Source: a bacterium (lineage in GTDB: Bacteria > Margulisbacteria > Marinamargulisbacteria > UBA817 > JAQBTH01). From it: 42,770 bases of DNA. A program made the translations under genes and the position numbers. The notes beneath the pieces are model-generated. The model was not told where the DNA came from, made no database searches, and saw only the letters and a program-made list of their open reading frames with translations. Positions within the stretch are counted from its first letter, which is position 1. The number at the start of each line of letters is the position of its first letter. Shown piece by piece: positions 1-42,770 of the stretch. Where the stretch lies: positions 1 through 42,770 of the forward strand of contig JAQBTH010000007.1 in NCBI GenBank assembly GCA_027623425.1. Reading direction: 5' to 3'.

Positions 1-100
1 CCCCATATAAAAAGGTATCAGCAGACACCGGTTCGTATAGCGTGTAGTTAAATTAGCGAGCGTAGGGTGAACCGCAGTATCTAACGCATCATTTTGCGCG

Positions 101-116
101 TGTTATAATAATTCCA
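101..116 (+). promoter_or_regulatory. Extended -10 promoter giving a leaderless start
   Basis: TGTTATAAT at 101-109 is a perfect extended -10 motif. The predicted transcription start, about 7 bases after the box, coincides with the ATG at 116. No good -35 hexamer is visible. Confidence 0.5.
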
Positions 117-373
117 TGAGTACATTTGAGCAAATTGGTTTAGCAGTATTAATAGTCGGAATTGCGATTATTACCCTCTTAAAGGTGTGGATGCACTACA
201 TCAAGTACAAGCACGCTGAACGCTTTATGGAACAAAATATAGCAGACTATGACGGGAAGTACGCCGCATTTCAAGCCAAACACCCCAATAGTTATGACCA
301 AATGGAACAGTTCCGTGAAATGCATCACGATTATATTATGCAGCGGGATAAAGAGACAAAAAAGCCCGATTAA
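116..373 (+). CDS. Small single-pass membrane protein, unknown function
   Basis: An 85-residue protein with one hydrophobic segment at about residues 8-25, followed by a charged, probably cytoplasmic tail rich in His, Lys, Glu and Tyr. I do not recognise a family. The start ATG has no Shine-Dalgarno sequence. Instead an extended -10 box (TG-T-TATAAT, 104-109) lies 6 bases upstream, so the mRNA is predicted to begin at or next to the ATG. The stop codon overlaps the end of the convergent aminotransferase gene by four bases. Coding is supported by the promoter fit and plausible membrane topology only, so function stays open. Confidence 0.6.
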   Translation: MSTFEQIGLAVLIVGIAIITLLKVWMHYIKYKHAERFMEQNIADYDGKYAAFQAKHPNSYDQMEQFREMHHDYIMQRDKETKKPD

Positions 374-1560
374 ACGAGGGTGTCTACCCAGGCTTTAATA
401 CGACCGATGCCCTCACGAATGGTCGCTTCACTGCTCGCATAGCTCAAACGCATGCAGTCGTCTTGACCAAATCCGATCCCCGGTACAGCCGCCACTTTTG
501 CGCCTTTAAGCAAATGTTCGCAAAAACTCACACTGTCTGTAATGGGCCCAGTCGGCGCCGTTTTACCGTACCACCCACTGATTGTTGGAAACGCGTAAAA
601 CGCACCTTGTGGTGCCAAACACTCGATTCCGTCTATCTCATTCAATAGCTCTAATATCAAAGTGCGCCGTGTGGCAAACGCACGCAACATCTCTTGCACA
701 GGTTCTTGGTCGCCAGAAAGCGCTTCAATAGCCGCCCACTGAGAAATAGAAGTAGGGTTAGACGTGGTGTGCGATTGCATGCGGGCAATGGCTTTAGCAA
801 TTGACACGTTCGAAGCCGTGTATCCAATGCGCCATCCTGTCATGGAATATGCTTTTGACACACCATTTACAATAACGGTCAGTTCGCGAATAGCATCACC
901 AAGCTCGGCAATACTCACATGTTCGGCACCATCGTAAAGCAAGTCTTCGTAAATTTCATCAGAAAGCACGTAGATGCCATGTTTCACTACCACATCCGCA
1001 ATCGCTTGTAATTCTTCACGGCTATACACCATACCAGTTGGATTGCTAGGGCTATTCATAATCAGCAATTTACTCTTAGGTGTAATAGCGGCTTCCAATT
1101 GTTCAGCGGTGATTTTAAAGTGCGACTCTGGCCCTGTGTTCAAAATCACCGACTCACCATCAACCAATTTAACTTGTTCCGGGTAACTTACCCAGTACGG
1201 AGCAGGAATAATAACCTCATCACCAGGGTCAACGATTGCCGCCATCACGTTGTAAACCGAATGTTTTGCACCACAGTTTACCGTTATCGCATCTAGCGCA
1301 TATTCCAACCCTTGGTCACGGCGTAATTTATCAGCGATGGCCTGTTTTAGTTCAACTAAGCCAGTTGCCGCAGTGTATTTTGTTTTCCCATCTTGAATGG
1401 CCTTTATGCCAGCGGCTTTGATGTGGTCTGGCGTATCAAAGTCGGGCTCACCTGCGCCAAAACCAATGACGTTTTCGCCGTTTCGCTTCATATCCTGAGC
1501 GAGGTTAGATACTGCCATAGTGATGCTAGGCTCAATACGATTACTACGTTTCGATGTCAT
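370..1560 (-). CDS. aspC: Aspartate/aromatic aminotransferase, class I PLP-dependent
   Basis: A 396-residue fold-type I aminotransferase of the aspartate aminotransferase Ib type: full length for the family. Seen directly: FGAGEPDFDTP near the N-terminus, the NPTG block (SNPTGMVYS), the YE/SDEIYEDL block, the PLP-binding lysine in NGVSKAYSMTGWRIGY (Lys236) and the C-terminal RLSYA arginine. It would move the amino group between glutamate and oxaloacetate in the cytoplasm. A clear AGGAG lies 7 bases before the ATG. It is the last gene of a leftward operon behind two small transporters, 23 bases downstream of the second. Exact amino-acid preference cannot be told from sequence, so the symbol is approximate. 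Confidence 0.9.
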   Translation of the reverse strand: MTSKRSNRIEPSITMAVSNLAQDMKRNGENVIGFGAGEPDFDTPDHIKAAGIKAIQDGKTKYTAATGLVELKQAIADKLRRDQGLEYALDAITVNCGAKHSVYNVMAAIVDPGDEVIIPAPYWVSYPEQVKLVDGESVILNTGPESHFKITAEQLEAAITPKSKLLIMNSPSNPTGMVYSREELQAIADVVVKHGIYVLSDEIYEDLLYDGAEHVSIAELGDAIRELTVIVNGVSKAYSMTGWRIGYTASNVSIAKAIARMQSHTTSNPTSISQWAAIEALSGDQEPVQEMLRAFATRRTLILELLNEIDGIECLAPQGAFYAFPTISGWYGKTAPTGPITDSVSFCEHLLKGAKVAAVPGIGFGQDDCMRLSYASSEATIREGIGRIKAWVDTLV

Positions 1561-1583
1561 GATGACTCCTTTATAAATGTGAC

Positions 1584-1973
1584 TTAAGCGTCTTGAGCGC
1601 TATCCGCATTTGGGCTTTTAGATATAAAAAATAGGCCCAATATGATTAACCCAATGGCAAACACGCGGCGGGTTGAAATTGTTTCACCCAAAAATGCCCG
1701 AGAGCCCAATAATATTATCACATAATTTAAACTTAGAAAGGGGTAGATAAACGATAGTTCATATTTAGACATCGCCACCAACCAAATCACACCACCAGAA
1801 ATAATAAGAAGCACAGACAAAATAACCATGGGGTTAAAAATCATCGTTAAAATGCCAGCAGAATCCAATGCGACATCAATTGTGTTTAGCGACCACTTCA
1901 ATAACAACTCGCCAAAACTCGCCATAATAATCGGCAACATAACCAAACATAAAAATTTCTGTAGTTTTCCCAT
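1584..1973 (-). CDS. Small EamA/SMR-like transporter subunit (ArnF/ArnE-like)
   Basis: A 129-residue protein with four predicted transmembrane helices, the size of one small-multidrug-resistance unit or half an EamA (DMT superfamily) transporter. The motif MSKYELSFIYPFLSLNYVIILL in its middle resembles the conserved 'LS.AYP...L.yv.v.l' of ArnE/ArnF and EamA proteins, and a GE residue pair precedes the last helix. It starts two bases after the stop of a related 118-residue protein, so the pair probably forms a heterodimer, as ArnE and ArnF do. Substrate unknown: a lipid-linked sugar, amino acid or drug are all possible. The tail (SPNADSAQDA) is soluble. Confidence 0.75.
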   Translation of the reverse strand: MGKLQKFLCLVMLPIIMASFGELLLKWSLNTIDVALDSAGILTMIFNPMVILSVLLIISGGVIWLVAMSKYELSFIYPFLSLNYVIILLGSRAFLGETISTRRVFAIGLIILGLFFISKSPNADSAQDA

Positions 1974-1975
1974 AG

Positions 1976-2332
1976 TTAATGACTCAAGGCTAATACGATA
2001 CTACTAAGCGCGATTAAACTAATTCCGATTATTTTGTATTTATCCAAATGTTCTTGGAACAAAAAGCGCCCCATTATAATGATAACCACGTAACAAATAC
2101 TAAATAAAGGATACGCATAACTAAGGTCAAATTGGCTTAACACCAATACCCAAAGGCCCATACTGACTAAGGCCACAACATTCGCAAACCAATAAATAGG
2201 CATGCGTAGCAATTTGATGAAGTTGGGTACAAAACTGTCTATGCCATCAAAATGCAAATGATGCACGGCAGATTTGAAGGACAAGTCCATAGCGCTTCTT
2301 ATACCGATAGCGATCCAAAGTAAAATCCACAT
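1976..2332 (-). CDS. Small EamA/SMR-like transporter subunit, partner of the downstream gene
   Basis: A 118-residue protein with four predicted transmembrane helices. Its core, LSQFDLSYAYPLFSICYVV, matches the equivalent segment of the following 129-residue protein, showing that the two are paralogues. First gene of the leftward operon ending in the aminotransferase. A GGAGG stands 12 bases before the ATG, rather far. Upstream, a TTTCCA box, a 17-base spacer and TGC-TAGACT form a reasonable promoter around 2360-2390. Family knowledge (DMT superfamily) suggests a small-molecule or undecaprenyl-linked sugar flippase. The aminotransferase neighbour allows an amino-acid exporter, but this is inference. 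Confidence 0.72.
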   Translation of the reverse strand: MWILLWIAIGIRSAMDLSFKSAVHHLHFDGIDSFVPNFIKLLRMPIYWFANVVALVSMGLWVLVLSQFDLSYAYPLFSICYVVIIIMGRFLFQEHLDKYKIIGISLIALSSIVLALSH

Positions 2333-2491
2333 AAATTTGAAGAGCCTCCAAGACGTGTGTTCAGTCTAGCAAGTTTAGGCATCCTTGGAAATAAGGTAAA
2401 TTCGCTTTCACTACACAACAGAATCAATCAATGTTAAATTCAATATGTATTCGGGCAAAACGGTGATTATAAGAAGAAACAAGGAAAAGGT

Positions 2492-4246
2492 ATGCAACGG
2501 TTTCAAGGTAAGGGTAGGGTAGCGCGATTTAAAGCGAGCATCGTATTACTGGCATTTTTGTGCGTCACAGTCGGTTGTTCATCCATCTCCAATATCAAAA
2601 CGGCGCGTTCCTCACCGGAAGCCACCACTACAGGCAGTATATCGGGGACAGCTAAACTGGTAGAAAACAACCAAACCCACGTCGTGGCCTTAGAGCGCGT
2701 TGAATCAAATGGGAATGTAACCGAAATAGAGCGTATAAATGCCGATACCAATGACACAGGCGTTCTCAACTTTAATTTTCCTAGGGTCGAAAACTGCAAT
2801 AACGCAAACTTTATGGTTGTTAGTGTGTTGGATTCAGCCGGAAATCTCCAAAGCCGCAGTTTAGTTGCTGCCCCGCCACCGGGTGAAAACATTGAAGTCG
2901 GAACCAATCGATTAACTACTGCACAAACCAATACCATTCTGGAAGGTTTTTTGGAGGCATCCACAGACAGTGCTTTTTTCGCAAGTATGGTCACCCTTTT
3001 TCAGCGCACGCCTGATATAAGTAAAGACGATTCTCCCGATTTGGTGAGAGGGCTAAAAAACATTATTCTAGGTTCAAATGGCGTGTCTGAACAGGTGTTT
3101 GATGACGTAGATACGTCTATGGAAAACGAGTTTAATAAATCGATTTTGTGTAACGATGCGCCAGATGAACGGGATTTTTCTGATGTTACAAAACTGATGA
3201 AAGAGGCAAATGCAGCCAGCGCCAGTGAAGATGCCAATGTCATTTGGCAACACACCAGCGCGCTAATGGGTGATGTACTAATAGATGCGGCGGAAAAATC
3301 AGGTATAGACCCCAGACGATTAACCGGTGTTATGGCGTTTGCTGCAAAGCAAAGTAGTGAAAATGCATCGATACAAAAGTTGCCCATTAAAGAACGCTTA
3401 AGCATCAAATTAAGCATAGAAACCATTGGGTATCGCTTGGCCTTTTCAGAATGGATCAGCAGCTATTCAAATGGAATTAAAATTCTTGGCGCGCCAAATG
3501 CCCAGCAGGAACGCTTCGCTAATATTAAAGAGGGTGTGAACGAGAGCCTTCAAATAATATACACAGACAATGCGCTGCAATTCATCACTCCAAATGAAGA
3601 CGTGTTTGAAAGAATTTTAAGTGATATGAAAAATGAGTTTGTTAAAATCCATAAGGAATTTATTGGTGACTTAGAATTAAAAAATGGTGATGTGTCAGAT
3701 ATCAAAACTGAATTCATAGAGGCTCTTGAGTCTTCGCAAAACATCATAGACACCATTTATGGGGCTAAATTCGGGCGCTTTTATCAGGACGGAATGAGCG
3801 TCAGTTCAATGAACGCAGATACCTGGCCTAATATGCTGTTGCCAATGGGTGTGGCGACTCTCTTTATAAAAGACAGAATAAAAAATGGAGGAACATTGGA
3901 ATACGCACAAGAAAAATCCAAGTTACCTAAAAATATGGGGTGGTTTAATGGCGGGAAAGGGCGTCGCAAATTTAAGGATTTTCCAGAGGGAACCCAAAGC
4001 GTTCTCGTCGCGTTAGAATTAATAAAAGATGATGTGGCCATCGCTTCACACAAACGTATTGCGGACAGGCAAGTTGCGCTATTAGAAAATGACCCACTGG
4101 CGCTGATGGCCATTGAACGGGAATTTGTGGCGGATATAAATGAGCTCTCCAAAAATATATCAGGCACGCTATCAGCAGGACTAACGCTGACGACCAAATA
4201 TAAGCAGGCGCTAATGCGTCTCCTTATTTACCCCGATCTGAAGTAA
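2492..4246 (+). CDS. Large lipoprotein of unknown function
   Basis: A 584-residue protein with a lipoprotein signal peptide: basic N-region (RFQGKGRVARFKAS), hydrophobic core and a lipobox ending at Cys29 (VTVGC). After it come a short Ser/Thr-rich linker and a beta-rich segment beginning SISGTAKLVE (about residues 48-125). That segment resembles the SGTVSGL repeats of the lipoprotein at 7995, though too weakly to prove homology. The remainder is long, mainly helical and charged, without a recognised motif. AAGGAAAAGG precedes the ATG. The gene stands alone between the leftward transporter operon and aspartokinase. Likely anchored in the inner or outer membrane facing the periplasm; no function assigned. 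Confidence 0.75.
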   Translation: MQRFQGKGRVARFKASIVLLAFLCVTVGCSSISNIKTARSSPEATTTGSISGTAKLVENNQTHVVALERVESNGNVTEIERINADTNDTGVLNFNFPRVENCNNANFMVVSVLDSAGNLQSRSLVAAPPPGENIEVGTNRLTTAQTNTILEGFLEASTDSAFFASMVTLFQRTPDISKDDSPDLVRGLKNIILGSNGVSEQVFDDVDTSMENEFNKSILCNDAPDERDFSDVTKLMKEANAASASEDANVIWQHTSALMGDVLIDAAEKSGIDPRRLTGVMAFAAKQSSENASIQKLPIKERLSIKLSIETIGYRLAFSEWISSYSNGIKILGAPNAQQERFANIKEGVNESLQIIYTDNALQFITPNEDVFERILSDMKNEFVKIHKEFIGDLELKNGDVSDIKTEFIEALESSQNIIDTIYGAKFGRFYQDGMSVSSMNADTWPNMLLPMGVATLFIKDRIKNGGTLEYAQEKSKLPKNMGWFNGGKGRRKFKDFPEGTQSVLVALELIKDDVAIASHKRIADRQVALLENDPLALMAIEREFVADINELSKNISGTLSAGLTLTTKYKQALMRLLIYPDLK

Positions 4247-4280
4247 TCTCTGCGCTTATCTTTAAAAGTCGTCCCTAAGC

Positions 4281-4313
4281 TGTTATGATAATGCGCGAGT
4301 TTAATATCAGGAG
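4281..4313 (+). promoter_or_regulatory. lysC promoter -10 and ribosome binding site
   Basis: An extended -10 box (TGT-TATGAT, 4281-4289) and a perfect AGGAG at 4309-4313, seven bases before GTG 4321. Together they place the start at 4321. The ATG codons at 4285-4291 would overlap or lie just after the -10 box and so would not be in the mRNA. Confidence 0.55.
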
Positions 4314-4320
4314 TGTGTCG

Positions 4321-5535
4321 GTGTCTATTTGTGTGAAAAAGTTTGGCGGGAGCTCTGTAGGGTCAAAAGAACGCATTGCTGCAGTAGCCGATCGGGTTAT
4401 TGCAAGTAAGAGTGATGGTAATCAGGTTGTTGTGGTTGTCTCGGCAATGGGCGACACGACGGATCATCTTGTGGAAATGGCCAGAGAACTTAGCAATGGC
4501 AATCCAAGTCCACGGGAATACGATGCCTTAGTCAGCACGGGTGAAAACGTGTCTGCGGCGCTTCTCAGTATGAATTTGAACGCGAAAGGCTGTCCGGCTA
4601 TTTCATTGTCTGGCCCTCAGGCGGGCGTGATGACCGAAGCGATCCACAGCAAAGCCAAGATTCTAAATGTAAATCCGTCCCGCGTAAAAGAAGAATTAGA
4701 CAAGGGTAATGTGGTTGTTATAACAGGGTTTCAGGGTATTAGTCCGCAAAACGATATTACAACCATTGGCAGAGGTGGCTCAGATACGTCGGCTGTTGTA
4801 ATGGCAGCGGCATTGGGATTAGATGAGTGTGAGATTTATACTGATGTTGATGGAATTTATACAACGGACCCACGAATAGAGGAGAAAGCGCGGAAGATGA
4901 AGGAAGTAAGCTACGAAGAAATGTTAGAATTAGCATCGTTAGGTGCAAAAGTGTTACACCCACGTGCAGTGGAGTGTGCCAAGCAAAATGAAATCGTGCT
5001 ACATGTCAGAAGTTCATTCTCAACTGACGAAGGCACCCGTGTAAAGGAGTCGAAATCTATGGAAATTGAAAAGGCAGTAACCGGAGTAGCGCTAAAGAAA
5101 AACGAGGCGAAATTATCTATTTTAGGTGTGTCCGATAAACCAGGTACAGCCGCTAAGGTCTTTCAAAAACTCGCCGATGGGTATGTAAACGTAGACATGA
5201 TCGTCCAGGCCACGGAACAAGATGGTAGCAATAATATCTCGTTTACCGTAGATAAAGATGATTTGAAAAAAACAGAAGAAATCTTACAAGATATTGCCAA
5301 AGAAATTGGGGCGAGTGGCATTAAATCTCAAGATGACATCTGCAAAATCTCCATTGTTGGCGTGGGTATGGTGTCTAGAGTAGGCGTGGCAGCAAAAATG
5401 TTTACCGAATTAGGAGAAGCCGGAATTAATATTCATTTAATTTCGACTTCCGAGATTAAAGTCTCTTGCGCAATCGATGCCAAAGACGGTGAAACGGCGG
5501 TGCGAGTCTTGCATAGCGCTTTGGAACTTGCCTAA
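4321..5535 (+). CDS. lysC: Aspartate kinase
   Basis: Phosphorylates aspartate with ATP, the first step towards lysine, threonine, methionine and diaminopimelate. The 404-residue length from GTG 4321 is typical of monofunctional aspartokinases. Motifs seen: VKKFGGSSVGS at the very N-terminus, STGENVSAALLS, TTIGRGGSDTSAV and YTDVDGIYTTDPR in the kinase domain (about 1-245), followed by two ACT domains (about 265-404) that normally bind lysine or threonine for feedback control. The GTG start is chosen because AGGAG lies seven bases upstream and the family motif then begins at residue 5. Translation probably couples to the next gene, whose ATG follows the stop with no gap. Confidence 0.93.
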   Translation: MSICVKKFGGSSVGSKERIAAVADRVIASKSDGNQVVVVVSAMGDTTDHLVEMARELSNGNPSPREYDALVSTGENVSAALLSMNLNAKGCPAISLSGPQAGVMTEAIHSKAKILNVNPSRVKEELDKGNVVVITGFQGISPQNDITTIGRGGSDTSAVVMAAALGLDECEIYTDVDGIYTTDPRIEEKARKMKEVSYEEMLELASLGAKVLHPRAVECAKQNEIVLHVRSSFSTDEGTRVKESKSMEIEKAVTGVALKKNEAKLSILGVSDKPGTAAKVFQKLADGYVNVDMIVQATEQDGSNNISFTVDKDDLKKTEEILQDIAKEIGASGIKSQDDICKISIVGVGMVSRVGVAAKMFTELGEAGINIHLISTSEIKVSCAIDAKDGETAVRVLHSALELA

Positions 5536-6141
5536 ATGTCGGTTGAGCAACTATTAGTTGCTGGGGGGTTACTCATACTTTCTACGTTACCCATAGATCG
5601 CATGTTGCTATGGATCTTTAGTCGGGCAAAATACATAGACGACCAATTAGAAAAGCCGCATTTGCGCGTATACACATCCAAACGCTGGCTGGGGTTTGGG
5701 TTTGCCCAACTATTGCATTTTGGATTGGGCTACGCTGTATTTTACTGCATGGATTTCTATATCGGAAATTTATTGGTATCCATTGTATTAACGCCGTTGT
5801 TGTTACTCGTTCACCGTTTTAGTGTGTTTTCTGGGTTCAAATCGTCCCAGGACATCATATTAATGGTGTGGGGTATTTATGCCTATATTTATTGGCCAAT
5901 GGCGATTATTTTTCCAATTGTATTTGTATTATTTTCATTGCTTTTAAATACCATTAGTTTGGGGTTTGTCCTGGCTATATTTTCAGCTTTTTTTGTATTT
6001 TGGTTAAACCTCATTGATCCCTATGCCTTACTGTACAACTTTATGATTTTTGCCGTCGCGCTTTATGCCGAACGTGATCATGTTACCGGTTACATTGAAG
6101 GCAATAAACGCACGATTATGCAGTCGTTTATGTCGCGCTAA
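5536..6141 (+). CDS. Polytopic membrane protein resembling a divergent PlsY acyltransferase
   Basis: A 201-residue, very hydrophobic protein with about five or six transmembrane helices. The ATG directly follows the aspartokinase stop (TAAATG), so the two are surely co-transcribed. The length and the layout of HRFSVFSGFKS in the middle and YAERDHVTGYIEGNKRTI at the end recall PlsY, the acyl-phosphate glycerol-3-phosphate acyltransferase, which has H-x-F-x-x-F-x-x-F-K-G-G-K-G and a closing HxxNIxRLxxGxE. The glycine-rich GGKG and SGNxGATN motifs needed for PlsY activity are not present, so it may have lost or changed activity, or the likeness may be chance. Confidence 0.6.
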   Translation: MSVEQLLVAGGLLILSTLPIDRMLLWIFSRAKYIDDQLEKPHLRVYTSKRWLGFGFAQLLHFGLGYAVFYCMDFYIGNLLVSIVLTPLLLLVHRFSVFSGFKSSQDIILMVWGIYAYIYWPMAIIFPIVFVLFSLLLNTISLGFVLAIFSAFFVFWLNLIDPYALLYNFMIFAVALYAERDHVTGYIEGNKRTIMQSFMSR

Positions 6142-6161
6142 ATAGCTGCGTTCTATGCCTT

Positions 6162-6737
6162 TTAAGTAAGTCTTCTAAAGACGTTAGAAACGCGCCTTAT
6201 CGTACTTGTAGGTTGTGGCACCGCAATCGGTTTTAACAAGGGTGTCGTATCCATGAATAGTAATAGTGATGTGGCCAATTCAGTAGTAAAGCAGTTTGCG
6301 TCGCACACGGCATGAACATCCTTTGGCGGGTTTAAAAATGCGCGGGGAATATCAGGGGGAGAGTCAATGCCGTTTATGGTTATTTTGTTGTATAAAAATT
6401 TAAAGCCAGCATCTTTAGGAACAGCAATCAAATGCACTCGTGGATGTACTCCTCCTTTAGCGGCGTGGGCGGCTACAAATCGAAACGTTCCTAGTGGAAT
6501 ATCCTCTGCTGTAGGCGTCAGTGAGGCAAAGTAAACACGCTGAGAGGGGTCTAGAGCTTGATGCCCAGATTGCCCAGAAAGACCAACTACTAAAACATCA
6601 TCCTTAACGCCGTTATATGCGGCGTTCAATTTAGAATGAGATGCGCGAAGCGCCCGTTCATCCTGAACTAAGCGAGAAATATCGTAAAGAACCCCAACAC
6701 CAGCGACTGAACTAACTAACGTTGTTATTGGTCTCAT
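6162..6737 (-). CDS. Conserved-looking protein of unknown function
   Basis: A 191-residue protein I do not recognise. It has a weakly hydrophobic N-terminus (TTLVSSVAGVGVLYDI), then a soluble mixed alpha/beta region (VKDDVLVVGLSGQSG, YFASLTPTAEDIPLGTFRF, VHPRVHLIAVP) and a Pro/Arg-rich tail. Start: ATG 6737 has AAGGAG six bases upstream; an in-frame TTG at 6758 lies upstream of that ribosome site and is less likely. A GATAAT box lies just upstream near 6760. Convergent with the PlsY-like gene, 20 bases apart. No motif allows a function to be proposed. Confidence 0.6.
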   Translation of the reverse strand: MRPITTLVSSVAGVGVLYDISRLVQDERALRASHSKLNAAYNGVKDDVLVVGLSGQSGHQALDPSQRVYFASLTPTAEDIPLGTFRFVAAHAAKGGVHPRVHLIAVPKDAGFKFLYNKITINGIDSPPDIPRAFLNPPKDVHAVCDANCFTTELATSLLLFMDTTPLLKPIAVPQPTSTIRRVSNVFRRLT

Positions 6738-6802
6738 TGTAAGCTCCTTTGTACCCAATTATCGAATATTTACGTAGTGATATTGCAAAATAATATTAAA
6801 AA

Positions 6803-6834
6803 CAAAAAAAGAGGCATAATTGCCTCTCTTTTTT
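6803..6834. terminator. Bidirectional intrinsic terminator in a divergent intergenic region
   Basis: A perfect 7-bp stem (AGAGGCA, 6810-6816, with TGCCTCT, 6821-6827) and a TAAT loop, preceded by an A-rich run and followed by six T. It is therefore a good Rho-independent terminator read from either strand. It lies between two divergent genes, where a terminator is not expected, implying a short transcript or an attenuated leader here. Confidence 0.75.
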
Positions 6835-6969
6835 ATTTATTAAGCTGTCCCTAGCTAAGCGACTCGCTTCATTTGTTTCTGCGCCCATTACCGCGCAAAG
6901 ATGTTCCGTGTACTTATAGTTATACCCAAAAACTACGGTTTTAAACATCACAAAATGATGCATAAGTTT

Positions 6970-6985
6970 GATATAATAGGTTCTG
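6970..6985 (+). promoter_or_regulatory. Extended -10 promoter of the M23 peptidase gene
   Basis: TGA-TATAAT (box at 6972-6977) is an extended -10. The expected transcription start falls at 6984-6985, on the in-frame GTG that gives a textbook signal peptide. Confidence 0.5.
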
Positions 6986-7896
6986 TGTTTCAAAAAGGAC
7001 TAATCATCACTGTTTGTTTGTTATTATGTTTCCTAGGACTGGGCAACATACCCATTCATGCGTCTCAACCAGATGGCCTAAGTATTATTTTGTCTCATAA
7101 CCATCTAAAGCAGGGAAAAACACTAAAAATAACTGTGGAAAGCCCAAAAAAGATCACAAAGAGCGCCTTTCAAATGAGTAAGTCACGATTTCGCTTGTTT
7201 GAACACACAGATAGTCCCAAAAATGGAGTGTACCGCTACGCCACTTATATCGGTATTTCACGAACATGGCAGCCTCAAATGTTGCCTATTTGGATGACAT
7301 TTACCTTTGCAGATGGCAGCAAATACCGAACCCGATATAAGTTCTGGGTTGAAGATGCCCAGTTTCAGGAAGAACATATTAAGTTAACTGAACAAAAACA
7401 GAAACTGACGCGCGATAAAAAAGTAATTAATGAAGAAAACAGAAAAATGCGCCGTGTATTAGAGCGCTATTCGGCGGTGCGTTTATTTAAAAACCCCTTT
7501 ATTAAGCCAGTTCCAGAGGGGTATATCACATCACAATTTGGCAAGAAGCGCATGTACAATGGCGTACCTGCCTGGTCGCATTCTGGTGTGGATTATGGAA
7601 AGGGGTTTGGCACCCCCATTCTAGCCGCGAACGATGGTATTGTCGTATTGACAGGCGAGTTTACCGTTCATGGCAATACCATCGTGTTGGACCACGGATG
7701 GGGCGTGAATACGGTTTACAATCACCTGGAGTCTTTCACCGTCAGCCAAAACGCAGTGGTACGTAGAGGGGAACAAATTGGCACAATGGGCGCAACCGGA
7801 GTCTCCACAGGGCCCCATCTCCATTGGGGAATGGTCATTCAAAACATGCGCGTTAACCCATTATTCTGGTTGGATCGTAAATTTCTGTACGATTAA
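6985..7896 (+). CDS. M23-family (LytM-like) zinc metallopeptidase, secreted
   Basis: Peptidoglycan endopeptidase of the LytM/M23 family, acting in the periplasm on cell-wall cross-links or as a division/elongation regulator. From GTG 6985 (303 residues) the protein begins with a clear signal peptide, MFQKGLIITVCLLLCFLGLG, cleavable after IHA. Then come a beta-rich domain, a helical stretch likely to form a coiled coil (KLTEQKQKLTRDKKVINEENRKM) and a C-terminal M23 domain. The zinc ligands are present: HSGVD (His199, Asp203) and HLHWG (His278, His280). A longer protein from ATG 6958 or 6901 is possible, but those codons lie upstream of the best -10 box (6972-6977). Confidence 0.88.
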   Translation: MFQKGLIITVCLLLCFLGLGNIPIHASQPDGLSIILSHNHLKQGKTLKITVESPKKITKSAFQMSKSRFRLFEHTDSPKNGVYRYATYIGISRTWQPQMLPIWMTFTFADGSKYRTRYKFWVEDAQFQEEHIKLTEQKQKLTRDKKVINEENRKMRRVLERYSAVRLFKNPFIKPVPEGYITSQFGKKRMYNGVPAWSHSGVDYGKGFGTPILAANDGIVVLTGEFTVHGNTIVLDHGWGVNTVYNHLESFTVSQNAVVRRGEQIGTMGATGVSTGPHLHWGMVIQNMRVNPLFWLDRKFLYD

Positions 7897-7994
7897 TTCA
7901 GAATACAACTCTTAAAAAGTTTAAAAATCATTAAATTTGGGAATGTAAACATAATGATTAAAAATTTAAAGAGATATGGAGGCTGTTTGAGACG

Positions 7995-8246
7995 ATGACA
8001 TTCCCTAAACACACCCAGAATATATTAATAATATTATGTTTAACAATCGCATTAACTGGTTGTGGCGAGGCAAGTGGCGGCGGTACTGCGACAGCATCGG
8101 AATCAGGTGATGACATTTCCGCACAAACGTTTAGTATCAGTGGTACAGTCTCAGGGTTAGCTGACGATGAAACCGTTATAATCGCTCTAAACGAAACCAC
8201 AGAGCTAGAGATTTCCAGTCTGGGCGAATTTTCTTTTTTTAAATGA
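7995..8246 (+). CDS. 5' part of a frameshifted DUF1554-type lipoprotein
   Basis: An 83-residue reading frame with a lipoprotein signal peptide (lipobox ALTGC, Cys23), a Gly/Ser linker and the start of a repeat domain, SISGTVSGL. It ends at TGA 8244-8246 just after a run of seven T (8234-8240). Reading with one T fewer gives ...EFSFLNELTEGTEYAVTIIT and joins the next frame seamlessly, completing a repeat that is then present a second time downstream. GGAGG lies 12 bases before the ATG. Either a real null mutation, a phase-variable or slippage-prone site, or a sequencing error in the T run. Confidence 0.7.
   Translation: MTFPKHTQNILIILCLTIALTGCGEASGGGTATASESGDDISAQTFSISGTVSGLADDETVIIALNETTELEISSLGEFSFFK
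8234..8240 (+). repeat. T7 homopolymer at the frameshift
   Basis: Seven T bases preceded by C and followed by AAA. Loss of one T, or slippage by RNA polymerase or ribosome, restores the full-length lipoprotein frame. Confidence 0.8.
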
Positions 8247-8271
8247 ATTAACCGAAGGCACAGAGTATGCG

Positions 8272-9141
8272 GTGACAATTATTACTCAGCCAATTTCGCA
8301 AACCTGTATTGTTACCAATAGTACAGGCACTATCAGCACAACCGATATTTCCAATATTACTGTGGCATGTTTAGATGACGTGGTGCCAACATATTCGCTA
8401 AGCGGTACAGTGTCCGGTTTGGATGGTGCTATGACGTTAACCATTTCAGGTGAAGACTTGGATCTGGATTCCAATGGCACATTCGCTTTCACATCGGAAT
8501 TCATTGAAGGTGAAGATTTTACGGTTACAGTATCATCTGAGGAAGATCATCAAATATGCACATTGAACGTGACATCAGACACATTTGAAGGCGAAAACTA
8601 CGATACGTTAAGTATCAGTTGCCGCACCCTGATTGTATTTAGATCTAATTCATCCTCTGATGGAAATCTCGACGGTATATCAGGCGCAGATGCACTATGT
8701 ATGGCAGATGCAAATAAGCCAGATGATGGCCACACATACAACGCATTTTTAGTAGACGGAGTAGATAGGAGAGCGTGTTCATCGGGAAATTGCGTCACAA
8801 ATGGCATAGATGAAAATATAGATTGGGTACTGAAGCCAAATAAAGAATATCGCAGAAGTGATGGCGGCGCCCCAATTGGTACGACCAACGCATCGGGTAT
8901 TTTTGGGTTTCCAGTAGGAAATAGTTTGACGTCATCGAGCAGTGCCATTTGGACTGGATTTGTAAGTCTAGGCAACTGGACTACCAATGTGGCAAGTAAT
9001 TGCGAAAGGTGGACAAATAATGCCAGTGGGGATGGGGGAATAGGATCTACTGGAGCGACTAATAGTAGTTTGATAAATAGTGGCAATTTAGCCTGTGATG
9101 GTGGTCAAGGAAATATGTGGTTAATGTGCGTGCGTCAGTAA
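8272..9141 (+). CDS. 3' part of the same lipoprotein: repeat domain plus DUF1554 domain
   Basis: Continues the lipoprotein split at the T7 run. It holds the end of repeat 1 (VTIITQPISQTC...ISNITVAC) and a full repeat 2 (SLSGTVSGL...EGEDFTVTVSS...QICTLNVTS...LSISC). A C-terminal domain of about 160 residues follows, whose pattern (NLDGISGADALCMADANKPDDGHTY, AFLVDGVDRRAC, IDWVLKPN, GTTNASGIF, C-terminal CERWTN...WLMCVRQ) fits DUF1554, known from Leptospira surface lipoproteins and thought to have a C-type-lectin-like fold. GTG 8272 is only the first in-frame start and is probably not used; the real product would begin at 7995. Likely displayed on the cell surface. Function unknown. Confidence 0.75.
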   Translation: MTIITQPISQTCIVTNSTGTISTTDISNITVACLDDVVPTYSLSGTVSGLDGAMTLTISGEDLDLDSNGTFAFTSEFIEGEDFTVTVSSEEDHQICTLNVTSDTFEGENYDTLSISCRTLIVFRSNSSSDGNLDGISGADALCMADANKPDDGHTYNAFLVDGVDRRACSSGNCVTNGIDENIDWVLKPNKEYRRSDGGAPIGTTNASGIFGFPVGNSLTSSSSAIWTGFVSLGNWTTNVASNCERWTNNASGDGGIGSTGATNSSLINSGNLACDGGQGNMWLMCVRQ

Positions 9142-9165
9142 AGTAAAATTGTGGGGTGTTGAGGA

Positions 9166-9229
9166 GCGGGTCGAGGCTAGAGGATGCTTCATCGAGTGGG
9201 GGAACCCTCCACATCCGGCTTCGACCCGC
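9166..9229. repeat. 64-base imperfect inverted repeat (long hairpin)
   Basis: GCGGGTCGA (9166-9174) pairs perfectly with TCGACCCGC (9221-9229). The stem continues through a G-T wobble and GC, a bulge, GGATG with CATCC, and an inner GTGGGGG / CCTCCAC hairpin. It is GC-rich unlike its AT-rich surroundings and has no T tail. It could act as a transcript-end structure for the lipoprotein gene, or be a dispersed repeat. Confidence 0.6.
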
Positions 9230-9358
9230 AAAGGGGAAAAGGCTAAGGGTAGGCCTTCAGTATAATATCGCAAATGGCGATGCAAAGATTTCAAAAATAT
9301 ATATCGAAATTATCTGTTGCAATTAATTGGTTTTAATTACATTCGGCAGGCAAGATTT

Positions 9359-9374
9359 GCTATACTAAAAGGAA
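9359..9374 (+). promoter_or_regulatory. Extended -10 promoter of the beta-oxidation operon
   Basis: TGC-TATACT (box 9361-9366) lies seven bases before ATG 9374, with AAAAGGA filling the gap. This places the mRNA start at or beside the ATG of the first gene of the operon. Confidence 0.45.
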
Positions 9375-9670
9375 TGTCTCAGCCCCATTCCAAATTACAA
9401 CGTATTACCTATATTTTTCCCAGTACTTTTGCGCGGGTTTCAGCCTTATTAACGTGCATTATGACAGTGGTGTGGATGGTTCCTGTAACCATTCGCTTGA
9501 TCATTGTAGATATTGCCAATGGCCAACTTCCGTTAGATGGGCTGTATCGACTTGCAATGATTGTAGTGGTCTGCGCATTAGGGTACGCCACGGGTTTGCT
9601 GCTGGCTATTGGATACAATATTTTGGCAAAATATAGTGGGGGAATCGAAATCGAATTGAGCGATGTATGA
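9374..9670 (+). CDS. Small two-helix membrane protein (DUF3566-like), first gene of fatty-acid operon
   Basis: A 98-residue protein with two transmembrane segments (about 20-42 and 58-82). Its C-terminal pattern, GYNILAKYSGGIEIELSDV, closely recalls the end of DUF3566 membrane proteins (...YNLVAR..GGIEVEL). The start at ATG 9374 is favoured by the -10 box at 9361-9366; an upstream in-frame TTG at 9317 would lie before the promoter. The stop overlaps the next ATG (ATGA), so translation is coupled to the acyl-CoA synthetase. Its role in the operon is unknown. A link with membrane fatty-acid uptake or with placing FadE at the membrane is speculation. Confidence 0.65.
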   Translation: MSQPHSKLQRITYIFPSTFARVSALLTCIMTVVWMVPVTIRLIIVDIANGQLPLDGLYRLAMIVVVCALGYATGLLLAIGYNILAKYSGGIEIELSDV

Positions 9671-11427
9671 GTAAAATAAAACGGAATCCTGCGCGTCCTA
9701 TGCATTTGCTGCATGACTTATTAACCCTACACACCAAGCAAGTGCCCGACTCACCATTTCTGTGGTCTAAAAACAATACTGGAACATACACGTCCATATC
9801 CTTTAGAGAGTTATCCCGTTACGTGGCAAACTTGGCGCACCATTTTCATAGAAACGGTATTGTTAAAGGGGACACCTTGGCCATTTGGTCCAATAACAAT
9901 CCCTATTGGGTTATTGCCGATCTCGCGTGTTTACGTCTTGGCATCATCACGGTTCCCTTGTACCCAAGCCTATGCGATGAGGATGCGGCGTTTATTCTAA
10001 ATGATTCTGGCGCCAAAGCGCTTGTTACCGACACACCAGAGCACATGGCAAGCGCCCAAGCCCTTAAAAGCCAATGCAAGTCGCTTGAACACACATGGAA
10101 AATGAGTTCTCATATTAAAGAGTATATGGAAATAGATACCGCAGAAGCGCCACCAGAAGTGGCCCTGAGCGACACCGACACCGTGTCGTTAATTTACACG
10201 TCAGGCACAACCGGAAACCCAAAAGGAGTTGTGCTAACGCACCAAAACATCATGAGCAATGTGCGCGACATTCTGGATGTTATCGACATTAACCAATACG
10301 ATCGTGTCTTGAGCTTTCTGCCACTGTCCCACGTCTTCGAGCGCACCGTGGGCTATTACATTATTCTTGCAGCGGCCGGCCAAATTTACTACGCAACAGA
10401 CATCTCCACAGTGGCCGATGACATGCAATTGGCAAAGCCCACCATCGTGGTGTCCGTTCCGCGATTATACGAAAAAATTCACGCCCGTGTTTTAGATGGA
10501 TTAACACCCATAAAGCGCCTTATTTTTGCCTGGGCACTACGAGTAGGAAACACACATTTATATTGCCGAGATTTTACCAAACCGCGGCCTAAATCTGCGG
10601 CGTTAAAACTGGCCACAAAATTAGTGTTCAGCAAAATTTATGCCCGTACAGGCGGTAAATTGCGTTTCTTTGTGTCGGGTGGCGCACCGTTAAACCCCGC
10701 TGTCCATACATTTTTCGAATCCATCGGGCTGCCCATTATAGAAGGGTACGGGTTAACAGAATCATCGCCTATTTTAGCCTGTAACTTACCCGAAAAACGC
10801 AAGCCAGGAACAGTTGGAAAAGCACTGCCTAGCGTTTCGTTACGATTGGGTGAGCTAAACGAGTTGCAAGCCAAAGGCCCTAATATTATGCAGGGGTACT
10901 TTAATTTACCCGAAAAAACGAAAGATGCCTTTACGCAAGATGGCTGGCTTCGCACTGGCGACGTGGCGCAAATCGATGAGGATGGATTTGTCAGTATCGT
11001 AGATCGTATAAAAGAGTTGTTGGTGCTATCGAACGGAAAGAATGTGGCGCCCTTACCTTTAGAAGAAGCCATTAAAACCAGCCGTTATATCAATCAAGTA
11101 ATGGTAATAGGGGATAAGCGAAACTTTGTAAGTGCCTTAATCGTACCTAATTATGACGCATTAAAGCAGGAATCAGTGTTAAAAGGCTTCTCGGGGGATG
11201 ATGCCACGCTGGCCAACCACCCTGAAACCATTAAGTTTATTCAAGGCATCATCGATAAGAAAATGGACGGGTTTTCACATTATGAAACCGTCAAAAAGTG
11301 CCATGTATTATCTAGCGAATTTTCAGAAAAGAACGGCGAACTCACGCCCACTTTGAAGCTTAAGCGAAAAGTAATATTGGAACATTATAAAAGTGAAATA
11401 GACAGACTATATAACGAGAGGGTGTAA
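9667..11427 (+). CDS. fadD: Long-chain fatty acid--CoA ligase (AMP-forming)
   Basis: Activates long-chain fatty acids to acyl-CoA through an acyl-adenylate, at the inner face of the membrane. The protein is 586 residues, of the FAA1-like class of the ANL superfamily. Motifs seen: SLIYTSGTTGNPKGVVLTH (AMP/phosphate loop), FLPLSHVFER, IIEGYGLTESSP (A5), and LRTGDVAQIDEDGFVSIVDRIKELL followed by LSNGKNVAP (A7-A8 with the hinge). The expected C-terminal lysine is in LTPTLKLKRK. It overlaps the preceding small membrane protein gene by four bases and is followed after four bases by the thiolase start. The enzyme feeds the rest of this operon. Confidence 0.92.
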   Translation: MSKIKRNPARPMHLLHDLLTLHTKQVPDSPFLWSKNNTGTYTSISFRELSRYVANLAHHFHRNGIVKGDTLAIWSNNNPYWVIADLACLRLGIITVPLYPSLCDEDAAFILNDSGAKALVTDTPEHMASAQALKSQCKSLEHTWKMSSHIKEYMEIDTAEAPPEVALSDTDTVSLIYTSGTTGNPKGVVLTHQNIMSNVRDILDVIDINQYDRVLSFLPLSHVFERTVGYYIILAAAGQIYYATDISTVADDMQLAKPTIVVSVPRLYEKIHARVLDGLTPIKRLIFAWALRVGNTHLYCRDFTKPRPKSAALKLATKLVFSKIYARTGGKLRFFVSGGAPLNPAVHTFFESIGLPIIEGYGLTESSPILACNLPEKRKPGTVGKALPSVSLRLGELNELQAKGPNIMQGYFNLPEKTKDAFTQDGWLRTGDVAQIDEDGFVSIVDRIKELLVLSNGKNVAPLPLEEAIKTSRYINQVMVIGDKRNFVSALIVPNYDALKQESVLKGFSGDDATLANHPETIKFIQGIIDKKMDGFSHYETVKKCHVLSSEFSEKNGELTPTLKLKRKVILEHYKSEIDRLYNERV

Positions 11428-11431
11428 ACGG

Positions 11432-12727
11432 TTGAAATTTAAAGAACGCATAGCGATTGTTGAGGGAGTTCGTACTCCGATGGGTAAAATGGGGACGACT
11501 TTAGCCGTATTTGAGGCCGATGATTTGGGGGCTATCCCCGTTAGAGAGGTCATGCTTCGTGCAGGTTTTGGGCCAAAAGATATTGATGAGGTGATCATCG
11601 GAAATTGTGCCCAGCCCGCCCACGCGGCAAACGTTGCCCGGGTAATTGCCATTAAAGCAGGGATTGATAAGCATGTGCCTGCAATGACAGTGCATCGCAA
11701 TTGTGCCTCTGGAATGGAAGCCATTACCACAGGAGCCAATCGCATCACGCTTGGTGAAAGTAAAGTCGTTTTAGCAGGTGGGGTAGAATCCATGAGTAAC
11801 ATTCCATTTTTATATCGCAAAGAAATGGTGGTCTTTTTTACCAACTTAATGCGGTCTAAAACCATATCTCAAAAACTTAAAACTCTGCTTAGTTTTCGCC
11901 TAAAAAATCTGGTGCCAATTATCGGCTTGGAAGTGGGTTTAATAGACCCAACATGCGACCTGATTATGGGTAAGACGGCTGAAAATTTATCCCGTGACTT
12001 CTTTGTCACCCGAAGTGAACAAGATGAGTTCGCACTACGCAGCCATCAACTGGCCAGTGCCGCCATTCTAGCCGGTCGCTTACAAGAAGAAATTGTGCCA
12101 GTCGTACTGCCTCCAAAATACAGCACAACAATGGTTGAAGACAATGGCCCAAGGCATGACCAAAGCATCGAGAGTTTGGCGCGATTGAAGCCGTATTTCG
12201 ATCGAAAAGTGGGCACGGTAACGGTGGGGACCTCTAGCCAAGTTACCGATGGGGCAGCAGCGGTGATTTTAATGAAAGAATCCCAAGCCAAAGCGGAAGG
12301 CCGCGAGGTGTTGGGTTATCTAAAAGCCTATGAATATGCAGGTCTAGATCCCGCACGAATGGGGCTAGGCCCAGTGTATGCGACGTCTAAATTGTTAGAT
12401 TCCTGCAAAATGAGTCTTGCAGACATGGAATTAGTGGAAATCAATGAGGCATTCGCTGCGCAAGTAATAGGGTGTTTACGCGCTTTCGAATCAAAAGCCT
12501 TCTCACAGGAATTCCTGGGTAAAAAAGACAAATTAGGCAGCATCGATATGCGCCGCTTAAATGTGAATGGTGGGGCACTCGCCTTGGGTCACCCATTAGG
12601 AATGACGGGTACTCGCCTTGTCATTACGCTGTTAAAAGAAATGCGCCGCAAAAAGAAGCAAACGGGCTTAGCCACATTGTGTATTGGTGGTGGCCAGGGC
12701 GCGGCTCTATTATTGGAGGCAAATTAA
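11432..12727 (+). CDS. fadI: Acetyl-CoA C-acyltransferase (3-ketoacyl-CoA thiolase, FadI-like)
   Basis: The last step of each beta-oxidation turn: cleaves 3-ketoacyl-CoA with CoA to give acetyl-CoA. Its 431 residues match the FadI length rather than the roughly 390 of FadA. The catalytic residues are visible: nucleophile Cys91 in HRNCASGMEA, His387 in GHPLGMTGTR and Cys417 in CIGGGQGAA. The start is a TTG with AGAGGG nine bases upstream; the EGVRTPMGK motif starts at residue 11, fitting the family. Its TAA overlaps the next ATG by one base (TAATG). A biosynthetic acetoacetyl-CoA role is less likely given the operon. Confidence 0.92.
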   Translation: MKFKERIAIVEGVRTPMGKMGTTLAVFEADDLGAIPVREVMLRAGFGPKDIDEVIIGNCAQPAHAANVARVIAIKAGIDKHVPAMTVHRNCASGMEAITTGANRITLGESKVVLAGGVESMSNIPFLYRKEMVVFFTNLMRSKTISQKLKTLLSFRLKNLVPIIGLEVGLIDPTCDLIMGKTAENLSRDFFVTRSEQDEFALRSHQLASAAILAGRLQEEIVPVVLPPKYSTTMVEDNGPRHDQSIESLARLKPYFDRKVGTVTVGTSSQVTDGAAAVILMKESQAKAEGREVLGYLKAYEYAGLDPARMGLGPVYATSKLLDSCKMSLADMELVEINEAFAAQVIGCLRAFESKAFSQEFLGKKDKLGSIDMRRLNVNGGALALGHPLGMTGTRLVITLLKEMRRKKKQTGLATLCIGGGQGAALLLEAN

Positions 12728-14832
12728 TGAGTGACATCGGTTTTAAAATTGAGCAAAATGGAATCGCCAGGCTGACCTTTAACTTAAAGGCCGAAAAGGT
12801 CAATAAATTAACCAGCAAAATTATGTCTGAAATGAGTGACTTATTAAAAGAGGCCGCACGCAAACCAGATATTAAAGTATTAATTATCGATTCAGGCAAA
12901 CAAGACATGTTTATTGCAGGCGCCGACATTAATGAAATAGATGCAATTTCAGACCCTGAATCAGCCATAAAAGTGGTAACTCGTGGGCAGCATATCATTC
13001 ATCAAATCGCCACGTTACCGTTTCTAACGGTGGCCTTGATTAACGGGCCCTGTTTGGGTGGCGGGCTTGAATTGGCGCTGGCCTGTGATTTCAGGGTGGT
13101 AACAGATAACCCGAAAACGAAATTGGGTTTGCCAGAAGTGAACTTAGGAATTATCCCTGGGTTTGGTGGCACGCAGCGTTTACCTAAATTAATCGGTGTT
13201 AAAGACGCTCTAGATTTAATTCTTACCGGAAAACATATCGATGGAAATAAAGCGGTAAAACTTCACGTGGCAGATAAGCTGGTCAACACGGTGTTTAGAG
13301 ACCAACAAACCGAAGACTTTGCAGTGCTTATGTTACATGAAAAGCAACGTCAGAATGTGATTTTAAGCCGACGGGTGCGCGGGTTTTTAAATAATACGAC
13401 GATTGGCCGGGCGTTGGTATACGCAGGCGCCAAAAAAGCAGTAATGGCAAAGTCTAAAGGGCAGTATCCAGCGCCTTTAGCCGCGCTGAAGGTAGTTCGC
13501 CGTACGGTAGGGCTTCACATCCAAAAGGGGCTAGACGTTGAAGCCCAAGCGTTTGGTAAATTAGCGCCAACGCAGATTTCAAAAAACCTCATTGGTTTGT
13601 TCTTTCTGTCTGAAGCACTCAAGAAAAATGGGTCCGTATCTGCGGCGGAATCTCGCTTTTCTCAGGCAGCAGTCTTAGGTGCTGGCTTAATGGGTGGCGG
13701 CATCGCATGGGCACTAAGCAGCAACGGTATTCCTGTTCGCCTAAAAGACATCAGTCATGACGCGATTGCCCAAGCGTTCCAAGCAGCAAGTAAAATCTAC
13801 GGCAGTTTTGTAAAACGTCGTAAACTGACAAAGGCCCAAGTAACTAGCAAAATGGGTATGATTACCGGCACGCTTGATTACGGTGGGTTCGCGTCTACCG
13901 ATGTGGTTATTGAAGCCATTCCTGAAAATATCGATCTTAAGATTAAAATCTTCAAAGAACTAGAAAAAGAAATACGTCCAGACACTATAATTGCAACGAA
14001 CACATCCGCTCTGGATGTGGATTTAATGGCCAAGTCACTCAAACATCCAAAGCGCTTCGTAGGCATGCACTTTTTTAGTCCGGTCAATCGCATGCCATTG
14101 GTCGAAGTCATTCCATCTGCTAAAACAGATCCAGCGGTTGTGCAGGCCATTTGCGACCTGGCCACCAAAATGGGTAAAACGCCAATTGTGGTGCAAAACT
14201 GCCCAGGCTTTTTGGTTAACCGTATTTTGTTGCCCTATGTCAACGAAGCGGTGCATTTGATTCAAGAAGGCCTGAGTATTGAAGAGGTTGATAAATTGAT
14301 GGTGCAGTTTGGTATGCCCCTTGGCCCCTTGGCCCTTGCCGATGAGGTGGGTTTGGATGTGGGAATAAAAGTATGTCAGATTTTAGAATCCGGATATGGG
14401 TCACGCATGGCCATCCCAGCATTATTTCACCCCATCTTGCTCGACGACACTCTACGGGGTAAAAAGACCGGTAAAGGATTCTACATTCACACTGAAACTG
14501 GCAAAACGCCAAATACCGCTATTTTGGCATTGCATCGAAGTGATTCCGTAGCGAAACCGTCAAAAGAAGAGGCGATCGATCGTCTGATTTTACGCATGGT
14601 CAACGAAGGCGCCTTATGTCTTGAAGAAGGCATTGTGAAAAACGCGCAAGAATTGGATATGGCCATGATAATGGGAACTGGTTTTCCACCCTTTAGAGGT
14701 GGGTTAATGAAGTATGCCCAAGAACGAGGCGTTATAGCGATCAGTAAACGACTGGATGAATTGGCAGAAAAACACGGTGAACGATTTATTAGTGCGGCGA
14801 TTTTAAGAAAGGATGAACCATTATGGAAATAG
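12727..14832 (+). CDS. fadJ: Bifunctional enoyl-CoA hydratase / 3-hydroxyacyl-CoA dehydrogenase
   Basis: Hydrates enoyl-CoA and oxidises 3-hydroxyacyl-CoA with NAD, the middle steps of beta-oxidation; it partners the adjacent thiolase. The protein is 701 residues, near FadJ/FadB size. The N-terminal crotonase domain (1-190) has AGADINE, GGGLELALACD and GLPEVNLGIIPG, with both catalytic glutamates (Glu115, Glu137). The dehydrogenase domain (from about 315) has the NAD loop VLGAGLMGGGIAW, NTSALDVD, MHFFSPVNRMPLVEVI and CPGFLVNRIL, then the C-terminal helical domain. ATG 12727 has GGAGG (12715-12719) seven bases upstream; frames opening further 5' run into the thiolase and are rejected. It ends ten bases inside fadE. 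Confidence 0.93.
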   Translation: MSDIGFKIEQNGIARLTFNLKAEKVNKLTSKIMSEMSDLLKEAARKPDIKVLIIDSGKQDMFIAGADINEIDAISDPESAIKVVTRGQHIIHQIATLPFLTVALINGPCLGGGLELALACDFRVVTDNPKTKLGLPEVNLGIIPGFGGTQRLPKLIGVKDALDLILTGKHIDGNKAVKLHVADKLVNTVFRDQQTEDFAVLMLHEKQRQNVILSRRVRGFLNNTTIGRALVYAGAKKAVMAKSKGQYPAPLAALKVVRRTVGLHIQKGLDVEAQAFGKLAPTQISKNLIGLFFLSEALKKNGSVSAAESRFSQAAVLGAGLMGGGIAWALSSNGIPVRLKDISHDAIAQAFQAASKIYGSFVKRRKLTKAQVTSKMGMITGTLDYGGFASTDVVIEAIPENIDLKIKIFKELEKEIRPDTIIATNTSALDVDLMAKSLKHPKRFVGMHFFSPVNRMPLVEVIPSAKTDPAVVQAICDLATKMGKTPIVVQNCPGFLVNRILLPYVNEAVHLIQEGLSIEEVDKLMVQFGMPLGPLALADEVGLDVGIKVCQILESGYGSRMAIPALFHPILLDDTLRGKKTGKGFYIHTETGKTPNTAILALHRSDSVAKPSKEEAIDRLILRMVNEGALCLEEGIVKNAQELDMAMIMGTGFPPFRGGLMKYAQERGVIAISKRLDELAEKHGERFISAAILRKDEPLWK

Positions 14833-17231
14833 TAAATATAGGGTTGAATTGGTTAAGCGGTTTAACAGTTGGGGAAATCATATTGTATTACATCGTTGTG
14901 GCAATCCCCATGGCGTATATAGCAGTGCCTTATGTACTGTGGCTTGTGTTAGCGGGCTCAATTATTTACGCGTTAGGGTTGCCGATGTTAGCATGGCAAA
15001 TCTTTGCGGTTTTCGCACTGGTAACACTTGTGCGTCCGCTACGCCGAAATATCATTTCAAGACCACTATTTTCGGCTCTAAAAGCGCTTAATTTGCTACC
15101 TGTTATTTCCGAAACGGAGCAAGCCGCTATTGATGCGGGCACCGTTTGGATTGACGGGGAATTATTTTCTGGAAAACCCAATTTCAAGCGTATTTTAAAA
15201 GAAGAAGTATACCCAACATTAAGCGCAGAGGAACAAGCCTTTTTAGATGGTCCCGTAAATAAACTATGTGCCATGGTAGACGATTTTAAAGTTACCGAAG
15301 CGGGCGATTTTCCAAAAAAAGTATGGGACTTCATTAAAAAAGAAAAATTCTTTGGCATGATTATCCAAAAAAAATATGGTGGGTTGGAGTTTTCGGCACT
15401 AGGGCATTCTGAAGTCATTGCAAAATTGGCATCCCGTTCTACCGCGTTAGCGATTACGGTCATGGTACCGAACTCATTGGGGCCAGCAGAGTTGCTTACC
15501 CACTATGGTACACAAGAACAAAAAGACTATTATTTACCCCGATTAGCAGATGGAATAGAAGTGCCGTGTTTTGGACTAACCGAACCACGTGCCGGTTCTG
15601 ATGCGGGTGCGATGTCCGCAGCTGGCGAGGTGTTTAAGGCCAAGGATGGCACGTTAATGATTCGCCTAAATTGGTCGAAGCGCTATATTACCTTATCAGG
15701 AATCTCGACGGTAATCGGCCTGGCATTTAAACTAAACGACCCCAAAAAGTTACTTGGAAAAGGGGAACATTTGGGCATCACATGCGCGTTAATACCATCG
15801 AATACGAAAGGCGTTGTGCTTGGCCGTCGCCATGACCCATTGGGCGTGCCATTCTTTAATTGCCCTACAGATGGAAGCGACGTGGAAGTGCCGTTAAGTA
15901 CGGTAATTGGTGGGGAACAAGGCGTTGGAAAAGGGTGGACCATGTTAATGGAAAGCTTAGCGGCCGGTCGCGGAATCTCCTTGCCTTCAAACTGTGCGGG
16001 TGGCGGGAAATTAGTCACCCGAACAACAGGCGCGTATGCGGCGATCAGAAAACAATTTGGTATTAATATTGGCAAATTTGAAGGTATTCAAGAAGCAATG
16101 GCTCAAATTGGAGCCATGACCTATACCCTAGATGCCTCACGTATTTTTACATGTGGCGCCATCGATCAAGGTGCAAAGCCAGCCGTTGTAACGGCAATTT
16201 GCAAATACAATGCCACCGAAATTTGGCGCGATATCATTAATCACGGTATGGATATTTTGGGTGGAGCCGCCATTTCTCGCGGTCCACGCAACATTCTAGC
16301 CAACCCCTATTTTGCAACGCCAATCAGCATCACGGTGGAAGGCGCTAATATTTTAACCCGAACGCTTATCGTATTTGGCCAAGGCGCAATTCGCTGCCAT
16401 CCGTATGTGTTGCAACAAGTTCAAGCACTGCAAAATAACGATGTGATTTTGTTTGATCTGGCATTTTGGAAACATATTGGGCATGTGGTTCGCAATAAAA
16501 ACCGTGCCATTGTTTTATATTTCACTCGCGGTCTCTTTTCCTGTGCGCCAGTTTCTAAGCCCGCTAAAAAGTACATCAAGAAATTGAATTGGGCTAGCGC
16601 CAAGTTCGCGCTTGCTGCAGATATTGCATTAGGCACTATGGGTGGAGAATTAAAACGCAAAGAAATGTTAGCTGGGCGTTTTGCTGATGTGTTTTCATGG
16701 ATGTACTTGGCCACTGCCACAATTCGTCGTTTCGAAGCAGAAGGTAGTCGCAAAGAAGATATTCCATTTATGGCATGGTCATGTGAATACGCGTTAAAGC
16801 AAATTCAAGATGGATTTCAGGGATTATTCGCCAATATGGGGCCTCTGTTTGCCATTCAAAATATCACCACGCGCATTAACCCGATTGGCTCAGGGCCGTC
16901 AGATAAATTATCTCAGAAAGTCGCTGAGCTAATGCAAATTGATGGGGACCAACGAGACCGTTTAACAACTGGAATTTATATGCCAGACACGGACACCGAA
17001 GCACTTGGTCGTTTGGATCAAGCGTTTAAAGCGGTAGCAAAAACAGAGCCGATCGCGAAGAAAATTTCAAAAGCGATTCGCAAGAAACAATTACCTAAGC
17101 AACCCATTTACATGTTGATTAAGGCGGCCAAAGACGCAGGAATCATCACCGCAGCGGAAGCAAAGGCATTGCAAGATGCCGAAAACCGCCGCTTTGATGC
17201 GATTACTGTGGATGATTTCCCGATCAAATAA
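14823..17231 (+). CDS. fadE: Membrane-associated acyl-CoA dehydrogenase (FadE type)
   Basis: Oxidises acyl-CoA to trans-2-enoyl-CoA using FAD, the first step of beta-oxidation. The protein is 802 residues, close to E. coli FadE (814). An N-terminal pair of hydrophobic helices (about 10-70) anchors it, the acyl-CoA dehydrogenase core runs from about 100 to 520 (FGLTEPRAGSDAGA, EGANILTRTLIVFGQGAIRCHP) and a long C-terminal DUF1974-type domain follows. AAAGGA precedes the ATG, which overlaps the end of fadJ by ten bases. No electron-transfer flavoprotein genes are in the window, so its electron acceptor must be encoded elsewhere. The stop overlaps the convergent orphan gene by eight bases. Confidence 0.93.
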   Translation: MEIVNIGLNWLSGLTVGEIILYYIVVAIPMAYIAVPYVLWLVLAGSIIYALGLPMLAWQIFAVFALVTLVRPLRRNIISRPLFSALKALNLLPVISETEQAAIDAGTVWIDGELFSGKPNFKRILKEEVYPTLSAEEQAFLDGPVNKLCAMVDDFKVTEAGDFPKKVWDFIKKEKFFGMIIQKKYGGLEFSALGHSEVIAKLASRSTALAITVMVPNSLGPAELLTHYGTQEQKDYYLPRLADGIEVPCFGLTEPRAGSDAGAMSAAGEVFKAKDGTLMIRLNWSKRYITLSGISTVIGLAFKLNDPKKLLGKGEHLGITCALIPSNTKGVVLGRRHDPLGVPFFNCPTDGSDVEVPLSTVIGGEQGVGKGWTMLMESLAAGRGISLPSNCAGGGKLVTRTTGAYAAIRKQFGINIGKFEGIQEAMAQIGAMTYTLDASRIFTCGAIDQGAKPAVVTAICKYNATEIWRDIINHGMDILGGAAISRGPRNILANPYFATPISITVEGANILTRTLIVFGQGAIRCHPYVLQQVQALQNNDVILFDLAFWKHIGHVVRNKNRAIVLYFTRGLFSCAPVSKPAKKYIKKLNWASAKFALAADIALGTMGGELKRKEMLAGRFADVFSWMYLATATIRRFEAEGSRKEDIPFMAWSCEYALKQIQDGFQGLFANMGPLFAIQNITTRINPIGSGPSDKLSQKVAELMQIDGDQRDRLTTGIYMPDTDTEALGRLDQAFKAVAKTEPIAKKISKAIRKKQLPKQPIYMLIKAAKDAGIITAAEAKALQDAENRRFDAITVDDFPIK

Positions 17232-18390
17232 TGCAGTCTATTATTTGGGGGGGGGGGGGCTCGCCTGTTCTAATCAGGCTATGCCTATCGTCTTCCCTGG
17301 CTTCTTTTACATCGATAGATGTCACCAGTTCTCCCTTTAAATAAAACTCATAAATATTGTCCGGAACCACCAATTCTGAGAATGTTAGAGTACGACACTC
17401 TCGAAGAGCATTTGTGAATTCGCCTCGGATTTCATCAAACTCCATTGAGTAGCCTTGAAACTCCCCATCATCTCCTCGCAAATCAACCGCGTCTTGCGCT
17501 TGGTCAAGGGGGCTAGTTACAACGAGCCATTTTTGGGCAGAACCTAAATTAAACGCCCCTTTAAACTGCCCATCTTGCGTTTGCTGGCATCTAACAACAA
17601 GGTTTTCACATCCACCTTTCACAACCAAGTTATGACCTGGAAGTTCTACAAAGTGAAGGCTTGCCCCAGGCTGTCTATAACACGTGGTAGTGAAAGGAGG
17701 TATGTTACCATCTGGGTCCACCAGAGAAGATATGCTATTTAAATCAAAACATTCTATTGAGACAGGGAAGCGCTGATCAGGCGTGTTTACAGATGAGAAA
17801 TAAAAAGACGGGTTCTGACGATCTTGAGATGCTGCCACTATGGCAGTACTATTCAAATGTTGAGTAAGTTCAGCACCCATCAAAAATAGGCTTTCAGGGT
17901 TAGGGTGAGCACCTAACGATGCCCTATATTGTGGCATCAAAGCATTCATCTGCTTAGGGGGAATTAGGTATTCGCGATGCATAATATGGTTCACCTGTGT
18001 TGTCCGCAGCGGCCTACACGGGTGATCGGGGGATTCAAGTGTAACGCAGCCATCATTAACGTGAATAAAATACCGCGTCGTATCACCATTTAAATCGTCT
18101 ATATGTACTTCGCCGGCATAGTTGGTGTCGGAGTGAAAGAACACCGTAGAACCCGTAACTGGGAGACCATGAAAATGCGTATCCGGAAATGAACCAAAAC
18201 GGCTTGGAGATGCTGTGCAGCTTCTGCCAATTTCTGGCGCATACACACTGCGATCAATAAACGTTTTGAGCGCGCTGTCTCTATCCACCTTCCGAGCCAT
18301 TTCGTTACTAGAGCGGGGTTTTGATGCCGTTAGCGTGGTAGCTTTCGAGCATTCACCTGTAAATGGTAGTTTTGCCGATATACGATCCAT
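17224..18390 (-). CDS. Orphan protein of unknown function with a C13 tract at its end
   Basis: A 388-residue, soluble-looking protein without signal peptide, transmembrane helix or any motif I recognise. Its N-terminus is Ser/Thr/Lys-rich, its middle beta-rich, with Cys scattered (DGCVTL, GGCENLVVRCQQ). The AGGTG before ATG 18390 and consistent codon use support coding. An apparent TTGACA box lies upstream (near 18450 on this strand), but the -10 is unclear. Thirteen C bases near the 3' end encode PPPP. A change in tract length would swap the last eight or so residues for a stop or for an extension into DNA antisense to fadE. It interrupts the fad-cstA metabolic neighbourhood and may be acquired. 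Confidence 0.65.
   Translation of the reverse strand: MDRISAKLPFTGECSKATTLTASKPRSSNEMARKVDRDSALKTFIDRSVYAPEIGRSCTASPSRFGSFPDTHFHGLPVTGSTVFFHSDTNYAGEVHIDDLNGDTTRYFIHVNDGCVTLESPDHPCRPLRTTQVNHIMHREYLIPPKQMNALMPQYRASLGAHPNPESLFLMGAELTQHLNSTAIVAASQDRQNPSFYFSSVNTPDQRFPVSIECFDLNSISSLVDPDGNIPPFTTTCYRQPGASLHFVELPGHNLVVKGGCENLVVRCQQTQDGQFKGAFNLGSAQKWLVVTSPLDQAQDAVDLRGDDGEFQGYSMEFDEIRGEFTNALRECRTLTFSELVVPDNIYEFYLKGELVTSIDVKEAREDDRHSLIRTGEPPPPQIIDCII
17247..17259. repeat. G13 homopolymer (C13 on the coding strand of the orphan gene)
   Basis: Thirteen consecutive G on the plus strand, far longer than any other G or C run in the window. It sits 21 bases from the orphan gene's stop and 15 bases beyond the fadE stop. 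Runs of this length are prone to slippage. Confidence 0.9.
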
Positions 18391-18508
18391 TTATACACCT
18401 CATTCCTTAGGTATAAATAAAAATTTGTTCATATACTATCGTATTTAGTGTCAATAAAAATTCATTTAATCAAAGAATGAAAGGCTGTTGCCTTAAATTG
18501 CTCTCAGG

Positions 18509-18545
18509 TTCACGGATGGGGCGGGAATGGATTATACTAGTGTCA
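18509..18545 (+). promoter_or_regulatory. cstA promoter giving a leaderless start
   Basis: TTCACG (18509-18514), 18-base spacer and TATACT (18533-18538). The predicted transcription start is 18545, the A of the second ATG in the frame. Confidence 0.5.
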
Positions 18546-20359
18546 TGAACGCCCTATTCATTATTGCAGTCACATTTACAGGTTACATTGTGGCATACAA
18601 CACCTATGGAAAATGGGTCGCACGAAAGGTATTCAAAATAAACCCAAATCGGGAAACACCGGCTGTAACAAAAAACGACGGACACGATTACGTACCCACA
18701 GATAAGCAGGTTGTATTTGGTCATCATTTCACTAGTATCGCAGGAACAGGGCCAATTGTGGGGCCAGCCATTGGTGTGATTTGGGGGTGGTTACCGGCTG
18801 TACTCTGGGTGTTCATTGGCGCTATTTTTATGGGGGCGGTGCACGATTTAGGTGCGCTAATTATTAGTTTAAGGCACCAAGGTAAGTCCATCGCTGACAT
18901 TACTGCAAAGATCATTAACAAACGGGTACGGCGCATTTTCTTTCTTATTATTTTTCTGGCATTACTAATCGTAATTGCGATTTTTGGTCTGGTCATCGCC
19001 ATTATATTTAGCATGTTTCCCGAATCCGTATTACCAGTTTGGGCAGAGATTCCTATTGCCATGGCGCTCGGTTGGGCGGTATACAAACGCGGCGCCAGTT
19101 TAAAAACAGCCACGGCACTTGCGGTATTTGCCATGTACGTCACCGTGGCCATTGGTCATTATCTTCCCATCACCCTCGATCTTTCTGCATTCACATCACA
19201 TTCTCATATTGTCCAAACCACCTCCGTCCCCCCTGCGGCCTCTGTCATCCCCAACTTGATTGGGGATCCATTCCGCTCACTTCTATCCTTTATTGCAAAC
19301 ATTCCAGCAACCGGTTTATGGACCATCATTCTTTTAGTCTATGCGTTCTTTGCATCCACCATGCCGGTCACGACGCTGTTGCAACCGCGCGATTACATTA
19401 ATGCCTGGCAACTCTACATTGCGCTAGGCGTGCTTATGGCAGGGGTGTTGGTTTCGGGTTTTACAGGCCAGTTAACGGTGGCCGCTCCGATGCTAAACGC
19501 CCATCCAGCAGGCGCGCCGCCCATGTGGCCATTTTTGTTTATCACCATTTCCTGTGGTGCCGTTTCTGGCTTTCATTCTTTGGTATGTTCAGGCACAACC
19601 GCCAAACAGCTAAGTAACGAAGCCCATGCGCGTTTTGTTGGCTACGGTGCCATGCTGATTGAATCGGCACTAGCTGTTATTGTCATCGTGGCAGTTACTG
19701 CCGGTATTGCCATTGCATATGAAACAAGTGCGGGCACCATACTAACTGGCGCATCAGCCTGGCAAGCACATTATGGCTCGTGGGCGGCCTCCGCTGGCTT
19801 GGGCTCAAAAATCTCTGCCGTTGTGGTAGGAACAGCCAATATGATGGCCAGCGTGGGCATTCCAAAATCATTGGGCATCGTGATTATGGGCGTGTTTATT
19901 GCGTCTTTTGCTGGTACCACACTAGATACTTCCACTCGCATTCAGCGCTATATCATTACCGAACTGTTCGATGGCACCGTGTTTAGAGCCTACATTAATC
20001 GATGGTCTGCAACCGCAATCGCAGTGTGCACGGCGGCGGCGCTCGCCTTTTCATCGGGGGCCGATGGAAAGGGCGCGTTAACGCTATGGCCCATGTTTGG
20101 GGCGGTAAATCAGCTTTTAGGGGCCCTAGCATTACTGGTAGCCACTATCTACCTACGCCGCCGCACCGCCGGCCTAAAGTACCTTGTAACCGGTCTACCG
20201 TTCTTATTTATGATCGTTATGACACTCTGGGCGGCCATCGCGAACCAGCTCCAATTTATAGCAGCAGGCCAAACAGTGCTAGTGATGATTAATGGGGCAA
20301 TAGTACTCTTGGCACTATTAATGATACTCGAATCCAGTCGGTTATTTGGCCATCGATAA
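18545..20359 (+). CDS. cstA: CstA-family carbon starvation / peptide-pyruvate transporter
   Basis: Inner-membrane transporter of the CstA family, known to take up peptides or pyruvate under carbon limitation. It has 604 residues and about 16-18 transmembrane helices. Family motifs: HHFTSIAGTGPIVGPAIGVIWGW, GAVHDLGALIISLRHQGKSI, LLQPRDYINAWQLY, FHSLVCSGTTAKQL and FAGTTLDTSTRIQRY. The start at ATG 18545 gives MNALFIIAVTF, as in the family; ATG 18527 lies upstream of the -10 box and would not be transcribed. A palindromic repeat (19244-19269) is inserted in frame in a loop around residues 234-242, within a region (SHSHIVQTTSVPPAAS...) absent from the E. coli protein as I remember it. Confidence 0.9.
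   Translation: MNALFIIAVTFTGYIVAYNTYGKWVARKVFKINPNRETPAVTKNDGHDYVPTDKQVVFGHHFTSIAGTGPIVGPAIGVIWGWLPAVLWVFIGAIFMGAVHDLGALIISLRHQGKSIADITAKIINKRVRRIFFLIIFLALLIVIAIFGLVIAIIFSMFPESVLPVWAEIPIAMALGWAVYKRGASLKTATALAVFAMYVTVAIGHYLPITLDLSAFTSHSHIVQTTSVPPAASVIPNLIGDPFRSLLSFIANIPATGLWTIILLVYAFFASTMPVTTLLQPRDYINAWQLYIALGVLMAGVLVSGFTGQLTVAAPMLNAHPAGAPPMWPFLFITISCGAVSGFHSLVCSGTTAKQLSNEAHARFVGYGAMLIESALAVIVIVAVTAGIAIAYETSAGTILTGASAWQAHYGSWAASAGLGSKISAVVVGTANMMASVGIPKSLGIVIMGVFIASFAGTTLDTSTRIQRYIITELFDGTVFRAYINRWSATAIAVCTAAALAFSSGADGKGALTLWPMFGAVNQLLGALALLVATIYLRRRTAGLKYLVTGLPFLFMIVMTLWAAIANQLQFIAAGQTVLVMINGAIVLLALLMILESSRLFGHR
19244..19269. repeat. Palindromic element copy 1, inside cstA
   Basis: GTC + ATCCCCAA, five-base loop CTTGA, TTGGGGAT + CC: a perfect 8-bp hairpin flanked by GTC and CC. 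Copy 2 lies in leuS (27437-27463). The two stems differ at two pairs, both with compensating changes. Confidence 0.7.
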
Positions 20360-20665
20360 AAGCCAGTTTACAGATCATGATTTAAGCGCCGTAATTGAAG
20401 GAGGCTGTTTTACTCCCAAAATAGTAGGCCCAGGCACTCTCGGGAGAGGGTCTCTTCTATCCGGCCTAACTTGGGGCAGGGCCTCTCATTTCAGTTGGGC
20501 TAGCCGGTCGTACGACAGGCCGTGGTGTAATTCGATCCATAACAGGCCGTGGTGTAATTCGATGCATAAGAGTCTCCTTTAATCGAGTGTAAAAATTAAT
20601 GCATTCCAGTATATATGTACTATCGCCTATAGTTTAAATCAGATTTCATTTTTCCAGGTATACCA
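20360..20665. other. Intergenic region between cstA and fluC with repeats, no convincing gene
   Basis: About 300 bases without a supported gene. It contains a CTCTC-GG-GAGAG inverted repeat near 20439, an imperfect inverted repeat (CCGGC at 20461-20465 with GCCGG at 20503-20507, enclosing AACT/AGTT) and a 27-base tandem duplication (20515-20568). The open frame across 20346-20582 overlaps the cstA end, has Trp/Cys/His-rich repeat-derived sequence and is probably not translated. No T-tailed terminator is visible. Confidence 0.6.
20515..20568. repeat. Tandem duplication of a 27-base unit
   Basis: Two adjacent copies, 20515-20541 and 20542-20568, each beginning ACAGGCCGTGGTGTAATTCG. They differ at a single base (CGATCCATA versus CGATGCATA). 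Confidence 0.9.
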
Positions 20666-20701
20666 TTGGGCCCTTGCGCGCTTCAGGGTATAATGCAGAT
20701 A
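20666..20701 (+). promoter_or_regulatory. fluC promoter giving a leaderless start
   Basis: TTGGGC (20666-20671), 17-base spacer, TATAAT (20689-20694). The transcription start is expected at about 20701, the ATG itself. This leaves no room for a fluoride riboswitch. Confidence 0.6.
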
Positions 20702-21069
20702 TGATTCATATTCTTGCCATCGCCCTAGGCGGGGCTATTGGCGCAGTGTCGCGCCACAGTATTGCGATGATTTCCACACAAAAATGGCCAAATGCCGTTA
20801 TTCCCTACGGCACACTAATTGCCAATGCTTTAGGTTCATTTTTAATTGGAATTATTGCCGCGTGGGCACTAAAAACCCCATTAAACCCGGCTCTCAAACT
20901 TTTTTTAATCACTGGATTTTTAGGCGCGCTTACCACATTTTCAGCCTATTCTCTGGACACCTTTGCGTTGCTCCAAACGGGAAAAATCACGGCGGCACTT
21001 ACCAACATATTGCTAAACAACGCACTTTCCATCACTGCTGCAGCGATAGGGTATTGGGTGTTGCGCTAA
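20701..21069 (+). CDS. fluC: Fluoride ion channel FluC/CrcB
   Basis: A 122-residue, four-helix membrane protein of the CrcB/Fluc family, which exports fluoride as a dual-topology dimer. Motifs seen: GGAIGAVSRHSIAM near the N-terminus, GTLIANALGSFLIGI with the conserved Asn and Gly, and FLGALTTFSAYSLDTF with the TTFS element. The chosen ATG 20701 gives the normal family N-terminus; an upstream in-frame start at 20674 lies between the -35 and -10 boxes and is rejected. Single copy here, as is usual for the dual-topology form. It is convergent with ribH, whose stop begins one base after this gene ends. Confidence 0.92.
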   Translation: MIHILAIALGGAIGAVSRHSIAMISTQKWPNAVIPYGTLIANALGSFLIGIIAAWALKTPLNPALKLFLITGFLGALTTFSAYSLDTFALLQTGKITAALTNILLNNALSITAAAIGYWVLR

Positions 21070-21579
21070 CTAACCAACCTCAATCATCAAATTGGCCATT
21101 TCAACAGCCGATAGTGCCGATTTATAACCCGTATTTGTTTTATCGTCTTTCGCGCGTTCAAGCGCTTGGTCTACGGTGTCGGTTGTCAGTACGCCAAAAA
21201 TAATCGGCACGCCACTGCTTAACGCCGCATGCTGAATGCCTCTGGCCGCCTCACCTGCCACAAAGTCAAAGTGTGCCGTGTCTCCACGTACCACACAACC
21301 CAAACAAATCACCGCATCCACATTACCAGATACCGCTAATTGTTGCGCAATAACGGGCAACTCATATGCACCAGGGACCCAATAAACAGGTGCGTTCTCG
21401 CCAGACACTTCACAGGCTTCAAGGCCATCGATCACACCGTTTAGCAGCCGATGAGTGATGTTGCGGTTAAAACGCGCCACTACAGTCGCAATGGTAAGTT
21501 GTGATCCATTAATTCCGGCTTCGTACGTCACTTGAGCCTCATGTGCGAGTTCTGGCTTTTGATTTAAATCGATTCCCAT
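21070..21579 (-). CDS. ribH: 6,7-dimethyl-8-ribityllumazine synthase
   Basis: Condenses the ribityl-pyrimidine with dihydroxybutanone phosphate to lumazine, the penultimate step of riboflavin synthesis. At 169 residues it is normal for the family. Motifs: ATVVARFNRNITHRLL, WVPGAYELPVIAQ, ICLGCVVRGDTAHFDFV (catalytic His in the last), SSGVPIIFGVLTTDTVDQALERA. AGGA lies eight bases before ATG 21579, which follows the ribBA stop by two bases. Last gene of the accC-nusB-ribE-ribBA-ribH operon. Confidence 0.95.
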   Translation of the reverse strand: MGIDLNQKPELAHEAQVTYEAGINGSQLTIATVVARFNRNITHRLLNGVIDGLEACEVSGENAPVYWVPGAYELPVIAQQLAVSGNVDAVICLGCVVRGDTAHFDFVAGEAARGIQHAALSSGVPIIFGVLTTDTVDQALERAKDDKTNTGYKSALSAVEMANLMIEVG

Positions 21580-21581
21580 TG

Positions 21582-22805
21582 TTACATGTCCTTTATCATG
21601 TGGCCCATTTTGGCCACTTTAGTTTCTAAATACTTCTTATTATGCTTTGTTGCCTTCACTTCTAATGGTACACGTTCTGAAACCTTTAAGCCATAGCCCT
21701 CTAAACCAATTATTTTGGTTGGGTTATTTGTAATGAGTCGCATATCCCGAATCCCCAAGTCCAACAGCATTTGTGCGCCAACGCCGTAGTCGCGTAAATC
21801 CGCAGGTAAACCTAATTTTAAATTGGCATCTACCGTATCGGCTCCAGCTTCTTGTAATTTATATGCTTTCAGTTTGTTGGCAATACCAATACCTCGGCCT
21901 TCTTGTTTCATATACAAAATAACACCGCGACCTTCGTTATTAATCATTTCCATCGCATTATGAAGCTGGGTGCCACAATCACAGCGCTCGCTTGCAAACA
22001 CATCGCCCGTAATGCACTCAGAATGCACACGTACCAAAACGGGGGACCCGTCAGACACGTCGCCTTTTACAATGGCAAAATGGTGTTTGTCATTGATAAT
22101 ATCTTCGTAACACACAAGCTCAAAATCCCCATATGCAGTCGGCAGATTTACGGTTTCAATTTTATCGATAAAGCGTTCTTTTGTAATGCGGTAGTGAATC
22201 AAATCTTTAATCGTCACCATTTTTAATCGGTGTTCTTTAGCAAAACTAATCAAATCAGGCACACGGGCCATCTCGCCATTGTCTTTGATAATCTCGCAAA
22301 TCACTCCAACTGGCGCAACGCCGGCCAAGCGCGCTAAATCCACGGCAGCCTCGGTGTGACCTGCGCGTTTTAATACGCCCATTTCTCGTGCACGAAGTGG
22401 GAATATGTGTCCTGGTGCCTGCAAGTCGCCGGGGCCCGATTCCGGGTTCACAAATAACTGGATTGTTTTGGCCCTATCTGCGGCTGAAATACCAGTTGTG
22501 ACACCGTGCGCAAGCGTCGCATCTACAGATACAGTAAAGGCTGTTTTTAAATGGTCTTTGTTTTGCTTTACCATTTCCTTAATTTCAAGGCGCTCTAATA
22601 CCGAATCCGTAGCAGGAAGGCAGACAAGTCCTTTCCCATGTTTAATCATAAAATTAATGGCGTCAGGCGTTACATAATGGGCAGCCATTACCAAATCGCC
22701 TTCGTTTTCCCTATCTTCATCATCCACAACAATAACCATTCGGCCATTCGAAATTTCTGAAATAGCGTCTTCAATAGAATCAAATTTTATTTGCGCGTCT
22801 GCCAT
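21582..22805 (-). CDS. ribBA: Bifunctional DHBP synthase / GTP cyclohydrolase II
   Basis: Makes both precursors of riboflavin: dihydroxybutanone phosphate from ribulose 5-phosphate (N-terminal half, about 1-205: VVDDEDRENEGDLVMAA, HTEAAVDLARLAG) and the pyrimidine from GTP (C-terminal half: zinc cysteines in CITGDVFASERCDCGTQL, then KQEGRGIGIANKLKAY). From ATG 22805 it is 407 residues. This start is preferred over GTG 22814 because AAAGGTGG (22811-22818) is the ribosome site, overlapping that GTG. One base separates it from the ribE stop. No FMN riboswitch precedes it, being internal to the operon. Confidence 0.95.
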   Translation of the reverse strand: MADAQIKFDSIEDAISEISNGRMVIVVDDEDRENEGDLVMAAHYVTPDAINFMIKHGKGLVCLPATDSVLERLEIKEMVKQNKDHLKTAFTVSVDATLAHGVTTGISAADRAKTIQLFVNPESGPGDLQAPGHIFPLRAREMGVLKRAGHTEAAVDLARLAGVAPVGVICEIIKDNGEMARVPDLISFAKEHRLKMVTIKDLIHYRITKERFIDKIETVNLPTAYGDFELVCYEDIINDKHHFAIVKGDVSDGSPVLVRVHSECITGDVFASERCDCGTQLHNAMEMINNEGRGVILYMKQEGRGIGIANKLKAYKLQEAGADTVDANLKLGLPADLRDYGVGAQMLLDLGIRDMRLITNNPTKIIGLEGYGLKVSERVPLEVKATKHNKKYLETKVAKMGHMIKDM

Positions 22806-22806
22806 A

Positions 22807-23451
22807 TTATCCACCTTTAGAAGTCGTTCTGCTCAATTGACGAGCGACATACTTGCCTAGAATATCACCCTCTAAATTAACACGATCGCCCCCATTTTTA
22901 AAACCAAGGCTAGTGCTATCTCGTGTATGAGGAATAATAAAGCACGTAAATTGGCCCCAACCTTGAGGTGCATCAAAACGCTCATTTACAGTGTCTAAAA
23001 CACCAACAACAGTCAGACTAATCCCATCAATTGCCACAGATCCTTTTTCAACTAAATAGGGCAGTAGTGCCTCAGGGGCTGCAATGATCAATTCACCAAA
23101 TTCACCAGCATGTTGCCAATCCAGAACCATTCCTGCGCCATCCACATGGCCTGTGACATAGTGGCCACCTAGTGCATCACCCACTTTGAGGCTCTTTTCC
23201 AAATTTACCCGTGCACCAGGCTCAATCTCATCAAAGGTTGTTTTGGCCAATGTTTCAGGTAGCCATTTCACGTTAAATACATGAGATGTAATGCCAAGTG
23301 CCGTGCCACATGCCCCATTGATAGCGATGCTATCACCCTCGTTAACCCCACTTAAAAATCCATCGGGGCAGGAAATGGTCATTTCTAAACCACCCTCAAG
23401 TCCAGTGACTTGATCCACATGGCCTAACGCTTGAATTAAGCCTGTGAACAT
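22807..23451 (-). CDS. ribE: Riboflavin synthase alpha subunit
   Basis: Dismutates two lumazines into riboflavin. The 214 residues hold two lumazine-binding repeats: the first starts MFTGLIQALGHV and includes GDSIAINGACGTALGI and VNLEKSLKVGDALGGHYVTGHVDG; the second has KGSVAIDGISLTVVG and FIIPHTRDSTSLG. The start lies inside the end of nusB (16-base overlap) in another frame, as is common for tightly coupled operons. ribD, needed for the deaminase/reductase step, is not in the window. Confidence 0.95.
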   Translation of the reverse strand: MFTGLIQALGHVDQVTGLEGGLEMTISCPDGFLSGVNEGDSIAINGACGTALGITSHVFNVKWLPETLAKTTFDEIEPGARVNLEKSLKVGDALGGHYVTGHVDGAGMVLDWQHAGEFGELIIAAPEALLPYLVEKGSVAIDGISLTVVGVLDTVNERFDAPQGWGQFTCFIIPHTRDSTSLGFKNGGDRVNLEGDILGKYVARQLSRTTSKGG

Positions 23452-23843
23452 GATTCCACGTACTTTCCAAGGATCCCATTAATAAACTTAGGGCTTTCAT
23501 CGGTGGAGTACTTTTTGCTAATTTCAATCGCTTCGTTTAGTACAACACTATTTGGCGTGTCCATCTTATCAATTTCAAATAGGGCCAGTCGCATAATATT
23601 GCGATCTACCGGGTTAATGCGGTCCAAATCCCAGTTCGCAGCAAAATCACGAATCAATTGGTCCGCGGTTTCTCTGTACGCCCAAGCGCCATCAGCAAGT
23701 TCAGTTGCCCATGCCACCGTTTCAGTCGCATATTGGGAATCTGTCAAAAAAACCTGAATCACTTCGGTAATATCTCCCCCACGTAAATCAGTTTGGTAAA
23801 GCGCTTGCATTGCAAGCTTGCGGCCAGTAGCGCGTGCGCCCAT
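23436..23843 (-). CDS. nusB: Transcription antitermination factor NusB
   Basis: RNA-binding antitermination factor that acts with NusE/S10 on boxA, mainly in rRNA operons. 135 residues, all-helical. Family features: ARATGRKLAMQALYQTDL at the N-terminus, INPVDRNIMRLALFEI in the middle and VVLNEAIEISKKYSTDESPKFINGILGKY at the end. The ATG overlaps the accC stop by one base (TAATG). Its position next to riboflavin genes matches the frequent ribH-nusB linkage in bacteria, although here nusB precedes ribE. Confidence 0.95.
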   Translation of the reverse strand: MGARATGRKLAMQALYQTDLRGGDITEVIQVFLTDSQYATETVAWATELADGAWAYRETADQLIRDFAANWDLDRINPVDRNIMRLALFEIDKMDTPNSVVLNEAIEISKKYSTDESPKFINGILGKYVESCSQA

Positions 23844-25198
23844 TAGGCAGGTACCACGTCGCTGGCGTGCTCCTCAATGAATTTCGTGGTGACATTGCCT
23901 GCAATAAATGCCGGGTTATCCAGCACCCATTGATGAAATGGAATCGTAGTTGGTATGCCATCAATGATAAATTCACTTAATGCCCGTTTAGCGCGTACGA
24001 TCGCTTCTTCCCGAGTGCTTCCCCAAATAATCAGTTTTCCTAACAGGGAGTCATAATGTGAGGGTACTTTGTAGGTGGGGTAACAATGGCTGTCCATTCG
24101 AATTCCGATGCCGCCCGGTGGTAAGAACAAATCGATGGTGCCAGGGCATGGTAAAAATCCATTTCGGTGGTCTTCTGCATTAATGCGAAACTCAATGGCA
24201 TGGCCGTAAGGCTTGATGTCCTCTTGATTCAGGTCCAATTCACCTGTTGCAGCGATTCGAATCTGGCTTTTAACTAAATCAATATTCGTAATCCGTTCAG
24301 TAACCGGGTGCTCTACCTGAATACGCGTATTCATTTCCATAAAGTAAAAGTTACGGTGCTTATCCACTAAAAACTCAACGGTACCAGCGCCTCTATATTT
24401 AATGCCAGATGAAAGTGCCACTGCGGCATTTCCCATTTGGTCGCGTAGTTCTTGCGTCAAAAATAGGGAAGGGGCTTCTTCAATTAGTTTCTGATGACGC
24501 CGTTGAATCGAACAATCACGCTCACCAAGGTGAATTGCTTTTCCTTTTCCATCACCTAAAATTTGTATTTCAATATGACGTGGCTCTTCCACTAGTTTTT
24601 CGATATAGACAGCACCATTACCAAATGCGGTGCTGGCTTCATGGCTGGCAATATTAAACGAATCCACCAATTCATCGGGACTAAACACGGCGCGCATGCC
24701 CCGTCCACCACCGCCAGCAGTTGCCTTAATCATAACTGGGTATCCAATCTCGGCAGCCACTCGACTGGCTTCTTCAACATTTTCAATTAAACCTTTTGAA
24801 CCAGGTACCAGTGGTACGCCATATTCTTTGGCAGTTTGACGGGCAGTATTTTTGTCGCCCATGCGAATAATATTATTAGGGCTAGCACCAATAAACACGA
24901 TGTTATGATCGGCACAAATTTGAGCGAAATTTGCATTTTCAGACAAAAAGCCATAACCAGGGTGAATGGCTTCAGCGCCACTAACCTCAGCAGCAGCAAT
25001 TAAAGACGGGATATTTAAATAGCTTTTTGCAGCTGCCGCAGGGCCAATGCAGTAAGACTCATCTGCAAATTTCACATGCAAACTATTTTCATCTGCTTCG
25101 GAATACACCGCAACCGACTGAATGCCCAATTCTTTACAGGCGCGAATAATACGTACCGCTATTTCGCCGCGATTTGCGATTAATAATTTCTTAAACAT
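23843..25198 (-). CDS. accC: Biotin carboxylase subunit of acetyl-CoA carboxylase
   Basis: Carboxylates biotin on the carrier protein with ATP and bicarbonate, to feed malonyl-CoA synthesis. 451 residues, full length. Motifs: KKLLIANRGEIAVRIIRACKELG, IHPGYGFLSENANFA, the ATP-grasp glycine loop KATAGGGGRGM, ERDCSIQRRHQKLIEEAP, and MEMNTRIQVEHPVTE with its metal- and biotin-side residues. accB is not adjacent, which is unusual, since accB-accC pairs are common. It is the first gene of the riboflavin operon, and its start has an extended -10 box (25207-25212) only eight bases upstream. Confidence 0.95.
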   Translation of the reverse strand: MFKKLLIANRGEIAVRIIRACKELGIQSVAVYSEADENSLHVKFADESYCIGPAAAAKSYLNIPSLIAAAEVSGAEAIHPGYGFLSENANFAQICADHNIVFIGASPNNIIRMGDKNTARQTAKEYGVPLVPGSKGLIENVEEASRVAAEIGYPVMIKATAGGGGRGMRAVFSPDELVDSFNIASHEASTAFGNGAVYIEKLVEEPRHIEIQILGDGKGKAIHLGERDCSIQRRHQKLIEEAPSLFLTQELRDQMGNAAVALSSGIKYRGAGTVEFLVDKHRNFYFMEMNTRIQVEHPVTERITNIDLVKSQIRIAATGELDLNQEDIKPYGHAIEFRINAEDHRNGFLPCPGTIDLFLPPGGIGIRMDSHCYPTYKVPSHYDSLLGKLIIWGSTREEAIVRAKRALSEFIIDGIPTTIPFHQWVLDNPAFIAGNVTTKFIEEHASDVVPA

Positions 25199-25215
25199 AT
25201 GCGACGATTATACCA
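25198..25215 (-). promoter_or_regulatory. Extended -10 promoter of the accC-rib operon
   Basis: On the minus strand TGG-TATAAT (box 25212 to 25207) is followed by eight bases and the ATG at 25198, predicting a leader of no more than about two bases. Confidence 0.5.
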
Positions 25216-25292
25216 ACAAGACGTGAGAATGGCGTGATCCAGAGACGACAAACTCCAAAAAGATGACAGCTTAAAAATGATAGTTTTTATTA

Positions 25293-26120
25293 ATGAATAT
25301 TAATTATTTAATAATATGTTTTGTGGCCGCTGTGTTGTTGTCCTGCACGGGAATAATTGACGATTCCGATGAAGACAGCGGGGCATTTTCTGACTACTTT
25401 AATAAAAAGGCCTCTGTGTTTGGCATCGATGTGTATGCAAGACCTGATGTCACCACCGCTAACTTAATTCGCTCCGCTAGTATTATGGCAGAGTACTTAG
25501 ATAGTGATGAAGATGGTGTGCCTAATTCCCAAGCAGTAGCCGATAGTGTTGCGAATAATGGTATGTTGGGGATATTTGTGGACGCAGATGATGCAGATAC
25601 TATTTTTGCTGCTGCCGGAAGCCTATTGAATGGCATGCAAAATTTGAATCAAGATGAAATCGTGTCTCCCAATGGAACTGATAGTCAATTCGATGCAAGT
25701 TTGGAAGAAATTTTACACCTTGTTACCCAGCAAGGGCATTCTCGGGTGTTTAGTGAATTAGCAGAATCACCGAGTTCCAATTTAGCGAACGCAATGGATG
25801 CTGCCAGAGGTGGTTATTTTGACTCTGTTCCCGACCCATATCCAGATGACGCCTGGTATAGTTATGATGATGAAACATGTGATTACACTTGCCAAATTAC
25901 CGAATATTTTTATTGGGGCATCACGTCCTATTTAGGCGGACAACAATTTTCTGGACGACTGTCTCAAATTGACAATGAGTGGAAACTCAACACAACAGCT
26001 AAAATTACAGCATCGGATAACGCACTTGAGGCCATTCTGACCAATACAACATTTAAATTACCAACAGCTTTACCAAACGGCATCTATGATGGCTTTGAAA
26101 TTACTGTAGAGTCTATCTAA
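25293..26120 (+). CDS. Acidic lipoprotein of unknown function with a calcium-type loop
   Basis: A 275-residue protein with a lipobox ending at Cys18 (LLSC) and an acidic mature part. [11 protein letters not shown] (about residues 69-79) has the D-x-D-x-D-G spacing of calcium-binding loops. Further conserved-looking blocks are [46 protein letters not shown] and [16 protein letters not shown] believe it belongs to an uncharacterised family of secreted proteins common in marine bacteria, but cannot name it. The Glu/His-rich EEILH...GH block could bind metal; this is inference. No Shine-Dalgarno sequence is visible before the ATG. Convergent with leuS with an eight-base overlap. Confidence 0.7.
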
Positions 26121-28557
26121 CGACGATATTTAAAATCTTGTTGGGCACATAAATGATTTTTACAATGGTTTTTCCATCTGTGTGTGCCGATATTTTCTCG
26201 CTTTGTTGGGCCAACGCCTCAACATTGTCTTGAGATGCATCACGGGCAACGTCGAGTTTGTCACGCACTTTTCCATTAACTTGCACCACAAGTGTCACCG
26301 ATTCATCCACCGTTTTTGCCGCATCATATACCGGCCATTCGCTCCCATGAATGCTGCCAGTGCCCCCCAATTCTTGCCACAACTCTTCGGCCATAAACGG
26401 TGCAAAGGGCGCCAATAACTGTGCGAGTACCTTCACCGATTCGTCATCCGCGCCATTCTTGTACATATGGTTTACATATTCCATTAGCTTACTGATGGCC
26501 GTGTTGTATTGAAACCGTTCAATATCCTCGCTCACACCTTTTATCGCCTTGTGGCGTATTAGTTCCAGTTGCGCGGCATCCTTTACAGGATAGTCCGCCC
26601 GTTCCGTGCCCAACTTAAACGCGCGCTTTAAAAATCGAAAGCTACCTTCAACACCTTCATCGGACCAATCTAAGTCACGTTCTACAGGCGCACCAAATAA
26701 TATAAATAAGCGCGCGGTGTCGGCCCCGTACTGGTCAATAATAGCGCCAGGGTCCACCGTGTTGCCAAGGCTTTTGCTCATCTTTGTGCCATCTTTAATC
26801 ACCATGCCTTGGGTTAACAGCCGTTCAAAGGGCTCATTCACATCTACTAATCCTAAATCCCGCAATACTTTAGTAAAAAATCGCGCATACAACAAATGCA
26901 ATACCGCATGTTCAACGCCACCAATGTATTGGCCCACAGGCATCCATTTCGACGCGTCTTCCTTATTAAAAGGAGCGGTGTCGCAGTGTGGGGAACAGTA
27001 CCGCAAGAAATACCAGCTTGAATCCACAAAGGTATCCATTGTATCGGTTTCTCTCGTTGCGGCATTTCCACAAGTGGGGCAGGTGGTGTTGACGAAATCA
27101 TCTACGGAATCTAGAGGGTTGCCTGTTCCTTTAAAACTTACATTTTTAGGCAGCTCAATCGGCAGCTGATCCTCTGGGACAGGTACCGCACCGCAGGCGT
27201 TGCAATATATAATAGGTATGGGCGTGCCCCAATACCGTTGACGGGATACGAGCCAGTCCCGAAGTCTGAAATTAGTGGTTTTATGCCCCAATGTACGTGT
27301 TTCAACAACCTCAGATACCACATCCTTAAATGCAGCGCTATCCATCCCGTTCCAGGCGGAATTCCATAACGCACTATCCTCTTGCGGTAACATTACACCT
27401 AACTCTGTGTATGCCTCCGTCATTCCCGCGCCCTCCGTCATTCCCGACCCCGATCGGGAATCCCCCTCATTCGGCGCAATCACCTGTTTAATTGCTAATC
27501 CATGTGTGTTGGCAAATTCAAAATCCCGAGTATCATGTGCCGGCACCGCCATAACAGCGCCAGTGCCATACCCCATCAACACGTAATCACTTATCCAAAT
27601 AGGGTGTTTTTCACCTGTGAAGGGGCTCACAAAATACTTGCCAGTAAACACGCCGTCTTTGGCGCCTTCGGAATTGCGTTCCATAGTGCTTTTTTTGCGG
27701 GCCTTCTCAATAAATGCCAATGTGTCTGACTCATAGTCAGTGCCCGTTACCCATTCAATCACTTTTGGGTGTTCAGGTGCCAGTACCATATAGGTAATGC
27801 CAAATACCGTATCAGGGCGCGTTGTGTATACCCGAATTGGGTCTGAGTCACCCACAACTTCAAAATCAATTTCTACACCGTGGGACTTTCCGATCCAATT
27901 GCGTTGCATGATCCGAACGCGCTCTGGCCATCCATTTAATGTATCAATATCACTTAGTAATTCATCTGCATAATCTGTGATTTTAAAGAACCATTGCTCC
28001 AAATTCTTTAAGATAACAGGGTGTTTGCAGCGCCAACACTTACCATCTTCAACCTGCTCATTTGCCAATACGGTGGCGCAATCGTCGCACCAATTTACAG
28101 GGGCTTTCTTTTTATAGGCCAATCCTTTTTTTAGCATTTGAATAAAAATCCATTGGCTCCATCGGTAATAGTTAGGTAGGCACGTGGCCACCTCGCGATC
28201 CCAATCGTAACTAAGTCCCAATCGGGTTTGCTGATCTTTCATTTCTGCAATGCGCGCCAACGTCCAGGTTTCTGGGTGCGTGTCGTGCTTTTTGGCGGCA
28301 TTTTCTGCCGGCAATCCCAGGCTGTCGTAACCCATTGGGTACAACACGTTGCGGCCTTTCATTCTATGATAACGGGCACACACATCCCCAAGCGAGTAGT
28401 TGCGAACATGCCCCATGTGCAGTTTTCCTGAAGGGTAGGGGAACATTTCTAACACATATATGTTGCGCTTGGCGTCATCGTCACCGGTTTTGTAAACACC
28501 CGACTGTTGCCAAGATTTTATCCATTTATTTTCGATGTCCAGTGGCTTGTATTCCAT
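26113..28557 (-). CDS. leuS: Leucyl-tRNA synthetase
   Basis: Charges tRNA-Leu. 814 residues, class Ia, normal for bacterial LeuRS. Signatures: [14 protein letters not shown] (HIGH), a Cys-rich CDDCATV...CWRCKHP zinc ribbon, the CP1 editing domain with [13 protein letters not shown] and [19 protein letters not shown], a second Cys cluster (CNACGAV...CPTCGN), [10 protein letters not shown], and [10 protein letters not shown]. Around residues 365-381 the editing domain carries an extra Gly/Ser/Met-rich stretch encoded by a palindromic repeat and a duplicated 12-base unit (27415-27463). No Shine-Dalgarno sequence is seen; a -10 box lies nine bases before the ATG. Convergent with the acidic lipoprotein, divergent from rpsO. 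Confidence 0.95.
27415..27463. repeat. Palindromic element copy 2 with a duplicated arm, inside leuS
   Basis: The core 27437-27463 is GTC + ATTCCCGA, six-base loop, TCGGGAAT + CC (8-bp stem). Immediately before it CTCCGTCATTCCCG occurs twice at an 18-base period (27415-27428 and 27433-27446). The leuS reading frame stays open through the whole element. Confidence 0.75.
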
Positions 28558-28595
28558 AGACTAATAAGTATAGCGAACACGGGTACTTGTGGCCA
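28557..28595 (-). promoter_or_regulatory. leuS promoter with minimal leader
   Basis: On the minus strand TGGCCA (28595-28590), a 17-base spacer and TATACT (28572-28567) lie nine bases before the ATG, predicting a leader of about two bases. Confidence 0.45.
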
Positions 28596-28605
28596 CAGTA
28601 AAAGT

Positions 28606-28661
28606 TATGATAAAATGACGCGCTAATAAACAATAGAAAACACGAATCAAGAAGTCAGGAG
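28606..28661 (+). promoter_or_regulatory. rpsO -10 region and ribosome binding site
   Basis: Overlapping -10 candidates TATGAT (28606-28611) and TGA-TAAAAT (28608-28616), then a roughly 45-base leader and AGGAG (28657-28661) seven bases before ATG 28669. It contrasts with the leaderless-type starts nearby. The region also faces the divergent leuS promoter. Confidence 0.5.
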
Positions 28662-28668
28662 AACAGAA

Positions 28669-28950
28669 ATGCCCGTAACTATAGGCGAGAAAACCAAAGA
28701 AGAAATCATTAAAGCACACCAAACACATGAAGGCGACACAGGGTCTGCCGAAGTACAAATTGCAGTGCTATCAGAGAAAATTAATCACCTTATTGAACAT
28801 CTTAAACAACACAAAAAAGACCACCACACACGCCGTGGACTTTTAATTATGGTTGGTCGTCGTCGTCGACTACTAAACTACCTTAAAAATAAAAACTTTG
28901 ACCGCTATGTAGCGATCTCTAAGAAGTTAAACTTAAAGATTTCTAAATAA
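28669..28950 (+). CDS. rpsO: Ribosomal protein S15
   Basis: Small-subunit primary binder of 16S rRNA. 93 residues (89 in E. coli), all-helical. Motifs: [38 protein letters not shown] and [12 protein letters not shown]. Classic Shine-Dalgarno start. It is followed 56 bases later by pnp, the conserved rpsO-pnp pair. Confidence 0.97.
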
Positions 28951-29006
28951 TCTTTTGGTACACTTGTTATTAATAGTAAAATCAAACAGTAAGGGACGAA
29001 ATCATC

Positions 29007-31172
29007 GTGCTTAAAAGCTTATTTAAAGACAGAACCTCAAGTAGTGAACAGGTCAGTAGTGAAGAGAATGGTAAGAAAGAAGAAAAAAATATGAATGAAA
29101 ACGTTATAACGCACGTTATTGCGGGTAGAGAAGTAACCATAGAAACAGGTCAAATTGCCAGACAGGCCAATGGGTCTGTTGTTGTGCGTTGCGGTGATGC
29201 CGTCTTGTTAGCAACGGCGGTAGCGTCTAAAGCGCCAAAAGAAGGAATCGACTTCTTTCCGTTAACAGTTGAATATATTGAGAAAATGTATGCATCAGGT
29301 AAAATTCCTGGTGGCTTTTTCAAACGTGAAACCCGTCCAAGTACAACGGCAACGTTAACAGCCCGTTTAATAGATCGTCCAATTCGCCCATCATTCCCTG
29401 GTGAGTATAAAAATGACGTTCAAGTTGTGGTGACAGTATTGTCTCACGATCAAAACGTAATGCCAGAGCCGCTAGCAATTGTGGCCGCATCTGCCGCCTT
29501 AACCGTATCTGATATACCGTTTATTGGCCCAGTTGGCGCAGCCCTTGTGTGCGAAGTGAATGGCGAATTGGTTGTAAACCCACCGTTAGAGCAAGTACAA
29601 GAAGCGACTTTAGAAATTGTAGTGGCAGGTACTAAAGACGCTGTGTTGATGATCGAAGCCGGTGCAAGTGAAGTATCTGAAGCACGTATTATTGAGTCTA
29701 TCCAATTGGCGCACCGCACAATTAAGGAAACAGTTGCACTACAAGAACAGCTTCGTCAAAAATTTGGCAAGCAAAAACTCGAGTTTGTTGCGCCGGCAAT
29801 TGATGGCGAGCTAAAAAGCAAAATCGAAGGTATTCTAGGAAACCGCATCGAAGACAATATGCAATCAGGAAGCAAAAAGGAAATTGAAGATTTTCTAAGC
29901 GACCTAGAAAGTGAAGTATTATCAACCTGTGTTGCTGAAGATAAAAGCAACGAAGCAGAGGTAAAGCGCATCTATGGCAAAGTGAAAAAAGCACAGATTC
30001 GTGACATCATCATTACAAAGCAGATTCGTCCTGATGGCCGTAAAACAAACGAAATTCGCCCAATCAGCATTGGTCTTGGCTTATTACCAAGCGCACATGG
30101 TTCTGCCTTATTTACCCGTGGGGAAACCCAATCACTTGGTGTGGTTACGCTAGGTACTGGTAGTGATGAGCAAATTGATGATGGCTTAAACGAAACAAAA
30201 CGAAGCAGCTATTATTTCCACTATAACTTCCCTCCTTACTCAGTAGGTGAAACAGGATTCCTTGGCCGTACAGGCCGTCGCGAATTGGGCCATGGTGCTT
30301 TAGCGCAGCGCGCGCTTAAAAGTGTGTTGCCTGTTCATAGCGACTTTCCATACACCATTCGCATCGTGTCAGAAATCTTAGAATCCAACGGATCCTCTTC
30401 AATGGCATCTGTGTGTTCAGGTTCATTATCATTAATGGATTGCGGCGCACCCATTAAAGCGCCAGTATCTGGTATCGCAATGGGTTTATTGTTAGACGAT
30501 CAAGGCAAATACAGCATCCTATCTGATATTCAAGGGTTAGAAGACCATTATGGTGACATGGACTTTAAAGTTGCTGGAACGAAAGATGGTATCACTGCGT
30601 TGCAGCTTGATATTAAAGTAAGTGGTTTATCTGAAGAGATCCTAAAAGAAGCATTGGCACAAGCAAACGAAGGCCGTATGCACATTCTAGGAAAAATGAA
30701 TGAAGTCATTGAAAAGCCTCGCGACCAAGTTGCGGCAAATGCACCTAAAATTGGGTTCATCAATATTGATCCTGAAAAAGTGGGCATGTTAATCGGGCCT
30801 GGCGGTAAAAACATCAAGAGCATCGAAGAAGCAACAAGTGCAACAGTATATGTTGTAGACGGCGCAACCGGTGAAGTAAGTGTGTCAGCGGATAACCAAG
30901 CCTCTTTAGATAAGGCGTTAAACATGATTACGTTAATGCTTAAAGAAGTTGAAGTAGGCGATCAGTTAGACGCAACCGTTGTGAAAGTTGTAAACTTTGG
31001 CGCGTTTGTAAACTTAACTGGAACAGGTAAAGACGCACTATTGCATATATCAAAAATCGCGAAAGAGCGAGTTGAAAACGTGGAAGACTACTTAAAGGTT
31101 GGCGACGCGCTAAACGTTAAAGTGGACGAAGTCGCAAACGGTAAAATCAGCGTTTCTCGCGTTCTTAACTAA
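29007..31172 (+). CDS. pnp: Polyribonucleotide nucleotidyltransferase (PNPase)
   Basis: 3'-5' phosphorolytic exoribonuclease, core of the RNA degradosome. 721 residues from GTG 29007, which has AAGGGA ten bases upstream. Domain order: RNase PH 1 (GDAVLLATAVASK, FKRETRPSTTATLTARLIDRPIRP), helical linker, RNase PH 2 (RGETQSLGVVTLG, GRTGRRELGHGALAQRAL, SNGSSSMASVCSGSLSLMD), KH (IGPGGKNIKSIEEAT, about 580-640) and S1 (VVNFGAFVNL...DALLHISKI, about 650-721). The first 28 residues form an extra acidic/Lys-rich segment; an internal ATG at 29091 would give the usual MNENVITH beginning, so two starts are possible. Confidence 0.95.
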   Translation: MLKSLFKDRTSSSEQVSSEENGKKEEKNMNENVITHVIAGREVTIETGQIARQANGSVVVRCGDAVLLATAVASKAPKEGIDFFPLTVEYIEKMYASGKIPGGFFKRETRPSTTATLTARLIDRPIRPSFPGEYKNDVQVVVTVLSHDQNVMPEPLAIVAASAALTVSDIPFIGPVGAALVCEVNGELVVNPPLEQVQEATLEIVVAGTKDAVLMIEAGASEVSEARIIESIQLAHRTIKETVALQEQLRQKFGKQKLEFVAPAIDGELKSKIEGILGNRIEDNMQSGSKKEIEDFLSDLESEVLSTCVAEDKSNEAEVKRIYGKVKKAQIRDIIITKQIRPDGRKTNEIRPISIGLGLLPSAHGSALFTRGETQSLGVVTLGTGSDEQIDDGLNETKRSSYYFHYNFPPYSVGETGFLGRTGRRELGHGALAQRALKSVLPVHSDFPYTIRIVSEILESNGSSSMASVCSGSLSLMDCGAPIKAPVSGIAMGLLLDDQGKYSILSDIQGLEDHYGDMDFKVAGTKDGITALQLDIKVSGLSEEILKEALAQANEGRMHILGKMNEVIEKPRDQVAANAPKIGFINIDPEKVGMLIGPGGKNIKSIEEATSATVYVVDGATGEVSVSADNQASLDKALNMITLMLKEVEVGDQLDATVVKVVNFGAFVNLTGTGKDALLHISKIAKERVENVEDYLKVGDALNVKVDEVANGKISVSRVLN

Positions 31173-31199
31173 GCGCTGAATCTAGTGGCGGCCGGACAA

Positions 31200-32501
31200 A
31201 TGGAAATTATCCGCCTTAAAAACGGTATCCCCGTCTTGGTCCGCCCTAGCAATGAAGCCAATTCAATCTCCATTGGCATTTACACCATGGTGGGCTTATT
31301 ACAGGAGCCACGCGATGCCAATGGGATTGCGCATTATCTGGAGCACATGTGTTTCAAGCGCACACTTAAGCGCAGCGCGCGCCAGATTACCGAAGCCGTG
31401 GATAACATGGGCGGTAGCATTAATGCCCATACCACCAAAGAGTACACTGGGTATTTCATCACCGCCCTGCCACACTGCCAGGCGCGCGCCCTCGATATTT
31501 TGTTTGATCTATACCTGAATTGCACACTTACAGAGGCCGACATGGCCATGGAAAAGCAGGTGGTGCTTGAGGAAATCAATATGTATGAAGATACCCCTGA
31601 CGACCTTATTCACGACCTGTATTCAGGAACGATTTGGAAAGGGTCTCGTATGGGGCGGCCCATCTTAGGCACCGCTGAAACCCTTGCCGCGATTGACAAG
31701 CCGATGCTAGACGCATTTAAAGAAAACTATCACCACCCTGAAAATATCGTAATTTCAGTTGCGGGTAAAATCCCCAATATGAACAAGCTTATTGATCGCA
31801 TTTCAAACTTTTTAGGTCACCTAAGCAGTGATGTTCAACCCTATCATACCTATTTTGCAGACCCCAAAAACCACCCCACAATTAAATTATTAAAAAAGCC
31901 CATCGAGCAGGTGCATTTATGCGCGGGAGTAGGCGCCTATCCCTTAGAGCACCCTGATTATTATAAGTCCATATTATTAGCCAGTATACTTGGCGGATCG
32001 ATGAGCTCGCGATTGTTTCAAAAAATTAGGGAGAAAAAGGGGTGGGCCTATAGCGTCTATGCCTACGGTTCGGCTTATTTAAATTCCGGATTGTTTACCG
32101 TATATGCAGGCATAAACAAAGATAAATTCTTACCAACGCTTCGCATTATTTTGGATGAATGCCACACATTAACAGAAAAAGCAGTGACTAAAAAAGAGCT
32201 TAAGAAGGTAAAAGAGCAACTTAAAGGAAATTTAATCTTAAGTTTGGAACGCAGTGGGTCGTGGATGAGTTGGATGGGGCGCAGCATGATGTATTTAAAT
32301 CGCCTTCGCACGGTGGATGAAGTCATCGCGGATATCGATTCAGTCACAATAGACGGTATTCAGTCGGTCGCTGGCGCTATGTTTGCTCCTGATCGATTTA
32401 CGGTGGCAGGAATTGGCCCCTTTGCCGATTCCACTATGGCATGGGATGGCAGAGCGTCTCAGGAACTATTCCAGGAAAAGCGTTTTGCACTTACCAGGTA
32501 G
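31200..32501 (+). CDS. M16-family zinc peptidase (processing-protease-like)
   Basis: An inverzincin-type peptidase. Residues H45-Y-L-E48-H49 form the HxxEH zinc motif, and the third ligand comes from the downstream ..LEEINMYEDTPDD glutamates. About 433 residues: an N-terminal catalytic half and a C-terminal inactive half with the LGGSMSSRLFQKIREKKGWAYSVYAY block seen in all M16 proteins. It is predicted cytoplasmic, with no signal peptide. ATG 31200 is preferred because LKNGIPVLVR then starts at residue 6; a GTG at 31185 is the alternative, and neither has a good ribosome site. It lies 27 bases after pnp, so is probably co-transcribed. Substrate unknown. Confidence 0.9.
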   Translation: MEIIRLKNGIPVLVRPSNEANSISIGIYTMVGLLQEPRDANGIAHYLEHMCFKRTLKRSARQITEAVDNMGGSINAHTTKEYTGYFITALPHCQARALDILFDLYLNCTLTEADMAMEKQVVLEEINMYEDTPDDLIHDLYSGTIWKGSRMGRPILGTAETLAAIDKPMLDAFKENYHHPENIVISVAGKIPNMNKLIDRISNFLGHLSSDVQPYHTYFADPKNHPTIKLLKKPIEQVHLCAGVGAYPLEHPDYYKSILLASILGGSMSSRLFQKIREKKGWAYSVYAYGSAYLNSGLFTVYAGINKDKFLPTLRIILDECHTLTEKAVTKKELKKVKEQLKGNLILSLERSGSWMSWMGRSMMYLNRLRTVDEVIADIDSVTIDGIQSVAGAMFAPDRFTVAGIGPFADSTMAWDGRASQELFQEKRFALTR

Positions 32502-32554
32502 GTTCTGGAAAGTGTGTAATAAACAAGGTAAAGTAACAGGATAGGATTTCCATA

Positions 32555-34066
32555 ATGAGCAAATATATTCCATTTGAGATGTTAAGTGAGACATGCCAGA
32601 ATTGGCAAAGCGATAATGAACGTATCGTTTTGGCCTACGGCATTTTTGATTTCTTACACATCGGTCACATTCGATTTTTAGAGCAAGCCAAAGCGCTAGG
32701 CACTAAATTAGTTGTGATTTTAGGCAATGATCAACAAGATTCAAAACTTAGTTTTAAGGCCGATGTGCGCGCCAATGCCATCGCCAATTTGAATGGGGTA
32801 GACGCTGTTGCCATTAACCCCGAGGCCACAATAGATAAAGCGTTAGATGCGTGTAAACCGCACTTGTATGTAAAAGGTTCCGAATACAGTTCCCTTCACG
32901 ATTCAGTAAAAACGGCGGCGTACGAGCTTGAAAAAAAAGCCTGCAAAGAGCGTGGTATTAAAACCATTGTGCTAGACAAAACAGAGGTCAATCCCACCGA
33001 TGCCATAAATTCGTTTTTTGCATCGTTTTCGAGTGAGTTGCACCAATTTATTGATATTTTATCTCAACACCATTCTATGCACGATATCATCAAACGTATC
33101 GATAGTCTTGAAAAGTTAAATGTACTGGTGATTGGTGACGCCATTTTAGATGAGTATCGCTATTGCCACCATCTCGGCACGTCTTCAAAGGATGGCATAT
33201 TAACTGTTCAACACGAGAACAGTGACGTGTTTGCAGGTGGCATATTAGCAATTGCAAATCATGTGGCCAGTTTTGCCGGCCATGTGGATCTCATTACTTG
33301 TATTGGGGACAATAAAGAAGAAGAAGCCTTTATCCGAGAGAAATTGTCTCCAAAAATCAGTCCCGAATTTATCATGCAATCAGCGTCTCGCACCCTTCGA
33401 AAAATTAAATACATTGAAAGTTATTCACTGACTAAATTATTTGGAATTTATGTAATGGATGAACCCAGTCTATCCCAAGAGAATGAGCAAAAGATGGCGG
33501 CGTGGTTAGAAGAACGAATCAGCCAATACGATTTGGTTCTTGTGGCAGATTTTGGGCATGGCACCATTAGCCCGGCCATACGCGATCTATTGGCGGAAAA
33601 ATCACCATTTTTAGCGGTAAATACCCAGGCAAATGCAGGCAACAAACGCATTCACACCATTAGCCGATATTCGCGTGCAGATTATGTAAGTATATCCGAA
33701 TCTGAGCTGCGTTTAGACGTGCGCGATTTCGATACCGATGTACGCCCCTTAACGGTAGAGGCAGCACGGCGTTTGAATTCCAAACAATTCGTTGTCACAC
33801 GGGGTAGAAATGGGTATAGCATTGCCAAAGCCCATGGCAGTTACTTTGTTGTGCCAGCGTTTAACACGAATGTGGTAGACCGCATTGGTTCCGGCGATGC
33901 ATTTTTTGCAGTAACCGCAATGCTCGCAACGCAAGACACAGATGATGAGATTTTAGGTTTAGTAGGTAACGCTGTCGGTGCATTAGCGGTAGAGATATTA
34001 GGCAATAAAGAGCCCATAACAAAAGCGGCATTAACCGACTACCTTATGAAATTATCTCAAAAATGA
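32555..34066 (+). CDS. Fused cytidylyltransferase-PfkB sugar kinase (HldE-like, domains swapped)
   Basis: A 503-residue two-domain enzyme. N-terminal (about 1-150) RfaE2-type nucleotidyltransferase: YGIFDFLHIGHIRFLEQAKALG with the HxGH signature (His35, His38) and NPTDAINSFFASF at its end. C-terminal (about 185-500) PfkB carbohydrate kinase: VIGDAILDEYRY, FAGGILAIANHVASF, and the catalytic DRIGSGDAFFAVTAML. Bacterial HldE, which makes ADP-heptose for LPS, has kinase first; the order is reversed here, as in fusions found in glycan clusters. It would phosphorylate and nucleotidyl-activate a sugar, perhaps a heptose. It overlaps the next gene by four bases (ATGA). Confidence 0.88.
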   Translation: MSKYIPFEMLSETCQNWQSDNERIVLAYGIFDFLHIGHIRFLEQAKALGTKLVVILGNDQQDSKLSFKADVRANAIANLNGVDAVAINPEATIDKALDACKPHLYVKGSEYSSLHDSVKTAAYELEKKACKERGIKTIVLDKTEVNPTDAINSFFASFSSELHQFIDILSQHHSMHDIIKRIDSLEKLNVLVIGDAILDEYRYCHHLGTSSKDGILTVQHENSDVFAGGILAIANHVASFAGHVDLITCIGDNKEEEAFIREKLSPKISPEFIMQSASRTLRKIKYIESYSLTKLFGIYVMDEPSLSQENEQKMAAWLEERISQYDLVLVADFGHGTISPAIRDLLAEKSPFLAVNTQANAGNKRIHTISRYSRADYVSISESELRLDVRDFDTDVRPLTVEAARRLNSKQFVVTRGRNGYSIAKAHGSYFVVPAFNTNVVDRIGSGDAFFAVTAMLATQDTDDEILGLVGNAVGALAVEILGNKEPITKAALTDYLMKLSQK

Positions 34067-35094
34067 AGGCGATTTTACTTGCCGCCGGTTTTGGATCTCG
34101 ACTTAGGCCTATCACGAATCACATACCAAAATGCGTGATGCCATTTGGTGGGCGGCCCCTACTAGATTATTGGATTGAAAGCATGCAAAGTGCCAATATC
34201 ACAGACATTTTGGTCAACACGCATTATCTAAGCCAGGTCGTTGACGCGCACATCCGAACAAGCCAATACGCTGATCACATTACATTAAGACATGAAGATG
34301 CAATTCTGGGCACCGCAGGCACGTTGATCGCAAACGCAGATTGGGTAGGCGATGAGCCAGTGATATTAATACACGCCGATAATGTGTGCGAATTGGATGT
34401 AAACGCATTTTGTGCGGCCTATCAAAATCGCCCTGATGGAACCGATATGCTGATGATGACGTTTGAAACAGACACGCCGCAAAGTTGTGGCATAGTGGCG
34501 CTTGATGACCGAGGTATCGTGCAAGAGTTCCATGAAAAAGTGGCCAATCCACCTAGTAATTTAGCAAATGGAGCCGTCTATATATTAAACCCGAATTTAC
34601 TGCGCCAATTGGCGAAACAGACACCCAAACCGAGCGATTTTAGCACAGAGGTATTGCCTCATTTAATGGGGCGTATTGCCACCTACCATAACACCGGATA
34701 TTTGCGCGATATTGGCACTATCACTAGTTATATAACGGCATCTTCTGAATGGAATGCACCTGTGTTGGCTTCGGGGAATCCGTTAGGCTGGCAAACGTTA
34801 TGCAGGGATCGGCGCATCGGTGCACAGCTCGCAAACGATTTGGCGATTGGCATTGGATTGCCTCTGTGTGTCATTAGCGACCTTGCCGATTGGAACTACT
34901 TACCCGATTGCGCCGCAATTATTCACGTCACAATACCCTTAACCAACGCGCCACAGGGTCTTCCAAGTGTTTCAAAAGGCTCAGTTGTTATTATTGATAA
35001 CTGGATTGGTAGCGCCCCTTTATCGCTTATTCAAGATTACGTTCGGGTGACTTCAATTGTCATAAATCGAATATCATCTCCTAAATCACCTTAG
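34063..35094 (+). CDS. Sugar-phosphate nucleotidylyltransferase with an unusual C-terminal extension
   Basis: The N-terminal 230 residues form an NTP-transferase domain: MKAILLAAGFGSRLRPITNHIPKCVMPF, LGTAGTL, ILIHADNV, VQEFHEKVANPP, NGAVYIL and YLRDIGTITSY. This is the HddC/RmlA/GCD1-like family that makes NDP-sugars from sugar 1-phosphates. The last 110 or so residues (from about SSEWNAPV) are not a left-handed beta-helix and match nothing I know. Translationally coupled to the kinase-nucleotidyltransferase fusion, so the two probably supply the same activated sugar. The next frame is a truncated aminotransferase, so a rearrangement near the 3' end is possible. Confidence 0.82.
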   Translation: MKAILLAAGFGSRLRPITNHIPKCVMPFGGRPLLDYWIESMQSANITDILVNTHYLSQVVDAHIRTSQYADHITLRHEDAILGTAGTLIANADWVGDEPVILIHADNVCELDVNAFCAAYQNRPDGTDMLMMTFETDTPQSCGIVALDDRGIVQEFHEKVANPPSNLANGAVYILNPNLLRQLAKQTPKPSDFSTEVLPHLMGRIATYHNTGYLRDIGTITSYITASSEWNAPVLASGNPLGWQTLCRDRRIGAQLANDLAIGIGLPLCVISDLADWNYLPDCAAIIHVTIPLTNAPQGLPSVSKGSVVIIDNWIGSAPLSLIQDYVRVTSIVINRISSPKSP

Positions 35095-35132
35095 ACGCTG
35101 GAAACACGACCTTCGGGTACATATACGGCTCC

Positions 35133-35858
35133 TTGCCTGTTCATTTCACCGGCCGCATTGCCAATATGAGCGCGTTACAAGCCATCGCAACCGCTCATAA
35201 CATACCCATTATCGAAGATTCGGCCCAAGCCGTCGGCGCCACCTATCACGGCAAAAAGGCAGGCGCGTTCGGGCGAACAGGCTGTTTTAGTTTGCACCCG
35301 CTAAAAAACCTGCACGTGCATGGCGATGGGGGTGTGTTAACCACGAATGATAAGGCGGTTTATGACGATATAATGATGCGTCGCAACCACGGCCTAGAAA
35401 ACCGCGACAATTGTGCGATGTGGGGGATTAACTCACGCTTGGATGCCATCCAAGCCGGTATCGCCACCATCAAACTTCCTCATATGGATGCCTGGACCCA
35501 GCGGTACCGTGCCATTGCACACATGTACACATCGGCACTAAGTGAGTTTGTAAGCACTCCCACTGAATCCGAACACGAAAAGCCAGTGTATCACCGCTAC
35601 ATGATTCGCACACAAAAACGAGATGAACTGCAATCGTATCTAGCGGAAAAAGGCGTTGATACAAAGGTCAATTATCCCATTCCAATTCACCTGCAAACAG
35701 TAGGGCGAAATATGGGCCATAAAGAAGGTGATTTTCCGGAAACCGAGCGCGCGGCACAAGAAATATTATCTCTACCATTGTACCCGGAGCTCACTGATGA
35801 GGAGGTAGGGTATGTCATTGATACAGTGCGCTCAGGCATAAAGACACTAATCGCATGA
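35133..35858 (+). pseudogene. DegT/DnrJ/EryC1-family aminotransferase lacking its N-terminal third
   Basis: A 241-residue frame matching only the C-terminal two thirds of PLP-dependent sugar aminotransferases (normally 360-400 residues). It starts at PVHFTGR and includes IIEDSAQAVGATYHGKKAG, the PLP-lysine block FSLHPLKNLHVHGDGG, RNHGL, MWGINSRLDAIQAGI and YHRYMIRT...LPLYPELT. The N-terminal segment that binds the cofactor phosphate and substrate is missing; the in-frame upstream sequence is only 48 bases long before a TAA (35082-35084) and does not look like the family. TTG 35133 has no ribosome site. Probably a remnant of a deleted gene, though the surviving frame is intact, so decay is recent or a short form is made. 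Confidence 0.75.
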
Positions 35859-35988
35859 GTTGCCTGTGCTATCACTAAGTGTGCCTAAATGGTGAGGTAA
35901 CGTTCGACAGCGCCCTAAAAATATATTACAATTTTACAGGAATAAATATAGGCATTAAAGAGAGAATTCTCAAGAAATACCATAGTAC

Positions 35989-37764
35989 ATGAAAATAAGC
36001 AGTTTTGAATTAGCTAAAGACTTAATGATCCGATATCCCCGTAAAATTATGGTGATGATTGTGGGCGCCTTAAGCATGGCATTAATGGATGGCCTCACCG
36101 TGTTTTCCCTCGCGCCCATCGCAGATGCGCTAATTCATTCGGATATCACCACCCAGTTTGCGCTAACGCGAGGATTGATGGCGGGCTTTGCCAAGGTCGG
36201 TATTGACCCAAGTCCTTTAAATTTATTGGGTTTAGTACTTATTTTTAATGTTATTCGTTTTTTCATACAAATGTTACACAGCTACATTATATTGCGTATC
36301 AAATATGCGGTCATTGGTGACATGCTAAACGAATTGTTAACTCAACTCTTTAATGCCAATTGGCAATTCTTTGTGTCTCGCCGCAGTGGCGACTTTCTCA
36401 ATGTGATGCAACGGGAATTTTTATTCGTGGGAGAATCGTTTCGCTTTTTAGCTGATTTGATTGCGGCCGCAACCCAGTTAGCAATTCTACTGGCAATTCC
36501 ACTCTATTTATCATGGAAAACAACGGCCTTAATTTTAGTGTCTGGCGCGCTAATCAGTGCCGTTATTTCCAGGATGGCCAGACGCGCAAAACACTATGGC
36601 AAATTAAACGTCAGCACTGGAAATGATTATACGTCCACATTATTCGAGTGTTTTAACTCAGTGAAACTCATTTTGGCCTTTGCTAAAGGCCAAAAAATGA
36701 TCGACCATGTCAGATCGTTGTTTGGTGTGCATTATTCCGCTACAGTACGGTCTCAAATGTTACAGGTGGCAGTTAGTGGAATTTATCAGCCAGTAGGGTT
36801 TGCCTTAGTGGTAATTACGTTTGCCTATGCATCAGCGACCCAAATTCCAATTGGCTTAATAGTGATGCTTTTATATTCAATTAACCGCATGATACCTGTG
36901 GCTAGAAACTTAGCAAGCCTAAAGGTACAATTAGACCTTGTTGCACCCAGTTATGGGTATATTAAAACAGTAAAAAAAGAGGCTCAGGATACACCGCAAA
37001 TTACAGGTGTGGAAGTGTTCGAGGGGGTTAACCGAAGTATTGAACTGCAGAATATATCCTTTTCGTACCCCAACCAAACACCAGTATTAAAAAACTTAAA
37101 TCTAAGTGTTCCAAAAGGAAAAATGATTGCCTTAGTTGGGCCATCAGGAGCAGGAAAATCAACGTTAATTGATATAATAATGGGATTTAATTCTCCACAA
37201 GAAGGCCAGGTGGCAATTGACGATGTCCCACTCTCCACCTACGACATCTTTTCAGTCAGAGAGCGTTTTGGCGTTGTATTGCAGGATGCTAAGTTATTAA
37301 ATATGAGCATTAAGGATAATTTGTTGTGGGCAAATTCTAACGCCACAGATGCCCAAATAATAGAAGCATGCGAACAAGCCAATGCCATGGAATTTATACA
37401 AGCGCTACCGGACAAGCTAGACACCGTTATAGGTGAAAGAGGCGTACGATTATCAGGCGGGCAAGGGCAACGATTGGCGTTGGCTAGAGCCATTGTCAGA
37501 CAACCCGATTTATTGATTTTGGATGAAGCCACTAGCGCTTTAGACTCTGAATCCGAGTCGAAGATTCAAGATGCCATCGATACAATAGCAAAACACACCA
37601 CAATTGTAGTAATCGCCCATCGCTTATCCACCATCAAACGGGCCGATATCATCTATGTCATTAATAATTCAAACGTCATTGAAAAGGGCAGTTACGATGA
37701 ACTAATCGCCTTAGATCAACAGTTTAATGAAATGCTACAACGGCAAATGGGAATCACACGCTAA
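35989..37764 (+). CDS. ABC exporter, fused membrane and ATPase domains (MsbA-like)
   Basis: 591 residues: six transmembrane helices (about 20-320) followed by the nucleotide-binding domain, with Walker A GPSGAGKST (about 384-392), Q-loop VLQDAKLL, signature LSGGQGQRLALARAI, Walker B LLILDEATSALD and H-loop IAHRLSTI. This homodimeric half-transporter layout is that of MsbA, PglK and other lipid or lipid-linked-glycan flippases. The sugar-activating genes upstream and the glycosyltransferase downstream favour a glycolipid or glycan as cargo; peptides or drugs cannot be excluded. The 130 bases upstream contain a perfect 10-bp palindrome, GAGAATTCTC (35962-35971), and no clear ribosome site. Confidence 0.88.
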   Translation: MKISSFELAKDLMIRYPRKIMVMIVGALSMALMDGLTVFSLAPIADALIHSDITTQFALTRGLMAGFAKVGIDPSPLNLLGLVLIFNVIRFFIQMLHSYIILRIKYAVIGDMLNELLTQLFNANWQFFVSRRSGDFLNVMQREFLFVGESFRFLADLIAAATQLAILLAIPLYLSWKTTALILVSGALISAVISRMARRAKHYGKLNVSTGNDYTSTLFECFNSVKLILAFAKGQKMIDHVRSLFGVHYSATVRSQMLQVAVSGIYQPVGFALVVITFAYASATQIPIGLIVMLLYSINRMIPVARNLASLKVQLDLVAPSYGYIKTVKKEAQDTPQITGVEVFEGVNRSIELQNISFSYPNQTPVLKNLNLSVPKGKMIALVGPSGAGKSTLIDIIMGFNSPQEGQVAIDDVPLSTYDIFSVRERFGVVLQDAKLLNMSIKDNLLWANSNATDAQIIEACEQANAMEFIQALPDKLDTVIGERGVRLSGGQGQRLALARAIVRQPDLLILDEATSALDSESESKIQDAIDTIAKHTTIVVIAHRLSTIKRADIIYVINNSNVIEKGSYDELIALDQQFNEMLQRQMGITR

Positions 37765-37812
37765 TGTATGGCAAAATCATTGTGTTTTTGAACAGACAAG
37801 TAGAGAGATACC

Positions 37813-39012
37813 ATGAAATGGGGCTATTCCCTGTTGAAATACTGGACGGTTGGTGTGGCGATTCCTTTCTATGTATATCTGCGGTTAAAAAAATTAGAAC
37901 TTCGCTTTGTACCCATGCCCAATCGCATTGGGCATCTCGTCGGAGGAACCGAATTATTACTCTCTCAACGAGACGCAGGTGAAATCCCAGAGACCATCAA
38001 GTACATCAGCTATTTTCCACCGAGTTACCAAAATCCTAATCGCTTTATCGTCAAAATGATGAAGAAATCCCCAGAATTCAATGTAAGTCACATTAATTAT
38101 GCGCTATCACTAGTACATCGGCTATGTGGCCACACGATCACTGTGGGAGAATACGGTTGGTATGAACGAGATAATACTGGGGTGCTTCTTAAAACAAAAC
38201 CACACTTTTGGTTAAAAGATCACCACATCAAAAAGGGAGAGCATCTTTTAGAAAAATTAGGTATATCGCCAGACGATAAGATCGTTGGGGTTGCCACTCG
38301 AGGGAAATCCTATTTGGAATGGTTTTATGGCAAAAATCCGGCATATCATGATTGTCGAAATTGCGACATTGCCGATTATAAACTCGCCATCACACACCTT
38401 ATACATACGAATCGAACAGTGATTCGTATGGGCACTCATATAGACAACATACTAGAGATGCAAGACCCCCGTTATATCGAATTGGACCATCTTGGGCTTC
38501 GCACAGAAATGTTAGATGTATATATCAGTCAAAGATGCGAGTTTTTTATTTCCTGTGGAACAGGGATCGACGCATTGGCCAGCCGAGGATATCGAAAACC
38601 GATGCTATATGTTAATTTCTCCAATATTTGTGGATTATCGGTGTGGGAAAATAGATGTTTGCAAATATTCAAGCCATTTTGGTCACAAGAGAAGGGCCGT
38701 TACCTCACGCTTCATGAAATTCGCAAAATGGGTGCCTGTCATTTCACATCAGTCCACAATACGCAATATGGCATTGAGAGGCACGATAACACGCCACAAG
38801 AAATATTAGATGCAACACAAGAATTTGAACAGCGTTTAGCGGGACAGTGGGTCACCACCTCAGCCGATCAGGCCATGCAAAAACGGTTTTGGGAAATCTT
38901 TATGACTCCGTATCCATCGAATGCTCCATCTTGTGACGTGGGTAAGCGCGAATGCTTTAAAGCGCGCATCGGCACTCAATTTCTGAGAGACCATTCGTAT
39001 TTGCTAGACTAA
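37813..39012 (+). CDS. Putative glycosyltransferase, TIGR04372-like
   Basis: 399 residues. PNRIGHLVGGTELLLSQRD near the N-terminus, GVATRGKSYLEW, the CRNCDIADYKLAITHLI segment with VIRMGTHID after it, and FISCGTGIDALASRGYRKPMLYVNFSN resemble the TIGR04372 family. That family occurs in surface-polysaccharide loci and has a GT-B-like C-terminal half. An N-terminal hydrophobic helix (YWTVGVAIPFYVYL) could tether it to the membrane. It follows the ABC exporter by 48 bases on the same strand, consistent with a glycan assembly-and-export role. AGAGAG precedes the ATG. Family assignment is from memory of motif pattern; substrates unknown. Confidence 0.75.
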   Translation: MKWGYSLLKYWTVGVAIPFYVYLRLKKLELRFVPMPNRIGHLVGGTELLLSQRDAGEIPETIKYISYFPPSYQNPNRFIVKMMKKSPEFNVSHINYALSLVHRLCGHTITVGEYGWYERDNTGVLLKTKPHFWLKDHHIKKGEHLLEKLGISPDDKIVGVATRGKSYLEWFYGKNPAYHDCRNCDIADYKLAITHLIHTNRTVIRMGTHIDNILEMQDPRYIELDHLGLRTEMLDVYISQRCEFFISCGTGIDALASRGYRKPMLYVNFSNICGLSVWENRCLQIFKPFWSQEKGRYLTLHEIRKMGACHFTSVHNTQYGIERHDNTPQEILDATQEFEQRLAGQWVTTSADQAMQKRFWEIFMTPYPSNAPSCDVGKRECFKARIGTQFLRDHSYLLD

Positions 39013-39028
39013 TTAATTAGCGCACGAC

Positions 39029-39065
39029 TCGATAAATTACCCAATGCCCTTTATACTATGGGATA
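39029..39065 (+). promoter_or_regulatory. Promoter of the zinc dehydrogenase giving a leaderless start
   Basis: TCGATA (39029-39034), 17-base spacer, TATACT (39052-39057), then seven bases to ATG 39065. Confidence 0.45.
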
Positions 39066-40132
39066 TGAAAATCAAAACAATGAAAGCCGCCATATTAGTA
39101 GAACAACGAAAACCGCTCATTATTGATGAAGTGGAATTGCCAGACTCATTAGATTATGGGCAAGTCTTGGTTCGCGTTGATTACAGTGGCATTTGCGGGT
39201 CGCAGCTAGGGGAAATCAATGGTGCAAAAGGCGAGGATAAATTTTTACCTCATCTGCTAGGGCATGAAGGTGCCGGAGAAGTTATTGAATGTGGCCCCGG
39301 AGTAAAGCACGTCAAAGAAGGCGATTCGGTGGTGCTGCACTGGCGCAAAGGCCAAGGCATAGATGCCGCACCGCCAACGTATAAATGGCAAGGAAATACC
39401 CTAAATGCAGGGTTTGTGACGACTTTCAATGAATATGCGGTGGTCTCTGAAAATAGATTGACTACCATTCCGAAATCCTTTCCAAAGGATGTTGCGGCAC
39501 TATTTGGGTGTGCCATTACAACAGGGTTTGGTGTGGTGACTAATAATGCAAAATTAAAAATAGGTCAGTCGGTCTTAATATACGGCGCTGGTGGGGTTGG
39601 CTTGAATATTGTTCAGGCAGCCAGCTTGTCCACGGCTTATCCCATTATTGCCATTGATCGTGTGGACGCGAAACTAGAACTGGCGAAAACCTTAGGTGCG
39701 ACCCACACCATAAACTCCACAAAGGAAAACGTCACAGAAGCAGTAACGCGAATAGTGGGCGACCAAGGTGTTGATGCGGCACTTGATAATACAGGCAATC
39801 CTGATGTGGTTGCGGAGTGCTACAAACTAACAAAAGCGACGGGAAAAACCATTTTAGTGGGTGTGATTCCGAAAGGCAAAGAAATTAGTATTTACCCGTT
39901 GCCGTTGCATTTTGGAAAAGAACTAAGCGGGTCACATGGTGGCGAATGCAACCCATCCATCGACATTCCTAATTTCATTCGGCTATGCGAAAACAACATT
40001 ATAAATTTCGAGGCGCTCATCACAGATACCATTCCCCTTGAACAAATAAATACGGCAATTACGAATATGGTAGATGGTAAAATCACGGGTCGCTGCATCA
40101 TTCCAATTGGAAAAGCAGCAAAAACAAGTTAA
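39065..40132 (+). CDS. Zinc-dependent medium-chain alcohol/polyol dehydrogenase
   Basis: A 355-residue medium-chain dehydrogenase/reductase. The catalytic-zinc ligands are present (Cys in SGICGSQ, His in LLGHEGAGEV, Cys in LFGCAITTGFG), as are the NAD(P) motif YGAGGVGLNIVQAA and GNPDVVAECYKL. The lobe that holds four structural-zinc cysteines in class III alcohol dehydrogenases is replaced by a Cys-free segment (WRKGQGIDAAPPTYKWQGN), so the structural zinc is probably absent. ATG 39065 is chosen because of the -10 box at 39052-39057; the in-frame ATG 39044 lies upstream of that box. Placed after glycan genes, it may oxidise a sugar or sugar alcohol; substrate unknown. Confidence 0.85.
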   Translation: MKIKTMKAAILVEQRKPLIIDEVELPDSLDYGQVLVRVDYSGICGSQLGEINGAKGEDKFLPHLLGHEGAGEVIECGPGVKHVKEGDSVVLHWRKGQGIDAAPPTYKWQGNTLNAGFVTTFNEYAVVSENRLTTIPKSFPKDVAALFGCAITTGFGVVTNNAKLKIGQSVLIYGAGGVGLNIVQAASLSTAYPIIAIDRVDAKLELAKTLGATHTINSTKENVTEAVTRIVGDQGVDAALDNTGNPDVVAECYKLTKATGKTILVGVIPKGKEISIYPLPLHFGKELSGSHGGECNPSIDIPNFIRLCENNIINFEALITDTIPLEQINTAITNMVDGKITGRCIIPIGKAAKTS

Positions 40133-40153
40133 AGTGGTACCTAGGAGCCCATC

Positions 40154-40399
40154 ATGAGTCAACATAAGTCCGAAGAAGAGTTTATTGAAGAGATGAAACA
40201 AGCCATTCGTGAAACCACGACGAGTGTGGCTAAAAAGGTGAACAAGTCGGCCTTGTCCTATATGAGTAAAAAAGAATGGATAGACGAATCAAACTTAGCC
40301 GAGATTAATGCGTTCTTTTCCGAGAAAATACCTAAGGTATTATCTGAGGAAATATCAAAGGAACTGAATACGACGCTTGGTTTAGACCTTAAGTTATAA
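40154..40399 (+). CDS. Small acidic/basic helical protein, unknown function
   Basis: An 81-residue soluble protein, highly charged and predicted mostly helical (EEEFIEEMKQAIRE, KEWIDESNLAEINAFF, KVLSEEISKEL). No motif recognised. AGGAG (40143-40147) sits six bases before the ATG, a strong sign of real translation. It ends seven bases from the convergent 178-residue gene. Confidence 0.65.
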   Translation: MSQHKSEEEFIEEMKQAIRETTTSVAKKVNKSALSYMSKKEWIDESNLAEINAFFSEKIPKVLSEEISKELNTTLGLDLKL

Positions 40400-40406
40400 G
40401 GCTCTT

Positions 40407-40943
40407 TTATTCGGGGGGCGTAATCTGCTGAATATTGATGCCAGATTGGCGAAGTTGCATTGCCACCTGTTCGGCTTGAACCGTTGGTTTTGCGCTTTCA
40501 GACACGCCTAATACTTCTACAAGTGGGTTCGCTTCATATATAAATTCATTCACATATGGCAATATCTTATCGCCCTGACCGCGCATCACCTGCGTGCGTT
40601 TATTAGTGGACGATTTGGGTATGATCGTTAATTTAAATGCCAAGGCAATACGCTCTAACTTAGGTTTGTAATCTTTAACTTGTTGCTTGATGTTAGCATC
40701 CATATTGCGTTCAAGTTCCAGCATAGCGGGGTAGAAAAATCGTTCCACCAGTTTCGTGATATCAGCTGAAAACTTACGCAATTCATTCACCAAAATGCTA
40801 ACGCTCTTTTGTTCTTTAAGGGCGCGCAAGTTCGCGATTACCTTATCATATATAGTGTAAAACTCATCCTCTTGAGCCGCAAACGCCTTATAAACAGCAT
40901 CTCTACCGCCTTTAGCCCCTGCTGAGTATTCTATAAAACCCAT
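40407..40943 (-). CDS. Helical cytoplasmic protein, unknown function
   Basis: A 178-residue protein, mainly alpha-helical with likely coiled-coil stretches (YDKVIANLRALKEQKSV, ERNMDANIKQQVKDYKPKLERI), then a short beta/Pro-rich tail ending QQITPPE. No signal peptide or membrane helix; no family recognised. A near-perfect AGGAGGT lies eight bases before the ATG. A good promoter lies upstream, so it is probably well expressed. Confidence 0.7.
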   Translation of the reverse strand: MGFIEYSAGAKGGRDAVYKAFAAQEDEFYTIYDKVIANLRALKEQKSVSILVNELRKFSADITKLVERFFYPAMLELERNMDANIKQQVKDYKPKLERIALAFKLTIIPKSSTNKRTQVMRGQGDKILPYVNEFIYEANPLVEVLGVSESAKPTVQAEQVAMQLRQSGINIQQITPPE

Positions 40944-40989
40944 TCCAATTTACCTCCTAAAAAATTAAGAAGATCTATCCCTAATCATG

Positions 40990-41017
40990 ATCATAACACA
41001 ATCCCCGAACTTGTGAA
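40990..41017 (-). promoter_or_regulatory. Promoter of the 178-residue helical protein
   Basis: On the minus strand TTCACA (41017-41012), 16-base spacer and TGT-TATGAT (box 40995-40990). This leaves a leader of about 40 bases with a strong Shine-Dalgarno sequence. Confidence 0.5.
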
Positions 41018-41074
41018 TTGTTAGAGTTGTTTCTTTGTTTCAGTCAATTATTATCGGAATCGCAACACAGTCAG

Positions 41075-41103
41075 TTGCAAACAATCTCACAGAAGATTAC
41101 AAT
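41075..41103 (+). promoter_or_regulatory. Promoter of the parvulin lipoprotein / ispE operon
   Basis: TTGCAA (41075-41080), 17-base spacer, TACAAT (41098-41103), followed by a leader with AAGGAG (41128-41133) and AGGA (41137-41140) before ATG 41146. Confidence 0.55.
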
Positions 41104-41145
41104 TAAACATATTTTAACGGGACAAATAAGGAGACCAGGATCAAT

Positions 41146-41988
41146 ATGAAAAAGCATTTAAATATCTATATCACTGTAGCATTACTCGCAACAGTTTCGG
41201 TGTTACCAGCATGTACAGAGAAAAAAGACGGACCAGTTTTGGCAACCGTTGGTATGGAAAAAATTTATGAGCAAGATTTAAACGAACGCATCGTTCAGTT
41301 TCCGCCTCAAACTCAAGCCTATTTGCAAGACAAAGCAAATAAAGTAAAGCTTTTGGATCAGATGGTAGATGAAATCGTATTGGTTAAATACGCTAAAAAG
41401 CAGGGTATTAATCGCAGCGACGACTACAAAGCACAATTAAAAGAAGCAAAAAAGCAGTTGTTATTAGCGCAACTCATTCAGGATAAAGTAGACGGGAATC
41501 TTAGCGTAGATGAAACTGAAATCGCGCAGTATTACGAACAAAACAAAGCCCAGTTTGCCCCAGTAGAACGCCGTCGTGTGTCACATATTCTAACAAAAAC
41601 CAACGCTGATGCTGAGAAAGCATTGCGAGAGCTTCGTAATGGCACAAGCTTTGAAGCTGTTGCGCGCAAACATTCAATTGACCCATCGAAAGAAAATGGT
41701 GGCGACTTAGGTTGGATTGTTAAAGAACAAGTTGTGCCTGAATTTGCTAAAGCCGCTTACCAAATTAGCGCAAAAGGACGTCGTTCTGGCATTATTAAAA
41801 GCCAATTCGGTTACCACATTATTAAATTGGTCGACGTAAACACCCGTCCAGCGATTTCATTAGAGCAAGCCTCTGCACAGATTGAACAGCAACTCACGTC
41901 GCAACGCCGTCAAGACGCATTCGATACCATGCTTAAAGAAGCAAAAGACGCCGTTAAGATCGTTAAAAACGTTAGCGAGTTAAAATAA
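41146..41988 (+). CDS. Parvulin-type peptidyl-prolyl isomerase lipoprotein (PrsA/SurA-like)
   Basis: 280 residues. Lipoprotein signal peptide with lipobox LPAC (Cys23); a SurA_N/PrsA-like helical chaperone domain (about 30-130: LDQMVDEIVLVKYAKKQGI); then a rotamase domain (about 133-235: RRRVSHILTKTNADAEKALRELRNGTSFEAVARKHSIDPSKENGGDLGWI, KSQFGYHIIKLVDV) with the family's conserved His and Gly residues; and a C-terminal helix that completes the chaperone lobe. It would help fold exported or outer-membrane proteins in the periplasm. It ends one base before the apparent ispE start, so the two genes look translationally coupled. Confidence 0.9.
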   Translation: MKKHLNIYITVALLATVSVLPACTEKKDGPVLATVGMEKIYEQDLNERIVQFPPQTQAYLQDKANKVKLLDQMVDEIVLVKYAKKQGINRSDDYKAQLKEAKKQLLLAQLIQDKVDGNLSVDETEIAQYYEQNKAQFAPVERRRVSHILTKTNADAEKALRELRNGTSFEAVARKHSIDPSKENGGDLGWIVKEQVVPEFAKAAYQISAKGRRSGIIKSQFGYHIIKLVDVNTRPAISLEQASAQIEQQLTSQRRQDAFDTMLKEAKDAVKIVKNVSELK

Positions 41989-41989
41989 A

Positions 41990-42770
41990 ATTAACTGTCC
42001 AGCTAAGTTAAATCTGTCGTTGTTGGTGTTTGCCCCTCGGGATTCCGATGGGTATCACCCGCTTCAGTCGGTGTTTCAAACCATTGCGTTTGGTGACACC
42101 CTATCGGTCGAGGTACAAGACACCCCAGGTTTCAAACTCACACATTCCGGTCTCCACATACCTGGCGATGGTTCTAATATTATTTCGCGCATTTACACCC
42201 ATTACGCCGCCCAACTTAAATTTGGGTATCACGTTAATTTGCATAAACAAATTCCGGTCGGGGCGGGCTTAGGAGGCGGCAGCAGCAACGCGGCCACTTT
42301 TCTGAAAACGTTAAATGCCCATGAAGGGTGGGGGTGGACTTCGGATAACCTTGAAGCAGAAGGTGTGAAATTTGGCGCTGACGTGCCGTTCTTTGTAAAC
42401 GGGGGAACTCAGCTCGTTGAAGGCATAGGTGAGCGCCTAACACCTCTAGAACCACGTCCTAAGCGTTACTTTGTGCTAATCAATCCGAACATACATTCTG
42501 ACACGTCGGCTGTTTACGCGGCATACGATGCGGCCGCACAGTTCCCCGCGCTGTCCGATGTTCCAGACTGGATGCGACACTCCCACGTCGGAGAGAATAG
42601 TTTGTGGCCGGTCGTAAAAGCACGCATTCCTGAGTTGGCCGATTTAGACCAGTGGTTGAAATCAAATAACGGACCAGAGTTGCATCTGTCTGGATCTGGC
42701 GCCACGGTATTTTTAACGATGAGTGATGAAAGCCGTGCGCGCACATGGGAAGCGACGATTCGCAAAACAT
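41990..42770 (+). CDS. ispE: 4-diphosphocytidyl-2-C-methyl-D-erythritol kinase, 3' end cut by window
   Basis: GHMP kinase of the non-mevalonate isoprenoid pathway, phosphorylating CDP-methylerythritol. Translation from 41990 gives (M)NCPAKLNLSLLVFAPRDSDGYHPLQSVFQT, IPVGAGLGGGSSNAATFLKTL (ATP-binding glycine loop), EGVKFGADVPFFVNGGTQLVEGIGE and, near the edge, LHLSGSGATVFL. The conserved catalytic PAKLNL motif must be included, but the frame has a TAA at 41981-41983 and no ATG, GTG or TTG between it and that motif. The only plausible start is ATT 41990, one base after the upstream stop. About 260 residues are present; the C-terminus lies outside the window. Confidence 0.9.
   Translation, partial: MNCPAKLNLSLLVFAPRDSDGYHPLQSVFQTIAFGDTLSVEVQDTPGFKLTHSGLHIPGDGSNIISRIYTHYAAQLKFGYHVNLHKQIPVGAGLGGGSSNAATFLKTLNAHEGWGWTSDNLEAEGVKFGADVPFFVNGGTQLVEGIGERLTPLEPRPKRYFVLINPNIHSDTSAVYAAYDAAAQFPALSDVPDWMRHSHVGENSLWPVVKARIPELADLDQWLKSNNGPELHLSGSGATVFLTMSDESRARTWEATIRKT

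Follow-up and report, generated by a model that had tools for sequence, protein, structure and literature searches.

Short palindromes of the REP type are known to lie within genes, and the question addressed here is how such elements grow and why genes survive them. It is raised by a perfect hairpin inside cstA, with a partner inside leuS, on the 42,770-nucleotide stretch of bacterial DNA that was analysed as a whole (contig JAQBTH010000007.1 of assembly GCA_027623425.1; hereafter the window). The best explanation as a whole, to which we assign a probability of about 0.8, is that both hairpins are CGTC-type REPs inserted into coding sequence, and that members of this family gain half-units by strand-specific slippage. 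The features of the window that bear on it are the following.

18527..20359, + strand: cstA, carbon starvation protein/pyruvate transporter family, 610 aa
19181..19285, + strand: in-frame cstA insert of ~35 codons, residues ~219-253, edges approximate
19226..19243, + strand: possible decayed half-unit, GTCCCCCCTGCGGCCTCT, immediately before the cstA REP
19244..19269, + strand: CGTC-type REP copy in cstA, with tag TGTC, 8-bp stem, 5-nt loop and tail CCA
26113..28557, - strand: leuS, leucyl-tRNA synthetase, 814 aa (PDB 1h3n, E=1e-252; Pfam)
27419..27436, + strand: half-unit GTCATTCCCGCGCCCTCC, left arm plus a repeat of the flank CCTCC, 18 bp
27437..27463, + strand: CGTC-type REP copy in leuS, with tag CGTC, 8-bp stem and 6-nt loop

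As described in the first-pass annotation, positions 19244-19269 (GTCATCCCCAACTTGATTGGGGATCC) read directly as a perfect 8-bp stem, ATCCCCAA/TTGGGGAT, around a 5-nt loop, in the layout GTC-ATCCCCAA-CTTGA-TTGGGGAT-CC. The partner at 27437-27463 (GTCATTCCCGACCCCGATCGGGAATCC) forms an 8-bp stem around a 6-nt loop, and the two stems indeed differ at two positions, 3 and 7, with both differences compensated on the opposite arm. The expected number of matches to a pattern of such shape in shuffled windows is 0.00; an Rfam search of the window gave no match. The cstA copy lies in sense orientation and encodes VIPNLIGDP, and the leuS copy is antisense to its gene and is read as 10 residues in LeuS. 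Directly before the latter lies a half-copy, overlooked in the first-pass annotation, which keeps the frame and is read as EGAGMT; of the 18 nt immediately before the cstA copy, 12 are identical to it, which no more than hints at a decayed half-unit.

A further check proposed for the palindrome was a search for more copies. In this fragmented draft genome (1.86 Mb, 119 contigs, 90% completeness), the pattern GTCATYCCS-N-SGGRATC, applied to both strands, retrieved 52 exact copies, 26 of which also fit a tighter pattern, as compared to 0 for the reversed pattern that served as control. Most copies have an 8-bp stem and a 5-nt loop of the CTTGA type, a few a 4-nt loop. Among 18 distinct copies with a 5-nt loop, 99.3% of the stem cells are paired and 23 changes are two-sided, values that were reached in 0/500 shuffles and in none of the slid registers; the covariation of the stems is strong. 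The hairpin in cstA is thus almost certainly one of at least 52 dispersed CGTC-tagged REP copies, many of which reside in frame inside genes, and the proposed dispersed family that tolerates in-frame coding insertion is borne out by these copies together with the relatives of CstA discussed below. Dispersal and empty sites in relatives also lead us to infer mobility of the family, to which no transposase has been linked.

CGTC REPs were defined by Di Nocera et al. 2013 (PMC3733652), who reported intragenic copies, many of them in replication and repair genes, and no dedicated transposase. The present family resembles the CGTC-2-like and CGTC-1-like REPs in its unpaired C/TGTC tag, its 8-bp stem starting with AT, its 4-5-nt loop and its CC(A) tail, as well as in its tens of dispersed copies, in intragenic copies that encode peptides and in the lack of a linked transposase. 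The tag of CGTC REPs is CGTC, often TGTC or CCTC, and we found CGTC in leuS and most other copies and TGTC in cstA; the stem (8-9 bp with A-T pairs at positions 1 and 2) is 8 bp long here, with invariant A-U and U-A as its first two pairs in 18/18 distinct copies; the loop (4-5 nt) has 5 nt in cstA and most copies and 4 nt in some, the leuS-type loop of 6 nt being outside the usual range; and the tail (CCA) is CCA in cstA, CCC in leuS and CC in most copies. The family differs in host, as the abstract of PMC3733652 names Proteobacteria, Cyanobacteria and Planctomycetes whereas the present genome belongs to the WOR-1 phylum, and in arrangement: head-to-tail pairs are negligible in that study, whereas neighbours within about 100 bp form 8 head-to-tail, 4 head-to-head and 2 tail-to-tail pairs here. 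Head-to-head dimers, a typical although not defining arrangement of CGTC REPs, therefore do not prevail. Since R. conorii RPE-4 and RPE-6, which lie in frame within genes, are themselves CGTC REPs (CGTC-4 and CGTC-1; PMC3733652), the Rickettsia elements and the REPs to which the palindrome had originally been compared are one superfamily here. RPE-4 and RPE-6 differ from the present family, which occurs mainly in the form with an 8-bp stem and 5-nt loop, bears half-unit arrays and belongs to an unrelated phylum. GTAG REPs accompanied by a RAYT (REPtrons) are likewise short, tagged, dispersed palindromes that are sometimes intragenic; however, we rejected this assignment because the tag here is C/TGTC and the Y1_Tnp gene of the genome is not flanked by the palindromes.

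A comparison of the flanks of all copies revealed chains with the layout X / GTCATYCCCRA..X / GTCATYCCCRA..X / full REP. Many copies thus have tandem half-units in front of them, exclusively on the GTC side, according to the scheme X-[GTC-leftarm-X]n-REP, in which X is the locus's own flank. Genome-wide, 37 half-units were found (38 matches minus one full copy) versus 0 in the reversed control. At 22 loci, each contributing one pair, 5.27 of the 10 nt that precede successive tags are identical, compared to 3.10 when shuffled between loci (0/5000), and the longest shared flank run is 5.8 versus 4.24 (0/2000). The arrays are polar, with 19 left-arm units upstream versus a single right-arm unit downstream, and their lengths are multiples of three in 22/24 cases within genes versus 2/11 in intergenic regions (p=3.7e-5; loci assigned by hand, three ambiguous units left out). 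Microhomology between left arm and upstream flank, which simple slippage would lead one to expect, was not above chance as a general rule (4.24 versus 3.99, 200/2000), single loci having 4-7 nt. In some half-units, e.g. on contig C43, the arm subtype is unlike that of the adjoining full copy; decay, or a template switch from another copy, would explain this better than a simple duplication. Such arrays were found neither in the portion of the text of PMC3733652 that was searched nor by a keyword search of the open literature, which is no proof of absence; while the element itself is known, the polar, flank-duplicating arrays look new.

The half-units also follow a strand rule, which was scored on contigs with an absolute GC skew >0.1 only. 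The GTC strand coincides with the C-rich strand at all 16 half-unit loci, which are spread over 12 contigs (15/15 without the doubtful half-unit at C14:23847), whereas copies without half-units are split 8:7 (Fisher p=0.0024, binomial 3e-5). This analysis was chosen after the copies of one contig had been seen to share their orientation as a tendency, and is accordingly exploratory, the rule having been shown in one genome only. On skewed contigs with genes in both directions, the sign of the GC3 skew agrees between + and - genes, the exception being a weak + value on C16, indicating that the skew reads the replication strand and not the coding strand; the half-units contain far too few C residues to create it. 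The leading strand is usually G-rich. If this is assumed, the GTC strand corresponds to the lagging-type nascent strand, a point for which gene orientation gives no confirmation. Ten element-bearing contigs, the window included, have near-zero skew, and the rule is not applicable to the two copies of the window. The element-bearing contigs fall into two GC3-skew classes of similar GC, with absolute values of about 0.2-0.45 or near zero over long stretches, the latter seen in C41 (the window), C60, C45, C46, C108 and C118; a mixed bin, unusual replication or another cause are possible reasons.

These observations are best accounted for by a putative strand-specific slippage of the lagging strand as it is replicated through the palindrome, a mechanism to which we give roughly even odds and by which coding inserts would be lengthened. 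Copies would spread through the genome, and half-units would grow after insertion: the C-rich (lagging-type) nascent strand would copy the flank X and then GTC and the left arm, synthesis would abort inside the palindrome and restart back at X, and one half-unit would be gained per slip. Slippage after copying of flank, tag and left arm would yield the observed one-sided polarity, and within genes selection would keep multiples of three. A wider formulation, to which we give slightly less than even odds, is that CGTC REPs are replication-strand-specific generators of new coding sequence, which in one fork orientation give rise to in-frame half-unit minisatellites in essential genes. The anatomy of the arrays amounts to a directional, frame-filtered and strand-specific signature, which is open to a laboratory test with the palindrome.

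Alternatively, REPs and half-units might be deposited together by a transposase of the Y1 (IS200/RAYT-like) type that works on single-stranded DNA, the half-units being abortive insertion products. We consider this unlikely, although GTAG REPs are tied to RAYTs (PMC3733652) and the genome has one Y1_Tnp gene (C97:8379-8627, E=5.9e-9). An identical 48-bp composite of half-unit and REP in mutS and pheT (G000:C58:13440-13487 and 15926-15973) would also suit an enzyme, as such composites can move or be copied and, from their identity, may have been copied as a unit. However, no REP occurs within the 11 kb examined around the Y1_Tnp gene, CGTC REPs have been reported without a linked transposase, and if an enzyme cut the GTC strand on the lagging template, this strand would be expected to be G-rich, the opposite of what is seen at the half-unit loci. 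The Y1 transposase domain of a 318-aa protein of C97 (L106:5323-6276, - strand; G000:C97) is C-terminal, the N-terminal part being unassigned, and no REPs flank this protein. Somewhat less probable still is the repeated, independent insertion of complete REPs at a single site with subsequent loss of right arms, for which the differing arm subtypes within some chains may be counted; the duplication of locus-specific flanks between tags, the one-sided loss of 19:1 and the strict strand rule all argue against such a scenario.

The fate of the genes themselves is best illustrated by CstA, in which the Pfam CstA domain (PF02554, E=3.1e-134) covers residues 8-569 and which is 55-63% identical to 13 same-class relatives. 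An alignment with close relatives had been proposed to see whether these possess residues around 225-250. A segment of ~35 residues (219-253) is absent in 17/17 relatives aligned with MAFFT, which align gap-free there, and tblastn matches in relatives adjoin each other at this point. The REP makes up part of the insert, and a phage search with the insert gave no match. An AlphaFold model based on 18 sequences (pLDDT 84.5, pTM 0.85) has residues 227-245 as the only segment with a pLDDT<50, located between two hydrophobic helices. The insert is thus predicted to form a disordered loop, consistent with the loop position that the first-pass annotation had assigned to it. The leuS REP falls into the editing region, where the loop concerned already differs in length between relatives, and this insertion is therefore less clear-cut than that in CstA and provides no clean case of presence and absence. 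LeuS (26113-28557) has a second, non-REP extra stretch of ~8 residues, PQEDSALW, at residues of about 393-400, which is absent from relatives.

On the contigs examined, 36/59 copies reside inside ORFs of at least 250 aa, AddAB-like genes among them. Some of these ORFs overrun the probable gene boundary on one side or the other (the C22 DnaE-like 3' end, the C43 ZnuA-like gene, AroE on C45, and C60), so that true coding inserts are fewer than 36. Clear inserts, i.e. those with conserved-domain matches (Pfam/PDB) that flank the element on either side or run across it, were identified in ValS, MutS, PheT (two copies), TsaD (three), RimO, a short-chain dehydrogenase, MutL, CysS, a FAD-linked oxidase, NadB, a Lnb-domain protein, PanC, CstA, LeuS and a UvrD-type helicase (AddA-like). 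In TsaD, for example, residues 230 to 273 of the query correspond to a step from 221 to 231 in the PDB homologue, and in ValS residues 465 to 522 correspond to a step from 591 to 602. Judged by relatives that lack the residues (CstA) and by PDB homologues (TsaD, ValS, MutS and others), these appear to be in-frame inserts in otherwise conserved proteins, the mode known from the Rickettsia elements, and they survive in conserved genes because the frame is kept and the loop is tolerant. Tolerated segments of repeat origin have thus been added to essential proteins, such as mismatch-repair proteins and tRNA synthetases, in a phylum about which little is known. In 25/36 cases the copy is antisense to the ORF, an excess that is observed although in either sense two of the three frames are open. 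The REP-bearing genes mutS, mutL, addA-like, addB-like and the dnaE-like 3' end belong to DNA repair or replication, in keeping with the remark in PMC3733652 on copies in such genes.

It might also be argued that the palindromes persist because they serve a purpose in RNA or protein, whether as mRNA hairpins, as pausing sites or as useful linkers, since REPs located outside genes are able to function as elements of transcripts (PMC3733652) and the stems are kept by compensatory change. Yet compensatory change would also arise from copies of different source variants, and the inserts, which occur in unrelated proteins, in both senses and in two reading frames, are missing from relatives and, in the CstA model, disordered; we regard a retained function, as opposed to tolerated insertion, as very improbable. 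Chance palindromes in two genes, with their short length as the sole point in favour, are refuted by 52 copies as opposed to 0 control matches.

The LeuS loci of two relatives are identical to named records, WOR-1 bacterium RIFOXYB2_FULL_42_35 in the case of G052 (same phylum) and the Saanich Inlet MAG SI072_bin15 in that of G013 (same class), which places the window in the phylum to which WOR-1 belongs (Margulisbacteria). Within the phylum, the distribution of the family is patchy: no copies were found in the four relatives of the same order, nor in the genomes whose LeuS is most similar, G008, G009 and G013, and G006, G024, G037 and G038 have 17-95 copies each. Half-units occur in 7 other genomes of the phylum. 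In G024, these are intergenic, shared between loci and present in both orientations on one contig, and as the flanks are not duplicated, we rejected the notion that they represent the same phenomenon. The 61 copies of G024 (e.g. on C49, C81 and C113) are largely arranged as head-to-head dimers about 50 bp apart. In the genome under study, a head-to-head REP pair is situated at a frame change of a polyketide synthase (L091:1752-1878, G000:C15), where a ketosynthase ORF (313-1878) meets an acyltransferase ORF (1752-4199); either a REP-linked frameshift or an assembly error is possible. Finally, a 27-bp tandem repeat, with two copies at 96%, is located at 20515-20568 of the window, between cstA and the next gene.
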